Source: Ruegeria lacuscaerulensis (GTDB taxonomy: Bacteria > Pseudomonadota > Alphaproteobacteria > Rhodobacterales > Rhodobacteraceae). From it: a stretch of DNA of 64,000 bases. Position numbers and translations under genes: made by a program. Under the pieces are notes generated by a model. The model searched no databases and was not told the DNA's origin. It was given only the letters and a program-made list of their open reading frames with translations. Shown here piece after piece: positions 1 through 64,000 of this stretch. The stretch is from assembly GCF_013034685.1 (NCBI RefSeq), contig NZ_WQGO01000004.1:62001-126000 (forward strand), read 5' to 3'. Position 1 is the stretch's first letter; each line of letters opens with the position of its first letter.

Positions 1-1
1 C

Positions 2-514
2 ACTGTCTATGCCGAAGAGCCCGCCGAAGCCGCAATCCAACGCGACCTGGCTGAGCAATTTCCCAACATTACTGCTATTCGCGTCCGCGACGCCATCGAC
101 CGAATCTCGGGGCTGTTGGCAGGGTTGGCTGCAGCCACATCTTATGGCGCAGGTGTATCGCTGCTGACCGGCTTCCTTGTCCTAATCGGCGCAGCCGCCG
201 CAGGAGAGCCCGCCCGCAGGCATGAAGCAGCGATTCTGAAAACACTGGGCGCAGACCGCGGTCGCATCCTGCTGAGTTTTGCCCTGCGCGCTGCCCTACT
301 CGGCGCCGCTGCGGGCGCGGTGGCCCTGCTCACCGGCATATTGGGCGGATGGGCAGTGGCGACCTATATCTTCGACACCGATTTCAGCATCATCTGGGGT
401 TCGGCGCTGGGAATTATTGTCGCCGGCCTCCTCGTGACCCTCGGCGCAGGCCTGTTCTTTGCGCTGCGCCCGTTGGCGGTACGACCGGCCCGCATCCTGC
501 GAGCCAGTGACTGA
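2..514 (+). CDS. FtsX-like ABC transporter permease, C-terminal part (5' end outside window)
   Basis: The reading frame is open from base 2, so the gene starts outside the window. The visible 170 codons hold a short soluble stretch and about three hydrophobic segments. The phrase ILKTLGADRGRIL lies between membrane segments and is typical of FtsX-domain permeases. The C-terminal RPLAVRPARILRASD resembles the end of YbbP-type permeases, which work with a YbbA-type ATPase in an inner-membrane export or lipid-related complex. The partner ATPase would lie upstream and is not visible. The gene converges on nsrR with 2 bp between the stop codons. The family call is firm; the substrate is unknown. 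Confidence 0.8.
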   Translation, partial: TVYAEEPAEAAIQRDLAEQFPNITAIRVRDAIDRISGLLAGLAAATSYGAGVSLLTGFLVLIGAAAAGEPARRHEAAILKTLGADRGRILLSFALRAALLGAAAGAVALLTGILGGWAVATYIFDTDFSIIWGSALGIIVAGLLVTLGAGLFFALRPLAVRPARILRASD

Positions 515-516
515 AC

Positions 517-963
517 TTACCGAACGCAAGCAACCGGCTGCAAGATTTGCAGCAACTGGTCGTTGTCACAAACCAAAGCATCCAACGTGATGTCATCCAG
601 CGACGCATAGAAAACCTCGGCCGCATCCTGCAGCGCAAGGCGCAACCGGCAGGCATCGGTCAAGGGGCAGGTATTGTCCGCATCCGCAAAGCACTCGGCC
701 AACGGCAGGTTGCCCTCGACATGACGAAACACCGACCCGATGCGAATCTGCTCGGCAGGGCGCGCCAGGGTCATGCCGCCATTTCGGCCTCGCTGTGTGC
801 TGAGATAGTCTAGCTGACTCAGTTGATTGATCACCTGCGCCAGATGGTTCTCCGAGATATTGCACACTTCGGCAATCTCGGATTTGGTCACAAGCCGGTC
901 CTGATGTGCAGCGCAATACATCAGCAAGCGCACCGCGATATTCGTCCGTTTGGTAATGCGCAT
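517..963 (-). CDS. nsrR: Rrf2-family Fe-S regulator, NsrR type
   Basis: A 148-residue Rrf2 regulator. It has an N-terminal winged helix with TKSEIAEVCNISENHLAQVI around residues 26-45 and a three-cysteine cluster site at C91, C99 and C105. The C-x7-C-x5-C spacing is that of NsrR rather than IscR (C-x5-C-x5-C), which supports a nitric-oxide-sensing role. I chose the start at MRITKR because Rrf2 proteins begin directly with the helix; the frame stays open upstream but the extra residues look non-native. The upstream region carries an FNR-like box. Known NsrR proteins repress NO-detoxification and repair genes through a nitrosylation-sensitive cluster. The neighbouring genes do not identify a target here. 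Confidence 0.8.
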   Translation of the reverse strand: MRITKRTNIAVRLLMYCAAHQDRLVTKSEIAEVCNISENHLAQVINQLSQLDYLSTQRGRNGGMTLARPAEQIRIGSVFRHVEGNLPLAECFADADNTCPLTDACRLRLALQDAAEVFYASLDDITLDALVCDNDQLLQILQPVACVR

Positions 964-992
964 GATCGCCTCCCAAATTTCAAGATGCGACC

Positions 993-1033
993 TTATTGCA
1001 TGTCCGGCTAAAAAGCGGTTTGACATACATCAA
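993..1033 (-). promoter_or_regulatory. FNR/Dnr-type box and -10 element for nsrR
   Basis: Positions 1020-1033 read TTGACATACATCAA on the plus strand, which is TTGAT-N4-GTCAA on the nsrR strand and matches the FNR-family pattern at all but one base. The hexamer CAATAA lies at 998-993 on the nsrR strand, 21 bases beyond the box. That is close to the layout of a class II FNR promoter (box centred near -41.5). The implied transcript would start about 22 bases before the nsrR start. The divergent gene at 1058 could also be affected. Confidence 0.6.
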
Positions 1034-1057
1034 TCGGCGGAAAAGGACGCGGCACAG

Positions 1058-1627
1058 ATGGCAGACCCCTATTTCTTTGGCTATGGCAGCCTGGTGAACC
1101 TTGCTACCCACGATTTCCCCGATCCCCGCCCTGCGAAACTAAAAGGCTGGCGCCGCTCTTGGAGACATACAGACCTGCGCCCGGTGGCCTTTCTGACAGC
1201 CATCCCCGACCCCGATTGCGAGATTGAGGGGATGATCGCCCATGTCCCGAAAAACGACTGGGCGGCGCTGGATGAACGCGAATGGGCCTATGATCGCATC
1301 CCGGCAACTCAGGCTGTGTCACATACGCTGACCCACGACGTCGACATCGCCGTCTATGCCGTCCCACATGGCCGCCACACCGAGCCCACGAACCACCACC
1401 CCTTGGTACTCAGCTATATCGACGTCGTCGTACAGGGCTATCTGCGCGCCTATGGCGAGGCCGGGGCAGATCGCTTCTTTGCCACCACCGACGGCTGGGA
1501 GGCTCCGATCCTGAATGACCGCGCCGAGCCCCGCTATCCGCGACACCAGCAGTTGAAACCGCACGAGACTGAATTCGTGGACTCCCGCCTGCGAAGACTA
1601 TCCGTCAACGTCGTCCACAGCCCATAG
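1058..1627 (+). CDS. gamma-glutamylcyclotransferase-like protein
   Basis: A 189-residue protein opening with YFFGYGSLVN, the YGSL signature of the gamma-glutamylcyclotransferase/AIG2-like fold. The phrase LDEREWAYDRI around residues 71-81 supplies an acidic residue (E75) in the position of the family's catalytic glutamate. Members release 5-oxoproline from gamma-glutamyl peptides or act in related cyclisations; the substrate cannot be read from the sequence. The start at 1058 is preceded by AAAAGGA. The longer in-frame extension upstream would run through the FNR-like box and is unlikely. The gene is divergent from nsrR and is followed by a hairpin. Confidence 0.75.
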   Translation: MADPYFFGYGSLVNLATHDFPDPRPAKLKGWRRSWRHTDLRPVAFLTAIPDPDCEIEGMIAHVPKNDWAALDEREWAYDRIPATQAVSHTLTHDVDIAVYAVPHGRHTEPTNHHPLVLSYIDVVVQGYLRAYGEAGADRFFATTDGWEAPILNDRAEPRYPRHQQLKPHETEFVDSRLRRLSVNVVHSP

Positions 1628-1632
1628 CAAAA

Positions 1633-1662
1633 GGCCGAGGTCAAAACCCGGCCCTTCTTCTC
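1633..1662 (+). terminator. Probable intrinsic terminator of the cyclotransferase-like gene
   Basis: GGCCGAGGT (1633-1641) pairs with ACCCGGCC (1646-1653) around a CAAA loop, with one bulged A. It is followed by the pyrimidine-rich CTTCTTCTC. It sits 5 bases after the stop codon. The T run is broken by C residues, so termination may be moderate. Confidence 0.5.
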
Positions 1663-1708
1663 GTTCCAAATACGGTTGCCGAAGGCACGCGCCAAAGGGC
1701 GCGTTCTC

Positions 1709-3034
1709 TTACCCGCGCGCGCGGATCACCTGAAGCAATGGCAAAAGCGCGGCCATCTCGGGCCCACGCTCCATCCCTGTCAGCGCCTTGCGCAGCGGCA
1801 TGAACAATCCCTTGCCCTTCCGGCCTGTGGTCTCTTTGACAGCCTTGGTCCAAACACCCCAGGTCTCGCCATCAAACGGCCCTTCGGGCAGCAATGCCAC
1901 GGCTTCGGTGATGAAGTCACGATCGTCTTCGTCGATCAGCGGCTCTGCCCCATCGCGGCACAATTCCCACCAACCCTGCAGATCGGCCAAAGTGGTGATG
2001 TTCTCACGCGCCATGGCCCAGAAGGGCTCGGCCATATCTGCTGGGACACCCGCATCCGTAACCGCATCTGCAACATCCGCCAGAGGCAGAGACTGCAGAT
2101 GTTTCGCGGTCAGCGGGAATAGGTCCTGCACGTCGAATTTGGTCGGTGCTGCGCCGAAACGCCCGATGTCGAATCCGTCTATCAATTCAGCCATGTCCGA
2201 ACGTAATTCCACCGGATCGGACGAGCCCAGACGCGCCATCAGGCTTAGCAGAGCCATCGGCTGAACCCCCTGCTCGCGCAGATCGCGCAGCGCCAGCGTG
2301 CCCAAACGTTTCGACAGCGCCTCACCTTGCGGGCCGGTCAGCAGCGAGTGGTGCGCAAAGCGCGGGCAAGCGCCGCCCAGCGCTTCAATAATCTGGATCT
2401 GGGTCGCCGTGTTGGTCACATGGTCCGAGCCACGCACCACCTCCGTGACACCCATCTCGGTATCATCCACCACGGATGCGATCGTATAGAGAACCTGCCC
2501 ATCGCCCCGGATCAATACCGGATCAGACACGGAAGAAGCATCAATCGAGATGTCGCCCAGAATGCCGTCATTCCACTCGATCCGCTCGTGATCCAGCTTG
2601 AAACGCCACACACCGTTTCCGCGTTCCGCCCGCAGCGCCTCTTTCTCGGCCTCCGACAGGTTCAGCGCAGCGCGGTCATAGACCGGGGGCTTGCCCATGT
2701 TCAGCTGCTTCTTGCGCTTCAGGTCCAGTTCGGTCGGCGTCTCGAACGCCTCATAGAAACGACCCATCTCGCGCAGCTTGTCGGCCGCTTCGGCATAGCG
2801 ATCCAGACGGTCGGACTGACGCTCGACGCGGTCCCATTGCAGCCCAAGCCACTCCAGATCCTGTTTGATCGCATCGACATATTCTTCTTTCGACCGCTCA
2901 GGATCAGTGTCGTCGATGCGCAGGATGAACGTACCGCCAGCCTTGCGGGCGATCAAATAGTTCATCAAGGCAGTACGCAGGTTGCCCACATGGATGTAAC
3001 CGGTGGGCGACGGGGCGAAACGGGTGGTTGTCAT
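1709..3034 (-). CDS. gltX: glutamyl-tRNA synthetase
   Basis: A 441-residue class I aminoacyl-tRNA synthetase that charges tRNA-Glu and, in alphaproteobacteria, usually also tRNA-Gln for later amidation. FAPSPTGYIHVGN at residues 6-18 contains the HIGH motif as HVGN, and SKRLG at 241-245 is the KMSKS-loop equivalent. The length is at the short end of the bacterial range (about 440-490), as in the second GluRS paralogue of many alphaproteobacteria. Whether another gltX exists cannot be seen here. The start MTTTRFAPSP is the only sensible one. A 7-bp inverted repeat (1687-1693 with 1698-1704) follows the stop on the gltX strand but has no T run. Confidence 0.95.
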   Translation of the reverse strand: MTTTRFAPSPTGYIHVGNLRTALMNYLIARKAGGTFILRIDDTDPERSKEEYVDAIKQDLEWLGLQWDRVERQSDRLDRYAEAADKLREMGRFYEAFETPTELDLKRKKQLNMGKPPVYDRAALNLSEAEKEALRAERGNGVWRFKLDHERIEWNDGILGDISIDASSVSDPVLIRGDGQVLYTIASVVDDTEMGVTEVVRGSDHVTNTATQIQIIEALGGACPRFAHHSLLTGPQGEALSKRLGTLALRDLREQGVQPMALLSLMARLGSSDPVELRSDMAELIDGFDIGRFGAAPTKFDVQDLFPLTAKHLQSLPLADVADAVTDAGVPADMAEPFWAMARENITTLADLQGWWELCRDGAEPLIDEDDRDFITEAVALLPEGPFDGETWGVWTKAVKETTGRKGKGLFMPLRKALTGMERGPEMAALLPLLQVIRARG

Positions 3035-3252
3035 AGGTGTCTCCTGTTGGCGCGGCTATTGTCACAGGATGGGCGTTTTGTCCAGCCGTGGGCAAAGGCC
3101 CACCAAGGAACTCAAACATGGCCAACACACAACCTAAACAAAAATTCACACGTATTGTTCAACAACGCACCCCATATCTTGGGTCTATAACCTACCAAGA
3201 GACGCGCACCGGCCTAGCTTTGAAGCTGGCGTTCTGACAGGGAGACTTAGAT
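3035..3252. other. 218-bp intergenic region between gltX and the MBL-fold gene
   Basis: This divergent spacer must hold the promoters of gltX (leftward) and the MBL-fold enzyme (rightward). TATAAC at 3185-3190 is a possible -10 for the rightward gene, but I see no convincing -35 at 16-18 bases from it. GGGAG at 3240-3244 is a ribosome-binding site for the gene at 3253. No RNA gene, repeat or small ORF with support was found. Confidence 0.4.
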
Positions 3253-4185
3253 ATGACCATCAATTTGACGCGAAGAGCAGCCTTGGGCGCCGCGGCCACA
3301 CTACCTTTTGCTGCAGCTGCGACCCCGCTTTTGGCCGCAGGAACCGAGACCAAAGCCAACTCGACCATCGCCAAATCGTACCACCTCGGTGATTTCACGG
3401 TCACGACCCTGTTGGATGGCAGCCTGCCCCGCGATGGTGCCAAGGAGATCTTCGGCGGTGGCGCATCGGATGAAGAATTTGCCAAAGTATCCGCCGACAA
3501 CTTCATCCCTGCAGACAAGGCGCAGTTCTTCTTTACCCCGACGCTGGTCAATACCGGGTCCGAACTGGTTCTGTTCGACACCGGGCTGGGTCAGGGCGGT
3601 ATTCAGGCGGCGCTGGCAGATGCAGGCGTCACCCCCGATCAGATCGACGTTGTTGTGATCACCCACATGCACCCCGACCATATCGGCGGCATGACCACCG
3701 ACGATGCACCAACCTTTGCCAATGCGCGCTTCGTGACCGCCGCACCGGAATATGACTTCTGGGCGGCACAGGATGCAGGCAACCGCGTCGGTGATCTGGT
3801 TGCCGCCAAAGTGACCCCACAGGCCGAAAAGATGACCTTCCTCACCGATGGTGGAGAAGTCACCTCGGGCATCACCGCCGTCGCCGCCTATGGGCACACA
3901 CCTGGCCACACGGTCTATCACCTGGAAAGCAACGGCCAGCGCTTGGTACTGACCGCCGACCTTGCCAACCACTATGTCTGGTCCTTCGCACACCCCGAGT
4001 GGGAGGTCCGCTTTGATATGGATAAAGCGGCCGCGACAGCAGCGCGTCGCAATGTTCTGGGTATGCTCGCCGCCGACAAGGTTCCGATGATCGGCTACCA
4101 CATGCCCTTCCCCGCCGCTGGCTATGTCGAGACCCGCGGCGACGGGTTCCGCTTTGTCCCCGTCAGCTATCAGATGGCAGGCTAA
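3253..4185 (+). CDS. Tat-exported metallo-beta-lactamase-fold hydrolase
   Basis: A 310-residue enzyme of the metallo-beta-lactamase superfamily. The N-terminus has a twin-arginine export signal (TRRAALG at residues 6-12 followed by an alanine-rich hydrophobic stretch to about 30), so it should act folded in the periplasm. Metal ligands are visible: HMHPDH at 138-143, a further histidine at 215 or 219 in YGHTPGH, D236 in TADLANH and H283 in GYHMPFPA. This is a complete two-metal site. The family includes lactonases, arylsulfatases and other hydrolases; the true substrate is not evident. A GGGAG ribosome-binding site precedes the start. It converges on the FAD oxidoreductase gene with 3 bp between them. 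Confidence 0.88.
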   Translation: MTINLTRRAALGAAATLPFAAAATPLLAAGTETKANSTIAKSYHLGDFTVTTLLDGSLPRDGAKEIFGGGASDEEFAKVSADNFIPADKAQFFFTPTLVNTGSELVLFDTGLGQGGIQAALADAGVTPDQIDVVVITHMHPDHIGGMTTDDAPTFANARFVTAAPEYDFWAAQDAGNRVGDLVAAKVTPQAEKMTFLTDGGEVTSGITAVAAYGHTPGHTVYHLESNGQRLVLTADLANHYVWSFAHPEWEVRFDMDKAAATAARRNVLGMLAADKVPMIGYHMPFPAAGYVETRGDGFRFVPVSYQMAG

Positions 4186-4188
4186 GCT

Positions 4189-5535
4189 CTAGTATCCTGG
4201 GTCCGGCCGCACTTTTGAGCCATCCGTAAAACGGGACAGGCGGAAGGCGGCCGGATCGACACAGGGCGATCGCCCTGTGACCAGATCGGCCATCAACCGT
4301 CCCGCTCCGGGACCGATGCCGAATCCGTGGCCGGAAAAACCGGTTGCGATGAATATGCCCGGAATTTCTTCGACGCCCGAGATTACCGGGATTGCATCCG
4401 GCGTAACATCAATCATCCCTGCCCAGCTTTGCACCAACTCGGCGTTCCGCAACGCGGGTATGCCCTTTCGCGCGTTCGCCCACGCCCGCCGCAGCACCTT
4501 GCCAGACGGCTCAGGGTCCAGAACGCGACACTGTTCGAACGGAGTGACATCCGTAGGCAACCATTTCCGGTCCTGCTTGGCTTCAATGGCCCACCTTTTC
4601 GACCACCGAAATCGCAGCGACCGCCACTCCTGCCGGAATGCGGGCAGGAACCACCATGCCAACCGAAAGCTGTCGGGCACGATATCAACCGTGTTTTCAT
4701 GGCCGGACGCGATCGTATAGCCACCGTCAGCACGCTTGCGCACGGCGAAGTCATCCGACCACAACGCCGCCTCGGGCCCTTCGACCGGAGAGGTGCGCAG
4801 CACCGTGTTCAGCACCTTGAGCTGCGGCAAGTCAATGCCCGCATTCCCAGCAAACAAACGCGACCATGCGCCACCGGCCAACACCACGCGATCACAGGCG
4901 ACACGACCGCGTTCAGTGAAAACACCCGCAATGCGCCCACCCTGCACATCAACACTGCGAACAGCGCAATTGGTCATCAACACTGCGCCGTTGTCGCGCG
5001 CGGCCTCGGCGATGGCGGGGGCCGCCCATTGCGGCTCGGCCCGGCCGTCGCGGGGCATGTGCAGGGCACACTCCAGATCGGTCCGATGACTGGGCAGTAA
5101 GTCGTCCAGTTCTGCCCCCGATACCATCCGAGCGCCAATCTGCAACCCATCGACATGTCGCGCCCAACGTTCAAGATTTTGCGCATCCCGCGCGCCGGAG
5201 GCGCCAAACAGGATACCTGATCGCGTAAACCCGGTTTTACGCCCGGTCCTCTCGTCCAGCCCGTCCCAAATCTTTTGCGCCACGCACATCAACGGAATTT
5301 CGCGCGGGTCACGCAGCCCCAATCGCACCCATCCCCAGTTGCGCGAGCTCTGTTCGCCTGCAATCTGGCCTTTTTCGCACAACAGAACCGAGACGCCCCG
5401 TTCGGACAGCTCCAATGCAGTTGCCGCGCCGATGATTCCGCCCCCGATCACGACGACGTCTACCACTTTGGGAAGTTTCAGATCAGGTTCAACGGGGGTT
5501 GGTTTGGGGCCGGGCATCAACCGCTCATACTGCAT
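4189..5535 (-). CDS. FAD-dependent oxidoreductase (DAO family)
   Basis: A 448-residue flavoprotein of the D-amino-acid oxidase/glycine oxidase family. The dinucleotide-binding motif GGGIIG is at residues 31-36 and is followed by ALELSERGVSVLLCEKG, ending in the acidic residue that holds the FAD ribose. The C-terminal GFSGHGFGIGPGAGRLMADL is typical of the family's second FAD contact. Such enzymes oxidise amino acids, sarcosine or related amines in the cytosol; the substrate is unknown. I chose ATG at 5535. The frame extends upstream to a TTG at 5577, and ATG at 5517 is another option; no strong ribosome-binding site separates them. Confidence 0.85.
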   Translation of the reverse strand: MQYERLMPGPKPTPVEPDLKLPKVVDVVVIGGGIIGAATALELSERGVSVLLCEKGQIAGEQSSRNWGWVRLGLRDPREIPLMCVAQKIWDGLDERTGRKTGFTRSGILFGASGARDAQNLERWARHVDGLQIGARMVSGAELDDLLPSHRTDLECALHMPRDGRAEPQWAAPAIAEAARDNGAVLMTNCAVRSVDVQGGRIAGVFTERGRVACDRVVLAGGAWSRLFAGNAGIDLPQLKVLNTVLRTSPVEGPEAALWSDDFAVRKRADGGYTIASGHENTVDIVPDSFRLAWWFLPAFRQEWRSLRFRWSKRWAIEAKQDRKWLPTDVTPFEQCRVLDPEPSGKVLRRAWANARKGIPALRNAELVQSWAGMIDVTPDAIPVISGVEEIPGIFIATGFSGHGFGIGPGAGRLMADLVTGRSPCVDPAAFRLSRFTDGSKVRPDPGY

Positions 5536-5647
5536 TCTATGAAATGCAATGAAGGCGCGGGATTGGGCCCAAGGCAATACGACATTCGGCGCAGATCACA
5601 GATTTAAACGACCTGTGTCAATCACGCCATTTTCGGGGATATTCAGA

Positions 5648-5932
5648 CTAAGCCACACCGCATAGTTCGGCCCATTTCTGACGCAGAACCTGGGTAAAGC
5701 CGACAACCCGAGTCTCGGCTTCATCCTCCGCAGCTTCGTGCAAGGACAGGTCAACATCGACCAGTTCTTCGCGCAACTCGGTAGGCGTAACTTTGGGCAG
5801 AGGCGGCTCAGCCGCGCTCAAAATACCGGCGATGGCGGCATCCACCTCGGCTTCGTTCAGATCCTGCCCCTTGTCTGCCATTGTCTTCCACGGCGGCGGA
5901 GCATGAAGAGGTTTGTCATATTCCTCATACAT
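5648..5932 (-). CDS. Small acidic protein of unknown function (94 aa)
   Basis: An uncharacterised 94-residue acidic protein without signal peptide or membrane segment. It has no motif I recognise. The central part is rich in Glu and Asp (LREELVDVDLSLHEAAEDEAETR) and is probably helical. An internal ATG at 5881, beginning MADKGQ, has the better ribosome-binding site (GGAAG) and would give a 77-residue protein. The gene stands alone between the FAD oxidoreductase and nadE, all on the minus strand. Its reality rests on the open frame, the lack of any competing gene and normal codon use. Confidence 0.5.
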   Translation of the reverse strand: MYEEYDKPLHAPPPWKTMADKGQDLNEAEVDAAIAGILSAAEPPLPKVTPTELREELVDVDLSLHEAAEDEAETRVVGFTQVLRQKWAELCGVA

Positions 5933-6163
5933 AGCGATACCAAATCGTTAACACAGACACCCAATCTCGGATGTGTCACACCTGCCCCAGCTAGGGCGAT
6001 AATCAAGCAAAAATGTGTCGGAAAAATGGCGCGCGCTCAAGCAAGCCCTTGAGAAAACATCATCTTGCAACCCATCGCAAGACGGATTGCAGACAATGCC
6101 ACCCTAGACGCGGCATTGATTACTGATACGATACGATCTGCAGGCGCCGCAGCGGCAGGCGAC
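5933..6163. other. 231-bp intergenic region downstream of nadE
   Basis: The stretch between nadE and the 94-residue ORF has no convincing gene. It holds one short inverted repeat, CAATGCC (6094-6100) with GGCATTG (6112-6118). This could be a weak nadE terminator, though no T run follows on the nadE strand. The promoter of the small acidic protein should lie near its right part, but no clear -35/-10 pair is visible. Confidence 0.35.
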
Positions 6164-7822
6164 TCAGGACGGGTCGCGCCAGCGATTCACGATCGGATAC
6201 CTGCGATCCAGCCAGAAAGCCCGGCTAGTCAGCCGCGTTCCGGGGGCTGACTGGAACCGCTTGTATTCGCTGATATAGATCAGATGCTCAACCCGGCGCG
6301 CTGTGGCTGCATCAAACCCGGCCTCAACGCAATCCGCGACCGAGCCTTCGCCGTCGACCAGAATTTCAAGGATCGCATCCAACTCGGGATAGTCCGGCAG
6401 GCTGTCGCTGTCTTTCTGATCCGCCCGCAATTCCGCGCTGGGGGGCTTGTCGATGACCGAGGGCCGAATGACCTCGCCCTCCGGCCCCATCATCCAGTCG
6501 CGGTGGTTTTCATTGCGCCAGCGGCAGGTCTGAAAAACGCGGGTTTTGTAAAGGTCCTTGATGGGGTTGTAGCCGCCATTCATGTCGCCATAGATCGTGG
6601 CATATCCCACCGCGACCTCGGATTTGTTCCCAGTGGTCAGCAACATCTCGCCAAACTTGTTCGAGATTGCCATCAACAGCAACCCGCGCAGACGCGACTG
6701 GACGTTTTCCTCGGTCAAGTCTGGGTCACACCCGGCAAACAACGGGGCCAAAGTGTCCGTCACGGCGGCGCGACTGTCCGAGATAGGCACGTAGTCAAAA
6801 TGCACGCCCAGCGCCTTGGCGACAGCCTCTGCATCGTCCAAGGAACCCTGACTGGTATATTCCGACGGCAACATTACACAGCGGACATTCTCAGACCCAA
6901 TCGCATCCACCGCAATCGCCGCGACCAAGGCGGAATCAACCCCGCCCGACAGACCAAGCAGCGCCTTTTTGAACCCGGTCTTCCCCATATAGTCGCGCAA
7001 GGACTGCACCATCGCGCGATAGTCCTGCTCCCATTCATCTGGCTGAGGCGCGACCTCGGCCGGAACGATCCGCCACCCCTCATCGCCCCGCTCAAGATCG
7101 ATATGGGTAACGGCCTCGTCAAACACAGGCATCCGAAAGGCCAGCGCGCCGCCGGGGTTCAGGCCAAACGTGCCGCCGTCAAAGACCTGATCGTCCTGAC
7201 CGCCAACCATGTTGAGGTAAATCAGCGGCAGGCCGGTCTCGACCACGCGCGCCACCATATGATTAAGCCGCACGTCGTATTTGTTGCGGAAATAGGGCGA
7301 GCCATTGGGAATCAACAGAAACTCGGCCCCGGTCTCTTCCAGAGTTTCCGCGACATCCGGGTGCCAGCTATCCTCGCAGATCGGGCTGCCTATCCGCGTA
7401 TTGCCCACCGAATACGGCCCGCCCAACGGACCGGAATCATACAGGCGAACCTCGTCAAAGACCGTTTCATTCGGCAAGTGATGCTTCAGTACCTTGCTGC
7501 CGATCTTGCCACCCTTGAGGATCAGATAGGCGTTGTACAGGTTGTCATCCTCGACCCATGGCCCGCCAATCGCCAGCGCGGGACCGTCGGCGCATTGGGC
7601 GGCCAATACCTCGACCGCGGCCATGGCAGCGCGGTTAAAGCTGGGCTTCATCACCAGATCCTGCGTGTTGTAGCCAGTGATGAACATCTCGGGGAAGGCG
7701 ATCATGTCCGCGCCTGCGTCGCGCGCCTGTTTCCATGCCGCGACGGCCTTGGCCGAGTTGCCCTCGATATCCCCTACAACAGGGTTGAGTTGCGCCAGAG
7801 TGATGCGGAAACGGTCGGCCAT
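6164..7822 (-). CDS. nadE: glutamine-dependent NAD+ synthetase
   Basis: A 552-residue two-domain enzyme that makes NAD+ from deamido-NAD using ammonia from glutamine, the last step of NAD synthesis in the cytosol. The N-terminal nitrilase-type amidase shows the catalytic triad E45, K113 and C149 (in SPICEDSW). The C-terminal synthetase domain has the ATP pyrophosphatase loop SGGVDS at 292-297. The length fits the glutamine-dependent form rather than the short ammonia-dependent one. The start MADRFRITLAQLN is unambiguous. It is divergent from the MORN-repeat gene across 146 bp. Confidence 0.96.
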   Translation of the reverse strand: MADRFRITLAQLNPVVGDIEGNSAKAVAAWKQARDAGADMIAFPEMFITGYNTQDLVMKPSFNRAAMAAVEVLAAQCADGPALAIGGPWVEDDNLYNAYLILKGGKIGSKVLKHHLPNETVFDEVRLYDSGPLGGPYSVGNTRIGSPICEDSWHPDVAETLEETGAEFLLIPNGSPYFRNKYDVRLNHMVARVVETGLPLIYLNMVGGQDDQVFDGGTFGLNPGGALAFRMPVFDEAVTHIDLERGDEGWRIVPAEVAPQPDEWEQDYRAMVQSLRDYMGKTGFKKALLGLSGGVDSALVAAIAVDAIGSENVRCVMLPSEYTSQGSLDDAEAVAKALGVHFDYVPISDSRAAVTDTLAPLFAGCDPDLTEENVQSRLRGLLLMAISNKFGEMLLTTGNKSEVAVGYATIYGDMNGGYNPIKDLYKTRVFQTCRWRNENHRDWMMGPEGEVIRPSVIDKPPSAELRADQKDSDSLPDYPELDAILEILVDGEGSVADCVEAGFDAATARRVEHLIYISEYKRFQSAPGTRLTSRAFWLDRRYPIVNRWRDPS

Positions 7823-7968
7823 GGTGCCCTCTTGCCCTCGTCAGTTCTTATGCCATTTACCAGATCGCACCGCGAGGAAAAGGCAAATGCGGCAAAACCC
7901 GTTGCCCTGCCCCCGGCGGTATCTTAGTTTTGCGCTGTAGAACAACCACCGGCAGGCAGGAAAACCCT

Positions 7969-9426
7969 ATGAACGTCATCCGCACCTCAATCGCCGCTAC
8001 CGCGATGGCCCTGTTGGTCTTGCCCGCCAGTGCGCAGGATGGGCAGGTCATCATTGCGGATGATGAGGTTGGCGGCGTCTACGAAGGCACTTTCCTGAAC
8101 GGGCTGCGGCACGGCATCGGTACTTATCGCCTGCCCGACGGCTTCGAATATGAGGGCGAGTGGTCTGAAGGCGAAATTCAAGGCCAGGGCATAGCCCGCT
8201 ATGCGAACGGGTCAATCTATGACGGCGCTTTCGCAAAGGGTCAGCCGGAAGGGCGCGGCCGGATCATCTATCCCGATGGCGGCAGCTACGAAGGCGAATG
8301 GTCTGATGGCACGATCAACGGGCAAGGCACTGCCACCTATGCCAATGGCGCGCGCTATGAAGGCGGGTTCAAACAGGCGCAGTACCACGGCAAAGGAACT
8401 CTGACCGACCCCAGCGGATATATCTATGAGGGCGACTGGGTTGAGGGCGCGAAACAGGGCAAAGCCAAGATCACCTCGACCCAGGGCAGCGTTTATGAAG
8501 GCGACATCGACAATGGCGTGCGCCATGGACAGGGTACGCTGACCGTGCCCGACGGCATGACCTATACCGGGGACTGGGTGCAGGATCGCATGACCGGCAA
8601 GGGGCGCATGGTACAGGCCAATGGGGACGTCTACGAAGGCGATCTTGTCGACGGGCGGCGTCAGGGCAAGGGCAAGGCCACCTACGCCAATGGTGCGACC
8701 TATGAGGGCGACTACACCGACGACCGCCGCCACGGCAAAGGCCGGTTCGTGGGCACGGACGGTTTTGAATATACCGGTGAATGGCAGGACGGGCAGATCG
8801 AAGGCTTTGGCGAGATGACCTATCCCGATGGCTCCACCTATGTTGGTGACTTCAGCGCCGACCTGCCCCATGGCAAGGGGCTGCACACCTACCCGGACGG
8901 CATCATATACGAGGGCGACTGGATCGCCGGTATTTTCGAAGGCTCCGGCAAGGCAACCTACCCCAACGGCGTCGTGTATTCGGGTCAGTTCAAAAACGGC
9001 CTCAGCCACGGCACTGGCGTTCTGACCTTCGCCAACGGCTATACCTACGAGGGCGATTGGGCCGAAGGTGCCCGCCACGGCAAAGGGCGCGCCAGCTTCC
9101 CGGATGGCACAGTGTATGAAGGCGAATTCGTCGATGGCGTCCGCGAAGGGCTCGGCACGATCACCACTCCGCGCGGGTTTACCTATACCGGCGATTGGGC
9201 AGGTGGCAAAATCAGCGGCACCGGGATCGCCACCTATGCCACAGGCGACGTCTATGAGGGTGGATTTGTGGACAACAAACGCCACGGCGACGGAACCATG
9301 CGCTATGCCAACGGACAAGAAGAATCAGGCGTGTGGGAAAACGGTGTCCTGCCGGGCAAATCAGCCGCCGAGCCCGAGGCTGCACCGGCCGAAGACACCA
9401 CATCAGACGCGCCTTCGGACGGCTAG
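7969..9426 (+). CDS. Secreted MORN-repeat protein
   Basis: A 485-residue protein with a Sec signal peptide (hydrophobic AATAMALLVLPASA, likely cut after ASA-Q near residue 23). Almost everything after it is MORN repeats. I count 18 repeats with a Y-x-G core (YEGEW, YDGAF, YTGDW and so on) plus a degenerate last one (ESGVW), each about 23 residues. Aromatic positions tend to alternate between W and F or another residue, suggesting a two-repeat, 46-residue unit. The C-terminal tail is Ala/Glu/Pro-rich and probably disordered. MORN repeats bind proteins or lipids; no enzyme domain is present. Its site should be the periplasm or outside. AGGA precedes the start, and the longer upstream frame lacks a signal peptide. 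Confidence 0.85.
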   Translation: MNVIRTSIAATAMALLVLPASAQDGQVIIADDEVGGVYEGTFLNGLRHGIGTYRLPDGFEYEGEWSEGEIQGQGIARYANGSIYDGAFAKGQPEGRGRIIYPDGGSYEGEWSDGTINGQGTATYANGARYEGGFKQAQYHGKGTLTDPSGYIYEGDWVEGAKQGKAKITSTQGSVYEGDIDNGVRHGQGTLTVPDGMTYTGDWVQDRMTGKGRMVQANGDVYEGDLVDGRRQGKGKATYANGATYEGDYTDDRRHGKGRFVGTDGFEYTGEWQDGQIEGFGEMTYPDGSTYVGDFSADLPHGKGLHTYPDGIIYEGDWIAGIFEGSGKATYPNGVVYSGQFKNGLSHGTGVLTFANGYTYEGDWAEGARHGKGRASFPDGTVYEGEFVDGVREGLGTITTPRGFTYTGDWAGGKISGTGIATYATGDVYEGGFVDNKRHGDGTMRYANGQEESGVWENGVLPGKSAAEPEAAPAEDTTSDAPSDG

Positions 9427-9428
9427 TT

Positions 9429-10094
9429 TCACCAAGGCACCGGCTGCCCGGCCCAATCGAAAAAACCACCTGTATCGTCCGGGGCCAGCGCCTCGATCAC
9501 TGACAGCAAATTCTGCGCGGCTTCGTCTGGTTCAACGGTCGCGTGGCGTCCTGCGTATTTTCGAGTGAACTCAGTGCGCACCGTGCCGGGATGCAGCGAA
9601 ACGCATACCGCCTGCTTGTGTGTCCGCGCCAGTTCGACCGCCGAGGTGTGAACGATCTGATTCACAGCAGCTTTGGCCGCGCGGTAGCTGATCCACCCGC
9701 CCAGACGGTTGTCGCCAATCGACCCGACCCGCGCCGACAGCACCGCCACGACGGCCCGCCGGTCCCGCGGCAACAACCGCGCAGCTTGTGCCAAAACCAA
9801 AGCTGGCCCCACCGCGTTCAAAGCAAACTGATCCATCATCGCCTTGGCTGACAAAGCGCGGATCGTCTTTTCCGGCTCAGCCCCGTTGATTTCAAGCGCA
9901 CCAGACGCAACGAAGATCAGGTCATAGGGTCCTCCAAGCGCTGCCAGAGCAGTACTGACGGTGTCTGGCTTGGTCAGGTCAAACCCAACCGAAGACCGGG
10001 ACAAACCTGTTACCGCGACCGATTGTTTCTCCAACCGCCTACAAAGCGCCGATCCGATCCCGCCCGACGCGCCAATGATGAGTGCTTTTTTCAT
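9429..10094 (-). CDS. SDR family oxidoreductase (CsgA-like)
   Basis: A 221-residue short-chain dehydrogenase. The cofactor motif GASGGIG is at residues 8-14 and the catalytic pair is Y137 and K141 in YRAAK, with the serine in VLSARVGSIG about 15 residues earlier. This makes it a complete classical SDR of minimal length, similar to C-signal (CsgA)-type members. NAD(P) is the likely cofactor; the substrate is not evident. It converges on the MORN gene with 2 bp between them, leaving no room for a terminator between the two. Confidence 0.85.
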   Translation of the reverse strand: MKKALIIGASGGIGSALCRRLEKQSVAVTGLSRSSVGFDLTKPDTVSTALAALGGPYDLIFVASGALEINGAEPEKTIRALSAKAMMDQFALNAVGPALVLAQAARLLPRDRRAVVAVLSARVGSIGDNRLGGWISYRAAKAAVNQIVHTSAVELARTHKQAVCVSLHPGTVRTEFTRKYAGRHATVEPDEAAQNLLSVIEALAPDDTGGFFDWAGQPVPW

Positions 10095-10214
10095 AGCCCA
10101 TCACCTAGCAGCCCAAGCGCTTACTTCAACGCATCGCAAAAAACGTCCCTGCGCGTGAAAGACCTGCAAATTCCGTCTTTTCATTCGCGTTCCGCTCTGT
10201 ATAACCTCAATCCC

Positions 10215-10301
10215 ATGATCAACCACGCAGATATCCTTGTTGCCGACACCGCCCTTCGCGGTGCGTGGCTGCGTGGCCTACTGATCCTAATCCGCCTCTG
10301 A
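10215..10301 (+). CDS. leuA leader peptide (28 aa)
   Basis: A 28-codon ORF ending 79 bases before leuA, too short for ordinary gene finders. Its last ten residues are LRGLLILIRL, with five leucines read by CTG, CTA, CTG, CTA and CTC, plus two isoleucines. CTA is uncommon in a G+C-rich genome, which would sensitise the ribosome to leucine supply. A possible -10, TATAAC, sits at 10200-10205, so the transcript would start only a few bases before the ATG. Leaderless leader peptides are known in alphaproteobacteria (trpL). The final codons run into the left arm of a perfect 10-bp hairpin, the classic attenuator arrangement. Confidence 0.72.
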   Translation: MINHADILVADTALRGAWLRGLLILIRL

Positions 10302-10346
10302 GCGTGCCATCCGGCGCGCCCGCTCAGAGGAGGACGCCCGCGCGCC
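10295..10346 (+). promoter_or_regulatory. Attenuator-like structure upstream of leuA
   Basis: CCTCTGAGCG (10295-10304), which includes the last leucine codon and stop of the leader peptide, pairs perfectly with CGCTCAGAGG (10321-10330). A second 7-bp pairing, GGCGCGC (10313-10319) with GCGCGCC (10340-10346), uses the loop of the first and would compete or form a pseudoknot. No T run follows, so control may be Rho-dependent or translational rather than simple intrinsic termination. Confidence 0.6.
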
Positions 10347-10380
10347 ATAGGCTTTAGGACAGAAGAAGAAAGAGATTCCC

Positions 10381-11949
10381 ATGACCAACGTGACCGACCA
10401 AGACCGCGTCTTGATCTTTGACACCACTTTGCGCGACGGCGAACAAAGCCCCGGCGCAACCATGACCCATAACGAAAAGCTCGAAATTGCCGAGCTGCTG
10501 GACGAAATGGGCGTCGACATCATCGAGGCCGGTTTCCCCATCGCCTCTGAGGGTGATTTCAAGGCCGTCAGCGAGATTGCCGAGCGGTCGAAAAACAGCC
10601 GCATCTGCGGTCTGGCCCGCGCCAATTTCGCAGACATTGACCGTTGCTGGGAGGCGGTGAAACATGCACGGCAAAACCGCATTCACACCTTCATCGGCAC
10701 CTCTCCGCTGCACCGCGCCATTCCGAACCTGACGATGGACGAGATGGCCGATAAAATCCACGAAACGGTTAGCCATGCGCGCAACCTGTGCGAAAACGTG
10801 CAGTGGTCGCCAATGGACGCAACACGGACCGAGTGGGACTATCTGTGCCGCGTGATCGAGATTGCGATCAAGGCGGGTGCGACCACGATCAACATTCCCG
10901 ACACGGTGGGTTACACCGCTCCGGTCGAAAGCGCCGACCTGATCAAACGCCTGATCGAGACCGTACCGGGCGCGGATGAAGTGATCTTCGCCACCCACTG
11001 CCACAACGACCTCGGCATGGCGACCGCAAACTCGCTGGCCGCCGTTGCGGGCGGAGCGCGTCAGATTGAATGCACCATCAATGGTCTGGGGGAACGCGCA
11101 GGCAACACCGCGCTGGAAGAGGTCGTCATGGCACTGCGCACCCGCAATGACATCATGCCTTGGCACACGGGTATCGACACCACCAAGATCATGCATATCT
11201 CGCGCCGTGTGGCGACGGTGTCGGGCTTCAACGTGCAGTTCAACAAGGCGATTGTCGGCAAGAACGCCTTTGCGCACGAAAGCGGCATCCATCAGGACGG
11301 GATGCTGAAGAACCGCGAAAACTTCGAGATCATGCGCCCCGAGGATATCGGCTTGTCTGGCACGTCTTTGCCCTTGGGCAAACACTCGGGCCGCGCGGCC
11401 TTGCGTGACAAGCTGGAAACGCTGGGTTTTGATGTGGGCGACAATCAGCTGAAAGACATCTTCGTTCGGTTCAAGGATCTGGCCGACCGCAAGAAAGAGG
11501 TCTTTGACGACGACCTCATCGCACTGATGACCATGGATGAGCATGACGACTATCTGCAACTGGTGTCGATGAAAGTGACTTGCGGCACCGGCGGTCAGGC
11601 AGAATCAACGGTCGAGCTTGAGATGGACGGCAAGGACATCATCGCTACTGAACACGGCGATGGACCGGTTGATGCGACCTTCAAGGCAATCCGTGCGATC
11701 TACCCCAACAAAGCGCATCTGCAACTGTACCAAGTACACGCTGTGACCGAAGGCACAGACGCCCAGGCCACAGTCTCGGTGCGGCTGGAAGAGGATGGCA
11801 TGATTGCAACCGGTCAATCGGCCAACACCGATACCGTCGTTGCCTCGGCTAAAGCCTATATCCACGCGCTGAACCGCCTGATCATGCGGCGCGAAAAGGC
11901 CGGACCGGGCGCGGATGCGCGTGAGATTAGCTATAAGGACCTGACCTGA
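10381..11949 (+). CDS. leuA: 2-isopropylmalate synthase
   Basis: A 522-residue enzyme that condenses acetyl-CoA with 2-oxoisovalerate in the first committed step of leucine synthesis. The catalytic barrel begins with FDTTLRDGEQSPG (residues 13-25), which carries the metal and substrate ligands R18 and D19. The divalent metal site is completed by HCHND at 206-210. The length matches the long bacterial form with the C-terminal leucine-binding regulatory domain (about residues 400-510), so feedback inhibition by leucine is expected. An A/G-rich run, AGAAGAAGAAAGAG, serves as ribosome-binding site. The upstream leader peptide adds transcriptional or translational control. Confidence 0.95.
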   Translation: MTNVTDQDRVLIFDTTLRDGEQSPGATMTHNEKLEIAELLDEMGVDIIEAGFPIASEGDFKAVSEIAERSKNSRICGLARANFADIDRCWEAVKHARQNRIHTFIGTSPLHRAIPNLTMDEMADKIHETVSHARNLCENVQWSPMDATRTEWDYLCRVIEIAIKAGATTINIPDTVGYTAPVESADLIKRLIETVPGADEVIFATHCHNDLGMATANSLAAVAGGARQIECTINGLGERAGNTALEEVVMALRTRNDIMPWHTGIDTTKIMHISRRVATVSGFNVQFNKAIVGKNAFAHESGIHQDGMLKNRENFEIMRPEDIGLSGTSLPLGKHSGRAALRDKLETLGFDVGDNQLKDIFVRFKDLADRKKEVFDDDLIALMTMDEHDDYLQLVSMKVTCGTGGQAESTVELEMDGKDIIATEHGDGPVDATFKAIRAIYPNKAHLQLYQVHAVTEGTDAQATVSVRLEEDGMIATGQSANTDTVVASAKAYIHALNRLIMRREKAGPGADAREISYKDLT

Positions 11950-11974
11950 GCGTCTGAAAGCGCAGAGGCTCCCG

Positions 11975-12052
11975 CCACCGCGGCGGCCCGGCTTCGCCGA
12001 TCCTTCTTGGGTTTTGGGCCCGGCAGCGCGCCGCAGGCGCGCTGCCGGGCCC
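11975..12052. repeat. REP-like palindromic element between leuA and rlmJ
   Basis: A perfect 17-bp inverted repeat, 12016-12032 with 12036-12052, closes on a 3-base GCA loop; each arm is G+C-rich (GGGCCCGGCAGCGCGCC). It is preceded by a smaller imperfect palindrome near 11976-11989 (GCCACCGCGGCGGC). It lies between the convergent genes leuA and rlmJ and may stop transcription from both sides, but neither side has a T run after the stem. The form resembles dispersed extragenic palindromes. Copy number cannot be judged from this window. Confidence 0.6.
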
Positions 12053-12102
12053 AACTCGATTGACGGCATCTTTGATGCTGGCAATCGGGGCGGGAGAGCT
12101 TC

Positions 12103-12888
12103 CTACAACCGCTCAAACAAGGTGGAGAGGCGCGCAAATTCGCCCTGAATGCCAAACGGTGCGTTCACAATGAACATTCCCGACCCGATCATACGGTGCC
12201 CCTCGCGCGCGGCTGGAAAGCGCACCTCGTGGCATTCCGCTTTGGTCAGAGTTTGAGCCCGCAGCGCCTCGATCATGGGCTTGTGTCGTCCATCGGTCAG
12301 GATCGGATACCACAACGCGATGACCCCAACATTCCACTTCCGGTGCACCTTGGAAATGAATCCCGGCAGGCGGTCATATTCGGATTTCACTTCATAGCTT
12401 GGGTCGATCAGCATCAATCCCCGCCGAGGGGTAGGCGGCAGCAAGGAATGTGCCAGCGCATAGCCGTCCTGCTTGTAGACCTTCGCTCCGAACCGCGAAA
12501 CGGCCAGTGAGAGCGCCTCATATTCCTGCGGATGCAGCTCAGCCAGATGCAAACTGTCCTGATCACGCAGCAAATTGCCCGCAATCAGGGGCGATCCGGC
12601 ATATGCTTGCGTCCCGTGCGTCGCCTGAACGCTGGCCAACGCCTTCGACAAAGGATGATCGGCACCAAACCACCCGTCACGCCGCGCGCGCTCAATTCCT
12701 GCCGCGGCCTCACCGGTGCGGACCGCTTCAGCAGCGTCCAGCTTGTACAAGCCCCGCCCCGAATGGGTCTCGACATAGGTCAGGGGTTTGTCCTTACGCG
12801 CCAGATAGTCCAGCATCCACGCCAGCAAAGCGTGCTTTTGCACGTCAGCCAGATTTCCAGCATGGTAAATATGTTGATATGAGAGCAT
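12103..12888 (-). CDS. rlmJ: 23S rRNA (adenine(2030)-N6)-methyltransferase RlmJ
   Basis: A 261-residue protein of the RlmJ/ComJ family. It begins MLSYQHIYHAGNLADVQKH, the family's typical start with the helical insert, and has the N6-methyltransferase motif DPSYE around residue 165 (a DPPY equivalent). The enzyme methylates A2030 of 23S rRNA using S-adenosylmethionine. The frame is open for 8 codons upstream (MIGTLEGN), but the ATG at 12888 matches the family start. It converges on leuA and is divergent from mreB. Some bacteria need RlmJ homologues to use DNA as a nutrient; that role is not shown here. Confidence 0.92.
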   Translation of the reverse strand: MLSYQHIYHAGNLADVQKHALLAWMLDYLARKDKPLTYVETHSGRGLYKLDAAEAVRTGEAAAGIERARRDGWFGADHPLSKALASVQATHGTQAYAGSPLIAGNLLRDQDSLHLAELHPQEYEALSLAVSRFGAKVYKQDGYALAHSLLPPTPRRGLMLIDPSYEVKSEYDRLPGFISKVHRKWNVGVIALWYPILTDGRHKPMIEALRAQTLTKAECHEVRFPAAREGHRMIGSGMFIVNAPFGIQGEFARLSTLFERL

Positions 12889-12949
12889 GTTGCCTTCTAA
12901 AGTCCCTATCAATAAGGCGGAAAGGTGCTGATTGACGCGGAATCAGCCC

Positions 12950-14090
<1,141 letters not shown>

Positions 14091-14146
14091 GGCGCGCACC
14101 CTTTCGGGGTGAAAACTCGGGCAAGAGCAGCACGGGAAGGTAACCT

Positions 14147-15049
14147 GTGGCAAACGACCGATCACAGCGCGATGAATACACCGCCCCTCTGCGCCGCCTG
14201 CTGTTGGGGATCGTGGTGCTTTGCCTGCTGGGAATCTTTCTGGTCTGGCGCATTGACAGCCCTCGGGTCGAGCGGTTTCGGGCGCAGGTGGTGGACCGCG
14301 TGGTGCCGTCGATGGAATGGGCGATGGTGCCAGTCACCGCAGTTGTAAACCTTGTCCGCGATTTCCAAAGCTATCAGCGGCTGAGCGCACAAAACCAAGA
14401 GCTGCGCAGCGAATTGCGCCTGATGCGGGCCTGGAAAGAGGCCGCGCTGCAGCTTGAACAGGAAAACGCGCGCCTGCTGGACCTTAACAACGTGCGGCTG
14501 GACCCGCGCCTGACCTATATAACCGGGGTTGTGATGGCCGATAGCGGCTCGCCCTTCCGGCAATCGGTGTTGCTGAATGTGGGCGAACGGGACGGCATCA
14601 TGGATGGCTGGGCCACGATGGACGGGATCGGCGTCGTCGGGCGAATTTCCGGCGTCGGCCCCGATACTGCGCGAGTCATTCTACTGACTGATGCGTCCAG
14701 CGCCATTCCAGCAACGATCCAGCCTTCGGGTCAAACCGCGCTGATCACCGGCGACAATACGCCTTCGCCTGCTGTGGAATTCCTGGAAAACCGCGAGCTT
14801 GTGCGACCGGGTGATCGGGTCGTGACATCGGGCGATGGCGGCGTGTTTCCTGGCGGCCTGCTGATCGGACAGATCGCCGCCGACCCCGGTGGGCGCCTAC
14901 GTGTGCGCCTGTCGGCCGATTTCGAACGACTGGAATTTTTGCGCGTGCTGCGCTTCCATTCGGCTCCACGTATCGAAGATTCCGGCGATGTCGTCGGCCC
15001 CAGACGCCCCGAAGCCGCCCTGACCCCATCGGAGGTCGGCGATGGATAG
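14147..15049 (+). CDS. mreC: rod shape-determining protein MreC
   Basis: A 300-residue protein with a cytoplasmic N-terminus, one membrane helix (LLLGIVVLCLLGIFLVW near residues 22-38), a periplasmic coiled coil rich in Glu and Leu (about residues 75-110) and the two-barrel beta domain that follows. MreC links MreB to the periplasmic wall-synthesis enzymes. Translation starts at GTG (14147) behind GGGAAGG. The C-terminal tail is acidic and short. It follows mreB after 56 bp and overlaps mreD by 8 bp, so the two are probably translationally coupled. Confidence 0.93.
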   Translation: MANDRSQRDEYTAPLRRLLLGIVVLCLLGIFLVWRIDSPRVERFRAQVVDRVVPSMEWAMVPVTAVVNLVRDFQSYQRLSAQNQELRSELRLMRAWKEAALQLEQENARLLDLNNVRLDPRLTYITGVVMADSGSPFRQSVLLNVGERDGIMDGWATMDGIGVVGRISGVGPDTARVILLTDASSAIPATIQPSGQTALITGDNTPSPAVEFLENRELVRPGDRVVTSGDGGVFPGGLLIGQIAADPGGRLRVRLSADFERLEFLRVLRFHSAPRIEDSGDVVGPRRPEAALTPSEVGDG

Positions 15050-15578
15050 TCAGACTTCGCAGCTTTGGGCCAAACGCGGCTTGTATCTGTTTCTGGCCCT
15101 TCTGATCCTGTTTTTTCATCTGCTGCCACTGAACGCGCGGCCAGATCGCTGGCCCTTTCCTGATCTGATCATTGCGCTGACATTTGCCTGGGTGTTGCGG
15201 CGTCCCGAGTTTGTGCCCATCCCTCTGATCGCGGTGGTGATGTTGCTGGCCGATCTGCTGCTGCAACGTCCTCCGGGTCTGCTGGCCGCGCTGGTTGTGA
15301 TGGGCGCGTCCTACTTGCGCAACGCAGCACCCGGCTTACGTGACGCCGGGTTCATGGGCGAATGGACCAGCGCCGCCGTTGTCATCACGGCTGTTTTTGC
15401 CCTCAACCGCGTCATTCTTGCTATTCTGTCCGTGCAACAGGCAGCATTGGGTCCGGTCGTGATACAAGTGGTTCTGACGATTGCGGTTTATCCGCTGATT
15501 GTTCTGCTCAGCCAGAGCGGATTCGGCGTGCGGCGGGTTTCGACCTCGGAGTCCGGCGCAGTAGGAGCCCGCCCATGA
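15042..15578 (+). CDS. mreD: rod shape-determining protein MreD
   Basis: A 178-residue integral membrane protein with about five hydrophobic helices and few conserved residues, as expected of MreD. Its identity comes mainly from position: it overlaps mreC by 8 bp and the PBP2 gene by 4 bp (ATGA) within an unbroken mreBCD-mrdA-rodA series. MreD is part of the rod complex and binds MreC. The start at 15042 lies inside the mreC end, so expression is probably coupled to mreC translation. Confidence 0.88.
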   Translation: MDSQTSQLWAKRGLYLFLALLILFFHLLPLNARPDRWPFPDLIIALTFAWVLRRPEFVPIPLIAVVMLLADLLLQRPPGLLAALVVMGASYLRNAAPGLRDAGFMGEWTSAAVVITAVFALNRVILAILSVQQAALGPVVIQVVLTIAVYPLIVLLSQSGFGVRRVSTSESGAVGARP

Positions 15579-17524
15579 AGCCACGCAAACAGAAATCGCA
15601 GGGTTTGGCCTATAAAAGACTGCCCCGTCGCGCATTTGTTCTTGGCGGATTGCAGGCCGTGTTTATTGGCGGTCTGGCCGCACGGATGCGGTATATGCAG
15701 GTGGATCAAGCGGATGAATACCGCCTGCTGGCTGAAGAAAACCGCATCAACATCCGCCTGATCCCACCGACACGCGGTCGGATTTACGACCGCAACGGGC
15801 AGATCATCGGGCAGAACTCACCCTCTTACCGGATCGTGATGGTGCGCGAGGATGCGGGCGACGTAGACGCCGTTATCGCCAGACTGTCTGACCTGATCCC
15901 GCTGACCGATGATGAGATCGAGCGCGCCAAGACCGAGATGCGCCGCTCGGCCCCGTTCCTGCCGGTCACGCTGGCCGATCAGGTCACGTGGGAAGATATC
16001 TCGAAAGTCGCCGTCAACGCCCCCGCCCTGCCCGGTGTCACGCCCGAGGTCGGCATGACACGGCAATATCCCAGATACGAAGATTTCGCCCATGTCGTTG
16101 GCTATGTCGGCCCGGTCAGCGACTATGACCTCAGCCAGATCGAAGACCCCGAACCCGTGCTGCGCATACCTCGGTTCCAGATCGGCAAGGTCGGGCTAGA
16201 GGCCAAACAGGAAATCAGCCTGCGGGGTAAGGCCGGGGCCAAACGAGTCGAGGTCAACGCCACTGGCCGCGTCATGCGCGAGCTTGACCGGCAGGAAGGT
16301 ACCGCCGGGGCCGATCTGCAACTGTCTGTCGATGCCGATCTGCAGCAATACGCGCAGGCACGTCTGGCGGGCGAAAGCGCCGCTGCGGTCGTGATCGACT
16401 GCGAAACCGGCGATATCCGGGCGATAAGTTCAGCCCCCAGTTTTGATCCCAACCTGTTCGTGCGCGGCATCTCGGTCGCGGATTACCGGACCCTGACGCA
16501 GGACAATTACCGCCCGCTGGCCAACAAGACCGTGCAGGGCACCTACCCGCCGGGATCGACCTTCAAGATGATCACCGCCATGGCCGCGTTGGAGGCCGGA
16601 GTGATCGGACCATCGAACACTGTCTATTGCCCTGGCCACCTGAAGGTTGGCAGCCGCCGGTTCCATTGCTGGAAACGCGGCGGGCATGGCACAGTCGATC
16701 TGGAAACCTCGCTCAAACGCAGTTGCGATGTCTATTACTATGACGTGGCCCTGCGCACGGGGATCGACAAAATCTCGGACATGGCACGGACTTTTGGGCT
16801 GGGCATCAAGCATGACATACCGATGTCCGCCGTGGCCGCCGGGCTGGCGCCCAATCAAGACTGGAAGCGGCGTGTGCATGGGCAGGAATGGCTGGTGGGT
16901 GACACGGCCAATGCCTCGATCGGTCAAGGGTTCATGCTGGCCTCGCCGCTGCAACTGGCCGTGATGACCGCACGGATTGCGACCGGGCGATCTGTCTCGC
17001 CGCGTCTTGTTCGGTCGATGAACGGGGTCGAGCAACCCTCGGGCGCAGGTGAGCCGCTGGACGTCAACCCGCGTAATCTGGAACAAGTTCGGCAGGCGAT
17101 GTGGACGGTATCGAATGACCGGCGCGGTACAGCTTATCGCAGCCGCATCATAGCCGATGATTTCCGAATGGCGGGCAAAACCGGCACCAGCCAGGTGCGC
17201 AACATCACTAAGGCCGAACGTGCCGCCGGCGTCATCCGCAACGAAGACCTGCCGTGGGAGCGCCGAGACCATGCTCTGTTTGTCAGCTTCGCGCCCTATG
17301 ACAAGCCGAAATACGCGATTGCCGTGGTGGTAGAACATGGCGGAGGTGGGTCGAAAGCCGCAGCCCCTGTGGCGCGGGACATCATGTTACAGGCGCTCTA
17401 TAATGGAACGCCGCCATTGGACGCCTATCCGGTTGCCGACCGCGACCGGATCAAGGAACTGCAAAAGAAGCTTGAAGGCGATCGCCGTCCCAAAGCGCGC
17501 CCTTCCGAAAAGGACCGCGCATGA
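15575..17524 (+). CDS. mrdA: penicillin-binding protein 2 (peptidoglycan DD-transpeptidase)
   Basis: A 649-residue class B penicillin-binding protein, the elongation transpeptidase. After one N-terminal membrane helix (about residues 20-37) comes the PBP dimerisation domain, which includes PTRGRIYDRNG at 65-75. The transpeptidase domain has all three active-site motifs: STFK at 328-331 (SxxK), SCD at 383-385 (the SxN position, in the S-x-D form found in PBP2 proteins) and KTGT at 535-538. I chose ATG at 15575, which overlaps the mreD stop and follows TAGGAG, instead of the much longer open frame. It acts with RodA, encoded next. Confidence 0.96.
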   Translation: MKPRKQKSQGLAYKRLPRRAFVLGGLQAVFIGGLAARMRYMQVDQADEYRLLAEENRINIRLIPPTRGRIYDRNGQIIGQNSPSYRIVMVREDAGDVDAVIARLSDLIPLTDDEIERAKTEMRRSAPFLPVTLADQVTWEDISKVAVNAPALPGVTPEVGMTRQYPRYEDFAHVVGYVGPVSDYDLSQIEDPEPVLRIPRFQIGKVGLEAKQEISLRGKAGAKRVEVNATGRVMRELDRQEGTAGADLQLSVDADLQQYAQARLAGESAAAVVIDCETGDIRAISSAPSFDPNLFVRGISVADYRTLTQDNYRPLANKTVQGTYPPGSTFKMITAMAALEAGVIGPSNTVYCPGHLKVGSRRFHCWKRGGHGTVDLETSLKRSCDVYYYDVALRTGIDKISDMARTFGLGIKHDIPMSAVAAGLAPNQDWKRRVHGQEWLVGDTANASIGQGFMLASPLQLAVMTARIATGRSVSPRLVRSMNGVEQPSGAGEPLDVNPRNLEQVRQAMWTVSNDRRGTAYRSRIIADDFRMAGKTGTSQVRNITKAERAAGVIRNEDLPWERRDHALFVSFAPYDKPKYAIAVVVEHGGGGSKAAAPVARDIMLQALYNGTPPLDAYPVADRDRIKELQKKLEGDRRPKARPSEKDRA

Positions 17525-18660
17525 GCTATCTTGAGTATACGGTCAAATCCACGCCCTCGGGGTTCCGCAAGTTCTTGTATATGAACTGGCCCCTGACTCT
17601 GCTGCTGATCAGCGTGGCCAGCGCCGGGTTCCTGATGCTGTTCTCGGTCGCAGGTGGGTCATGGACCCCATGGGCCGAACCTCAGATGGAGCGGTTCGGG
17701 CTGGGCCTGACGGTGATGTTCATCATCGCGCTTGTCCCCATCTGGTTCTGGCGCAACATGTCGGTTCTGGCCTATCTGGGCTCAATTGGCCTGCTGATCG
17801 TGGTCGAGCTGTTCGGGACGATTGGCATGGGCGCACAGCGCTGGATCGACCTTGGTTTCATGCGACTGCAACCGTCCGAGGTGATGAAAGTTGCCCTGGT
17901 AATGGTGCTGGCCGCCTATTACGACTGGCTGCCCTCGCACAAAACCTCGCGCCCGCTATGGGTGATCCTTCCGGTGATCCTGATCCTGATCCCGGTGTTT
18001 TTCGTGCTCAAACAACCCGACTTGGGCACCTCGATCCTGTTGCTGGCCGCAGGGGGTGGGATGATGTTTCTGGCTGGGGTCCACTGGGCCTATTTTGCCG
18101 CTGTCATCGCCGCCGTGGTCGGGCTGATCGCAACCGTTTTCAACAGCCGCGGAACCGAGTGGCAGTTGCTCAAGGACTACCAATTCCGCCGGATTGATAC
18201 CTTTCTAGACCCCTCCACCGACCCGCTGGGCGCGGGCTATCACATTACTCAGTCCAAAATCGCGCTGGGATCAGGTGGTTGGAACGGGCGCGGCTTCATG
18301 CAGGGCACGCAATCGCGGCTGAACTTCCTGCCGGAAAAACATACCGATTTCATCTTCACCACATTGGCCGAGGAGTTCGGCTTTGTCGGTGGCATTACCC
18401 TGTTGATCCTTTATGGCCTGATCATCGTGTTCTGTCTGGTGACGGCGTTGTCGACCAAGGACCGGTTTTCGTCGCTGGTGACGCTGGGCATCGCGCTGAA
18501 CTTCTTCCTGTTCTTCGCGGTGAACATGTCGATGGTGATGGGACTGGCCCCGGTCGTGGGTGTGCCCCTGCCAATGGTCAGCTATGGCGGCTCGGCCATG
18601 CTTGTCCTGATGGCGGCCTTCGGTATTGTGCAAAGCGCGCATATCCATCGTCCTCGCTGA
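17521..18660 (+). CDS. rodA: rod shape-determining protein RodA (SEDS glycosyltransferase)
   Basis: A 379-residue polytopic membrane protein of the SEDS family that polymerises lipid II into glycan strands during cell elongation. Visible family features are QRWIDLGFMRLQPSE (residues 102-116), where the conserved QPSE ends the segment, LKQPDLGTS near 162-170, and the C-terminal PLPMVSYGGSAM. It overlaps the PBP2 gene by 4 bp (ATGA), so the polymerase and its transpeptidase partner are made from coupled cistrons. About ten membrane helices are visible, the usual number. Confidence 0.96.
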   Translation: MSYLEYTVKSTPSGFRKFLYMNWPLTLLLISVASAGFLMLFSVAGGSWTPWAEPQMERFGLGLTVMFIIALVPIWFWRNMSVLAYLGSIGLLIVVELFGTIGMGAQRWIDLGFMRLQPSEVMKVALVMVLAAYYDWLPSHKTSRPLWVILPVILILIPVFFVLKQPDLGTSILLLAAGGGMMFLAGVHWAYFAAVIAAVVGLIATVFNSRGTEWQLLKDYQFRRIDTFLDPSTDPLGAGYHITQSKIALGSGGWNGRGFMQGTQSRLNFLPEKHTDFIFTTLAEEFGFVGGITLLILYGLIIVFCLVTALSTKDRFSSLVTLGIALNFFLFFAVNMSMVMGLAPVVGVPLPMVSYGGSAMLVLMAAFGIVQSAHIHRPR

Positions 18661-18675
18661 TTTGAAAGGCCCCCG

Positions 18676-19608
18676 ATGCCCGTGAACGTCCTGTTTTCCG
18701 CGCGCCCTGAATTGTGGCCCGTGTATGAACCCCTCTTGTCAGACGGCTTGACCAATGCGGGGGTGGATGCGGCAATCGGAACGCAGATGGACCCGGATCA
18801 GGTCGATTACGTGGTCTATGCGCCAAACGGTGGGCTATTGGACTTCACGCCGTATTCGCGGCTGAAGGCCGTGCTCAGCCTGTGGGCCGGGGTCGAAAGC
18901 ATCGCAGATAACGCGACCCTAACCGTTCCCCTCGCTAGAATGGTGGATTTCGGCCTGACGCAAGGCATGACCGAATGGGTGGTCGGCCACGTGCTGCGAT
19001 ACCATCTTGGAATGGACCGCCATATCACTGTTCAGGACGGCACATGGACACCCGAGGCCCCACCGCTGGCCCCTGAACGCACCGTCTGCATACTGGGCCT
19101 TGGCATGTTGGGCGAGGCATCCGCGCGGGCACTTGCTGTATTGGGTTTCAACGTCACGGGCTGGAGTCGGTCGCCCAAGGACATCCCCGGTGTCACCTGC
19201 CTGCACGGCGAAGACGGGCTACGCGCGGCGCTGACCACAGCTGAAATCGTCGTTCTGCTGCTGCCCGACACACCGGCGACCGAGAACCTGTTGAACGCGG
19301 AAACACTCGCCCTGCTGCCTAAGGGCGCATGTCTGATCAATCCGGGCCGAGGCCCTCTCATCGACGACAGCGCCCTGCTGGATGCGCTGAACGCCGGACA
19401 AATCGGCCACGCCACGCTGGACGTGTTCCGGGTTGAACCCTTGCCAATCGACCACCCTTATTGGGCGCATCCGAACGTGACGGTCACGCCGCATATCGCC
19501 TCGGAAACGCGGCCAGCGACAGCCGCGCAGGTGATCGTTGAAAACATTCGACGCGGTGAGGCGGGTGAACCCTACATGCACCTCGTCGACCGCGCTTTAG
19601 GCTACTAG
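18676..19608 (+). CDS. D-isomer-specific 2-hydroxyacid dehydrogenase (glyoxylate/hydroxypyruvate reductase A-like)
   Basis: A 310-residue NAD(P)-dependent dehydrogenase. The cofactor motif GLGMLGEA lies near residues 141-148, followed by WSRSPK, whose arginine and serine suggest NADP preference. The catalytic triad is represented by an Arg in INPGRGP, a Glu in VFRVEPLP and the His in TPHIASETRP. The sequence is closest in style to GhrA-type enzymes that reduce glyoxylate and hydroxypyruvate. It follows rodA after 15 bp and may share its transcript, although the functions are unrelated. Its 3' end overlaps the convergent peptidase gene by 12 bp. Confidence 0.85.
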   Translation: MPVNVLFSARPELWPVYEPLLSDGLTNAGVDAAIGTQMDPDQVDYVVYAPNGGLLDFTPYSRLKAVLSLWAGVESIADNATLTVPLARMVDFGLTQGMTEWVVGHVLRYHLGMDRHITVQDGTWTPEAPPLAPERTVCILGLGMLGEASARALAVLGFNVTGWSRSPKDIPGVTCLHGEDGLRAALTTAEIVVLLLPDTPATENLLNAETLALLPKGACLINPGRGPLIDDSALLDALNAGQIGHATLDVFRVEPLPIDHPYWAHPNVTVTPHIASETRPATAAQVIVENIRRGEAGEPYMHLVDRALGY

Positions 19609-21609
19609 CCCGCGCCCTTTCAGCAAAGCCTCAACCCCCGGCAACCGGCCCCGGAAGGCCAGATACAGGTCTTCGGCCTCGCGCGAGCCACCGGTGGACA
19701 GGATGTTTTCCTCCAGCGCCTTGGCGCGGGCGGGGTCAAATGCGCCTCCAGCCTCTTCAAAGGCGGCGAAGGCGTCGGCGTCCATGACTTCGGACCACAT
19801 ATAGCTGTAATAGCCCGAGCTATAGCCGTCGCCGGCAAACACATGCGCGAAATGCGGGGTGGCGTGACGCATTCCAATGGCCGGGGGCATTCCCAGACCC
19901 TCCAGCACCTTTGCCTGTTTCGCCATCGGATCGGCGGGGGCCTCGCCATCGTGGAATTCCAGATCGACCAGCGCCGAGGCGACATATTCGACCGTCTGAA
20001 ACCCCTGATCGAAATTGGCGGCCTTCAGCACCTTGTCCAGCATGTCTTGCGGCATCGGCGCGCCGGTTTCGGCATGGGTGGCAAACTCGGCCAGAACTTC
20101 GGGCACTTCCAACCAGTGTTCGTAAAGCTGGCTGGGCAGTTCTACGAAATCGCGCGCGACAGACGTACCCGATATGCTTTCATAAGTCACATCCGACAGC
20201 ATCTGATGCAGCGCATGGCCGAATTCATGAAATAGCGTCCGGGCGTCATCATAAGACAGCAGCGCCGGATCGCCCTTTGCAAAATTGCAGACATTGATCA
20301 CGACCGGAGCCTGCACTTTTGGAAACTTGGCCTGCGACCGCATCGCGCTGCACCACGCGCCGGATCGCTTGGAGCCCCGCGCGAAGTAATCCCCGATGAA
20401 CACCGCGATATGCTGACCATTGCGCGTGACCTCCCAAGCGCGGCAATCGGGGTGGTAGAGCGGCACGTCCAGCGGCCCGAACTCCAACCCGAACAAGCGG
20501 TTGGCACAGGCAAAGGCGGCCTCGATCATCCGGTCCAGCTGCAGGTAGGGTTTCAGCGCCGCCTCATCCAGATCATGCTCGGCCTTGCGGCGTTTCTCGG
20601 CGTAGTAGCGCCAATCCCACGCGGCCAGTGGGCCATTGACCCCATCCGCCTGCATCATCTGCGTCAGAATCTCGGCGTCCGCATCGGCGCGGGCCTTGGC
20701 GGGTTCCCAGACCTGCATCAGCAGGTCACGCACCTTGTCCGGCGTGCGGGCCATCTCGGTTTCCAGCTTGTAGGCCGCGAAATTGTCATAGCCCAGAAGC
20801 TTGGCGCGCTCTTGGCGAAGGCTGAGGATTTCGGCGGCATTTTCGCGGTTATCCGTCTTGCCCCCATTCGCGCCACGCGCAGTCCAGGCCTTATAGGCCA
20901 CCTCGCGCAGATCGCGGCGGGGCGAGAATTGCAGGAATGGGACGATGATCGAGCGGGACAGGGTGACAACGGGACCATCTACACCCTTTTCCTGCCCGGC
21001 AGCCCGGGCCGCATCCACGACGAAATCTGGTAGACCTTCCAGATCATCCTCGGACAGGTCCATGAACCACTCACGCTCATCCGCCAGCAGGTTCTGGGTA
21101 AAGGATGTACCCAGCGAGGCCAGCCGCGCCTTGATTTCCTGCATCCGCGCGTCTGCATCCCCGGTCAGGGCCGCGCCCGCGCGCACGAAGCCCCGATGGG
21201 TCAGCATCAGAACCCGCGCCTGTTCGTCGGTCAGGTTCAGATCATCCTTTCGGTCCCACAGTTCGGCCACCCGCTGAAACAGCGCTTTGTTCGAGGAAAT
21301 GCCCGAGAAATGCGCCGCCAGTTTGGGTGAAAAGTCCCGCTGCAACTCTTCACGTGCCGGGTTGCTGTCGGCCCCGGCCACGGTGAAAAAGACGGACAGG
21401 ACCTTGTCCAATTGCTCACCCGCAGCCTCAAGCGCCTCAACCGTATTGGCAAAGCTGGGCGCGTCGGGGTTGTCCGCGATGGCGGCGATCTGCGCGTTAT
21501 GCGCCTGCAAGGCCGCATCCAGCGCGGGCGCGAAATCGGTGTCGGCAATCGTGTCGAAGGGCGCGATTTCAAACGGTGTGGTCCAGTCGGACAGGATCGG
21601 GTTGGTCAT
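19597..21609 (-). CDS. M3 family metallopeptidase (oligopeptidase A / Dcp type)
   Basis: A 670-residue zinc peptidase of family M3. The zinc-binding HEFGH motif lies at about residues 455-460, within FHEFGHALHQML. No signal peptide is present, so it is probably a cytosolic enzyme that trims peptides released by proteases. The start MTNPILSDW (ATG at 21609) is preceded by GGAG and gives the usual length of about 670-690. The open frame runs 44 codons further up, but those residues are unlike the family. Choosing between oligopeptidase A and dipeptidyl carboxypeptidase needs a tree. It overlaps the dehydrogenase gene at the 3' end by 12 bp. Confidence 0.92.
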   Translation of the reverse strand: MTNPILSDWTTPFEIAPFDTIADTDFAPALDAALQAHNAQIAAIADNPDAPSFANTVEALEAAGEQLDKVLSVFFTVAGADSNPAREELQRDFSPKLAAHFSGISSNKALFQRVAELWDRKDDLNLTDEQARVLMLTHRGFVRAGAALTGDADARMQEIKARLASLGTSFTQNLLADEREWFMDLSEDDLEGLPDFVVDAARAAGQEKGVDGPVVTLSRSIIVPFLQFSPRRDLREVAYKAWTARGANGGKTDNRENAAEILSLRQERAKLLGYDNFAAYKLETEMARTPDKVRDLLMQVWEPAKARADADAEILTQMMQADGVNGPLAAWDWRYYAEKRRKAEHDLDEAALKPYLQLDRMIEAAFACANRLFGLEFGPLDVPLYHPDCRAWEVTRNGQHIAVFIGDYFARGSKRSGAWCSAMRSQAKFPKVQAPVVINVCNFAKGDPALLSYDDARTLFHEFGHALHQMLSDVTYESISGTSVARDFVELPSQLYEHWLEVPEVLAEFATHAETGAPMPQDMLDKVLKAANFDQGFQTVEYVASALVDLEFHDGEAPADPMAKQAKVLEGLGMPPAIGMRHATPHFAHVFAGDGYSSGYYSYMWSEVMDADAFAAFEEAGGAFDPARAKALEENILSTGGSREAEDLYLAFRGRLPGVEALLKGRGLVA

Positions 21610-21667
21610 GAAACTCTCCTTTGAGCACAACCTAGGAACACAAGGGGGCATGATCCAGTGCGCGCGC

Positions 21668-22705
21668 TCACTTACCGCAAATCGGACAATCGGCGCGGCG
21701 CGACAGGGTGATCTTGCGGCTTTCCCCATAAAGCGCGTCATAGATCAGCATCTCACCGCGCAGAGCCTGCCCAGCCCCGGTGATCACCTTTATCGCCTCC
21801 ACCGCCATCATCGAGCCCACAACGCCGGGCAGAGGGCCAATCACGCCAGCCTCGGCGCAGGAAGGCGCCAGCCCTGGGGCCGGAGCCTCTGGGAATATAC
21901 ACTGATAGCAAGGGGCATCATGGGCGGGATCAAAGACGCTCAGCTGCCCTTCCCATTGCGACAGAGCACCCGAGATCAGCGGCTTGCCCAGCGCAACCGC
22001 CGTGCGGTTGGCCAGATAGCGAGTGTCGAAATTGTCAGTGCCATCGAGGATCAGATCGAAATCGGCAAACAAATCCTGCGCGATCTCATCAGTCAGACGG
22101 CGGTGGTAAGGCAGCACGATCACATTAGGGTTTTGCGCCTGCATGGCCTGCTGCGCCGAGAAAACCTTGGGCATCCCGATATCCGCGTCGCGGTGTATGA
22201 CCTGACGTTGCAGATTGGCATTTTCGACCTCGTCATCGTCGATAACACCGATGGTCCCAACCCCGGCGGCAGCCAGATATTGCAGCGCTGGCGCGCCCAG
22301 CCCCCCGGCACCGATAACCAGCACACGGGCCTGTTTCATCTTTTTCTGACCCGGCCCACCCAGTTCCCGCAACACGATATGGCGGGCATAACGTTCCAGC
22401 TCGGTTTCAGAGAATTGGTCGGATGGCATGGCGGACTCCTTCGTGGCGGGCGTCGCGCGGTTGCGTAACGCTTTCAGCACCCTTCCATAAACCAGAACCA
22501 GAACCGCGAAACCAGCCAGGATCAGCCACATCGCCGCAGAGCCGCCAGTCGCCTGACGTAAGGGGTGCCCGTCCGGTAGAACCAGCTGCGCCGTGATCAC
22601 GCCCAACAGCAACACCCCGACGGATGTCATCCGCGCGGTGCGCGACACGCCAGCCAGATAGCCAACGCCCCACAGCCCGGCAGCCAGAATGAAAACCAAC
22701 AGCAT
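21668..22705 (-). CDS. moeB: MoeB/ThiF-type adenylyltransferase with N-terminal membrane segments
   Basis: A 345-residue protein in two parts. Residues 1 to about 80 contain about three hydrophobic segments. From about residue 95 (FSETELERYARH) it is a normal E1-like MoeB/ThiF domain with the nucleotide loop GAGGLGAPALQYL and two CxxC pairs for zinc (CYQC and CPIC). MoeB adenylates the C-terminus of the small molybdopterin synthase subunit. The membrane extension is extra to the standard enzyme of about 250 residues and may tether it to the inner membrane. An internal ATG (MPSDQFSETEL, about residue 93) could give the soluble form. Its start overlaps the dut stop by 1 base. Confidence 0.87.
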   Translation of the reverse strand: MLLVFILAAGLWGVGYLAGVSRTARMTSVGVLLLGVITAQLVLPDGHPLRQATGGSAAMWLILAGFAVLVLVYGRVLKALRNRATPATKESAMPSDQFSETELERYARHIVLRELGGPGQKKMKQARVLVIGAGGLGAPALQYLAAAGVGTIGVIDDDEVENANLQRQVIHRDADIGMPKVFSAQQAMQAQNPNVIVLPYHRRLTDEIAQDLFADFDLILDGTDNFDTRYLANRTAVALGKPLISGALSQWEGQLSVFDPAHDAPCYQCIFPEAPAPGLAPSCAEAGVIGPLPGVVGSMMAVEAIKVITGAGQALRGEMLIYDALYGESRKITLSRRADCPICGK

Positions 22706-23160
22706 CAGCCGCGCCCGGTCGAGCCGAACCCACCCGCGCCGCGTTCGGTGTCGCTGAGCGTATCGGTAGACACAAACGTGGCCTGAACGACCGGAGCCAC
22801 GACAAGCTGCGCAATGCGTTCGCCGTGGGTGATCTCGAACACCTCCTGCCCGGCATTCAGCACGATCACACCCAGCGGGCCGCGATAATCGCTGTCGATC
22901 GTACCCGGCGTGTTGGGTAGCGTGATCCCATGTTTCAACGCCAGCCCGGACCTTGGACGCACCTGCACCTCATAGCCATTCGGGATTTCGATCCGCAGGC
23001 CGGTGGGAACCAAGGCGCGCTGTCCGGGGTCCAGCGTTATCGACGCTCCATCCGGTAGGTTGGCTCGAACATCCGCGCCCGCCGCACCAGTGGTTTCGTA
23101 GGACGGCAACGGTACTGAGGGGTCAGAGCCGTCCTCGCGGATCACGCGAATTGCAACCAT
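22705..23160 (-). CDS. dut: dUTP diphosphatase
   Basis: A 151-residue trimeric-type dUTPase that hydrolyses dUTP to dUMP and pyrophosphate, keeping uracil out of DNA and feeding thymidylate synthesis. The five family motifs are present: AGADVRA at 27-33, RPRSGLA at 68-74, GTIDSDYRG at 86-94 with the catalytic Asp and Tyr, RIAQLVV at 115-121, and the glycine-rich C-terminal arm GAGGFGSTG at 141-149. It lies 15 bp after coaBC and overlaps moeB by 1 bp. The coaBC-dut neighbourhood is widely conserved in bacteria. Confidence 0.96.
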
Positions 23161-23175
23161 CTTGTTTCCTTTCCC

Positions 23176-24372
23176 TCACGCGGTCAGCGCGTCGGCGATC
23201 TTGCGCGCCAACTGCTCGGCCACAGCGTCCTTGCTCATAAGTGGCCATTCTTCGGCCCCTGCGTCCGAAATCAACGTGACCGCATTCTCGGACCCGCCCA
23301 TGATGCCGGTGGCGGGGCTGACATCATTGGCCACAATCCAGTCGCACCCCTTACGCGCGCGCTTCGCGGTGGCGTGTTCGATCACACTATCGGTCTCGGC
23401 GGCGAAGCCCACGACCAGCGCGGGGCGACCCGTTTCCAGATGCGAGACGCGTTTCAGAATGTCGGGGTTTTCCGCAAATTCCAGCGCGGGCAGGCCGTCG
23501 CGGGTTTTCTTCAGCTTCCGGTCCGAGGCGCTGGCCACCCGCCAATCCGCCACAGCCGCCGCAAACACGCCCGCATCCACGGGCAAGGCGGCGTCCACCG
23601 CATCCGACATCTGTTGCGCGGTCTCGACCGAAACCACCTGTACGCCTTGGGGCGGAGCCACATCCGCCGGGCCGGTGACAAACACCACCTCGGCCCCCAG
23701 CGCGGCGAGCGCCCTCGCCACCGCCGTTCCTTGCGCGCCCGAGGACCGGTTGGCGATATAGCGCACCGGATCGATGGGTTCATGGGTGGGGCCCGAAGTG
23801 ACCAGAATACGCTTGCCCTGCAAGGGGCCGCCGCACAGATGCGCCTCGACCGCAGCAACGATTTCAAGCGGCTCGGACATACGACCGGGGCCGTATTCGC
23901 CACAGGCCATGTCGCCCTCGTTCGGGCCAACAAAGCGGACACCATCCGCCTGTAATTGCGCCAGATTGCGCTGCGTCGCTGGGTGATCCCACATCCGTAC
24001 ATTCATCGCAGGCGCGCAAAGAACCGGCGTGTCCGTCGCCATCAACAGGGTCGAGGCCATGTCGTTGGCCAGCCCGCTGGACATTTTGCCCATCAGATCG
24101 GCAGTGGCCGGGGCAACCACTACAAGATCGGCAGAGCGGGAGAGTTGGATATGGCCCATCTCGGCCTCATCGGTCAGATCGAAAAGATCGCGATAGACCT
24201 TCTCTCCGGCCAAGGCAGACACGGACAAAGGGGTCACGAATTCCTCAGCCGCGCGGGTCAGAACCGGGGTTACGGCCGCGCCGCGTTCGCGCAGGCGGCG
24301 GATGAGATCCAGCGATTTATAGGCTGCGATGCCTCCGCCGATGATCAGCAGAATTCGTTTCGATGCCAGCAT
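23176..24372 (-). CDS. coaBC: bifunctional phosphopantothenoylcysteine decarboxylase / phosphopantothenate-cysteine ligase
   Basis: A 398-residue fusion that carries out two successive steps of coenzyme A synthesis. The N-terminal CoaC flavoprotein domain begins LLIIGGGIAAYKSLDLIRRL and contains PAMNVRMW around residue 124, the decarboxylase signature. The C-terminal CoaB ligase domain starts near residue 187 with RILVTSGPTHEPIDPVR, followed by NRSSGAQG and AAVADWR. The length is normal (about 400). It follows chaN on the same strand after 63 bp and is followed closely by dut. Confidence 0.95.
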   Translation of the reverse strand: MLASKRILLIIGGGIAAYKSLDLIRRLRERGAAVTPVLTRAAEEFVTPLSVSALAGEKVYRDLFDLTDEAEMGHIQLSRSADLVVVAPATADLMGKMSSGLANDMASTLLMATDTPVLCAPAMNVRMWDHPATQRNLAQLQADGVRFVGPNEGDMACGEYGPGRMSEPLEIVAAVEAHLCGGPLQGKRILVTSGPTHEPIDPVRYIANRSSGAQGTAVARALAALGAEVVFVTGPADVAPPQGVQVVSVETAQQMSDAVDAALPVDAGVFAAAVADWRVASASDRKLKKTRDGLPALEFAENPDILKRVSHLETGRPALVVGFAAETDSVIEHATAKRARKGCDWIVANDVSPATGIMGGSENAVTLISDAGAEEWPLMSKDAVAEQLARKIADALTA

Positions 24373-24435
24373 GTTCAGCCCTTCCCGTCCCGGTCGGCCC
24401 TGACATTAGGCAAGCAGGCCAGACAGTTCCAGCGG

Positions 24436-25251
24436 TTAATTCTGCGTCTGGAATGCCAGACAGGGGTCTTCGCGTTCGACCGAAGGGCTGTCGATCACCG
24501 CGTCAAACTCGCCTGAGATCGCGCCATCCTCGGACTGCCCCAACACAAAGACTTTCAGGCCGGGGCGCAGCCGGGACGTGAATGTCGGAATCCCGCGATC
24601 CTTGCGGGCATGCCCATTACCAGTGATCACAGCAATCGGCCCGCCTGTTTCGTCATCGGCACGCAAGATCGAACGCGTCAGAACCGCGTCGCGCAAACGT
24701 TGGATGGCCACCATCTGAGGCAGCGCCTCTTGCGGGAGCGCATCGCAATGCGCCGCCAGTTGATCTGCCTCGCGTTCAGCCTGATCCGCAGCCGAAAGAG
24801 GCACGGTCAGCCCATAGCGCGCCGCATCCGCGCCCAGCGCCGTGGCAGCACCCCGTTCCATTGCAGCGCGCGCCGCCGCACGGGGAACCATCGCCCCATA
24901 GACCGGCGCATCGGTAGCCTGAAAGACCGGGTAATACATGCTGAGGGACGGCCACCCCATCTCGGCCCATTTCAGGATACGGTCCAATTCCTCGGGGTTG
25001 GTCGCAGCTTTCTGAGCCAGCCGTTGCGCGCCCTCTTCGGTGACCATTTCCCAGACCACGGCCGAGGGGTTGATGATCTCCAACGCCTCTTTTTGGACGA
25101 TGTGATGCTGTGGGTTGTCGTGGATTTCACCCAAAATCACTACATCCGCCGCGCGCATTGCGTCGGCAACATCATCAGGAATCAGTCCATCGGCCCGGCC
25201 TACACCGGCTGTAACTACAAGCGCACACAGCAGAATCGCAAACTGTCTCAT
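24436..25251 (-). CDS. ChaN-family haem-binding-type protein
   Basis: A 271-residue exported protein of the ChaN-like (DUF399) family. The N-terminus is a Sec signal (FAILLCALVVTAGVGRA, cut near residue 20); the lipobox of some ChaN proteins is absent. ILGEIHDNPQHH near residues 39-50 and the C-terminal VITGNGHARKDRGIP are the family's conserved histidine-bearing motifs. Campylobacter ChaN binds a haem pair, and a role in iron or haem handling is usually assumed. The gene overlaps the end of rpoH by 4 bp, so it is probably made with the stress sigma factor under the RpoE-type promoter upstream. Confidence 0.82.
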   Translation of the reverse strand: MRQFAILLCALVVTAGVGRADGLIPDDVADAMRAADVVILGEIHDNPQHHIVQKEALEIINPSAVVWEMVTEEGAQRLAQKAATNPEELDRILKWAEMGWPSLSMYYPVFQATDAPVYGAMVPRAAARAAMERGAATALGADAARYGLTVPLSAADQAEREADQLAAHCDALPQEALPQMVAIQRLRDAVLTRSILRADDETGGPIAVITGNGHARKDRGIPTFTSRLRPGLKVFVLGQSEDGAISGEFDAVIDSPSVEREDPCLAFQTQN

Positions 25252-26126
25252 GCGATGAAGTGTTGCACCTCGCGCGATTGCGCTTCAAGGTTCTTGCGCA
25301 TTTTGACGAAAGCGGCGGCTTCTAGCTGACGCACACGCTCTTTCGACAGACCCAATTCCTGACCCAGACTTTCCAATGTCCGCGCCGGTTCCCGCAATTT
25401 GCGTTCGCGCACGATGAACTGCTCACGATCGTTCAGGGATCGCATGGCAGTTACCAGCCATTCACGCAACTGCGCGGTGTCATGGCTGTTCTCGACGGTT
25501 TCGGCGGCCTGCTCGCGCTCATCCTCCAGCGCGTCAATCCACTCGCGCCCATCCTCATCTGCGGATTGCACTGCATTCAGCGAGAAATCCGACCCTGAAA
25601 GGCGCCCCTCCATCATCTCGACATCACGCAGAGGGACACCGATTTCAGTGGCGATCATCTGATGAAGCTGGTGCCTGTCCAATTCCATCCCTTCCGTCGC
25701 AGCTTCACGCTCTAGCCGAGCCTGCACGCGGCGCATGTTGAAAAACAGCGATTTCTGAGAGGACGTCGACCCAGTACGCACCATCGACCAGTTGCGCATC
25801 ACATAGTCCTGAATGCTGGCTTTGATCCACCAGACCGCATAGGTCGAGAACCGCACACCCCGGTCCGGGTCGAATTTGTCGGCGGCTTTCATCAGGCCCA
25901 AACCGGCCTCTTGAATCAAGTCATTCATCGGCGCGCCATAGCGTTTGAACTTGGCCGCCATAGAGATCGCCAGCCGCATATATGCGGTGATCAACCGATG
26001 CAGCGCCTTTTCATCGCGGTGGTCACGCCACGCATAGGCCAATTTCAATTCGGTCTCCGCGTCCAGCAATTCGGCCTTCATTGCCTGCCGTGACATCGAA
26101 AAATCGTTTGCGTTATCCAGTGCCAT
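25248..26126 (-). CDS. rpoH: RNA polymerase heat-shock sigma factor RpoH (RpoH2 type)
   Basis: A 292-residue sigma-32-type factor. Region 2 includes RLAISMAAKFKRYG and the DNA-melting segment FSTYAVWWIKASIQDYVMRNWSMV. The RpoH box is present as SSQKSLFFNMRR. Region 4 ends with LSKERVRQLEAAAFVKMRKNL. The wording fits the RpoH2 paralogue of Rhodobacter-type bacteria, which governs repair after singlet oxygen and other photo-oxidative stress, not the main heat-shock RpoH1. I chose ATG at 26126, preceded by GGGGAGG, over a 65-codon longer frame. An RpoE-like promoter lies just upstream. Confidence 0.93.
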   Translation of the reverse strand: MALDNANDFSMSRQAMKAELLDAETELKLAYAWRDHRDEKALHRLITAYMRLAISMAAKFKRYGAPMNDLIQEAGLGLMKAADKFDPDRGVRFSTYAVWWIKASIQDYVMRNWSMVRTGSTSSQKSLFFNMRRVQARLEREAATEGMELDRHQLHQMIATEIGVPLRDVEMMEGRLSGSDFSLNAVQSADEDGREWIDALEDEREQAAETVENSHDTAQLREWLVTAMRSLNDREQFIVRERKLREPARTLESLGQELGLSKERVRQLEAAAFVKMRKNLEAQSREVQHFIA

Positions 26127-26179
26127 GGAAACCTCCCCTTTTCGCAGGCGCACCCCGGCCTTGCCTTGCCGACCTATGG

Positions 26180-26209
26180 TCGATACGCAGAACGAAACCG
26201 GGTGGATCA
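26180..26209 (-). promoter_or_regulatory. RpoE-type (TGATC-N18-TA) promoter of rpoH
   Basis: On the minus strand TGATCC (26209-26204) is followed after exactly 18 bases by TATCGA (26185-26180). This matches the TGATC-N18-TA pattern described for the singlet-oxygen-responsive ECF sigma factor RpoE of Rhodobacter sphaeroides. The transcript would begin about 45-50 bases before the rpoH start. RpoE control of rpoH2 is known in that species. Confidence 0.72.
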
Positions 26210-26226
26210 CATGGAAGGTAAGAATA

Positions 26227-26748
26227 GTGTATCCGGATTTAACCTTTGTGATAGGCGGAGCTGCCTCGGGCAAGTCTGCATTTGCAGAACAACTTACTGT
26301 TTCAACAGAAAAAAGCCGCATTTATCTGGCGACATCACAAGTGTTTGATGACGAGATGCACAAAAAGGTGAAGCGGCATGTCGCCCAGCGCGGCGATGGC
26401 TGGACCACCATTGAGGCCCCGCTGGACCTGCGCCCGTCGCTGGCCACGCTGGACAAAAGCCAAGTTTGCCTGATCGACTGCGCCAGCATGTGGCTGACCA
26501 ATCACCTACTGGCTGACAACGATCTGGATCAGGCGCAGGCGGACCTTTTGGATGCTCTGGCCGGATGTCGGGCCCCGGTCATCGTCGTCTCGAACGAGGT
26601 GGGCCAGGGCATTGTCCCCGGCAACGCCCTTTCCCGCAGGTTCCGCGAGGCGCAGGGAAGGCTGAACATCGCGCTGGCGGCGCAGGCCGATCTGGTGGTG
26701 CAGGTCACGGTGGGGCTGCCCTTGGTTTTGAAAGGGCAGCTTCCATGA
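26227..26748 (+). CDS. cobU: adenosylcobinamide kinase / adenosylcobinamide-phosphate guanylyltransferase
   Basis: A 173-residue bifunctional enzyme that phosphorylates adenosylcobinamide and transfers GMP to it during assembly of the B12 nucleotide loop. The P-loop GGAASGKSAFAE is at residues 9-20, and RHVAQRGDGW around 45-54 carries the histidine region that takes up GMP. I chose GTG at 26227 because GGAAGG lies 7 bases before it and the P-loop then falls at the usual distance from the start; earlier in-frame starts run into the rpoH promoter. It is divergent from rpoH and overlaps the next gene by 4 bp. Confidence 0.88.
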   Translation: MYPDLTFVIGGAASGKSAFAEQLTVSTEKSRIYLATSQVFDDEMHKKVKRHVAQRGDGWTTIEAPLDLRPSLATLDKSQVCLIDCASMWLTNHLLADNDLDQAQADLLDALAGCRAPVIVVSNEVGQGIVPGNALSRRFREAQGRLNIALAAQADLVVQVTVGLPLVLKGQLP

Positions 26749-27323
26749 CCCGGCTGCACCTTGTCCGCCATGGGCCGACCCATGCGAAAACCATGGTCGG
26801 CTGGTCCGACCTGCCCGCTGACCTCAGCGACACAGTGGCGCTCCAGCGCTTGCATGACCATCTGCCGTCTGATGCGGTTGTGATCTCGTCCGACCTGTCC
26901 CGCGCCGCCGATACGGCTTCGGCCATTCAGGGGACACGCACCCGCCTGCCCCACCACCCCGACCTGCGCGAGATCAATTTCGGCACGTGGGAGCTGCGTG
27001 GGTTCCGAGAGATTGAGGCCGAAGACCCCGACCTCGCCTTTGCCTATTGGGACAATCCCGGCGACGTGCGCCCCCCGGATGGCGAAAGCTGGAACGAAGT
27101 GCGCGCGCGGGTGGATGCCGTGATCGACCGGCTGATGACCGATCATACCGGGCGCGATCTGGTCGTTGTGGTGCATTTCGGCGTGATCCTGACGCAGGTA
27201 CAGCGCGCGCTGGACGTGACCGCACAAGAGGCGTTCAGCCACAAGATCGACAACCTCTCGGTCACGGAACTGACCCATCACGGGGATCGCTGGTCGGTCG
27301 GTCGGATCAATCACCTCGCGTGA
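26745..27323 (+). CDS. histidine phosphatase, CobC-like
   Basis: A 192-residue phosphatase of the phosphoglycerate-mutase superfamily. The catalytic histidine is in LVRHGPTH (residues 6-13), the acidic residue in LREINFGTWE (about 73-82) and the second histidine in VVVHFGVI near 144. It overlaps cobU by 4 bp (ATGA). That coupling suggests alpha-ribazole phosphatase (CobC), which dephosphorylates the lower-ligand nucleoside of B12, but the superfamily is broad and the activity is inferred from context. A longer open frame exists upstream, inside cobU, and is not credible. Confidence 0.8.
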   Translation: MTRLHLVRHGPTHAKTMVGWSDLPADLSDTVALQRLHDHLPSDAVVISSDLSRAADTASAIQGTRTRLPHHPDLREINFGTWELRGFREIEAEDPDLAFAYWDNPGDVRPPDGESWNEVRARVDAVIDRLMTDHTGRDLVVVVHFGVILTQVQRALDVTAQEAFSHKIDNLSVTELTHHGDRWSVGRINHLA

Positions 27324-27381
27324 TGCACCTGCGCACAAATCACTGATTTACCGACGCGATTGTCCGCGCCATCCTGCACCT

Positions 27382-28263
27382 ATGACCTATGATCTGTTTA
27401 TCGGGGACCGCCTGTTTTCCAGCTGGTCCATGCGCGGCTGGCTGATGCTAGAACGGTTCGGCCTGCCTTACAAAGCCCATATGATCGGCCTCTATTCCGG
27501 CACCATGGCCGAGGATATGAAGCCACTCGCCCCCGCCCGTTTGGTGCCCGCCTTACGCCTGCCCGACGGGACGGTGGTGGGCGAAAGCCTCGCCATGGCC
27601 GAAACGCTGGCCGAACGCCACCCCGAGGCCCCATTGTGGCCTGCAGATCCAGCCGCCCGCGCCACCGCGCGCTGGTTATGCGCCGAGATGGTGGCCGGGT
27701 TCACCGCCTTGCGCGGCGAATGCCCGATGCAGTTGCACCATTGCTGGACCGGGTTTGAACCCTCAGCAGATACCTTGCGCGACCTTGACCGGATCGAGAC
27801 CCTTTGGGCCCATGCTCGCAGCGTGTCCGGGGCCACCACCGGTCCGCTGTTTGGCGCCTATTCCCTGGCGGATGTCTTCTATACGCCGGTGGCCGCGCGG
27901 ATTATCGGCTATGGATTGCCGGTCTCGGACGCAACCCGAGCCTATTGCCTAGCTCTGCTGTCGGACCTGTCCGCACGCCAATGGCGCGCGATGGGATTGA
28001 CTGTGTCCTATGACCCATTCCCCTACGCACTGGGATTGGCTACACAACCCTGGCCAGTCGGGTCGCTCCCAGCCCGCGCCGTGGATGCAGGCCCCTCGGT
28101 CAACGCCACCTGCCCCTATTCCGGCGACCCTGTGACAGATTTCCTTGAATTGGATGGCCGCATCTGGGGCTTCTGCAACCCGTTCTGCCGTGACAAAACC
28201 GCCGCAGACCCTGGCGCTTGGCCGAAATTCTCTGACATGGTCGCAGGCGTTAACGATTCCTAA
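27382..28263 (+). CDS. Glutathione S-transferase-like protein with C-terminal cysteine-rich tail
   Basis: A 293-residue protein. Residues 1-80 form a thioredoxin-like GST domain (DLFIGDRLFSSWSMRG, later VPALRLPDGTVVGESLAMAE). Residues 90 to about 215 form the helical GST domain. The last 70 residues are an addition: CPYSGDPVTDFLELDGR followed by FCNPFCRDKT, a C-x3-G...F-C-x3-C pattern suggesting a small metal-binding module. This tail is not part of normal GSTs, which are about 200-230 residues. The active-site position holds serine (SSWS). The function is unknown. The stop lies within a CtrA-like half-site pair that precedes the comM-like gene. Confidence 0.8.
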   Translation: MTYDLFIGDRLFSSWSMRGWLMLERFGLPYKAHMIGLYSGTMAEDMKPLAPARLVPALRLPDGTVVGESLAMAETLAERHPEAPLWPADPAARATARWLCAEMVAGFTALRGECPMQLHHCWTGFEPSADTLRDLDRIETLWAHARSVSGATTGPLFGAYSLADVFYTPVAARIIGYGLPVSDATRAYCLALLSDLSARQWRAMGLTVSYDPFPYALGLATQPWPVGSLPARAVDAGPSVNATCPYSGDPVTDFLELDGRIWGFCNPFCRDKTAADPGAWPKFSDMVAGVNDS

Positions 28264-28307
28264 ACCGCCTGCGTGCCAGCAACGACCTGTTAACCCAAAA
28301 GGTCGTT
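28250..28307 (+). promoter_or_regulatory. CtrA-like site and translation-masking hairpin upstream of the comM-like gene
   Basis: TTAA-N7-TAAAC at 28250-28265 differs from the CtrA consensus TTAA-N7-TTAAC at one base, and a further TTAAC half-site is at 28290-28294. AACGACC (28281-28287) pairs with GGTCGTT (28301-28307), one base before the ATG at 28309. The AAAAGG ribosome-binding site is partly inside the right arm and partly in the loop. Confidence 0.45.
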
Positions 28308-28308
28308 C

Positions 28309-29820
28309 ATGGTCGCCCGCTCTCATACCGTCGCTTTCCAAGGGGTCGAGGCCCGCCCGGTCGAGGTGCAATGCGCCGTCTCGCCGGGCCTGCCCGCCTT
28401 TTCCATCGTCGGCCTGCCCGACAAGGCCGTGTCCGAGGCCCGCGACCGGGTGCGCAGCGCGCTCAGTTCCATGGCCATCGCGCTGCCGTCCAAACGCATC
28501 ACCATCAACCTTTCGCCCGCCGACCTGCCGAAAGAGGGCAGCCATTTCGACCTGCCCATCGCCGTCGCGCTGCTGTCTGCATTGGAAATAATCCCTCCCG
28601 ATGCTGCCGAAGGCGCGGTTTCGCTGGGTGAGCTGTCATTGGACGGATCGCTCGTACCCGTCGTCGGCGCCCTGCCCGCCGCCATGACCGCCGCCGCCGA
28701 AGATCGCGCGCTGCTGTGCCCCAAAGCCTCCAGCGCCGAGGCGGCTTGGGTCGATGCTACACAGGTTATCGGGGCCACATCACTGGGCGATGTGGTGCGG
28801 CATTTCTCAGGTCAGGCCCCTTTATCCGCCGCCCAACCCGGCGAGGTCTGCCTTGCGCCCAGCGTCCGCGACCTGCGCGACGTGAAAGGGCAAGAGCGAG
28901 CCAAACGCGCGTTAGAGATCGCCGCTGCCGGGCGGCATCACCTGATCATGCTCGGCACACCGGGGTCGGGCAAATCGATGCTGGCCGCGCGTCTGCCGGG
29001 AATTCTGCCGCCTCTGACCCCATCCGAGGCACTGGAAACCTCTATGATCCAGTCGCTCTGCGGATTGCTTGACGAAGGCGGGATCAGCCGCACCCGCCCA
29101 TTCCGAGAACCGCATCACACCGCCTCGATGGCTGCGATTGTCGGCGGTGGTCGAGGCGCGAAACCCGGTGAGATTTCCTTGGCTCATAACGGAGTTCTGT
29201 TCATGGACGAATTCCCTGAATTTCCACGCACCGTTCTGGAAACCCTGCGCCAACCGATTGAAACGGGCGAGGTCATGGTGGCCCGCGCCAATGCCCATGT
29301 GAAATACCCCTGCCGCTTCATGCTGGTGGCCGCCGCCAACCCCTGCAAATGCGGCTACCTGACCGACCCTGCCCGCGCCTGTTCCCGCGCGCCGGTCTGT
29401 GGCGAGGATTATCTGGGCCGCATCTCTGGCCCGCTGATGGATCGGTTCGACTTGCGGATCGAGGTGCCTCCGGTCGGGTTCACCGATTTGGACCTGCCGC
29501 CTTCTGGGTACAGCTCCGCCACCGTTGCCGCACGGGTCGAAGCCGCACGCGCCGTGCAGGCTCAGCGGTTCGAGGGCATGGAGCCCCGCCAGAACGCGGA
29601 TATGGAGGGTAAGCTGCTGGAGGAAATCGCCGCCCCCGACGCCGAAGGCAAAGAGCTGTTGCTGAAAGCCGCCGAACGGTTCGGCCTGTCGGCGCGCGCC
29701 TATCACCGCATCCTGCGGGTCGCGCGCACCATTGCCGATCTTGAGGGCGCGCGGGATATCCGCCGCCCCCATGTGGCCGAGGCGCTGAGCTTTCGTATCA
29801 GCGCCCGGGCGGCGTCTTAA
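28309..29820 (+). CDS. comM: YifB/ComM family Mg chelatase-like AAA ATPase
   Basis: A 503-residue ATPase. The N-terminal Lon-like fold (about residues 1-170; [21 protein letters not shown]) is followed by an AAA+ domain with Walker A GTPGSGKS near residues 218-225 and Walker [11 protein letters not shown] near 299-308. A cysteine cluster (NPCKCGY and the [11 protein letters not shown] region) and a C-terminal Mg-chelatase domain complete the usual architecture. ComM is a hexameric helicase that promotes branch migration when transformed DNA recombines into the chromosome. Length is normal. The 3' end overlaps gshB, on the other strand, by 4 bp. Confidence 0.92.
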
Positions 29821-30749
29821 ACCTTGGCTTCAATCGCCTGCCAGATTTTTTCAGCGATGTTGACACCGTCGAACCGTTCCAGCTCCTGAATGCCGGTGGG
29901 CGAGGTCACGTTGATCTCGGTCAGGTAATCTCCGATCACGTCGATGCCGACGAAAATCTGGCCTTTTTCCTTCAGCAAAGGACCAATGGCGGCGCAAATC
30001 TCCAAATCCCGGTCGGACAGGCCAATCTTTTCAGGGCGACCGCCCACATGCATGTTCGACCGCGTCTCGCCCTTGGCTGGCACGCGATTGATTGCGCCAA
30101 CCGGCTCACCATCCACAAGGATCACACGTTTGTCGCCGTTGCTTACATCGGGCAGGAACTTCTGAACAATCAGCGGCTCGCGCGAGAAACCGGTGAACAA
30201 CTCATGCAACGAAGTCAGGTTGCGGTCGTTGGCATCCAGCCGGAACACGCCCGCACCACCATTGCCATAAAGCGGCTTGAGGATGATATCGCCATGCTTT
30301 TCCTTGAAAGCTTTGATTGTCTGCAGATCGCGCGCAATCGTTGTCGGTGGCGTCAGATCGGGGAAATCCAGCACCAGCAGCTTTTCGGGGTAATTGCGCA
30401 CCCAAAACGGATCATTGACCACCAGCGCCTTGCCCTTCAAACGGTCTAACAAATGCGTCGAGGTGATGTAGTGCATATCGAACGGTGGATCCTGCCGCAG
30501 CCAGACCACATCGAAATCGGCCAGATCAACCTCACGCTCAGGCCCCAGTTCAGCCGGGTTTCCTGCCACACGCTGCACCGTCATGTCATGGCCGCGTGCT
30601 TTTATGCACCCTTCCTGATACGCCAACTGATCCGGTCCGTAGAAAAACAGCGAATGCCCACGTGCCTGCGCCTCTTCGGCCAGTCGGAATGAGCTGTCTG
30701 CATTGATATCCACGGCCCCGATTGGGTCCATCTGAAAGGCGATTTTCAT
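29817..30749 (-). CDS. gshB: glutathione synthetase
   Basis: A 310-residue ATP-grasp enzyme that joins gamma-glutamylcysteine and glycine, the last step of glutathione synthesis. The N-terminus [20 protein letters not shown] is the family signature. The ATP-grasp loop is [16 protein letters not shown] around residues 155-170, and the metal site ends with [17 protein letters not shown] near residues 275-291. Length matches the bacterial enzyme (about 315). It lies 61 bp downstream of yraN on the same strand and converges on the comM-like gene with a 4-bp overlap. Confidence 0.96.
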
Positions 30750-30810
30750 GGCGTGTCCCTCAGTTTCACGCCAGATACATGGCCCAGCGAGCCCGAGGGT
30801 TCAATGGGGG

Positions 30811-31182
30811 TCAGACTTGCCCAAAGGCGTTTTCAACGATTTTGACTGCGCCAGTTGCATCCACCAGCGCTGCGTCAAAGCGCACATTCGTCAGTTGTCC
30901 TGCGGGTTCATTTTCCAAAAACTGTGAAGCAGAGGCGCAGATCCGTTTCATCTGACGCTGGTTGATCCGTTCCGCAGCTCGGTCAAAACTGCTGCTTTTC
31001 TTAACTTCAATGAACACAAGGCAGTCACCATCCCGCGCGATCAGGTCAATCTCCCCTCCGGTCCCGCGCCAGCGGCGATGTGCGATGGAATAGCCGCGAC
31101 GTTCATAGTCCGTAGCCACCTGCAATTCAGCGGATTGGCCTGCCTGATAAGAAACTGAACTTCGAACAACGCGTGCGGACAT
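30811..31182 (-). CDS. YraN family protein (endonuclease-like fold)
   Basis: A 123-residue protein of the YraN/UPF0102 family, which has a restriction-endonuclease-like fold. Core residues are visible in GGEIDLIARDGDCLVFIEVKKSSSF (E, D and ExK arrangement, residues 43-67, shown by its D and EVK). No biochemical role is established. It follows rsmI with 1 bp between them, a very common bacterial arrangement (rsmI-yraN), and is followed by gshB. The start MSARVVRSS is the only good one. Confidence 0.9.
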   Translation of the reverse strand: MSARVVRSSVSYQAGQSAELQVATDYERRGYSIAHRRWRGTGGEIDLIARDGDCLVFIEVKKSSSFDRAAERINQRQMKRICASASQFLENEPAGQLTNVRFDAALVDATGAVKIVENAFGQV

Positions 31183-31183
31183 G

Positions 31184-32041
31184 TCATCTCTTTCCCAGCT
31201 TCAGAGCCTTTTGATAGATCGGGCGACGGGGCAGTTTGAACATTTCCGACACCAGATCTGCCGCATCCCGAACCGAATGGGTTTCCAAGGCTTCCTTCAA
31301 AGCCTGTTCTACGTCCAATTCATTAACAGTTTCCGAATGCCCGCGATCCACAAGCAGGACAATTTCGCCTTTTACAGTCTGTCCGCTTAAATCAGCCGCC
31401 AACTCGGCCAGAGTTCCGCGTTTCACTTCTTCGAATTTCTTGGTCAGCTCCCGGCATAGTGCCGCTTGTCTTGTGTCACCCAACACGGCTGCCAAGTCCG
31501 ACAGGCAGGCCGCAACGCGTTTGGGCGATTCGTAAAAAACCAAAGTACCCGGCACATCGCGCAACGCTTCGATCCTGGACCGTCGCGCGTTCGACGTGTT
31601 GGGCAGGAAACCCGCAAAAAAGAACGCGTCCGTGGGCAGGCCAGCAAGCGTCAGCGCCATCAAAGCCGCCGAGGGGCCTGGCGCGCAGGTGACGGTGTGC
31701 CCCGCTTCGGCCGCCTGACGGCCAAGGTCATAGCCCGGATCGGCAATCAAAGGCATCCCGGCTTCGGACGCGTAGGCCACCGAGCTGCCATCCGCCAGAG
31801 CTTGCAGAATTTTCTGTCGCGCGCCAGCGCCGCTGTGATCGTGATAGGCCAGAATACGACGGCCTTCCAGCGGAACACCGTGTATCTCCATCAACCGGCG
31901 CAGGCTGCGGGTGTCTTCAGCCGCGATCACATCAGCCGAGGCCAACACGTCCAGCGCCCTGAGCGTAATGTCGCGCGCCGTGCCGATCGGAGTGGCAACA
32001 AAATACAGGCCCGCGCCCAATCTGACTTTTTGGTGATTCAA
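31184..32041 (-). CDS. rsmI: 16S rRNA (cytidine(1402)-2'-O)-methyltransferase
   Basis: A 285-residue tetrapyrrole-methylase-fold enzyme that methylates the ribose of C1402 in the ribosomal decoding centre. Family landmarks are GLYFVATPIGTARDITLRAL (residues 11-30), AAEDTRSLRRLM and the S-adenosylmethionine loop SEAGMPLIADPGY. The length is usual. It is the first gene of rsmI-yraN-gshB and is divergent from the lipoprotein gene at 32130 across 88 bp. That rsmI stands opposite an LpoA-like gene is also common in other proteobacteria. Confidence 0.95.
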   Translation of the reverse strand: MNHQKVRLGAGLYFVATPIGTARDITLRALDVLASADVIAAEDTRSLRRLMEIHGVPLEGRRILAYHDHSGAGARQKILQALADGSSVAYASEAGMPLIADPGYDLGRQAAEAGHTVTCAPGPSAALMALTLAGLPTDAFFFAGFLPNTSNARRSRIEALRDVPGTLVFYESPKRVAACLSDLAAVLGDTRQAALCRELTKKFEEVKRGTLAELAADLSGQTVKGEIVLLVDRGHSETVNELDVEQALKEALETHSVRDAADLVSEMFKLPRRPIYQKALKLGKR

Positions 32042-32129
32042 AGCTGGACCCTCACAGCGTGACGTTTATTATCGCGGCCTAACAGAATGGCGGAGCATCA
32101 AGCCGCTGGGACAGGGAGTTTTCTTTTAG

Positions 32130-33302
32130 ATGTTTAGCGTTTGCAAGCCCGTTCGCAAACTGGCGAAATCCGCCATCGCATTGGCAACCGCGGCGCTTTT
32201 GACCGCCTGCGTCCCCGGCGGAACCGGTGGTGGCCCCTCGATCAACACGTCCAAACCTGTTCCCGTGGCCCTGCTGGTTCCAGCAGGTTCAGCGAATTCG
32301 GGTGACGCAGCGCTGGCCCGTAGCCTGGAAAACGCGGCCCGCCTGGCCATGGCGGACTTGCAGAATGTGCAAATTGATCTGAGGGTCTATGACACGCAAG
32401 GCAACTCGGGCACAGCCTCGGCTGCGGCGCAACGTGCGGTGGCCGAGGGGGCCAAAATCATCCTGGGACCGGTTTATGCGCAGGCCGCAAACTCGGCCGG
32501 TTTGGCGGTTTTGAACAACAACGTCAATGTCCTGTCCTTCTCGAACAATACAAGCATCGCAGGTGGCAATGTCTTTGTTCTGGGTCCGACTTTTGACAAC
32601 ACGGCCAACAGGCTGGTCAATTTCGCTGGATCGCAAGGCAAGAACGGAATGGTCATCGTACATTCCAACGATGCCGCAGGCCAGTTGGGCCAATCCGCAA
32701 TTGCCCGCGCGCTGAGCACCAGCCGGGTGAACAATGCGGGCACGGTCGGCTATGACCGGTCGCAACAGGGTGTGATCAACTCGGTGCCGACGATCAAGGC
32801 AACCGTCGATGCCGCAGGCGCGGATTCGATCATCCTGACAGCGACCACAGCGGGGGCTCTGCCGCTGCTGTCCCAGCTTTTACCCGAAGCAGGCGTGTCG
32901 CCGGCCATAACGCAATATATTGGCCTGACCCGCTGGGACATCCCGGCACAAACACTAGAGCTGCCGGGTGTGCAGGGGGGCTGGTTCGCATTGCCCGACC
33001 CTGCCAAGGCGCAAGCCTACCGCCAACGTTATAACAACACCTATGGCGAAGCGCCTCATCCGATCAGCGGGTTGGCCTATGACGGTATTGCCGCGATCGG
33101 CGCTCTGGTCAGTCAGGGAAAAGCAGACGCGCTGACGGCTTCGGCCCTGACCCAGAATGCCGGTTTCCAAGGTGTCGGCGGCATCTTCCGCCTGCGCCCC
33201 GATGGCACCAATGAACGCGGTCTGGCAGTCGCCACGATCCAGAATAAACAGGTAGTAGTGATTGACCCTGCCCCACAAAGCTTCTCTGGCGCCGGTTTCT
33301 GA
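32130..33302 (+). CDS. LpoA-like penicillin-binding protein activator (lipoprotein)
   Basis: A 390-residue exported lipoprotein. The signal peptide ends in the lipobox LLTAC, with the lipidated Cys at residue 27, followed by a Gly-rich linker. The rest has the periplasmic-binding-protein type I fold (VALLVPAGSANSGD, then AKIILGPVYAQAANSA) found in LpoA, the outer-membrane activator of PBP1a. A role in activating a wall synthase is inferred from family and from its position next to rsmI and yraN, the same neighbourhood as lpoA in enterobacteria. The glnD frame begins 41 bases before its stop codon ends. Confidence 0.85.
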   Translation: MFSVCKPVRKLAKSAIALATAALLTACVPGGTGGGPSINTSKPVPVALLVPAGSANSGDAALARSLENAARLAMADLQNVQIDLRVYDTQGNSGTASAAAQRAVAEGAKIILGPVYAQAANSAGLAVLNNNVNVLSFSNNTSIAGGNVFVLGPTFDNTANRLVNFAGSQGKNGMVIVHSNDAAGQLGQSAIARALSTSRVNNAGTVGYDRSQQGVINSVPTIKATVDAAGADSIILTATTAGALPLLSQLLPEAGVSPAITQYIGLTRWDIPAQTLELPGVQGGWFALPDPAKAQAYRQRYNNTYGEAPHPISGLAYDGIAAIGALVSQGKADALTASALTQNAGFQGVGGIFRLRPDGTNERGLAVATIQNKQVVVIDPAPQSFSGAGF

Positions 33303-36081
33303 TCGACCGGCCCTGACGCTGACCCCCAAGGGTGAGCTGATTTGCCCGGCCGAAGATATTTTCGACAGTGCCGCCGTCATGGCCGATCTGTCGGAGGCCT
33401 TTGAAAACACCGCAGATAACAGCGCGCGGCGATCCGAGACTGTGCGCGTCCTGCGTGCCGCGCAAAAGGCTGGGCGTCAGGCCATTGCCGACGCGTTTGC
33501 CCAGCGCCCGTTCGACGCGCGCCCTTTAACCCATTCCTACACCTATCTGACCGATGGGCTGGTCTGTACGGCGATGCAGGTGGCCAGCCAGGATCTGCAC
33601 CCTCTGGCGACGCCAACGCAGGGCGAAAGGATCGCGGTTCTGGCAGTGGGCGGCTATGGCCGGGGTGAAATGGCCCCGTCATCGGATGTCGATCTGCTGT
33701 TTCTGACCCCCTACAAGATTACCGCCTGGGCCGAGAGTGTTATCGAATCCATGCTGTATATCCTGTGGGATCTGCGGCTGAAGGTCGGGCATTCCTCGCG
33801 CACGATCAAGGATTGCCTGCGGCTGGGGGCCGAGGATTTCACCATCCGAACGGCGATGCTGGAACAGCGCTATCTGGCTGGTGAAACAACATTGTCAGAT
33901 GAACTGAACACCCGCTTGCGGGATGAGCTGTTCAAAGGCAGCGAACGGGCCTTTATCGAAGCCAAACTGCAAGAGCGTGACGAACGCCACCAGAAGCAAG
34001 GCCAGCGCTATATGGTCGAGCCCAATGTCAAAGAGGGCAAAGGCGGGCTGCGTGATCTGCAATCGCTCTATTGGATCGCCAAGTACATTTATGGCGTGCA
34101 GGACGTGGCCGAACTGGTGCCACTTGGCCTGTTCACACCTGATGAGTTCAACACATTCGTTCAGGCCGAAGATTTCCTGTGGGCCGTGCGCTCGCACCTG
34201 CATCTGGTCACTGGGCGCGCAACTGAACAACTGACCTTTGACATGCAGGTCGAGGTGGCCGAGCGCATGGGATACGAGGATCGCGCCGGACGACGCGCGG
34301 TCGAGGTGTTCATGCAGCGCTATTTCCGCGAAGCGACGAAGGTGGGTGAGCTGACCCGCATCTTCCTGACTAAGTTGGAAGCCACCCATATGAAGGGTGC
34401 GCCTCTGCTTGAGCGGATATTCCGTCGCCGTCCAAAGGCCAAACCGGGTTACAAGGTGGTGCATGGACGTCTGGATGTGGCCAACGCCGAGACGTTTCTG
34501 GCCGATAAGCTGAACCTGCTGCGCCTGTTCGAAGAAGGGTTGCGCACGGGGATGCTGATTCACCCGGATGCGATGCGCTTGGTAACAGCCAATCTGAATC
34601 TGATCGACGACGACATGCGCGAGGACAAGGAAGCCCAGCGCATCTTCCTTGATCTGATGCTGAAACATGGCAATCCAGAACGCGCCCTGCGCCGGATGAA
34701 CGAGTTGGGGGTCCTGTCGGCCTTTATCCCGGAATTCGAGCACATCGTCGCGATGATGCAGTTCAACATGTATCACAGCTACACGGTGGACGAGCACACC
34801 ATCCAGTGCATCGTGAACCTCGCCCAGATCGAACGGGGCGAGTTGATCGAGTCACTGCCGCTGGCCTCTTCGATTCTGAAAAAGGGGGTGAACCGCAAGG
34901 TTCTGTATGTCGCCCTGCTGATTCACGATATTGCCAAGGGGCGGCCCGAAGATCACTCGATCCTCGGCGCACAGTTGGCCCGCAAAATTGCACCTCGGCT
35001 TGGGTTGAACAAGGCTGACGCGGAAACGGTCGAATGGCTGGTGCGCTATCATTTGCTGATGTCCGACATGGCGCAGAAGCGCGATATTTCCGACCCGCGC
35101 ACAGTGCGCGACTTTGCTAAGGCGGTGAAGACGGTCAAGCGGCTGGACCTGCTGACTGTCCTGACGGTCTGTGACATTCGCGGCGTCGGTCCGGATACCT
35201 GGAACAACTGGAAGGCCACCCTGTTGCGCGCACTGCACGCGGAAACCAAACGCGCGCTTGAGACCGGGATGGAAGACCTCAACCGTGCCAATCGCGGGGC
35301 TGAGGCGAAAAAGACCCTACGCGCCGAATTGGCCGATTGGTCCAAGGCCGACCTCAAGACCGAGACCGGGCGGCATTACGACCCGTATTGGCAGGGGCTC
35401 AACCTCTCGACCCATGTGGAATTCGCGGAGATGCTGCAGGCACTTGACCGCAGTGGCGACGCGGGCGCGATGGAGATTCGCCTGCAACCGGACGAGGACC
35501 GCGACGCCACCCGCGCCTGTTTCGCCATGGGCGACCATCCGGGCATCTTTGCACGGATTGCGGGGGCCTTGGCGCTGGTTGGGGCGAACGTGGTCGACGC
35601 GCGCAGCTATACGACCAAGGATGGTTATGTCACGGATGCATTCTGGATACAGGACGCAGATGGCCGCCCATTCGAAGCCAGCCGCCTGCCACGCCTGACG
35701 CAGATGATACACAAAACGCTAAAGGGCGAAGTTGTGGCGCGCGACGCGCTGAAATCGCGCGACAAGATCAAGAAACGCGAACGCGCCTTTAACGTGCCGA
35801 CACATATCATCTTCGACAATGACGGGTCTGAAATCTATACGATTATCGAGGTCGATACCCGCGACCGCCCCGGTCTGCTCTATGATCTGGCGCGCACGCT
35901 GGCCGCAGCGAATGTCTATGTCGCCAACGCGGTGATCGCGACCTATGGCGAGCAGGTGGTGGACACGTTCTATGTCAAGGATATGTTCGGGCTGAAATAC
36001 CACTCCGAAAGCAAGCAGCGTGGGCTTGAGGCCAAGCTGCGCAAAGCCATCACCGAGGGCGCCGAGCGCGCAGAATCATGA
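33262..36081 (+). CDS. glnD: [protein-PII] uridylyltransferase / uridylyl-removing enzyme
   Basis: A protein of up to 939 residues that senses glutamine and adds or removes UMP on PII proteins. The order of domains is typical: nucleotidyltransferase with GGYGRGEMAPSSDVD at 130-144, the PII-uridylyltransferase helical domain, an HD hydrolase domain with LLIHDIAKG near 551-558, and two ACT domains starting near 750 and 855. The longest frame begins with TTG at 33262, inside the lipoprotein gene. No ATG is available before 33379, so TTG or another non-ATG codon is needed. The 3' end overlaps murJ by 4 bp. Confidence 0.94.
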   Translation: MTLPHKASLAPVSDRPALTLTPKGELICPAEDIFDSAAVMADLSEAFENTADNSARRSETVRVLRAAQKAGRQAIADAFAQRPFDARPLTHSYTYLTDGLVCTAMQVASQDLHPLATPTQGERIAVLAVGGYGRGEMAPSSDVDLLFLTPYKITAWAESVIESMLYILWDLRLKVGHSSRTIKDCLRLGAEDFTIRTAMLEQRYLAGETTLSDELNTRLRDELFKGSERAFIEAKLQERDERHQKQGQRYMVEPNVKEGKGGLRDLQSLYWIAKYIYGVQDVAELVPLGLFTPDEFNTFVQAEDFLWAVRSHLHLVTGRATEQLTFDMQVEVAERMGYEDRAGRRAVEVFMQRYFREATKVGELTRIFLTKLEATHMKGAPLLERIFRRRPKAKPGYKVVHGRLDVANAETFLADKLNLLRLFEEGLRTGMLIHPDAMRLVTANLNLIDDDMREDKEAQRIFLDLMLKHGNPERALRRMNELGVLSAFIPEFEHIVAMMQFNMYHSYTVDEHTIQCIVNLAQIERGELIESLPLASSILKKGVNRKVLYVALLIHDIAKGRPEDHSILGAQLARKIAPRLGLNKADAETVEWLVRYHLLMSDMAQKRDISDPRTVRDFAKAVKTVKRLDLLTVLTVCDIRGVGPDTWNNWKATLLRALHAETKRALETGMEDLNRANRGAEAKKTLRAELADWSKADLKTETGRHYDPYWQGLNLSTHVEFAEMLQALDRSGDAGAMEIRLQPDEDRDATRACFAMGDHPGIFARIAGALALVGANVVDARSYTTKDGYVTDAFWIQDADGRPFEASRLPRLTQMIHKTLKGEVVARDALKSRDKIKKRERAFNVPTHIIFDNDGSEIYTIIEVDTRDRPGLLYDLARTLAAANVYVANAVIATYGEQVVDTFYVKDMFGLKYHSESKQRGLEAKLRKAITEGAERAES

Positions 36082-37619
36082 AGCAGATCCGGCTGTTCTC
36101 GGGCCTGTTCACGGTCGGGTTCTGGACCCTGGCCAGTCGGATATTGGGGTTTCTGCGGGAAATCCTGCTGACGGCTTTTATCGGGCCGGGCCCAGTGATG
36201 GACGCCTTTGTGGCCGCCTTCCGCCTGCCCAACATGTTCCGCCGCTTCTTTGCCGAAGGTGCGTTCAACGCGGCCTTCGTGCCGATGTTTTCCAAACGGC
36301 TGGAAGGGGACGAGAACGCCGAAGGATTCGCACAGGATGCCTTCAACCTGCTGACCGTGGCCGTTTTAGCACTGGTTGGGCTGGCGATGGTGTTCATGCC
36401 CGCACTGGTCTGGATAACCGCCGAAGGGTTCTATGGCGACGACCGGTTCGATCTGGCCGTGGATTATGGTTACGTGGTTTTCCCCTACATCCTGTTCATG
36501 TCACTGGCAGCACTGTTTTCGGGCGTTCTGAACGCCACGGGCCGCTTTGCGGCCGCTGCCGCAGCGCCCGTTCTGCTGAACATCTTTGCCTGCACCGCCA
36601 TGATCGCCGGAGCCCTGTCGGGCGGCGAGGTCATCCGCTGGCTGATCGCCATCATCCCCTTGGCCGGTGTGGCGCAGCTTGCACTGGTCTGGGTCGCGAC
36701 CGAGCGCGCGGGTATCCGCATCCGTCCCGGCCTGCCGAAACTCAGCCCTGAGATGAAGCGTATGGTCCGCATCGCCGTCCCCGCCGCACTGGCGATGGGG
36801 GTGACGCAGGTCAATCTGGTGGTGGGGCAGCTGGTCGCCTCAAAAACCGAAAACGCGGTCAGTTGGTTGTTTGCCGCGGACCGGCTGTATCAACTGCCTT
36901 TGGGCGTGGTGGGCATCGCCGTTGGCATCGTGTTGCTGCCTGACCTGTCTCGCCGCCTGCGTGCGGGTGACAAAGACGGCGCCCGCAACGCCTTTTCCCG
37001 CGCCGGAGAGTTCACGCTGCTGCTGACCCTTCCGTCAACAGTGGCCTTTGTGATCATGCCGATCCCTCTGGTCTCGGTCCTGTTCGAGCGTGGACAGTTC
37101 ACCGCCGAGGATACCGCCGCCACCGCGCTGGCCGTGGCGATCTATGGCATCGGCCTGCCGGCTTTCATGTTGCAAAAGCTGCTGCAACCGCTGTTCTTCG
37201 CACGCGAGGACACAAAATCTCCGTTCCGCTATGCGGTGGTGGCGATGGTGGTGAACGCGGGGCTGGCCTTTGGGCTTTATCCACTGCTGGGCTGGATCGC
37301 GCCTGCAATTGCGGCCTCGGTCGCCGGGTGGGCCATGGTCGGACTGCTGGCGCTGGGCGCGCGACGCATGGGCGAGGAGGCGCGCTTTGACGATCGGTTC
37401 AAACGCCGGGCATGGCGGATCGTGGCCGCATCGCTTGGAATGGGCGTTGGCCTATTTGCCGCGCTTTCCCTATTCGGGTGGGCATTTCACCTACCAGGCT
37501 GGCGCTATGTAGCACTGTTGGCCCTCATCATCGGTGCTGCAGTGCTGTATTTTGTGCTAGGCCACCTGCTGCGCGCCTTTGAAATCACCGAGTTCAAAAA
37601 GGCCCTGCGCCGGTCCTGA
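36078..37619 (+). CDS. murJ: lipid II flippase MurJ
   Basis: A 513-residue polytopic membrane protein of the MOP superfamily that moves lipid II across the inner membrane. The N-terminal SRILGFLREILL and the loop FRLPNMFRRFFAEGAFNAAFVPMF (residues 49-72) are hallmarks of MurJ/MviN, with the arginines lining the cavity. About 14 helices can be traced. It starts in an ATGA overlap with glnD, an arrangement seen in many alphaproteobacteria, and abuts the convergent rhomboid gene with no gap. Confidence 0.95.
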   Translation: MKQIRLFSGLFTVGFWTLASRILGFLREILLTAFIGPGPVMDAFVAAFRLPNMFRRFFAEGAFNAAFVPMFSKRLEGDENAEGFAQDAFNLLTVAVLALVGLAMVFMPALVWITAEGFYGDDRFDLAVDYGYVVFPYILFMSLAALFSGVLNATGRFAAAAAAPVLLNIFACTAMIAGALSGGEVIRWLIAIIPLAGVAQLALVWVATERAGIRIRPGLPKLSPEMKRMVRIAVPAALAMGVTQVNLVVGQLVASKTENAVSWLFAADRLYQLPLGVVGIAVGIVLLPDLSRRLRAGDKDGARNAFSRAGEFTLLLTLPSTVAFVIMPIPLVSVLFERGQFTAEDTAATALAVAIYGIGLPAFMLQKLLQPLFFAREDTKSPFRYAVVAMVVNAGLAFGLYPLLGWIAPAIAASVAGWAMVGLLALGARRMGEEARFDDRFKRRAWRIVAASLGMGVGLFAALSLFGWAFHLPGWRYVALLALIIGAAVLYFVLGHLLRAFEITEFKKALRRS

Positions 37620-38306
37620 TCAATCGCGGCGGATACCGCCAATGATCCTTGTCCAACCGCCGGGACCAACCACAAATGACAACGCAAAGCCTGTGGCGAA
37701 CCCGCCCAGATCCGCCACCCAGTCTAGCGTACCGCCGAAGATCAGACCGAACAACAACTGGATCCCCATCAAAACAGCGATCAGGCTGAAGGCCCGTGAC
37801 TGGTTTTCGCCCACCAAAGATAACCTACGCCACAAGATCCACGTGAACGCACCGATCAGGCCGTAGACCGGAGGGAACCCTCCCACCAAGGGATAACGCG
37901 GATCCAAGAGCAGCGCGTAGACCAGCGCCCCACCAATGCCCGAGACAACAAAGATCACGAGCATCGCAACACTGCCAAAGACCTCGGCCACCATCTTGCC
38001 CATGGCCAGAACAAAAACACAGACAAAGACCGCCTGCGTGAAATTGGCCGAGACAAACGGGTAAGTCACAAAGCGGATCAGGTGTTCAAACGGCCAGCGC
38101 CCGTTTTTCATCATCCAATCGAAAATGTCCGGCGAAAACGCATAGTGCTGCAAGGCATCCAGCCGCCAACCAATCGCTCCTGGCCCGCCGACTAGACCGC
38201 GCGCGCCCAGCATGAAGATCACCTCGATCCCGAAAATGAACAAGACCAGCGCCACCACCACGGGCGGCAAAGGGTTCACGGCGGGTGTATAATTCTCACT
38301 GCTCAT
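37620..38306 (-). CDS. Rhomboid-fold membrane protein lacking catalytic residues
   Basis: A 228-residue membrane protein with about six helices and the rhomboid layout, but the protease residues are missing. Where the catalytic GxSG stands, this protein reads GGFPPVYGLIG (142-152), so the serine position falls on F144 and the next glycine on P145. Where the catalytic histidine precedes LGG in the last helix, it has ADLGG (198-202) with D199. It is therefore probably a pseudo-rhomboid that binds or guides membrane proteins rather than cutting them. It abuts murJ (convergent) and is divergent from trpS. Fold assignment is good; function is inferred. Confidence 0.8.
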   Translation of the reverse strand: MSSENYTPAVNPLPPVVVALVLFIFGIEVIFMLGARGLVGGPGAIGWRLDALQHYAFSPDIFDWMMKNGRWPFEHLIRFVTYPFVSANFTQAVFVCVFVLAMGKMVAEVFGSVAMLVIFVVSGIGGALVYALLLDPRYPLVGGFPPVYGLIGAFTWILWRRLSLVGENQSRAFSLIAVLMGIQLLFGLIFGGTLDWVADLGGFATGFALSFVVGPGGWTRIIGGIRRD

Positions 38307-38392
38307 TGGGCTGGCCTTTCGCGGCTGTTGACGTCCCTTTGCCTCATGGGTAAGCGACGGGGGCTGATTTTTCCAGACGGGAGTTCCCTTCG

Positions 38393-39421
38393 ATGATCGA
38401 CACCCAGTTCACACCGCGCGTGTTTTCCGGCATCCAGCCGTCGGGGAACCTGCACCTTGGCAACTACCTGGGTGCGCTCAAGCGGTTCGTGGATATGCAG
38501 GGCGACGATTTTGAGACCATCTATTGCATGGTCGATCTGCACGCGATCACCGTCTGGCAGGACCCCGCCCGCCTGCGCGAAAAGACCCGCGAGGTCTGCG
38601 CAGGCTTTATCGCCGCTGGTCTGGACCCGGAAAAATCCATCCTGTTCAATCAAAGCCAAGTGCCCGAGCACACGCAACTGGCCTGGATTTTCAACTGTAT
38701 CGCCCGGATGGGCTGGATGCAGCGGATGACGCAGTTCAAGGATAAGGCCGGCAAGAATGCGCAGAATGCCTCACTGGGTCTGTTTGCCTATCCGGCGCTG
38801 ATGGCGGCGGATATTCTGACCTATCACGCGACGCATGTGCCTGTGGGCGAGGATCAGAAACAGCATTTGGAACTGACCCGCGACATCGCCATCAAGTTCA
38901 ACCATGACTATGGCGTAGAGTTCTTCCCTGTCACCGAACCCGTCATCGGCGGCCCCGCCCCGCGCGTGATGAACCTGCGGGACGGGTCGCGCAAGATGTC
39001 GTCCTCGGACCCGTCGGATATGACGCGGATCAACATGACCGATGACGCCGACACGATTGCCAAGAAAATCCGCAAGGCCAAAACCGACCCCGATGCTCTG
39101 CCTTCGGATGTGGATGGCCTTTCCGAACGCCCTGAGGCGCGCAATCTGGTGAATATATACGCCGCGCTCAGCGACCAGACTGCCGAGCAGGTTCTGACCG
39201 AGGTTGGCGGCAAGCAGTTTGGCGAGTTCAAACCGATGTTGGCAGAGTTGGCCGTGTCGAAACTTGGCCCGATCTCGTCCGAAATGGCCCGCCTGATGGG
39301 CGAAGAGGCCGAGATTGATCGAATTCTGGCCAATGGGGCAGAAAAGGCGCGCGCTGTTGCCGCCCCGATCCTACAGCAAACTTACGAAATCGTGGGCATG
39401 GTTGGCGCAAAACAGGGCTGA
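38393..39421 (+). CDS. trpS: tryptophanyl-tRNA synthetase
   Basis: A 342-residue class I synthetase that charges tRNA-Trp. The HIGH-type motif is HLGN at residues 21-24 within [14 protein letters not shown], and the KMSKS loop appears as KMSSSDPSD near 201-209. The tryptophan-binding segment [13 protein letters not shown] is around residues 151-163. Length is normal for bacterial TrpRS (about 330-345). It is divergent from the rhomboid gene across 86 bp and is followed by ilvE. Confidence 0.97.
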
Positions 39422-39480
39422 TTGCTCTGGACGTTGCCGCAGCGTCTTCCTAGGTTTGCCGCAAAGCTTGGGAGGGCGTC

Positions 39481-40344
39481 ATGGCAGTCGGCAAGAATAT
39501 TCGCACCTATTTCGAAGGTCAGTGGCATGACGGGGATGCGCCCATCATGCGGGCAGCCGATCACGGCGCTTGGCTGGGGTCGTCCGTCTTCGATGGAGCC
39601 CGCTATTTCGACGGTCTGGTCCCCGATCTTGAGGCGCACTGTGCCCGCGTGAACCGCTCAGCCGAGGCTTTGATGCTGACGCCGTTTGTGACCACCGAGC
39701 AGATGGTCGAGATCATCCGCGAAGGGCTGGAAAGTTATGCGCCGGACGCAGCGGTTTATATCCGTCCGATGTATTGGGGCATCGACGGCGACCGCACGGC
39801 GATCGTGCCGCTGGAGAACAGTACGGGCTTCGCGATTTGTCTGGAAGAGATTCCAATGGCGCCCGAATCTGAGTCGGTGACACTGGGCTATACGCGCTTC
39901 CGTCGCCCGGTTCTGGAGTCGGCGGTTGTGAACGCCAAGGCAGGCTGTCTCTACCCCAACAACGCGCGAATGTTGCAAGAGGTTCGGTCCAACGGTTTCT
40001 CAAACGCGCTGGTCGCGGATGCGTTGGGACATGTGGCTGAAACCGCGACCGCCAACATCTTTATGGTCCGGGATGGCGAGGTGCTTACCCCCACCCCGAA
40101 CGGCACCTTTCTGGCCGGAATCACCCGCGCGCGCCATATCGAAAACCTGCGTGCAGACGGTGTGACCGTGCACGAAGCGATCCTGAGTTTCGAGGATTTC
40201 CACAAAGCTGATGAGGTCTTCATGACCGGCAACATGAGCAAAATCACCCCGGTCACGGCGCTGCAGGATACGCAATATCAGGTCGGGCCTATCGCCCGCC
40301 GTGCGCGCGAGTTGTATTGGGATTGGGCTGCCAGCACGCGATAG
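39481..40344 (+). CDS. ilvE: branched-chain amino acid aminotransferase
   Basis: A 287-residue fold-type IV PLP enzyme. The catalytic lysine lies in VNAKAGCLYPNNARM (about residue 152), and the phosphate-binding segment includes ETATANIFMVRDGEVLTPTPNGTFLAGITR around residues 188-217, the family signature. The enzyme exchanges amino groups between glutamate and the keto acids of leucine, isoleucine and valine; D-amino-acid transaminases of the same fold are the main alternative. It starts 59 bp after trpS behind GGGAGG. The best guess for the pathway is completion of leucine synthesis begun by LeuA elsewhere in the window. Confidence 0.88.
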   Translation: MAVGKNIRTYFEGQWHDGDAPIMRAADHGAWLGSSVFDGARYFDGLVPDLEAHCARVNRSAEALMLTPFVTTEQMVEIIREGLESYAPDAAVYIRPMYWGIDGDRTAIVPLENSTGFAICLEEIPMAPESESVTLGYTRFRRPVLESAVVNAKAGCLYPNNARMLQEVRSNGFSNALVADALGHVAETATANIFMVRDGEVLTPTPNGTFLAGITRARHIENLRADGVTVHEAILSFEDFHKADEVFMTGNMSKITPVTALQDTQYQVGPIARRARELYWDWAASTR

Positions 40345-40404
40345 GCTTCGGTTGCCAGCGCGCATCAGGTCGGGCATGATCGCCCGAAATGAATGAGGAC
40401 ACCC

Positions 40405-40860
40405 ATGCGTAAGTTCCTGGTGGTTTTGGATGACAGCCGCGAATGTCTGAACGCAATGCGTTTTGCAGCTATGCGCGCGGCGCATACGGGCGGTGGCGTG
40501 ACGATCCTGTCGGTCATTCCCCCCGATGAGTTCAACCACTGGATCGGCGTGGCCGAAGTGATGCGTGAAGAAGCCCGTGAACGTATCCACGCCCATTACG
40601 AGGTTTTTGCCAAGTGGATGCGTGACAAACAGGGCGTCGACCCCGAATTGGCCATTCGCGAAGGCGATCCCGTACCGCAGATCATCGAACACGTGCAATC
40701 CGACCCCGAGATTGGCGTGCTCGTTCTGGGTGCAGGTGTCGAAAAGAAAGGACCCGGCCCGCTGGTCACGCAACTGACCAAGAACTCGGGCAGCCTGCCA
40801 ATTCCGATCACTATCGTTCCGGGTGACCTGAGCAAGGAAAAGCTGGAAGCGATTACCTAA
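40405..40860 (+). CDS. universal stress protein (UspA family)
   Basis: A 151-residue UspA-fold protein beginning RKFLVVLDDSRECLNAMRFA. The C-terminal part has VLVLGAGVEKKGPGPLVTQL, which corresponds to the ATP-binding loop (G-x2-G-x9-G-S/T) in a variant form, so nucleotide binding is uncertain. Such proteins respond to starvation, oxygen or other stress by unknown means. I chose ATG at 40405, 5 bases after TGAGGA, instead of the ATG at 40393 that overlaps this ribosome-binding site. It is followed 9 bp later by the DsbA-fold isomerase gene. Confidence 0.85.
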   Translation: MRKFLVVLDDSRECLNAMRFAAMRAAHTGGGVTILSVIPPDEFNHWIGVAEVMREEARERIHAHYEVFAKWMRDKQGVDPELAIREGDPVPQIIEHVQSDPEIGVLVLGAGVEKKGPGPLVTQLTKNSGSLPIPITIVPGDLSKEKLEAIT

Positions 40861-40869
40861 GGGTCAACC

Positions 40870-41463
40870 ATGACGCGCATCATTCAGTTCTGGTTCGAGT
40901 TCGCCTCAACCTATTCCTACCTCAGCGCGATGCGGATCGAAGACGCCGCTGGTCGCCATGGCGTTACGGTCGATTGGCAACCCTTTCTGCTGGGGCCGAT
41001 CTTTGCTGCGCAGGGCTGGAACGACTCGCCTTTCAACCTCTATCCCGCCAAAGGTGAATACATGTGGCGTGATATGGAACGGCTGACAACGCAACGTGGG
41101 CTGCCGTTCCAACGGCCTGGCATGTTCCCTCAGAACGGTTTGAAAGCGGCGCGTTTGGCACTGGCGATCAAGGATGCGGCCCAAAAGGCCAAGTTTGTGC
41201 GGGCGGTCTATTCTGCTGAGTTTGCGGACGCTCAGAATATCGCCGACGATGACGTTCTTGCCGGTTGCTTGAGCGCGGTTGGGTTGTCTGCGGATTTCAT
41301 GGTCCAAGCACAGGACCCGGCGATCAAGGCGGCCCTGATCGAACAGTCCAAAACCGCGCAGGCCAAGGGGCTGTTCGGTGCGCCCAGCTTTCTGGTTGGG
41401 GATGAGTTGTTCTGGGGCGATGACCGTCTGGACGATGCGATAAAGTTGGCGACTGAAATTTAG
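40870..41463 (+). CDS. 2-hydroxychromene-2-carboxylate isomerase-like (DsbA-fold, kappa GST type)
   Basis: A 197-residue protein of the DsbA-fold family that includes 2-hydroxychromene-2-carboxylate isomerase and kappa-class GSTs. It begins FWFEFASTYSYLSAMRIE, where serine replaces the active-site cysteine of DsbA, as is normal for the isomerases. The C-terminal GAPSFLVGDELFWGDDRLDD holds the conserved cis-proline and glutathione-contact segment. The true substrate is unlikely to be naphthalene-derived in this setting; glutathione-dependent isomerisation or conjugation is inferred from the family. Confidence 0.85.
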   Translation: MTRIIQFWFEFASTYSYLSAMRIEDAAGRHGVTVDWQPFLLGPIFAAQGWNDSPFNLYPAKGEYMWRDMERLTTQRGLPFQRPGMFPQNGLKAARLALAIKDAAQKAKFVRAVYSAEFADAQNIADDDVLAGCLSAVGLSADFMVQAQDPAIKAALIEQSKTAQAKGLFGAPSFLVGDELFWGDDRLDDAIKLATEI

Positions 41464-41532
41464 AATCGTTCCAAATCTTGACTTCCCGCGCGTGGACCCG
41501 CATATCAGGGACAACTGAAACGGAGCCGCGCC

Positions 41533-42096
41533 ATGTTCATCCAGACCGAATCCACGCCGAACCCAGCCACCCTGAAATTCCTGCCCGGCCAGACCGTGCT
41601 GGAGGCTGGAACTGCAGACTTTCCATCGGCAGACGCGGCAGAGAAATCACCTCTGGCCAACCGGATTTTCACCGTCAGCGGTGTGACTGGCGTGTTCTTT
41701 GGCAATGATTTCGTGACCGTCACCAAATCGGAAGACGTGCAGTGGGACCATATCAAACCAGCTATCCTTGGCGCGGTGATGGAGCACTACCAATCCGGCC
41801 AGCCGGTCATGGCCGCGGATGCAACGACGGAGTCGGGCCACGCAGAACATACCGGCGAAGACGCCGAGGTGGTCAACCAGATCAAGGACCTGCTGGACAG
41901 TCGTGTGCGCCCTGCAGTGGCTCAGGATGGTGGTGATATCACCTTCCACGGATTTGACCGCGGCGTTGTCTATCTGCACATGCAGGGGGCCTGCGCGAAC
42001 TGCCCGTCCTCGACCCTGACACTGAAAATGGGGATCGAGAACCTGCTGCGTCACTACATCCCCGAAGTGACCGAGGTACGCCCTGTTGCCGTCTGA
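41533..42096 (+). CDS. Nfu-type iron-sulfur cluster carrier (NifU family)
   Basis: A 187-residue two-domain protein. The N-terminal Nfu domain starts MFIQTESTPNPATLKFLPG. The C-terminal NifU-like domain (about residues 115-187) has the cluster-binding pair C154 and C157 in GACANCPSS. Proteins of this NFU1 type receive a 4Fe-4S cluster from the assembly machinery and pass it to enzymes such as lipoyl synthase, aconitase or respiratory complexes. The start overlaps nothing and follows CGGAG. The 3' end overlaps tsaB by 11 bp. Confidence 0.92.
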   Translation: MFIQTESTPNPATLKFLPGQTVLEAGTADFPSADAAEKSPLANRIFTVSGVTGVFFGNDFVTVTKSEDVQWDHIKPAILGAVMEHYQSGQPVMAADATTESGHAEHTGEDAEVVNQIKDLLDSRVRPAVAQDGGDITFHGFDRGVVYLHMQGACANCPSSTLTLKMGIENLLRHYIPEVTEVRPVAV

Positions 42097-42673
42097 TCCG
42101 ATCATTCTGGCGTTTGACACATCGGCCGCGCATTGCGCGGCCGCTTTGTTAGGCGGGGACCAGTTCGTCGCAACCCGCGTTGAACAGATGACACGTGGCC
42201 AGGCCGAACGTCTGATGCCCCTGCTTGAGGAACTGCTGGCCGAGGCAGACTGCACATGGCAGGATCTGTCGGCCATCGGCGTCGGCATCGGCCCGGGCAA
42301 TTTCACTGGCATCCGCATATCGGTATCCGCCGCACGTGGCCTTGTATTGGGTTTGGGCATCCCTGCGGTCGGAGTCTCGGGGTTCGATGCGCTTGCCGAT
42401 GGCGCAGAAGACGCGGTTCCCGCCATCCGCGCGCCCCGCGATCAGGTCTATGTGGCGCCTGCTGGTCACGCGCCCGCTCTGATCCCGCTTGATCAGGCAG
42501 AATCACTCGGCCCGTTGATCTTCAATGACGACGCTGAATTGCAGGTCCGTGGCATCGCGCATGTGACCCGACAGAGATGGCAGAGCAATGACGGCCCTCC
42601 GGCCCCGCTGTATGTGCGGGCCGCAGACGCCGCTCCGTCCAAGGACCTGCCTCCGGTCCTGCTGGACGAATGA
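42086..42673 (+). CDS. tsaB: tRNA threonylcarbamoyladenosine biosynthesis protein TsaB
   Basis: A 195-residue ASKHA-fold protein. It opens with ILAFDTSAAHCAAALL and has GVGIGPGNFTGIRISVSAARGL around residues 67-88, both TsaB signatures. TsaB binds TsaD and TsaE in the complex that places threonylcarbamoyl on A37 of ANN-decoding tRNAs. The start is TTG at 42086, inside the nfu gene; no ATG is possible before the first conserved residues, so the non-ATG start is well supported. It overlaps rimI by 4 bp (ATGA). Confidence 0.9.
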   Translation: MPSDPIILAFDTSAAHCAAALLGGDQFVATRVEQMTRGQAERLMPLLEELLAEADCTWQDLSAIGVGIGPGNFTGIRISVSAARGLVLGLGIPAVGVSGFDALADGAEDAVPAIRAPRDQVYVAPAGHAPALIPLDQAESLGPLIFNDDAELQVRGIAHVTRQRWQSNDGPPAPLYVRAADAAPSKDLPPVLLDE

Positions 42674-43083
42674 CCCCCCGCGCCTTGGCCAGCATCCACG
42701 CGGCGGCCTTCACGCAGTCGCGACCGTGGACCGAGGCCGAATTCAACGACCTTTTGCAGAATCACTTTACCCATGTGGTTGGAAACGAACACTCTTTCGC
42801 ACTGATTCAGGTCATCGCAGACGAGGCCGAACTGCTGACAATAGCGACCCGCCCTCAAATGCAGCGTCAGGGATTGGCACGGACGCGGATGGAAGAATGG
42901 CACGCTTTGGCTAAAACTTTGGGCGCGACGCGAGCTTTTCTGGAAGTGGCGCAAGACAATGCTGCGGCAATTTCCCTGTATGAAACCTGCGGCTATCGCC
43001 CCTGCGGATTGCGACGGGGCTACTATGTGCGCGAAAACAATCAGAAAATTGACGCCGTTGTGATGGAATGTGACTTGACCTGA
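42670..43083 (+). CDS. rimI: ribosomal protein alanine N-acetyltransferase RimI-like
   Basis: A 137-residue GNAT acetyltransferase. The acetyl-CoA loop is seen in RPQMQRQGLARTRMEE (about residues 58-73, Q-x-x-G-x-A/G form), and the C-terminal substrate side has AAISLYETCGY. RimI acetylates the N-terminus of ribosomal protein S18 and often lies next to tsaB, as here, with an ATGA overlap. The protein is slightly shorter than the enterobacterial one (148). The GNAT family is certain; RimI identity rests mainly on the tsaB linkage. Confidence 0.85.
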   Translation: MTPRALASIHAAAFTQSRPWTEAEFNDLLQNHFTHVVGNEHSFALIQVIADEAELLTIATRPQMQRQGLARTRMEEWHALAKTLGATRAFLEVAQDNAAAISLYETCGYRPCGLRRGYYVRENNQKIDAVVMECDLT

Positions 43084-43102
43084 ACGACGTATCAAATTTT
43101 TT

Positions 43103-43118
43103 TCGACCAGTTGGTCAA
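43103..43118 (+). promoter_or_regulatory. RutR-like operator upstream of the nucleoside importer
   Basis: TCGACCAGTTGGTCAA matches the RutR consensus TTGACCA-N2-TGGTCAA at every position but the second. Flanking T and A runs extend the palindrome. It lies 124 bases before the transporter start. A TTGACC at 43126-43131 could be a -35 element, but no good -10 follows at 16-18 bases. RutR is a TetR-type regulator that responds to uracil or thymine. Confidence 0.6.
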
Positions 43119-43241
43119 AAATCAGTTGACCCCGGCTGTTGCAAACGGCCTTAATTCCCGCCATCACAACAGATATGCTCGCTCATAGTGGGTGAACGGG
43201 GCTATCTTGGCCCCGACCGACAATAACAACGGGAGTAACAA

Positions 43242-44240
43242 ATGACCCTGATGAAATCCTTGATGGGCGCCGCCGCAGCCGTCGCACTGACCGCAGGTGC
43301 GGCCCTGGCTGAACCGGCCCTGATCTTCGACCTGGGTGGTAAGTTTGACAAATCGTTCAACGAGGCCGCCCATAATGGCGCGCAGCGTTGGGCCGATGAA
43401 ACCGGTGGCAGCTATCGCGAGATCGAACTGCAATCCGAAGCCCAGCGCGAACAAGCTCTGCGCCGCTTTGCCGAGGCCGGTCTGAACCCGATCATCACCA
43501 TGGGCTTTGCCATGGCCGATCCGCTGTCGGCTGTTGCGGGCGACTATCCCGACACCAAATTCGTCGCAGTTGACGTGAACTGGCTGGACGCGCCCAACGT
43601 GCGTCAGATCGGCTTTGCCGAGCATGAGGGCTCGTATTTGGTTGGCATGATGGCAGCGATGGCGTCTGAATCTGGCACCGTTGGTTTCATTGGCGGCATG
43701 GACATCCCGCTGATCCGTCACTTTGGCTGCGGCTATGCCCAAGGTGCCAAAGCTGTGAACCCTGACATTGAAGTTGTTGCCAACATGACCGGCACCACCC
43801 CTGCAGCCTGGAACGACCCGGTGAAGGGCTCGGAACTGACCAAGGCGCAGATCAGCCAGGGTGCTGACGTGATCTACGCAGCCGCAGGCGGCACCGGCGT
43901 GGGTGTTCTGCAAACCGCTGCCGACGAAGGCATTCTGTCGATCGGCGTGGACAGCAACCAGAACCACCTGCATCCGGGTAAGGTACTGACTTCGATGCTG
44001 AAACGCGTGGACGTCGCCGTTTATGACGCGATGAAAGCGGGTGAGAACCTTGAAACCGGCGTCTTCGCCATGGGTCTGGCCGAAGAAGGCGTAGGCGTTG
44101 CCATGGACGACAACAACGCGTCGCTGGTCTCGGACGAGATGAAAGGCGCGGTCGACAAGGCGCGTCAGGACATCATTGACGGCAATGTCACGGTGACCAG
44201 CTACTACGAGAACGACAGCTGCCCCGCACTGCAGTTCTGA
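43242..44240 (+). CDS. BMP-family ABC transporter substrate-binding protein (nucleoside/purine type)
   Basis: A 332-residue periplasmic binding protein of the BMP/PnrA family. The signal peptide is MTLMKSLMGAAAAVALTAGAALA, cut after ALA near residue 23; no lipobox is present. The mature protein starts with LIFDLGGKFDKSFNEAAHNGA, the family hallmark in which the aspartate and phenylalanine contact a nucleoside base. It is the first gene of a four-gene importer (binding protein, ATPase, two permeases). Ligand candidates are purine or pyrimidine nucleosides; the upstream RutR-like site favours a pyrimidine-linked role. GGGAG precedes the start. Confidence 0.9.
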   Translation: MTLMKSLMGAAAAVALTAGAALAEPALIFDLGGKFDKSFNEAAHNGAQRWADETGGSYREIELQSEAQREQALRRFAEAGLNPIITMGFAMADPLSAVAGDYPDTKFVAVDVNWLDAPNVRQIGFAEHEGSYLVGMMAAMASESGTVGFIGGMDIPLIRHFGCGYAQGAKAVNPDIEVVANMTGTTPAAWNDPVKGSELTKAQISQGADVIYAAAGGTGVGVLQTAADEGILSIGVDSNQNHLHPGKVLTSMLKRVDVAVYDAMKAGENLETGVFAMGLAEEGVGVAMDDNNASLVSDEMKGAVDKARQDIIDGNVTVTSYYENDSCPALQF

Positions 44241-44248
44241 TATCGCGC

Positions 44249-44271
44249 GGGCGGGGGTTTAGCCTCCGCCC
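44249..44271 (+). other. Intercistronic hairpin after the binding-protein gene
   Basis: GGGCGGGGG (44249-44257) pairs with CCTCCGCCC (44263-44271) with one G-T wobble and a TTTAG loop. It starts 8 bases after the stop codon of the binding-protein gene, within its 86-bp gap to the ATPase gene. No T run follows. Hairpins in this place often protect the upstream message and raise the level of the binding protein relative to the membrane parts. Confidence 0.55.
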
Positions 44272-44326
44272 GGCCTCCTACCCTGCCGCGCGCCATGCGG
44301 CCTTTTCGGCAATCTGAGGACAAGAC

Positions 44327-45856
44327 ATGAGCGTCCCCGCCATTGAGCTTAAGGGCATTTCCAAAGCCTTTGGGCCGGTTCAGGCCAACAAAGACATCTC
44401 GATCAGCGTCACTCCCGGTACGATCCATGGGATCATCGGTGAAAACGGCGCGGGCAAGTCCACGCTGATGAGCATCCTCTACGGCTTTTACAAGGCCGAT
44501 AAGGGCGAGATCTGGATTAACGGTACCAAGACCGACATCCCGGACAGCCAAGCCGCGATTGCAGCGGGCATCGGGATGGTGTTCCAGCATTTCAAGCTAG
44601 TGGAAAACTTCACCGTTCTGGAAAACATCGTTCTGGGCGCCGAGGACGGAGGGCTGCTGGCCCCCTCGCTGTCCAAAGCGCGTAAAGAACTGAAAGCACT
44701 GGAAGAAGAATACGAGCTGTTCGTCGACCCCGACAAGCGTATCGACGAGATCGGCGTGGGCATGCAGCAGCGTGTCGAAATTCTCAAAGCCCTGTATCGC
44801 AAGGCCGAAATTCTGATTCTGGACGAACCCACCGGGGTTTTGACCCCGGCCGAGGCCGATCAGCTGTTCCGCATCCTCGACCGGCTGCGGTCCGAGGGCA
44901 AGACGATCATCGTGATCACCCACAAGCTGCGCGAGATCATGGAAAATACTGACACCGTTTCGGTCATGCGACGCGGTGAGATGACAGCTACAGTCAAAAC
45001 CGCCGATACAAACCCGCAGGAACTGGCCGAGCTTATGGTCGGGCGCAAAGTGCTGTTGCAGGTGGATAAACTGCCCGCAAAACCCGGCCAGCCCGTGCTT
45101 GAGATCGAAAATCTGAGTGTCACCGATGGTGCGGGTGTCGAGCGGGTCAAAGGCATCGACCTGACCGTCCGCGCGGGCGAAATCGTGGGCATCGCTGGCG
45201 TCGCCGGTAATGGGCAGTCTGAACTGCTTGAGGTTCTGGGCGGGATGCGTCCGGGTCAGGGCACGATCCGCCTGAACGGCGCGCCCTTGGTGCTAAGCGG
45301 GGCGGGCTCGGATGGTCAAACCCGCCGTGCGCAAGGCATTGCGCATGTACCCGAGGACCGCCAGCGCGAAGGTCTGATCATGGACTTTCACGCGTGGGAG
45401 AACGTGGCCTTCGGCTATCACCGCGACCCGGCCTACAAGCGGGGGCTGTTCATGGACAACTCCGCCCTGCGCGCTGATACAGAGGCCAAGATGGAAAAGT
45501 TCGACGTCCGCCCGCCCGATGGCTGGCTTGCGGCCAAGAACTTCTCGGGCGGGAACCAGCAAAAGATCGTCGTCGCGCGCGAGATCGAGCGGAACCCCGA
45601 TCTGTTGCTCGTCGGTCAACCCACCCGCGGCGTGGATATTGGCGCGATCGAGTTCATTCACAAACAGATCGTCGCTCTGCGCGATCAGGGCAAGGCGATC
45701 TTGCTGGTCTCGGTCGAGCTGGAAGAGATCTTCTCGCTGTCCGACCGGATTGCGGTGATGTTTGACGGACATATCATGGGCGAACGCCTGCCCCATGAGA
45801 CGGATGAAAAAGAGCTGGGCCTGCTGATGGCCGGTGTTGCGGGAAAGGCCGCGTGA
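44327..45856 (+). CDS. ABC transporter ATP-binding protein with two ATPase domains (nucleoside importer)
   Basis: A 509-residue protein with two ABC domains, as in RbsA or the NupO/YufO-type nucleoside importers. The first has an intact Walker A, GENGAGKST (residues 38-46), and a weak signature (GVGMQQRVE). The second, from about residue 265, has a degenerate Walker A, GVAGNGQSE, in which glutamine replaces the lysine, but a clear signature, FSGGNQQKI. The pair therefore seems to make one competent composite site, which is usual in this family. It is followed after 3 bp by the first permease. Confidence 0.93.
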   Translation: MSVPAIELKGISKAFGPVQANKDISISVTPGTIHGIIGENGAGKSTLMSILYGFYKADKGEIWINGTKTDIPDSQAAIAAGIGMVFQHFKLVENFTVLENIVLGAEDGGLLAPSLSKARKELKALEEEYELFVDPDKRIDEIGVGMQQRVEILKALYRKAEILILDEPTGVLTPAEADQLFRILDRLRSEGKTIIVITHKLREIMENTDTVSVMRRGEMTATVKTADTNPQELAELMVGRKVLLQVDKLPAKPGQPVLEIENLSVTDGAGVERVKGIDLTVRAGEIVGIAGVAGNGQSELLEVLGGMRPGQGTIRLNGAPLVLSGAGSDGQTRRAQGIAHVPEDRQREGLIMDFHAWENVAFGYHRDPAYKRGLFMDNSALRADTEAKMEKFDVRPPDGWLAAKNFSGGNQQKIVVAREIERNPDLLLVGQPTRGVDIGAIEFIHKQIVALRDQGKAILLVSVELEEIFSLSDRIAVMFDGHIMGERLPHETDEKELGLLMAGVAGKAA

Positions 45857-45859
45857 AGC

Positions 45860-46954
45860 ATGGATAAAATGCCCAAATGGGCCGATGTCGTTCTGATCCC
45901 GCTGATCAGTCTGGTACTGGCCGCAATCCTCTCGGCGCTGGTGATCCTCGCCATAGGTGAAAACCCCATCGAGGCCGTGAACCTGATGGTCACCGGCGCG
46001 CTGGGGTCGACCTATGGCTGGGGCTATACGCTGTATTACGCGACCAATTTCATGTTCACCGGTCTGGCCGTAGCCGTGGCGTTTCACGCGCGTCTGTTCA
46101 ACATTGGCGGTGAAGGTCAGGCCATGCTGGGCGGTCTGGGTGTCGCCATGGTGTGCCTCTATATCGACTGGCCACACTGGAGTATTGCCCTGCTGGCCGC
46201 CTGTGTCGGATCCGCCCTGTTCGGTGCCATGTGGGCGGCAATTCCCGCCTACCTGCAAGCCAAGCGCGGCAGCCACATCGTAATCACCACGATCATGTTC
46301 AACTTCATCGCGGCAGCTTTCCTGAACTATATGCTGGTCAACGTGATGCGCCCGCAGGGCTCGCAAGACCCGGCAACCGCACGCTTCCCCGAAGCGGTGC
46401 ATCTGCCAACATTCCAGTCCATGTTCTCAACCGCCGAGAATGCTCTGTTCCGGGGCGCGCCCGCGAATATCTCGTTTTTTGTGGCCTTGCTGGCCTGTGT
46501 CGCGGTCTGGGCGCTGATCTGGCGCACGCGGCTGGGCTATGAAATCCGCGCCTACGGCCATTCGGAAACCGGGGCCGTCTATGCCGGGATTTCCCCGGTG
46601 CGCATAACCATTATCGCCATGCTGATCTCGGGCGGATTGGCCGGAATGATGGCCATCAACAACGTCATGGGCGAGGCAGAGCGTCTGGTCCTCAACTCGA
46701 CCGAGGGCGCAGGGTTCATCGGCATCGCCGTGGCGCTGATGGGGCGGTCGCACCCGTTCGGGGTGTTCCTTGCCGCGATCTTGTTCGGGTTCCTTTATCA
46801 GGGTGGCGCAGAACTTGCGCTGTGGACATCGATCCCGCGCGAACTGATCGTGGTCATTCAGGCCCTTGTGATCTTGTTCACCGGAGCGTTGGACAACATG
46901 GTACGGATGCCGCTTGAAAAGCTGTTCCTGAGCCTGCGGAAAGGAGCGCAGTGA
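45860..46954 (+). CDS. ABC transporter permease (nucleoside importer, first)
   Basis: A 364-residue membrane protein of the BPD_transp_2 family with about nine to ten helices. The segment FTGLAVAVAFHARLFNIGGEGQAMLGG (residues 71-97) is the family's conserved cytoplasmic coupling region. It is the NupP-type partner that forms a heterodimer with the next gene product. It starts 3 bp after the ATPase gene, and its stop codon shares one base with the next ATG. The C-terminus MVRMPLEKLFLSLRKGAQ is basic and cytoplasmic. Confidence 0.92.
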   Translation: MDKMPKWADVVLIPLISLVLAAILSALVILAIGENPIEAVNLMVTGALGSTYGWGYTLYYATNFMFTGLAVAVAFHARLFNIGGEGQAMLGGLGVAMVCLYIDWPHWSIALLAACVGSALFGAMWAAIPAYLQAKRGSHIVITTIMFNFIAAAFLNYMLVNVMRPQGSQDPATARFPEAVHLPTFQSMFSTAENALFRGAPANISFFVALLACVAVWALIWRTRLGYEIRAYGHSETGAVYAGISPVRITIIAMLISGGLAGMMAINNVMGEAERLVLNSTEGAGFIGIAVALMGRSHPFGVFLAAILFGFLYQGGAELALWTSIPRELIVVIQALVILFTGALDNMVRMPLEKLFLSLRKGAQ

Positions 46955-47922
46955 TGGAGGCCTTCGTAACTCTTATCCAAGTCCTCGATTCGACAATTCG
47001 ACTGGCAACGCCGCTGCTGCTGGCCTGTCTGGCGGGGCTCTATTCGGAACGCGCGGGCATCTTTGACATCGGGCTTGAGGGCAAGATGCTCATGTCCGCC
47101 TTCTTCTCGGCCGCCGTGGCTGCTGTGACCGGCTCGGTCTGGCTGGGCCTTCTGGCTGGGATCGGGGCTTCACTGATCCTGTCGGCCCTGCATGGCGTTG
47201 CTTCGATCACGTTCCGGGGCAATCAGCTAATCTCGGGCGTGGCGATCAACTTCCTAGCCTCGGGGTTGACCGTTCTGGTCGCACAAAGTTGGTTCCAGCA
47301 GGGCGGGCGAACCCCGTCCCTTTTCGGCGGGGGCCGGTTCGAGCCGATCAACTTCCCCTTTGCCGACGCGTTGAGCAGTGTGCCTGTCATTGGGCCAATA
47401 TATTCCGAGTTGCTTTCAGGGCACTCGATCCTCGTCTACGTCGCTTTCCTGATGGTGCCGCTGACGTGGTGGATTCTGTACCGCACCCGTTTTGGCCTGC
47501 GTTTGCGGGCCGTGGGCGAAAACCCGGCCGCCGTTGATACGGCCGGGGTCTCGGTCGTGGGACTGCGCTTTGCTGCCGTGGCCATTTGCGGTGTTCTGTG
47601 CGGGATCGCGGGCGCCTATCTGGCGACCGCCCTGCAAGCCGGCTTCGTCAAAGAAATGACCGCCGGTCGCGGGTTCATCGCACTAGCCGCGCTGATCTTT
47701 GCCAAGTGGCGGCCCTGGCACGCGATGGGTGCCTGTCTGCTATTCGGCCTGCTTCAGGCAATTGCGCTGCGGTTCCAGAATATCGACCTTGGCGGTGTCA
47801 TCATCCCTGTACAGGTCATGGACGCGCTGCCTTATATCCTGACCGTGGTCATTCTGGCCGGGTTCGTCGGCAAGGCTGTACCGCCCCGCGCGGGTGGCGA
47901 ACCCTACGTGAAAGAGCGCTGA
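46954..47922 (+). CDS. ABC transporter permease (nucleoside importer, second)
   Basis: A 322-residue membrane protein of the same family as the preceding permease (NupQ type), with GLYSERAGIFDIGLEGKMLMSAF around residues 28-50 as the coupling motif. I placed the start at ATG 46954, 7 bases after AAGGAG; a GTG directly before it at 46951 is an equally possible start and would add one residue. It is the last gene of the importer. A 249-bp spacer with inverted repeats separates it from the TSUP gene. Confidence 0.92.
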   Translation: MEAFVTLIQVLDSTIRLATPLLLACLAGLYSERAGIFDIGLEGKMLMSAFFSAAVAAVTGSVWLGLLAGIGASLILSALHGVASITFRGNQLISGVAINFLASGLTVLVAQSWFQQGGRTPSLFGGGRFEPINFPFADALSSVPVIGPIYSELLSGHSILVYVAFLMVPLTWWILYRTRFGLRLRAVGENPAAVDTAGVSVVGLRFAAVAICGVLCGIAGAYLATALQAGFVKEMTAGRGFIALAALIFAKWRPWHAMGACLLFGLLQAIALRFQNIDLGGVIIPVQVMDALPYILTVVILAGFVGKAVPPRAGGEPYVKER

Positions 47923-47962
47923 TAGGTCCAGTTTCAGGATTCCTTTCAGTCCTTTTTGCTGC

Positions 47963-48004
47963 AGAGCGGCATGTAGAGTTGATTTTACATGCCGCACCCG
48001 CTCT
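47963..48004. other. Nested inverted repeats between the importer and the TSUP gene
   Basis: GCGGCATGTA (47966-47975) pairs perfectly with TACATGCCGC (47986-47995) over a 10-base loop. Overlapping it, AGAGCGG (47963-47969) can instead pair with CCGCTCT (47998-48004). The two pairings share the GCGG on the left arm, so they exclude each other. No T run follows, so this is not a standard terminator. The remainder of the 249-bp spacer (47923-48171) shows no supported gene. Confidence 0.45.
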
Positions 48005-48171
48005 AAAGAGGTATGCGAGTGTTTCCTGTGATAGCTGTCCTTGGGAAAAAGCCCACAGTGGCCGGGTTTCTGCGGATTGCCTTAGCGGGTCACAACCGGC
48101 TTCCGTCATTTTCTGTTGAAACGAGCTTTGCGGCGTTGAACGGCGCATCTGGCCTCAAGTACTAGTTTATC

Positions 48172-49092
48172 ATGCAGATTTACCTTCCCATTGCCGAAGT
48201 TTCCGTCAACGCCTTTCTGCTGCTGGGACTCGGGGGCATGGTCGGGATTCTATCCGGCATGTTCGGTGTCGGTGGCGGGTTTCTGATGACGCCGCTGCTG
48301 TTCTTCATAGGCATCCCCCCAGCTGTCGCAGTGGCGACCGAAGCAAACCAGATCGTCGCCTCGTCCTTTTCCGGGGTGTTGGCTCATTTCAGACGAAAGA
48401 CCGTCGACCTCAAAATGGGGACTGTTTTGCTGACGGGGGGCTTAATGGGCGCGGCCCTTGGGGTGGTGGTATTCAACTACCTCAAAAGCCTCGGTCAGGT
48501 CGATCTGCTGGTCACACTGTGCTACGTCGTATTTCTGGGCGTAGTCGGCAGCCTGATGTTTATCGAAAGCCTGAATGCGCTGCGCAAGTCTAAAAAAGGC
48601 GGGGCCGCGCCCGCAGCGCGCCGTCAGCGCGGCTGGGTCCACGCGATGCCGTTCAAGATGCGCTTTCGTACGTCCGGCCTTTATATCTCGGTTATTCCGC
48701 CGGTTCTGGTCGGCCTGTGCGTGGGCGTTTTGTCCGCCATCATGGGCGTGGGCGGCGGGTTCATCATGGTGCCCGCGATGATCTATCTGCTGGGAATGCC
48801 GACAAAGGTGGTTGTTGGGACCTCGCTGTTCCAAATCATCTTCGTCACGGCCTTCACCACGATGTTGCACGCAACCACGAACTACACGGTCGATATCGTG
48901 CTGGCTGTCCTACTGCTAGTGGGCGGTGTTGTCGGGGCGCAGATCGGGACCGTGATTGGCGCGCGTATGCCGGCTGAGCAGCTTCGGGTTCTGCTGGCCG
49001 CGCTGGTTTTGGTGGTGTGCGGTAAACTGGCGCTGGACCTGCTACTGGAACCGTCCGAGCTGTATTCGCTTGGCGCGGAAGGGGGGCATTAA
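48172..49092 (+). CDS. TSUP family transporter (sulfite exporter TauE/SafE-like)
   Basis: A 306-residue membrane protein of the TSUP/TauE-SafE family. It shows the family's two-fold internal repeat: GMFGVGGGFLMTPLLFFIGIP (from about residue 29) and the matching IMGVGGGFIMVPAMIYLLGMP (from about residue 189), each starting one half. About eight helices are visible. TSUP proteins export sulfite or sulfoacetate or carry other small sulfur anions. The substrate is not evident, but the tightly linked TIGR02186 gene 2 bp downstream is its usual partner. Confidence 0.9.
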   Translation: MQIYLPIAEVSVNAFLLLGLGGMVGILSGMFGVGGGFLMTPLLFFIGIPPAVAVATEANQIVASSFSGVLAHFRRKTVDLKMGTVLLTGGLMGAALGVVVFNYLKSLGQVDLLVTLCYVVFLGVVGSLMFIESLNALRKSKKGGAAPAARRQRGWVHAMPFKMRFRTSGLYISVIPPVLVGLCVGVLSAIMGVGGGFIMVPAMIYLLGMPTKVVVGTSLFQIIFVTAFTTMLHATTNYTVDIVLAVLLLVGGVVGAQIGTVIGARMPAEQLRVLLAALVLVVCGKLALDLLLEPSELYSLGAEGGH

Positions 49093-49094
49093 TC

Positions 49095-49862
49095 ATGCTG
49101 AAACGGCTGATCCTGTTACTTGCCCTCTGCACCACTCCGGCTTTGGCCGAAGAAGAATCCGTAGTGCTTGGCCTCAGCCAGGACCGCGTTGCAATCACTG
49201 CAACCTTCGACGGGTCCGAGATACTGATTTTTGGTGCCGTCAAACGCGAAACACCGATCCCGGACGGCCCTCCGCTTGAGGTGATCGTCGCCGTGGCCGG
49301 GCCGTCCAGCCCCGTAACTGTCCGGCGGAAAGAGCGTAAGCTGGGCATCTGGGTCAACACCGACAGCGTTCTGGTCGACCTCGCCCCCAGCTTTTACGCC
49401 GTGGCCACAAGCGGGCCACTGAAGGAAATCCTATCGGATACCGAGGATCTGAGATACCGCGTCTCGATCGAACGAGCCATCCGCTCGGTCGGAGCCGCGA
49501 TGCACATCAAGGGCGCGCAGGATTTTGCGGATGCCGTAGTGCGTATTCGCGAGGATGAAGGCCTCTATTCGATCCGCGAAAACACCGTGGCGGTGGATGA
49601 GCAAACCTTGTTCAGAACCTCGATCGCCATGCCCGCTGACCTGACTGAGGGCGACTATGCCGCGCGAATCTTCCTGACCCGAGGTCGCGAAGTGATCTCT
49701 GAGTTCGAAACAACGATTGACGTGCGCAAGGTTGGGTTAGAGCGGTTCCTCTACAACATGTCCCGCCAACAACCGGTGTGGTACGGGCTTATGTCGCTGG
49801 TCATCGCTATTGCCGCTGGTTGGGGCGCCTCCACGGCCTTCCGCCTGCTGCGCGAAAACTGA
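49095..49862 (+). CDS. TIGR02186 family membrane-anchored protein
   Basis: A 255-residue protein with an N-terminal signal (LKRLILLLALCTTPALA, cut near residue 18), a large periplasmic beta-rich domain (ESVVLGLSQDRVAITATFDG at its start) and a C-terminal membrane helix (WYGLMSLVIAIAAGWGASTAF, residues 229-249). It matches my recollection of the TIGR02186 family, which has no established function and usually follows a TSUP transporter, as here after 2 bp. It is probably an accessory subunit facing the periplasm. It converges on an SDR gene with 1 bp between them. Confidence 0.8.
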   Translation: MLKRLILLLALCTTPALAEEESVVLGLSQDRVAITATFDGSEILIFGAVKRETPIPDGPPLEVIVAVAGPSSPVTVRRKERKLGIWVNTDSVLVDLAPSFYAVATSGPLKEILSDTEDLRYRVSIERAIRSVGAAMHIKGAQDFADAVVRIREDEGLYSIRENTVAVDEQTLFRTSIAMPADLTEGDYAARIFLTRGREVISEFETTIDVRKVGLERFLYNMSRQQPVWYGLMSLVIAIAAGWGASTAFRLLREN

Positions 49863-49863
49863 T

Positions 49864-50592
49864 CTAGCCGCGCCCGATATAGGGCATCGTCGTGGCCATT
49901 ACCGTCATGAACTGCACATTCGCTTCGGGCGGCAAAGACGCCATGTGCAGCACGGACCGGGCTGCATCCTCAACATCCATCGTGGAATCCGGCTGCTGCC
50001 CCGCAGCAACGGCGCTGTCGACCAGTCCCTGCACCATCTGCGTTCGCGCGTTGCCGATGTCGATTTGACCACAGGCAATGCCAAAGTCGCGCCCATCCAG
50101 CGACAGGCTGCGTGTCAGCCCCGTGATCGCGTGTTTGGTCGCCGAATAATGCACCGAATTCGCCCTGGGGACATAAGCGGCAATCGACCCGTTGTTGATG
50201 ATCCGGCCGCCTTGCGGCGACTGTTGTCGCATGATCCGAAAGGCTTCGCGCGCGCACAGGAACATGCCGTTCAAGTTCACGTTGACGCTTTGGTACCAGT
50301 CGTCCAACGCGATCTCATCAATTGTACCACCGGGGGCAAAGATGCCCGCGTTGTTGAACAAGACATCCAGCCTGTCTACCCAGTTCGAAAACGTCCGAAA
50401 GGCCCGCGCGACCGCGACCGGATCCGTCACATCTGCCGCCAGCGCGATCGCCTTGGAATGTTGTTGCGCTATTTCATTCAGCTTTTCGGCGCTACGGGCC
50501 AACAGGCCGACGGTCCAGCCGTTGTTCAGAAACAGCTCGGCTGTGGCGCGCCCTATGCCCGAGCTTGCGCCGGTTACTATGATCGTCTTCAT
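49864..50592 (-). CDS. SDR family oxidoreductase (YdfG/classical type)
   Basis: A 242-residue classical short-chain dehydrogenase. The cofactor motif GASSGIG is at residues 7-13, NNAG near 87-90 and the catalytic YSATK near 152-156, preceded by the serine in INNGSIAAY. It resembles serine/3-hydroxy acid dehydrogenases of the YdfG group and would use NAD(P). The substrate is unknown. It overlaps the upstream helicase gene by 4 bp (50589-50592), so both may belong to one transcript that could also include luxI. Confidence 0.87.
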   Translation of the reverse strand: MKTIIVTGASSGIGRATAELFLNNGWTVGLLARSAEKLNEIAQQHSKAIALAADVTDPVAVARAFRTFSNWVDRLDVLFNNAGIFAPGGTIDEIALDDWYQSVNVNLNGMFLCAREAFRIMRQQSPQGGRIINNGSIAAYVPRANSVHYSATKHAITGLTRSLSLDGRDFGIACGQIDIGNARTQMVQGLVDSAVAAGQQPDSTMDVEDAARSVLHMASLPPEANVQFMTVMATTMPYIGRG

Positions 50593-52121
50593 GTCTCTTC
50601 CGCCTCCAATGTCAGCGAGGCCGCCGGAACCGCCCGCAAGTCATCAATGCGTAACGGATAGGTCGGCTTTGCCAGACGATTGCGCACGACCCAGATCAAC
50701 CGCTCCTGCGCGCGCGTGATCGCCACATAAGCCAGACGTTTCCACAAAGGCTGCCCGGCCTCGGTCCGGCCCATCCGAGCGGCGGCATAGATATCCGGTG
50801 CAAAGACCTGCACTGTGTCCCATTGCGACCCCTGCGCCTTGTGGATAGTCACGGCCGCCCCATGCAGAAAAGTCGCGCCCATGCGGGCGGCATAGGGGAT
50901 GAACGGCTCTTCCTCATCCGGCATTTCGATTTTGACGATCGAGGCCGCGCTGACCTGCGGGTCTTCGGCCCCCATGACATGCAGGCGCGAAAAACCCGGC
51001 TTGCGACCCGGCCCCAGATAAACAACCTGCGCCCCTTTGATCAGCCCGCGCGCCTCAAGGTCCAGGCGCTTCTTTCGATGCTTCAAGGGCAGTTCGATCC
51101 CGTCGCAGATCAATGGCTCACCTTCCAGCAATTCAGTGTCCGGAGCGCCATGCACATGTCGAAATGCCTGAATCAAACGAATGCGGGTCGCATTGCGCCA
51201 CACCAGAACCGGGCTGCGGGCCATCAGATCAACCTCGACCCGCTGCCCCCACACGACGCGGTCATCCTGCCGGGCCGTTTGTTCAACCAGACGCTCGAAA
51301 TCTTCAAACCCCATGGCAGGGTCCGCCAGCGCATGGGCCAGATCCAGAATGGGGTTGTCTGCCGTCTGACGATGCACGCGATGCAGGATTTGTTTTCGCG
51401 GCTCGGGCAGACCGTCAAACACCATGCTGCCCGATTGATTGACCGGAGCCAGCTGCGCCGGATCGCCAAACAGCAACAGTGTCGGGAAAATCTCCTGCAG
51501 GTCCTCGAACTGCCGGTCGTCCAACATCGAGGCTTCGTCCACGAACCCGATATCCAAGGGCTCTTCTCGACGCTTCCAGCCGGTGATGAAATCCGACCCA
51601 CGCAGCCCCGCCGCGGCCAAAGCACCCGGAATGGATTTGTTGTTTTCATAAAACGCGGCAGCACGGTCCAGTGCCTCGTCCGTCAACCCTTCGATCTCGG
51701 GGCGTTCGTCGTTTCCGGCCAGCCACTCGGCAATCCGCTCATATTCGGGGTCATAGACCGGTGTGTAGAGAATTCGGTGGATCGTGGTCGCAGGAACGCC
51801 GCGCAACCGCAACACGCTGGCCGCCTTGTTGGTGGGGGCCAGAATAGCAAGGCTGCGTTTGTCCCGCGCCTTGCGGCTTTCAAAATCGCCCGAAACGATC
51901 TGAACACCGGTTTCTGCCAGCGCCTTGTAAAGCTCGGCCAACAACAGGGTCTTTCCCGACCCAGCCTTGCCGATCACCGCCATCACACCGGATTTTCCGT
52001 TTCCCGGCAGTTTCAGAAGGGCATCGTCATCCAGATCAACGCCTGCCGACCTCAACATCTCGGCGATGTTGTCATAGGCGGCGGCTTGGTCGTCCGAGAA
52101 GGTCACTAAAGGCGTAGACAT
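50589..52121 (-). CDS. ATP-dependent DNA helicase, RecD/Dda-like (SF1)
   Basis: A 510-residue superfamily 1B helicase. Walker A is GKAGSGKT at residues 51-58, the Walker B region is VDEASML near 196, motif III is GDPAQLAPV near 217-225, and the UvrD-like C-terminal domain has TIHKAQGSQWDTVQV and YVAITRAQERL (motifs V and VI). It lacks the N-terminal RecBCD-binding part of RecD, so it is a stand-alone helicase of the type used in repair or replication restart. It lies 60 bp downstream of luxI on the same strand. Confidence 0.88.
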   Translation of the reverse strand: MSTPLVTFSDDQAAAYDNIAEMLRSAGVDLDDDALLKLPGNGKSGVMAVIGKAGSGKTLLLAELYKALAETGVQIVSGDFESRKARDKRSLAILAPTNKAASVLRLRGVPATTIHRILYTPVYDPEYERIAEWLAGNDERPEIEGLTDEALDRAAAFYENNKSIPGALAAAGLRGSDFITGWKRREEPLDIGFVDEASMLDDRQFEDLQEIFPTLLLFGDPAQLAPVNQSGSMVFDGLPEPRKQILHRVHRQTADNPILDLAHALADPAMGFEDFERLVEQTARQDDRVVWGQRVEVDLMARSPVLVWRNATRIRLIQAFRHVHGAPDTELLEGEPLICDGIELPLKHRKKRLDLEARGLIKGAQVVYLGPGRKPGFSRLHVMGAEDPQVSAASIVKIEMPDEEEPFIPYAARMGATFLHGAAVTIHKAQGSQWDTVQVFAPDIYAAARMGRTEAGQPLWKRLAYVAITRAQERLIWVVRNRLAKPTYPLRIDDLRAVPAASLTLEAEET

Positions 52122-52181
52122 GGCGCGACCCTACAAGGCCGCGCCCGCTATCACCAGATGCGGTTTCCGGTTTTCAACAGC

Positions 52182-52820
52182 TTATGCCGACAAGGCAAAC
52201 CGATGCTGCCGACCAGTGCCAAACGCGGTCTTGAACCAAAGGCGCGACAACTCACGCGGGATACCGGCACGTTCGGCCACGCGGTAGCAATCGTCGGATG
52301 AATAAGGCCACAGCCCAACCGAGATCTGATCCCGCCCCTTCCCTTCCGAGCCAAGTACGACCGGAGACGACCCTATCAGCCGGTAAATCCGGATCATGCG
52401 CGCATCAAACACACCCGCGATATGGGTCAGACCGAACCCTTCCATGATTTCACCCCCGCTCAGCATAATAGCACCGGCGGTATGTGGGCTGGCCGTTCGG
52501 GAAAGGCAAAAGCGTGTCACCTCCCAGATCAGGGGGCTGTTGATCGGTTCACCCCCGGTCAGATGCCCGAATACTTCGTTCACCATAACGCGCCCAGTGG
52601 TAGGCAACACACGCATGGACCCGCCGTGACTACCATCCTCTTCTTCCCAGATAACGTAGAGCGGGTTCAGATCGTCATACTGATCCCTCTCTTCCCCCTT
52701 TTCGTTTATACGCACGTCCCAACCCAGCCGGGTTTTGAATTGATCGGCCCGGTCGCGGAACATTCCGTCGGCGAGATCCGGAAACTTGTGAAGTTCGTCG
52801 GCAAACAAATAGCGCAACAT
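52182..52820 (-). CDS. luxI: acyl-homoserine-lactone synthase
   Basis: A 212-residue LuxI-type synthase that makes N-acyl-homoserine lactone from S-adenosylmethionine and an acyl-ACP. All invariant residues are in place: R24, F28 and W34 in RADQFKTRLGW, acidic residues around 43-49, R70 in GGSMRVLPTT, F84, E100 and R103 in WEVTRFC. I chose ATG at 52820, preceded by GGGGAAAA, over a start 9 codons upstream. The acyl length cannot be predicted. An exact CtrA-type site lies 82 bp upstream, and no canonical lux box was seen. It is the partner of the luxR gene directly upstream. Confidence 0.95.
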   Translation of the reverse strand: MLRYLFADELHKFPDLADGMFRDRADQFKTRLGWDVRINEKGEERDQYDDLNPLYVIWEEEDGSHGGSMRVLPTTGRVMVNEVFGHLTGGEPINSPLIWEVTRFCLSRTASPHTAGAIMLSGGEIMEGFGLTHIAGVFDARMIRIYRLIGSSPVVLGSEGKGRDQISVGLWPYSSDDCYRVAERAGIPRELSRLWFKTAFGTGRQHRFALSA

Positions 52821-52901
52821 GACTTTTCCCCTTGTCGTCCTGTGCAAGAACGAAAGGGGTACAGAGCCATGGTTAAATTACGGTTCGAAGTGCGTGCGGC
52901 C

Positions 52902-52917
52902 GTTAAACGACGATTAA
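52902..52917 (-). promoter_or_regulatory. CtrA-type binding site upstream of luxI
   Basis: On the minus strand the sequence is TTAA-N7-TTAAC, an exact match to the full CtrA consensus, at 52917-52902. It spans the last codons and the stop of luxR (TTA ATC GTC GTT TAA) and ends 82 bases before the luxI start, a good distance for an activating site. The TTA leucine codon inside it is rare in G+C-rich genomes, which suggests selection on the site. Confidence 0.65.
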
Positions 52918-53622
52918 TCCCCGGCTGAGCGCTGTCGCGATCGCGTGGGTGGTATTCTGCGCCCCAAGCTTGGCACGGGCGCTTTCGATATAGACTCGCA
53001 GCGTGTGTTCCGAGATCGATAAGGAATGCGCGACCTGCGCGCGACTATAGCCCAGCGCCAGAAGGGTCATCGCATCCACCTCGCGCGGGGACAGGCCACG
53101 CGGCGCATCGGGCTGGCGGTCGCTTTCAAACTCCAGCGCTTTTCGGTTGAAATAATGCGCAATCAGGATCAGCTCGCGCCCATGGGCGTCGATGAACGCC
53201 TTCCAACTAGCGTCATCGCAGGTGTGGTTCACGGTAAACAACGCAAACTGGCCGTTCGGGCCCCGGATCGGGATCGAATAGCCCTGGTTGCCTACCCCGT
53301 GCTCCAACGCGTCCTGCAGGAAATTCTTCGCCACCTTGCCGGACCAGTCCAGAGATTTCCAATCCACAGGATGAAAGCGCTGAAAACATCCCAGAATGAC
53401 GGGGTCGATACGGTGGTAATTCCGTTCCAGATATCTTTCGGCCCAGGCATCTGGATAGGTCGTATAGCCGTACTGGTCCCCGGCCCCGTCGACCCAATGA
53501 TAGATCAGATGCTCAGTGTGCAATCGGTCGCGTAATCCAAGGGCGACTGCACCCAATTCATCAAGCGTGCTGGTGTTTTCCAAGTCCTCCAGGACCTGAG
53601 CCATATCCAGATCTGTTCCCAT
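52903..53622 (-). CDS. luxR: LuxR family quorum-sensing regulator
   Basis: A 239-residue LuxR-type receptor. The autoinducer-binding domain (about residues 15-160) has the conserved ligand-contact residues W60, Y64, D73, P74 and W88. The C-terminal GerE-type helix-turn-helix (about 176-235) carries LSPREVDAMTLLALGYS and SISEHTLRVYIESARAKLGA. I chose ATG at 53622 (MGTDLDMAQ); a start 7 codons upstream is also open. It lies directly before luxI on the same strand, and its first codons overlap the small upstream ORF by 62 bp. It would sense the signal made by LuxI. Confidence 0.94.
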   Translation of the reverse strand: MGTDLDMAQVLEDLENTSTLDELGAVALGLRDRLHTEHLIYHWVDGAGDQYGYTTYPDAWAERYLERNYHRIDPVILGCFQRFHPVDWKSLDWSGKVAKNFLQDALEHGVGNQGYSIPIRGPNGQFALFTVNHTCDDASWKAFIDAHGRELILIAHYFNRKALEFESDRQPDAPRGLSPREVDAMTLLALGYSRAQVAHSLSISEHTLRVYIESARAKLGAQNTTHAIATALSRGLIVV

Positions 53623-53779
53623 TCGCGGGCGTCCGAGCCTCATCCTTCAAGGACGCAATCTCGGCCGCTGCGATCAGCTTGGTGTCATCCAACTGCTCGG
53701 CAAGGGCGGTCAAACCGTTCTCAACCGCAAAGGCGTTGAGATCCGACAAAACGTCCAGTATCCACTCATTTTTCGCCAT
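53561..53779 (-). CDS. Small conserved-type protein upstream of luxR (72 aa)
   Basis: A 72-residue protein starting MAKNEWILDVLSDLNAFAVE. Its first 50 residues look like a compact helical protein of a kind I associate with Rhodobacteraceae luxR loci. The function is unknown. The last 20 residues are Gly-rich and overlap the luxR start in another frame, so the end may be under double constraint. GGAG stands 9 bases before the ATG. The overlap with luxR suggests translational coupling. A CtrA-type site lies just 19 bases upstream of the start. Recognition of the family is from memory and should be tested. Confidence 0.65.
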   Translation of the reverse strand: MAKNEWILDVLSDLNAFAVENGLTALAEQLDDTKLIAAAEIASLKDEARTPANGNRSGYGSGPGGLGKHQHA

Positions 53780-53798
53780 CTAGAGTCGCTCCGAAACG

Positions 53799-53815
53799 GT
53801 TAACGAAGGGTTAAC
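53799..53815 (-). promoter_or_regulatory. CtrA-type binding site upstream of the small ORF and luxR
   Basis: GTTAAC-N5-GTTAAC at 53799-53815 contains TTAA-N7-TTAAC on both strands, an exact CtrA consensus. It ends 19 bases before the ATG at 53779 and 7 bases before the ribosome-binding site. That is too close for a normal activating position for this ORF, so repression, or activation of a message starting at luxR, is more likely. Confidence 0.65.
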
Positions 53816-53920
53816 ACAACCATAACATGTGCAGTGTTTTTTAGGCTATTCACTGGTTTCTACTCCCCAAAAATAGCGGGGCTGGGTTCTGCAAGTCGTT
53901 GAAAAGGATCACCTGCGCAT

Positions 53921-53965
53921 AAAACGCAGCGCGCCCGCGAACCTGACTAACGATTCGCGGGCGCG
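53921..53965 (-). terminator. Intrinsic terminator of ccr
   Basis: CGCGCCCGCGAA (53930-53941) pairs perfectly with TTCGCGGGCGCG (53954-53965), a 12-bp stem with a 12-base loop. On the ccr strand it begins 22 bases after the stop codon and is followed by CTGCGTTTTAT, so the T run starts a few bases after the stem. Confidence 0.75.
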
Positions 53966-53986
53966 ATTTCTGATAGAGCAGGTCGG

Positions 53987-55273
53987 TTATCCGCGTGCGT
54001 CCAGAACCTCTTCCAGAGTCCGCATGCCAGTGCGCGGTGCCTGAACCAGAACCGACATGTTGCCCGGTTTATGTTCGTTGCGCATCATTTTCATGTGGGC
54101 TTCGGGCAGCTCGTTCCACGCAAAGACTTCAGACATGCAAGGGTCCAGACGACGTTCGACCATCAACTGGTTTGCAGCGGACGCCTGTTTCAGGTGCGCG
54201 AAGTGCGAACCTTGCAGGCGCTTCTGGTGCATCCACATGTAACGCACGTCGAAGGTCAGGTTATAGCCGGTTGTTCCGGCGCAGATCACGACCATACCGC
54301 CCTTTTTCACAACGAAGGTCGAGACAGGGAAGGTGCTTTCGCCGGGGTGTTCGAACACCATGTCGACATTCACACCCTTACCGGTGATGTCCCAAATGGC
54401 CTTGCCGAATTTGCGGGCCTCTTTGAACCACTCGGCATATTCCGGCGTGTTGACGGTAGGCAGCTGACCCCAGCAGTTGAAATCTTTGCGATTCAGAACG
54501 CCCTTTGCGCCCAGACCCATCACGAAATCACGCTTGCTTTCATCCGAGATCACACCGATCGCATTTGCGCCCGCCGTATTGATCAACTGGATCGCATAAG
54601 ACCCCAGACCACCCGAAGCGCCCCAAACCAGAACGTTCTGACCGGGTTTCAGATCATGCGGCTCGTGACCGAAAAGCATCCGGTAGGCGGTGGCCAGTGT
54701 CAGCGTATAGCAGGCGCTTTCTTCCCAGGTCAGGTGCTTCGGGCGCGGCATCAACTGCTGCGCTTGGACATTGGTGAACTGGGCAAAAGACCCGTCCGGT
54801 GTCTCATAGCCCCAGATACGCTGGCTGTCGGAGTACATCGGATCGCCGCCATTGCAGGCTTCGTCGTCGCCGTCGTCTTGATTGCAATGGATCACGACCT
54901 CATCACCCACTTTCCAGCGGCGCACTTTGTCGCCCACGGCCCAGACGATGCCCGAAGCATCCGAACCCGCGATATGGAACGGTTGACCGTGACCGTCAAA
55001 CGGGCTGATCGGTTTGCCCAAAGATGCCCAGACGCCGTTATAATTCACACCTGCCGCCATCACCAGAACCAGCACCTCGTGGCTGTCCAGCTTGGGCACA
55101 TCGACCACTTCCAGCTGCATGGCCGTGTCCGGCTCGCCATGGCGCTCCTTGCGGATTGCCCACGCGTACATCTTCTTGGGTACAAACCCCATCGGAGGGA
55201 TCTCACCCATTTCATAGAGGTCTTTTTCCGGCGCGTCGTAGGTCGCGATACCGCTTTCGGTGTCCAAAGCCAT
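53987..55273 (-). CDS. ccr: crotonyl-CoA carboxylase/reductase
   Basis: A 428-residue NADPH-dependent enzyme of the medium-chain dehydrogenase/reductase superfamily. It reductively carboxylates crotonyl-CoA to ethylmalonyl-CoA, the key step of the ethylmalonyl-CoA pathway for acetate assimilation. The cofactor loop is GASGGLGSYAIQLINTAGAN, and the family-specific segments HCNQDDGDDEACNGGDPM and EHPGESTFPVSTFVV are present, the former near the CO2-binding region. I chose ATG at 55273 behind GGAGG; the frame runs 29 codons further without a ribosome-binding site. ecm, the next-but-one pathway enzyme, is encoded 1.6 kb away on the other strand. Confidence 0.97.
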   Translation of the reverse strand: MALDTESGIATYDAPEKDLYEMGEIPPMGFVPKKMYAWAIRKERHGEPDTAMQLEVVDVPKLDSHEVLVLVMAAGVNYNGVWASLGKPISPFDGHGQPFHIAGSDASGIVWAVGDKVRRWKVGDEVVIHCNQDDGDDEACNGGDPMYSDSQRIWGYETPDGSFAQFTNVQAQQLMPRPKHLTWEESACYTLTLATAYRMLFGHEPHDLKPGQNVLVWGASGGLGSYAIQLINTAGANAIGVISDESKRDFVMGLGAKGVLNRKDFNCWGQLPTVNTPEYAEWFKEARKFGKAIWDITGKGVNVDMVFEHPGESTFPVSTFVVKKGGMVVICAGTTGYNLTFDVRYMWMHQKRLQGSHFAHLKQASAANQLMVERRLDPCMSEVFAWNELPEAHMKMMRNEHKPGNMSVLVQAPRTGMRTLEEVLDARG

Positions 55274-55331
55274 GTTGGCCTCCTTCCATCTCAATGTTTG
55301 CCGCGATGCAGAATCGCAGGCCTTACCAGAT

Positions 55332-55357
55332 GAAATATTGGGCCTTGAGAAATATTG
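55332..55357 (-). promoter_or_regulatory. Direct repeats and possible promoter upstream of ccr
   Basis: GAAATATTG occurs twice on the plus strand, at 55332-55340 and 55349-55357, start to start 17 bases. On the ccr strand TTGCAA and TATTTC are separated by 17 bases, a weak -35/-10 pair, with the second repeat over the -10. The repeats could be an operator for control by carbon source. Confidence 0.4.
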
Positions 55358-55385
55358 CAACCAATTTTGTATCTATTTTGTAATT

Positions 55386-56774
55386 TTATGACCCAGCGGA
55401 TGCAGAAACTCTCTTTGCGAGCGCAGCATCTCCGAACTCCACATCACCCGGAGCCGAAGCCGCATAATACTCCAGCAGGTCAACCCTTTGACCAGATTGA
55501 GATATTTTCCCGTCCACTTGTTTCAGAATCCGCCTTTGGACAAGTTGATCCAAAGCTTGGGTGATTGCAGCCTCACTCGGGTCGGTCAAAGTTCCGTCAC
55601 GTCGCATGGCCTGCGCGACAAGGCTGCGCACATCATCCTCCAGCAACTCAGTTCGGTCTTGGATCAGCTTGCAGATCGCAGGCAGCGGCACCAACGGGAT
55701 TGCATCCTTGATACGTCCCATCAAAGCACGAGCGAGGTCAGTCATGACGTCTTGTTCATGTTCGGCCCGGAAGTCCTGCAACGAAATGGGCCGGCCATAG
55801 CGCACCGACGCCAGACCAAAGCGCATATAGCGCCCGATCAGTCGGCGACCGATCTGCTTCAGAATCCACCCGGTGATCACTCCGATCCGAGCCCGAAACC
55901 GCCTCTCACTCCCAAGTGCAGCCTTGGTCAAGATTGTGTCCTCAAGCACCCGGTCATAATTCAGCGCAACAGGAACAAACACCACGTCCTTGCCGCCCGG
56001 CTTGGTTCCGTCCAGTATATATTTCAACAGACCAAGCTTGGGGCGCCCTAAGGCACCGGTCAGACTAAGCCCCCCTTCAGGGAACATGGCCTGCGTCACC
56101 CCCGCTTCGGTCGCGTGTCGCACGTAACAAGCCAGTACCTGCCGGTACAGCTCACTGCCCGATCTGCGCCGGATAAAGTAGGCCCCCATGGCCCGGATCA
56201 AGCGGCTGAGTGGCCAAACTCGCGCCCATTCCCCCACCGCGTAAGACAGCGCTGAATGTTGCGCGGCCAGATATGTGACCAGCACGTAATCCATGTTGCT
56301 GCGGTGGTTCATCACGAACACAACGGTCGCATCCGGGTCGATAGTCTTGATTGCCTCTTCATCCTGATAGCTGAGCCGCACGTCATAAAACGCATTACTC
56401 AGCATCCGCGCCAACCTTATGGCGATGCTGAAATAGGCTACGGCTGAAAAGGAGGGCACGATTTCACGCGCATAGCGGCGGGCCATTTCGAAGGCCACCG
56501 CCTCGGGCACCCCGGTTTCGCGGGCGTGGTCTTGCACAGCCTGCCCCACCTGCGGATCATAGATCAGACGTTGGATCATGTCGTGCCGCTCGGCCAACTT
56601 GAACGGTTGGATCGGGCGTTGCAGGCGAGTGTTCAGACGTTTGACTGCGCGTTCAAGGCGACGGCGAAAGAACCACCGCACCGAAGGGAACAGGAAATGC
56701 GAAGCAAATGTGACCGCGGCAAATACCAGGATCAGCAAAAACAGCCAAAGCGGAAGCTCCACGGTCTCAGTCAT
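55386..56774 (-). CDS. Glycerol-3-phosphate acyltransferase-like protein (PlsB-type)
   Basis: A 462-residue membrane-associated acyltransferase. One N-terminal membrane helix (LPLWLFLLILVFAAVTFASHFLF) is followed by the acyltransferase domain with the HX4D motif at H157-D162 (NHRSNMD) and FPEGG at 231-235, which bind the glycerol phosphate acceptor. The C-terminal 150 residues have no motif I recognise. It would acylate glycerol 3-phosphate or a related acceptor in phospholipid or storage-lipid synthesis. I chose ATG at 56774; the longer frame of 66 codons is unlike the family. It stands 112 bp upstream of ccr on the same strand. Confidence 0.85.
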   Translation of the reverse strand: MTETVELPLWLFLLILVFAAVTFASHFLFPSVRWFFRRRLERAVKRLNTRLQRPIQPFKLAERHDMIQRLIYDPQVGQAVQDHARETGVPEAVAFEMARRYAREIVPSFSAVAYFSIAIRLARMLSNAFYDVRLSYQDEEAIKTIDPDATVVFVMNHRSNMDYVLVTYLAAQHSALSYAVGEWARVWPLSRLIRAMGAYFIRRRSGSELYRQVLACYVRHATEAGVTQAMFPEGGLSLTGALGRPKLGLLKYILDGTKPGGKDVVFVPVALNYDRVLEDTILTKAALGSERRFRARIGVITGWILKQIGRRLIGRYMRFGLASVRYGRPISLQDFRAEHEQDVMTDLARALMGRIKDAIPLVPLPAICKLIQDRTELLEDDVRSLVAQAMRRDGTLTDPSEAAITQALDQLVQRRILKQVDGKISQSGQRVDLLEYYAASAPGDVEFGDAALAKRVSASAGS

Positions 56775-56918
56775 GCGCGCACCCTGACAGCAAACGTTGC
56801 GTCCTACAATCACAAGAACCACATATGCCGCAACGCAGCGAATTGACATATCCCAAAAATTGCGCTTTAGAGGCTTCGTGAGTAATTTTATTGCCCAGGA
56901 AAGACACGAGGCCCAGCT

Positions 56919-58883
56919 ATGACGCAGATGCAGAAAGATCGCCCCTGGCTCATCCGAACCTACGCCGGTCATTCCACCGCCAAGGCGTCAAACGCGCTGT
57001 ATCGCGGCAACCTGGCCAAAGGTCAGACCGGCCTTTCGGTCGCTTTCGATCTGCCGACTCAGACAGGGTATGACAGCGACCACACTTTGGCGCGCGGCGA
57101 GGTCGGCAAGGTCGGCGTGCCGATCAGCCATCTGGGTGACATGCGGGTCCTGTTTGACCAGATTCCGTTGGAACAGATGAACACCTCGATGACCATCAAC
57201 GCGACCGCGCCGTGGTTGCTGGCGCTGTATATCGCCGTGGCCGAGGAACAGGGCGCGGATGTGTCCAAGTTGCAGGGCACGGTTCAGAACGATCTGATCA
57301 AGGAATACCTGAGCCGCGGCACCTATGTGTGCCCGCCGAAACCGTCGCTTAAGATGATCGCGGATGTGGCCGAGTACTGCTATACCAATGTGCCGAAATG
57401 GAACCCGATGAACGTGTGTTCCTATCACTTGCAGGAAGCTGGCGCGACACCCGAACAAGAGCTGGCCTATGCACTGGCAACGGCCATTGCCGTTCTGGAC
57501 GAGCTGCGCCCGCGCGTACCGGCCGAAGATTTCCCCGCGCTCTGCGGTCGGATTTCGTTCTTTGTGAACGCGGGCATCCGTTTTGTCACCGAGATGTGCA
57601 AGATGCGCGCCTTCGTGGATCTTTGGGATGAGATTCTGAAAGACCGTTACGGGGTCGAAGATCCCAAGTTCCGCCGCTTCCGCTATGGCGTGCAGGTGAA
57701 CTCGCTCGGCTTGACCGAGCAACAACCAGAAAACAACGTCTATCGCATCCTGATCGAGATGCTGGCCGTGACTCTATCGAAAAAGGCACGCGCGCGCGCG
57801 GTTCAGTTGCCTGCCTGGAACGAGGCGCTGGGTCTGCCCCGCCCATGGGATCAGCAATGGTCGATGCGGATGCAACAGATTTTGGCTTATGAGACCGACC
57901 TGCTGGAATATGGCGACTTGTTCGACGGCAACCCCGCTGTCGATGCCAAGGTTGAGGACCTAAAGGAAGGTGCACGCGCCGAACTGGCCAACCTGGATTC
58001 GATGGGCGGTGCGGTCGCCTCGATCGAATACATGAAATCCCGCTTGGTGGATTCAAATGCCGAACGCTTGAACCGGATCGAGCGGAACGAGACCGTCGTC
58101 GTCGGCGTGAACAAATGGACCGAGGGCGAGCCCTCGCCGCTGCAAACCGAAGATGGCGGCATCATGGTAGTTGATCCGGCTGTCGAGCAGGAACAGATCA
58201 ACCGCCTGAACGAGTGGCGGTCCGAGCGTGACGACGCCGCAGTCTCCGCAGCGCTCGCGGCTTTGCGCGAAGCGGCGCAGACCGGTGCCAATGTCATGGA
58301 GCCTTCGATCGCAGCCGCCAAGGCGGGCGTCACCACTGGTGAATGGGCCGAAGAGATGCGCAAGGTCTACGGCACCTACCGCGGACCCACTGGTGTGTCA
58401 GGGTCGGTCTCGAACAAAACCGAAGGGCTGGACGAATTGCGCGCCGCTGTGGATGCGGTCAGCGACAAGCTGGGGCGTCGTCTGAAATTCCTGGTCGGCA
58501 AGCCGGGGCTGGACGGCCATTCCAACGGCGCAGAACAGATCGCCTTCCGCGCGCGCGATTGCGGCATGGACATCAGCTATGAAGGCATCCGCCTGACGCC
58601 CGAGGAAATCGTCAACGCCGCTATCGAAGACAAGGCACATGTGATCGGTCTATCAATCCTGTCGGGCAGCCATATTCCGCTGGTCGAGGACGTCATGACG
58701 CGCCTGAACGCGGCCGGATTGGACGTGCCTGTGATCGTAGGCGGCATCATCCCGGATGACGACGCCGAGAAATTGAAAGCGATGGGTGTTTCCGAAATCT
58801 ACACACCCAAAAATTTCGAACTGAATGCGATTATGGGTGACATCGTGACTCTGGTCGATCCGCAAAATCTGGCGGCGCAATAA
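56919..58883 (+). CDS. ecm: ethylmalonyl-CoA mutase
   Basis: A 654-residue coenzyme B12-dependent mutase that converts ethylmalonyl-CoA to methylsuccinyl-CoA in the ethylmalonyl-CoA pathway. The N-terminal barrel contains RTYAGHSTAKASNALYR and GLSVAFDLPTQTGYDSD, the CoA- and substrate-binding start of this group. The C-terminal B12-binding domain has the DxHxxG motif as DGHSNG near residues 530-535, followed by LSGSHIPLV and VGGIIPDDD. The single-chain length, together with nearby ccr, favours ethylmalonyl- over methylmalonyl-CoA mutase, which is longer (about 710). It is divergent from the acyltransferase gene across 144 bp. Confidence 0.95.
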   Translation: MTQMQKDRPWLIRTYAGHSTAKASNALYRGNLAKGQTGLSVAFDLPTQTGYDSDHTLARGEVGKVGVPISHLGDMRVLFDQIPLEQMNTSMTINATAPWLLALYIAVAEEQGADVSKLQGTVQNDLIKEYLSRGTYVCPPKPSLKMIADVAEYCYTNVPKWNPMNVCSYHLQEAGATPEQELAYALATAIAVLDELRPRVPAEDFPALCGRISFFVNAGIRFVTEMCKMRAFVDLWDEILKDRYGVEDPKFRRFRYGVQVNSLGLTEQQPENNVYRILIEMLAVTLSKKARARAVQLPAWNEALGLPRPWDQQWSMRMQQILAYETDLLEYGDLFDGNPAVDAKVEDLKEGARAELANLDSMGGAVASIEYMKSRLVDSNAERLNRIERNETVVVGVNKWTEGEPSPLQTEDGGIMVVDPAVEQEQINRLNEWRSERDDAAVSAALAALREAAQTGANVMEPSIAAAKAGVTTGEWAEEMRKVYGTYRGPTGVSGSVSNKTEGLDELRAAVDAVSDKLGRRLKFLVGKPGLDGHSNGAEQIAFRARDCGMDISYEGIRLTPEEIVNAAIEDKAHVIGLSILSGSHIPLVEDVMTRLNAAGLDVPVIVGGIIPDDDAEKLKAMGVSEIYTPKNFELNAIMGDIVTLVDPQNLAAQ

Positions 58884-58903
58884 CAGTTCTGTTTCTTTCT
58901 GGA

Positions 58904-58927
58904 TTCTCAATTTCTATTCCTTGAGAA
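58904..58927. other. Inverted repeat downstream of ecm
   Basis: TTCTCAA (58904-58910) pairs with TTGAGAA (58921-58927) across 10 bases, 20 bases after the ecm stop. The A+T-rich stem is weak and no T run follows, so it could be an operator for the H-NS-like gene at 59011 as easily as a terminator. A TTGACA at 58969-58974 lies downstream of it. Confidence 0.35.
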
Positions 58928-59010
58928 AAGGGATAGATAATGCCTGTCATTAGAATTTCGGTTTGGGTTTGACACCATCCGGAATTCGATTCGAATACAA
59001 GGGAAATCAG

Positions 59011-59328
59011 ATGGGAACCAATCTGGAAAACATGTCGCGCAAAGAGCTGATCGCTCTGCGTGAAAATGTTGATAAGGCGTTGAAAAAAGCAGAGAAAAGA
59101 GAGCGGCAAGAAGCTCTGAAAGCTGCTGAAAAAGCAGCGGCGGAATACGGGTTTTCGCTGGCTGAATTGTCAGATGGCGGTTCTGTGACTGGAAAACAAG
59201 CCAAATCCAAAGCGAAATATCGCAATCCTTCTTCGCCCGATCAAACCTGGTCCGGGCGCGGCCGAAAACCGCAATGGGTGCATGATGCGCTGAATTCCGG
59301 CGCCAATATGGCTGATTTGGAAATCTGA
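59011..59328 (+). CDS. H-NS family nucleoid protein (HvrA-like)
   Basis: A 105-residue H-NS-type protein. The N-terminal half is a Lys/Glu-rich coiled coil for dimerisation (NVDKALKKAEKRERQEALK). The C-terminal domain YRNPSSPDQTWSGRGRKPQWV includes the T-W-x-G-R-G-R-x-P core that enters the minor groove of A+T-rich DNA. In Rhodobacter the homologue HvrA tunes photosynthesis and nitrogen genes; here a global silencing role is inferred. I chose ATG at 59011, preceded by AGGGAAA; 16 further upstream codons are open but unlike the family. It lies 16 bp before deoD. Confidence 0.9.
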   Translation: MGTNLENMSRKELIALRENVDKALKKAEKRERQEALKAAEKAAAEYGFSLAELSDGGSVTGKQAKSKAKYRNPSSPDQTWSGRGRKPQWVHDALNSGANMADLEI

Positions 59329-59344
59329 TTGGAATTGACCTGAC

Positions 59345-60055
59345 ATGACAATTCATATTGGCGCTGAAAAAGGCGAAATTGCAGAAACGGTATTGTTGCC
59401 CGGCGATCCCTATCGGGCAAAATGGGCCGCCGAGACCTTTTTAGACGACGCAAAACAGGTCAACAATGTGCGCGGCATGTTGGGTTTCACCGGCACGTGG
59501 AAAGGTAACCCGGTTACGATTCAGGGCAGCGGCATGGGCATGCCCTCACTGTCGATCTACGTGAACGAATTGATCCGTGACTACGACGCAAAAACTCTGA
59601 TCCGCATCGGTTCGTGCGGTGGAATGCAGGACAGCGTCAATATCCGCGACGTGATTTTGGCGATGACGTCGACCACACTCAGCACGCCTTCGCGGGGCAT
59701 CATGAAAGAGCTGAATTTTGCCCCCTGTGCCGATTGGGGCCTGTTGCAAGCAGCGGCGCAGGCTGCGGCTGCCAAAGGCACGCCGACCCATGTGGGCGGC
59801 ATCTATTCGTCGGACGTGTTCTATGACGAACGGCCCGATCTGAACGAACAGATGGTGCGCCACGGCATTCTGGGCGTCGAGATGGAAGCCGCCGAGCTTT
59901 ATATTCTGGCCGCGCGCCATAAATGCCGCGCGCTGGCGGTGCTGACGGTTTCTGATCACTTGTTGACCGGTGAGGCGCTCCCCTCGTCCGAGCGGGAAAG
60001 CAGCTTTGGCGACATGGTCGAAATTGCCTTGCAGGCCGCGTTTCCTGAGACCTGA
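59345..60055 (+). CDS. deoD: purine-nucleoside phosphorylase, DeoD type
   Basis: A 236-residue hexameric purine nucleoside phosphorylase that splits (deoxy)inosine, guanosine and adenosine with phosphate. The N-terminus [21 protein letters not shown] contains the phosphate-binding GDPxRA and the conserved His region near the start (TIHIGA). RIGSCGGMQ near residues 85-93 and [11 protein letters not shown] near 179-189 are family signatures, the latter binding ribose. SDHLLTGEA near 205-213 carries the catalytic aspartate. It starts 16 bp after the H-NS gene and may be cotranscribed. The products would feed nucleoside salvage together with the importer at 43 kb. Confidence 0.95.
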
Positions 60056-60073
60056 ATCCAGACGGACCTACCG

Positions 60074-60265
60074 TCACTCTCGTCCTTTGAAGCATGCGGT
60101 AGGAGAGGTCTCGCCCTCCTGCCGCGCGCCGCAAAAAGCGCAAGTCCAAATCCCTTCTTTGCGGTGCTGACGCCAACGGCAATCACGCGTCAGAGTCGTT
60201 GTGCGGGATCGCCAGAACAGATAGGCGAAGACTCCGGCAGCAAGCAAAAGCAACAGAATGGGCAT
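60074..60265 (-). CDS. Small membrane protein with cysteine pair (63 aa)
   Basis: A 63-residue protein with one N-terminal membrane helix (MPILLLLLAAGVFAYLFW) followed by a basic segment and four cysteines: C in TRDCRWR, CAFC, and C in TACFKG. The CxxC pair with two further cysteines suggests a small zinc ribbon facing the cytoplasm. I do not recognise a named family. It converges on deoD with 18 bp between them. Its support is the sensible architecture and normal codon use; no good ribosome-binding site was identified. Confidence 0.6.
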   Translation of the reverse strand: MPILLLLLAAGVFAYLFWRSRTTTLTRDCRWRQHRKEGIWTCAFCGARQEGETSPTACFKGRE

Positions 60266-60295
60266 GGCCTTCCATCGCCCATTCCGATCGGCGGA

Positions 60296-60442
60296 TCAAG
60301 CCGCGTTTGCGTATTCAAATAACTCTGGTTCATGCTGCTCTTGGGTCGAGTTCGGCTCGGGCATGTAGTAGGCCCACGCCTGATCCAGCAACTCCAGTGC
60401 TTTTGCCGCAGCGGCTTGTTTTTCTGAGGGTTTTTTTTCCAT
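60296..60442 (-). CDS. Small acidic protein (48 aa)
   Basis: A 48-codon ORF beginning MEKKPSEKQAAAAKALELLD and ending EPELFEYANAA. It is preceded by AGGGA, 8 bases before the ATG. It reads as one amphipathic helix, then an aromatic patch (WAYYMPEP) and an acidic tail ending in alanines. The pattern resembles short uncharacterised Rhodobacteraceae proteins I recall, with the same ELL...AYY.PEP...ELF.YA.AA pattern. It lies between sdhB and the 63-residue membrane protein, all on the minus strand. No function is known. Confidence 0.65.
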   Translation of the reverse strand: MEKKPSEKQAAAAKALELLDQAWAYYMPEPNSTQEQHEPELFEYANAA

Positions 60443-60574
60443 CGGAGCGATCCCTAATTGGTTCAATCACTCCTCCCTGACCAGACTATAAGCCCGATCA
60501 GCACCCTTCGCAGTGCATGATTTTGCAATCTTGCCATGCGCTTACCGCAAGGCGGCAAAGCATGGCAGCGCGGG

Positions 60575-61354
60575 TCAAACCGCGCGTTCGACCATCATCT
60601 TTTTGATTTCGGCAATCGCTTTGGCCGGGTTCAGACCCTTGGGACAGGTCTTGGCACAGTTCATGATCGTGTGGCAACGATACAGCTTGAACGGATCTTC
60701 CAACTCATCCAAGCGCTCACCCGTTGCCTCATCGCGGCTGTCGATGATCCAGCGATATGCGTGCAGCAACGCGGCGGGTCCAAGATAACGGTCACCATTC
60801 CACCAGTAGCTGGGGCACGAGGTCGAGCAGCTTGCGCACATCACGCATTCATACAGGCCATCCAGTTTTTTGCGATCTTCGATGGACTGCTTCCATTCCT
60901 TCGCCGGGCGGTTGGTCTTGGTTTCCAGCCACGGCATAATGCTGGCATGCTGAGCATAGAAATGCGTCAGATCAGGGATCAGGTCCTTGACCACGGGCAT
61001 ATGGGGCAGCGGGTAAATCTTCACGTCGCCCTTGATCTCATCCATGCCATAGATACAGGCCAGTGTGTTGATCCCGTCGATATTCATCGCGCAGGATCCG
61101 CAAATACCTTCGCGGCAGGACCGGCGGAAGGTCAGCGTCGGATCAATCTCATTCTTGATCTTGATCAGCGCGTCCAAAACCATCGGGCCGCAGCTGTTCA
61201 TATCGACGAAATAGGTATCCACCCGAGGGTTCTGACCATCATCCGGGTTCCAGCGATAGATCTGAAACTTGCGCACATTGGTCGCGCCATCCGGCTTGGG
61301 CCAGGTTTTACCGGTGGTGATCCGGGAATTCTTTGGCAGGGTGAGTTGTACCAT
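60575..61354 (-). CDS. sdhB: succinate dehydrogenase iron-sulfur subunit
   Basis: A 259-residue complex II subunit that carries electrons from the flavin of SdhA to ubiquinone. The N-terminal 2Fe-2S domain shows [12 protein letters not shown], and the C-terminal domain shows [13 protein letters not shown] and [15 protein letters not shown] for the 4Fe-4S and 3Fe-4S clusters. The pattern is complete. In related bacteria it follows sdhA closely in the sdhCDAB order. Here 1290 bp with an opposite-strand gene separate the two, so it probably needs its own promoter within 61355-61529. Confidence 0.97.
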
Positions 61355-61529
61355 TTCCGACCTCGCTAAATTCCTGCCTATTGATACACTTTGAGAGGCG
61401 GAAAGCCAACCTTTTCGCCTTGAAAACAGTCAATAAAATTAGGCATTTTCGCCTTTACAAACTGATTTTGCGCGGGAAACGTGCAAGAAGTGAAATGGCT
61501 TGGAATTCCAGCAGGTGCAAACCCGAAAA

Positions 61530-62582
61530 ATGCCGACAAACGTCGCAAATATTCCTTTCGGGACAAAGAACCCGTATCAGAAAATGATGTATTCCGCCTG
61601 CGGGCCGGAATTCAATCTGACCACATCTAAGAACGTGGAGTTTTCAGAATTTGCACACCCTGATTTTCAGGAAGAAAACAGGGTTCTCCACCTGCATTGG
61701 GATGATAGGCTGTTTCGAGAATCAGGCGAGGATGATGCGCTTAAATTCCAGCAGGCGCGCGCGCACTTGGACCGGTTCAAGCAAAACGGTGGCCGCTTGA
61801 TCTGGACCATCCACAACCAACAGGCCCACAGCCATGGTGACGCCAACGACCTATTTTCCGAAAACCGCCGTGCCCTGACGAAAATGGCGGATTTGATCCA
61901 CGTGCACACGCCTCATGCATGGGCCTATATGATATCCGAATACGGGGCCGAGTCTGAAAAACTGCGCCTGATCCCGCATCCCAGCTATCTTGGAGTTTAT
62001 GAAGATGCCGAAGTCTCAATGGCCCGTCCCCTCGCACCCCGCCAGATCACGCGGTTTCTGACCTTCGGCGCCATGCGCGGCAATCGTGAGTTGGACCGGC
62101 TTCACCTCGCGGCCCGTAAACTCACCAATCGAGGGCACGCGTTTCACGTCTCGATCGCCGGGCGTGTATTTCGAAAGGGCCGCCGATTGGCGCGTCGGCT
62201 GGATGGCATCGCCAATGTTTCGGTCATTGCCGATCGCATACCCGACACCGAAATACCCCAGCTATTTTCGCAGGCCCACGTCTATGTGCTACCATCGACA
62301 ACCACCTTCACCTCGGGCACGGCGATGTTGGCGCAAACCTTCGGCTTGCCGATAATCGGACCAGATATAGAAGCCCATAAACAAACCACACCCGAAGACT
62401 GCCACGATCTGCTTTACCCTGCGCAAAACCCCCGAGGGTTGATCCGTATGATGATGCGTATGATGGAGATGTCTGACGCGGAACTGAATGAGAAACGGCT
62501 TGCCTGTTTCGAATTCGCCGTCCAACGCGATCCGATGCGTGTCTCGGGATTGTTAAAGAATGCGTTGTCAGAACTTGTTTGA
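61530..62582 (+). CDS. Glycosyltransferase-like protein inserted between sdhA and sdhB
   Basis: A 350-residue protein of the GT-B type. The N-terminal domain has LHLHWDDRLFRE, IWTIHNQQAHS and LIHVHTPHAWAYM. The C-terminal domain has TFGAMRGNRELDRLHLAARKL, VSIAGRVF and PSTTTFTSGTAMLAQTFGLPIIGPD, the usual nucleotide-sugar side with a Ser/Thr-rich loop. No membrane segment is present. It may add a sugar to a surface polysaccharide or lipid, but no polysaccharide genes are nearby. I chose ATG at 61530; TTG at 61500 would add 10 residues. It lies opposite in strand to sdhB and sdhA, and its upstream region is A+T-rich, which suggests later insertion. Confidence 0.75.
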   Translation: MPTNVANIPFGTKNPYQKMMYSACGPEFNLTTSKNVEFSEFAHPDFQEENRVLHLHWDDRLFRESGEDDALKFQQARAHLDRFKQNGGRLIWTIHNQQAHSHGDANDLFSENRRALTKMADLIHVHTPHAWAYMISEYGAESEKLRLIPHPSYLGVYEDAEVSMARPLAPRQITRFLTFGAMRGNRELDRLHLAARKLTNRGHAFHVSIAGRVFRKGRRLARRLDGIANVSVIADRIPDTEIPQLFSQAHVYVLPSTTTFTSGTAMLAQTFGLPIIGPDIEAHKQTTPEDCHDLLYPAQNPRGLIRMMMRMMEMSDAELNEKRLACFEFAVQRDPMRVSGLLKNALSELV

Positions 62583-62600
62583 TCCGCACACGCGCCAAAC

Positions 62601-62630
62601 AAAAAAGCCACCCCAATCCGGGATGGCTTT
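62601..62630 (-). terminator. Intrinsic terminator downstream of sdhA
   Basis: AAAGCCACCCC (62604-62614) faces GGGATGGCTTT (62620-62630) with one mismatch. On the sdhA strand the stem is followed by a run of six T. The mirror stem also serves the glycosyltransferase gene, though its T run is short. Its presence right after sdhA implies that sdhA and sdhB are not one simple transcript here. Confidence 0.75.
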
Positions 62631-62644
62631 GACAGATCAACCGA

Positions 62645-64000
62645 TCAGAAGGTCCGCGCCTTCGGAGCGATTTTCTTAAGGCTGATGCCGCCTTCGGCTT
62701 CGGTCGTCAGCGGGTCCGCAATCACAGGGCGATAGCTGAGCTCGACCTTGTTGCCCTCGACCCGGCTAACGGTGTGAACGCGCCAGTTCTCATCATCGCG
62801 CTCGGCAAAGTCCTCATGGGCGTGGGCACCACGAGATTCCTTACGCGCTTCGGCTCCGACGATCGTCGCCAATGCGCTCGGCATCAGGTTGCCCAGTTCC
62901 AGCGTCTCCATCAGGTCGCTGTTCCAGACCAGCGAGCGGTCGGTGACTTTCAGATCGTCCATCTTGGCTGCAATGGCCGTCATCTTTTCGACGCCTTCAG
63001 CCATGGTCTTGGCGGTACGGAATACTGCCGCGTCAGCCTGCATGGTTTTCTGCATCTCAAGTCGCAGGTCGGCGGTCGGGATCGAACCATTGGCGTTGCG
63101 TGCCGCATCGAACCGGTCAAACGCCTTATCGACCGACGCCTGATTCAGTACCGGATTCGCAGCCTCGGCATCTACAACCTTACCGGCCCGGATCGCGGCC
63201 GCGCGGCCAAAGACCACAAGGTCGATCAAAGAGTTCGAGCCCAAGCGGTTTGCCCCATGAACCGAGGCACATCCGGCCTCGCCGACAGCCATCAGACCGG
63301 GAACCACGGCGGTTGGGTTATCGGTAGTGGGGTTCAGAACCTCACCCCAGTAGTTCGTTGGAATGCCACCCATGTTGTAGTGAACCGTCGGCAGAACAGG
63401 GATCGGCTCCTTGGTAACATCGACACCGGCAAAAATCTTGGCCGATTCTGAGATGCCGGGCAGACGTTCTGCCAGTGCCTCGGCAGGCAGGTGCGACAGG
63501 TTCAGGTGGATGTGATCCCCTTCTCCGCCCACTCCGCGCCCTTCGCGGATTTCCATGGTCATCGACCGGCTGACATAGTCACGGGGCGCAAGGTCTTTAT
63601 ACTGGGGCGCGTAGCGCTCCATGAACCGCTCACCTTCCGAGTTGGTCAGGTATCCGCCCTCGCCCCGAGCACCTTCGGTGATCAGGCAGCCCGAGCCGTA
63701 GATACCGGTCGGGTGGAACTGCACGAATTCCATATCCTGCAGGGCCAGGCCCGCGCGGGCGACCATGCCACCGCCGTCACCGGTGCAGGTATGGGCCGAT
63801 GTGGCGCTGAAATAGGCGCGCCCATAGCCGCCGGTCGCCAGTACAACCATCTTGGCGTTGAAGACATGCATCGTACCGTCGTCCAGCTTCCAGCAGACGA
63901 CGCCCTGACACTGCCCGTCCTCGGACATGATCAAGTCGATGGCGAAATATTCGATGTAGAACTCGGCGTTGTTCTTCAGCGATTGCCCGTACAGTGTATG
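62645..64000 (-). CDS. sdhA: succinate dehydrogenase flavoprotein subunit (5' end outside window)
   Basis: The C-terminal 451 codons of SdhA, which oxidises succinate to fumarate with covalently bound FAD. The frame is open to base 64000, so the N-terminal FAD-binding part lies outside. Visible features are [24 protein letters not shown] with the glycine-rich FAD contact, [10 protein letters not shown], the active-site ARGEGG and [17 protein letters not shown], and [19 protein letters not shown]. The C-terminus [13 protein letters not shown] is typical. A terminator follows 15 bases after the stop. Confidence 0.97.

Follow-up and report, generated by a model that had tools for sequence, protein, structure and literature searches.

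The window, a stretch of 64,000 nucleotides of Ruegeria lacuscaerulensis DNA, carries a small open reading frame (ORF), luxR and luxI in this order on the minus strand. ORF calls and domain matches identify luxR (52903–53643, minus strand; Autoind_bind and GerE domains) as SsbR/SilR2 type and luxI (52182–52820, minus strand; Autoind_synth) as SsbI/SilI2 type. Judged by its neighbours and length, the locus is of the SsbRI/SilR2I2 type, closest to ssbRI of KLH11 and not to ssaRI or the solo sscI. The luxI ATG lies at 52820, which leaves a gap of 82 bp after the luxR stop. Lying across the end of luxR is a full consensus box for CtrA, a regulator of the cell cycle and motility. This box, TTAA-N7-TTAAC in the form TTAATCGTCGTTTAAC (52902–52917, minus strand), is composed of the final four codons of luxR, its stop codon and the base after it. 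On the minus strand of the window, luxR ends in GGA TTA ATC GTC GTT TAA, and positions 52917 to 52902 read TTAA-TCGTCGT-TTAA-C, an exact match to the published full-site consensus TTAA-N7-TTAA(C) (PMC4046655, PMC3692519). A sequence-only reading had described an exact CtrA consensus over the luxR stop and facing luxI; its sequence, coordinates and 82 bp distance are all confirmed by the ORFs and the sequence. The junction box stands as described but is one of a set, with another full box before the luxR operon and a half-site nearer to luxI. No canonical lux box, the dyad of about 20 bp bound by LuxR, was seen by eye at luxI.

A contig scan for luxI returned 48 loci, and the comparisons below use the window together with 47 of them (48 sequences), L063 having been dropped because its junction is deleted. 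The half-site, TTAACCAT (52869–52876, minus strand), starts 41 bp downstream of the start of the full box, 48 bp before luxI. It is the published CtrA half-site (PMC3692519), and both the full and the half consensus are matched exactly here. Among the 30 sequences that bear an exact box in luxR, 11 have TTAACCAT as the octamer and 9 have TTAACCAC; full box and half-site are spaced by 41 bp in 26 of the 30 and by 42 bp in the other four, close to four turns of DNA. The core TTAAC, about 55 bp before luxI, is invariant in all 34 aligned leaders, which are those of the window and 33 of the 48 loci, picked by eye as alignable (15 excluded).

The second full CtrA box, TTAACCCTTCGTTAA (53800–53814, minus strand), is followed after 20 nt by the small ORF with which the luxR operon begins. 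In the window and in other loci, it is overlapped by a one-mismatch box, TTATGGTTGTGTTAA. This upstream box is exact in 44 of the 48 sequences; it was not found in L036 and L038 (second synthase copies), L043 (no such luxR recognised) or L049, whose contig ends after 245 bp upstream of luxI. The conserved small ORF (53561–53779, minus strand; 72 aa, beginning MAKNEWILDVLSDL) overlaps the luxR start, and a 70-residue piece of it found no match in Pfam (E up to 0.1) or NCBIfam (E up to 0.001). In 44 of the 48 sequences, luxR is preceded and overlapped by an ORF of about 65–75 aa whose conserved N-terminus reads WILDVLxDL or a variant of it. Further upstream, beyond the luxR-operon box, a dyad, CCCGCTATTTTTGGGGAG (53863–53880, minus strand), is kept across genera and is a possible regulator site. 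As a regulon-wide LuxR box it was rejected, since a genome-wide search with its degenerate pattern found one exact place and one with a single mismatch, against 1 and 4 hits for the controls.

Exact TTAA-N7-TTAA occurs twice in the window against 0.08 expected, a count reached in 0 of 100 shuffles. Over all 33 contigs of the genome (4,603,984 bases) the count is 19, against 38 for the reversed-pattern control; genome-wide enrichment is therefore rejected and the box is rare. Two of these 19 bracket luxR. In the 48 sequences (546 kb) there are 77 exact boxes, of which 32 lie before luxI, 44 before luxR and one elsewhere. At the luxR stop, 30 of the 48 sequences carry an exact box; L038 and L047 have theirs outside luxR, at −92 and −90 from luxI, respectively. 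Among 742 open frames, 33 end in an exact box, namely 30 luxR genes and three antisense frames over the same box. The window shuffles, the counts over the 48 sequences and the 18-mer counts across the genus given below reject a chance origin of the junction box. One other pair of boxes less than 1 kb apart is present genome-wide, at C27:414966 and C27:415600, 634 bp apart and upstream of a sugar transferase gene (L070, G000 C27:413500–417200).

The sequence-only reading had proposed a search for the motif at related luxR–luxI junctions, and that search came out in its favour: the 18-mer GGNTTAATNNTNGTTTAA is present in 52 of 54 genomes of the genus, once in each, and its reversed control in none (0/54). 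By their coordinates, 51 of the 52 copies immediately precede a luxI on their own contig; in the remaining genome (G051) the contig ends inside luxI, and the luxR end and the luxI start were found together. Both genomes without the 18-mer are altered at the junction. In G013, luxR runs into luxI through an apparent deletion, and in G030, CTG replaces TTA, leaving the luxR end intact and no full box. At orthologous junctions in Ruegeria and near genera the two TTAA halves are fixed and the spacer is free, and the box is absent from 15 outgroup luxR genes. In the wider family, the 18-mer was found in 4 of 295 genomes drawn irrespective of luxI content, and the reversed control in 5 of 295; two of the four matches belong to the same genus, one to another genus with the same luxR–luxI, and one has no luxR there. 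As far as these sequence counts reach, the junction box is a feature of this clade and not of the family. A LuxI tree of 46 distinct rows, rooted at its midpoint, with poor support inside the clade and a bootstrap that had not settled, places the 30 box-bearing rows in one starred clade of 32, together with L036 and L038.

The luxI gene itself was matched in 54/54 genomes of the genus and is broken in a few. Stops, shifts or a deletion affect it in four (G010, G013, G044 and G053; loci L149, L145 and L150), and the junction box is still exact in three of these, G010, G044 and G053, and not in G013.

The same arrangement recurs at other synthase copies. The KLH11 genome (G001) gave three synthase hits. 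The first (C6:683038, L102) follows a LuxR with a GLIVV end and has both exact boxes. The second copy (C5:101358, L097, the same as L038), which we take for sscI of KLH11, has an exact box at −92, 41 bp before TTAACCAT. The third (C6:2441468) is of the long SsaI kind. KLH11 SsbRI/SscI thus resembles the window locus, with both exact boxes at the luxR-linked copy and an exact box at the other. The second copy of S. lacuscaerulensis (L036) carries a one-mismatch box at the same 41 bp spacing, and neither L036 nor L038 has a luxR-like frame within 400 bp upstream of the synthase. In L047, the luxR stop is 230 bp away from the exact box, and box and half-site are 43 bp apart. The second copies in G008 and G009 have two-mismatch boxes at −95, at the distance seen in L036 and L038, with exact boxes only at −548 and −585. 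Because ssbI and sscI are reported to have no flanking similarity in common (PMC3907830), the box arrangement at the second copy would have been either kept or re-made. Three ssaI-type luxI loci (L090, L091 and L092) carry one-mismatch TTAA-N7-TTAA-like sites at about −37 to −54.

A link between CtrA and quorum sensing in Dinoroseobacter shibae, on which the sequence-only reading had drawn, is documented: CtrA control of autoinducer synthesis has already been published there (PMC4046655). Expression of luxI2 and luxI3 is strongly reduced in D. shibae ctrA, cckA and chpT mutants, and the luxR2 promoter contains two perfect CtrA boxes (PMC4046655); CtrA sites at luxI2/R2 were predicted again later (PMC6473078). 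The Ruegeria boxes at 53800–53814 and 52902–52917 precede a luxR–luxI pair, as in the D. shibae luxR2I2-type operon. However, the D. shibae boxes are reported in the luxR2 promoter, whereas Ruegeria has a further box in the 3' end of luxR, facing luxI. For R. pomeroyi, two CtrA boxes were predicted in 2014 for one luxR/luxI pair (PMC4046655, text and Figure 6 legend), which is likewise two boxes in a Ruegeria and probably the same two as here. The passages on that prediction used here mention no positions, stop overlap, codon selection or half-site.

The sequence-only reading had further suggested that signal synthesis may be a direct CtrA target. Conservation in 52 of 54 genomes, codon invariance at the box (see below) and the presence of a CtrA gene support this proposal, and together they suggest that direct CtrA input to luxI is the best reading of this junction. 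In our judgement the box is quite probably a real CtrA site, kept by selection at the DNA level over the end of luxR, at which phosphorylated CtrA would activate luxI and the luxR unit. We favour a CtrA site because the box is exact and rare, keeps its halves around a free spacer, is kept in its codons and is paired with TTAAC at a fixed spacing.

The junction box sits within the operon, with luxR on one side and luxI on the other, no convincing −10 hexamer for luxI was seen in a search by eye, and the upstream box is only about 20 nt from the start of the small ORF, where transcription may start. These features would fit a CtrA that represses or acts as a roadblock, or that tunes read-through from luxR into luxI, rather than one that serves a separate luxI promoter. 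We consider such a role unlikely, as CtrA loss lowers, and does not raise, luxI2 and luxI3 in D. shibae (PMC4046655), and luxI copies with no luxR-like frame upstream keep the box in place, exactly in L038 and with one mismatch in L036.

The codons at the end of luxR bear on whether the box is a protein-binding site at all. The box lies within coding sequence, and the rare TTA could slow ribosomes before the stop, so a by-product of coding, of base composition or of a rare-codon effect on translation coupling has to be weighed. TTA is indeed as rare as the sequence-only reading had assumed, with 32 of 1844 leucine codons (1.7%) in 53 mechanically chosen ORFs of the window. The codon test used only the 30 sequences with the box in luxR and measures codon freedom inside that clade. 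Of 116 luxR columns with an unchanging, degenerate residue, the codon is invariant in only two, TTA and GTT, and from these codons the two TTAA halves are made; a random draw of two columns would pick exactly this pair once in 6670. In these 30 luxR genes, leucine is TTA at this position in 30/30, against 31 of 713 other leucine codons, and pairs of genes differ on average at 54% of the third bases where the residue has at least four codons. No other column of the 116 is codon-invariant. The spacer codons vary, isoleucine being ATA in 25 and ATC in 5 and the next codon GTC or GTG (a leucine in L041), whereas the TTAA halves are fixed. The stop is TAA in 30/30, and TGA is the commonest stop in the window ORFs (27/53). 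Among the 15 outgroup luxR genes, 13 encode the same GLIVV end with other codons (CTG or TTG for leucine) and mostly a TGA stop, and have no box. The claim that the protein alone does not explain the sequence is upheld by this comparison. Because the outgroups encode nearly the same end without the box and the codons of the box are invariant, the box is set apart from a coding by-product; the exact boxes of L038 and L047, in addition, lie outside any luxR end. The by-product reading is largely contradicted, and we hold it to be very improbable. The simplest account is that the box was created by silent changes near the base of Ruegeria and its neighbours.

Elsewhere in the genome, one exact box lies 47 bp before a kinase gene whose best NCBIfam matches are CckA models (a fragment, below the cut-off; L001), and another 48 bp before the gene of a PAS-domain protein (L015), which from its resemblance we take to be DivL. 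In L066 an exact box separates a FliI-type ATPase gene from motB-flgE, in L068 one lies where cpaB is called to start, and in L067 one precedes, by 120 bp, a gene for a PAS protein that weakly resembles MopJ. In L005 an exact box lies 63 bp upstream of a gene for a GerE-domain (LuxR-type) regulator. Other boxes among the 19 adjoin genes with no CtrA link that we know of. CtrA is itself encoded in the genome (L082:1069–1782; NCBIfam equivalog NF045991, 435.9 bits against a cut-off of 350). A different protein with a TTAA-N7-TTAA-like site might use so AT-rich and nearly symmetrical a sequence, but the chances of this are slim, given that the consensus is the published CtrA one (PMC4046655, PMC3692519), that several other exact boxes adjoin gene kinds of the Roseobacter CtrA regulon, namely a CckA-like kinase, motB-flgE and cpaB (PMC4046655, PMC6473078), and that the genome has its own CtrA.

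If CtrA activates at this junction, as we favour, its phosphorylated form would bind the full box and probably, on the same face of the DNA, the half-site as well, and would activate a separate luxI promoter. The second box, before the small ORF, would give the small ORF–luxR unit the same CtrA input. The small ORF–luxR–luxI system (SsbRI type) would then be an output of the CckA–ChpT–CtrA relay. Since SsaRI is reported to switch this relay on in KLH11, the first signal would bring on the second by way of CtrA.

In KLH11, SsaRI raises the expression of ctrA, chpT and cckA, and feedback on ssaRI has been speculated (PMC3692519). CtrA-like sites before cckA were described by Zan et al. as having no effect on cckA expression (PMC3692519). 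Neither SsbR nor SsaR activates ssbI or sscI, and no activator is named (PMC3907830); unlike our reading, the parts of this review cited here do not propose CtrA for ssbI or sscI. Null ssaI mutants have no detectable AHL, though the main AHLs come from SsbI or SscI (PMC3907830). CtrA is a natural candidate for the link between the systems. However, ctrA expression falls about 25-fold in the ssaI mutant (PMC3692519), while ssbI and sscI transcription is not significantly affected (PMC3907830). This result is discordant, as simple activation by CtrA predicts that ssbI and sscI drop once ctrA falls.

The luxI leader may add a second level of control. A hairpin is predicted at 52828–52859 (minus strand), with the luxI Shine–Dalgarno sequence AAGGGG (52833–52828) in its 3' arm. 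In the window, 73 nt fold at −24.7 kcal/mol (z −2.6), a value that 4 of 200 shuffles matched, and 36 of 42 distinct leaders have z below −1.5. Over the 34 aligned leaders, the 12 predicted pairs are formed in 96.6% of cells, against at most 61.8% in slid versions. Two-sided changes number 12 cells against 3.7 in shuffles, and they fall on three pairs, a number equalled by 106 of 500 shuffles and two slid versions. The Shine–Dalgarno sequence is unpaired with a mean probability of 0.18, compared with 0.41 and 0.47 for two sets of control genes, and of 0.19 over 42 luxI leaders against 0.41 for 322 mechanically chosen starts, a noisy control set. Taken leader by leader, its pairing reaches p ≤ 0.05 in 9 of 50 (median p 0.21), with 1 of 57 in controls. 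Rfam gave no match over 52700–54000 up to E 1. With covariation partly supportive and the per-leader test weak, the hairpin was dropped as a main finding, and a fold over the luxI Shine–Dalgarno sequence, as a candidate sequestering leader or RNA thermometer, is a weaker lead. In the window and some relatives, the luxI AUG is also predicted to pair with the bases that directly follow the half-site.

A tentative extension, against which the odds stand, would make CtrA the missing activator of the second Ruegeria system, acting from SsaRI through CtrA on the box at the ssbR end and the box of solo sscI, with the hairpin as a translational gate. If true, such a gate could explain why loss of ssaI removes the SsbI and SscI signals even though transcription is reported to change little.

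CtrA control of autoinducer synthesis in D. shibae and predicted boxes at R. pomeroyi luxRI are already known (PMC4046655). The coding-embedded position, the codon-level evidence, the fixed spacing to the half-site and the arrangement at the second copies appear to be new. The portions of the published accounts of CtrA sites used here hold no coding-embedded full site with a half-site at a fixed 41–42 bp, and a literature search of titles and abstract openings, with subscription papers on ssbI/sscI outside its scope, found no description of a CtrA box inside luxR or of CtrA control of ssbI or sscI. The junction offers a clean example of silent codon choice embedding a transcription-factor site in a coding sequence, and almost a whole genus has kept it. 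It also provides a specific candidate answer to what activates the ssbI and sscI signals of Ruegeria, which both known LuxR proteins are reported not to do. If this is true, CtrA joins two signal systems in these marine bacteria.
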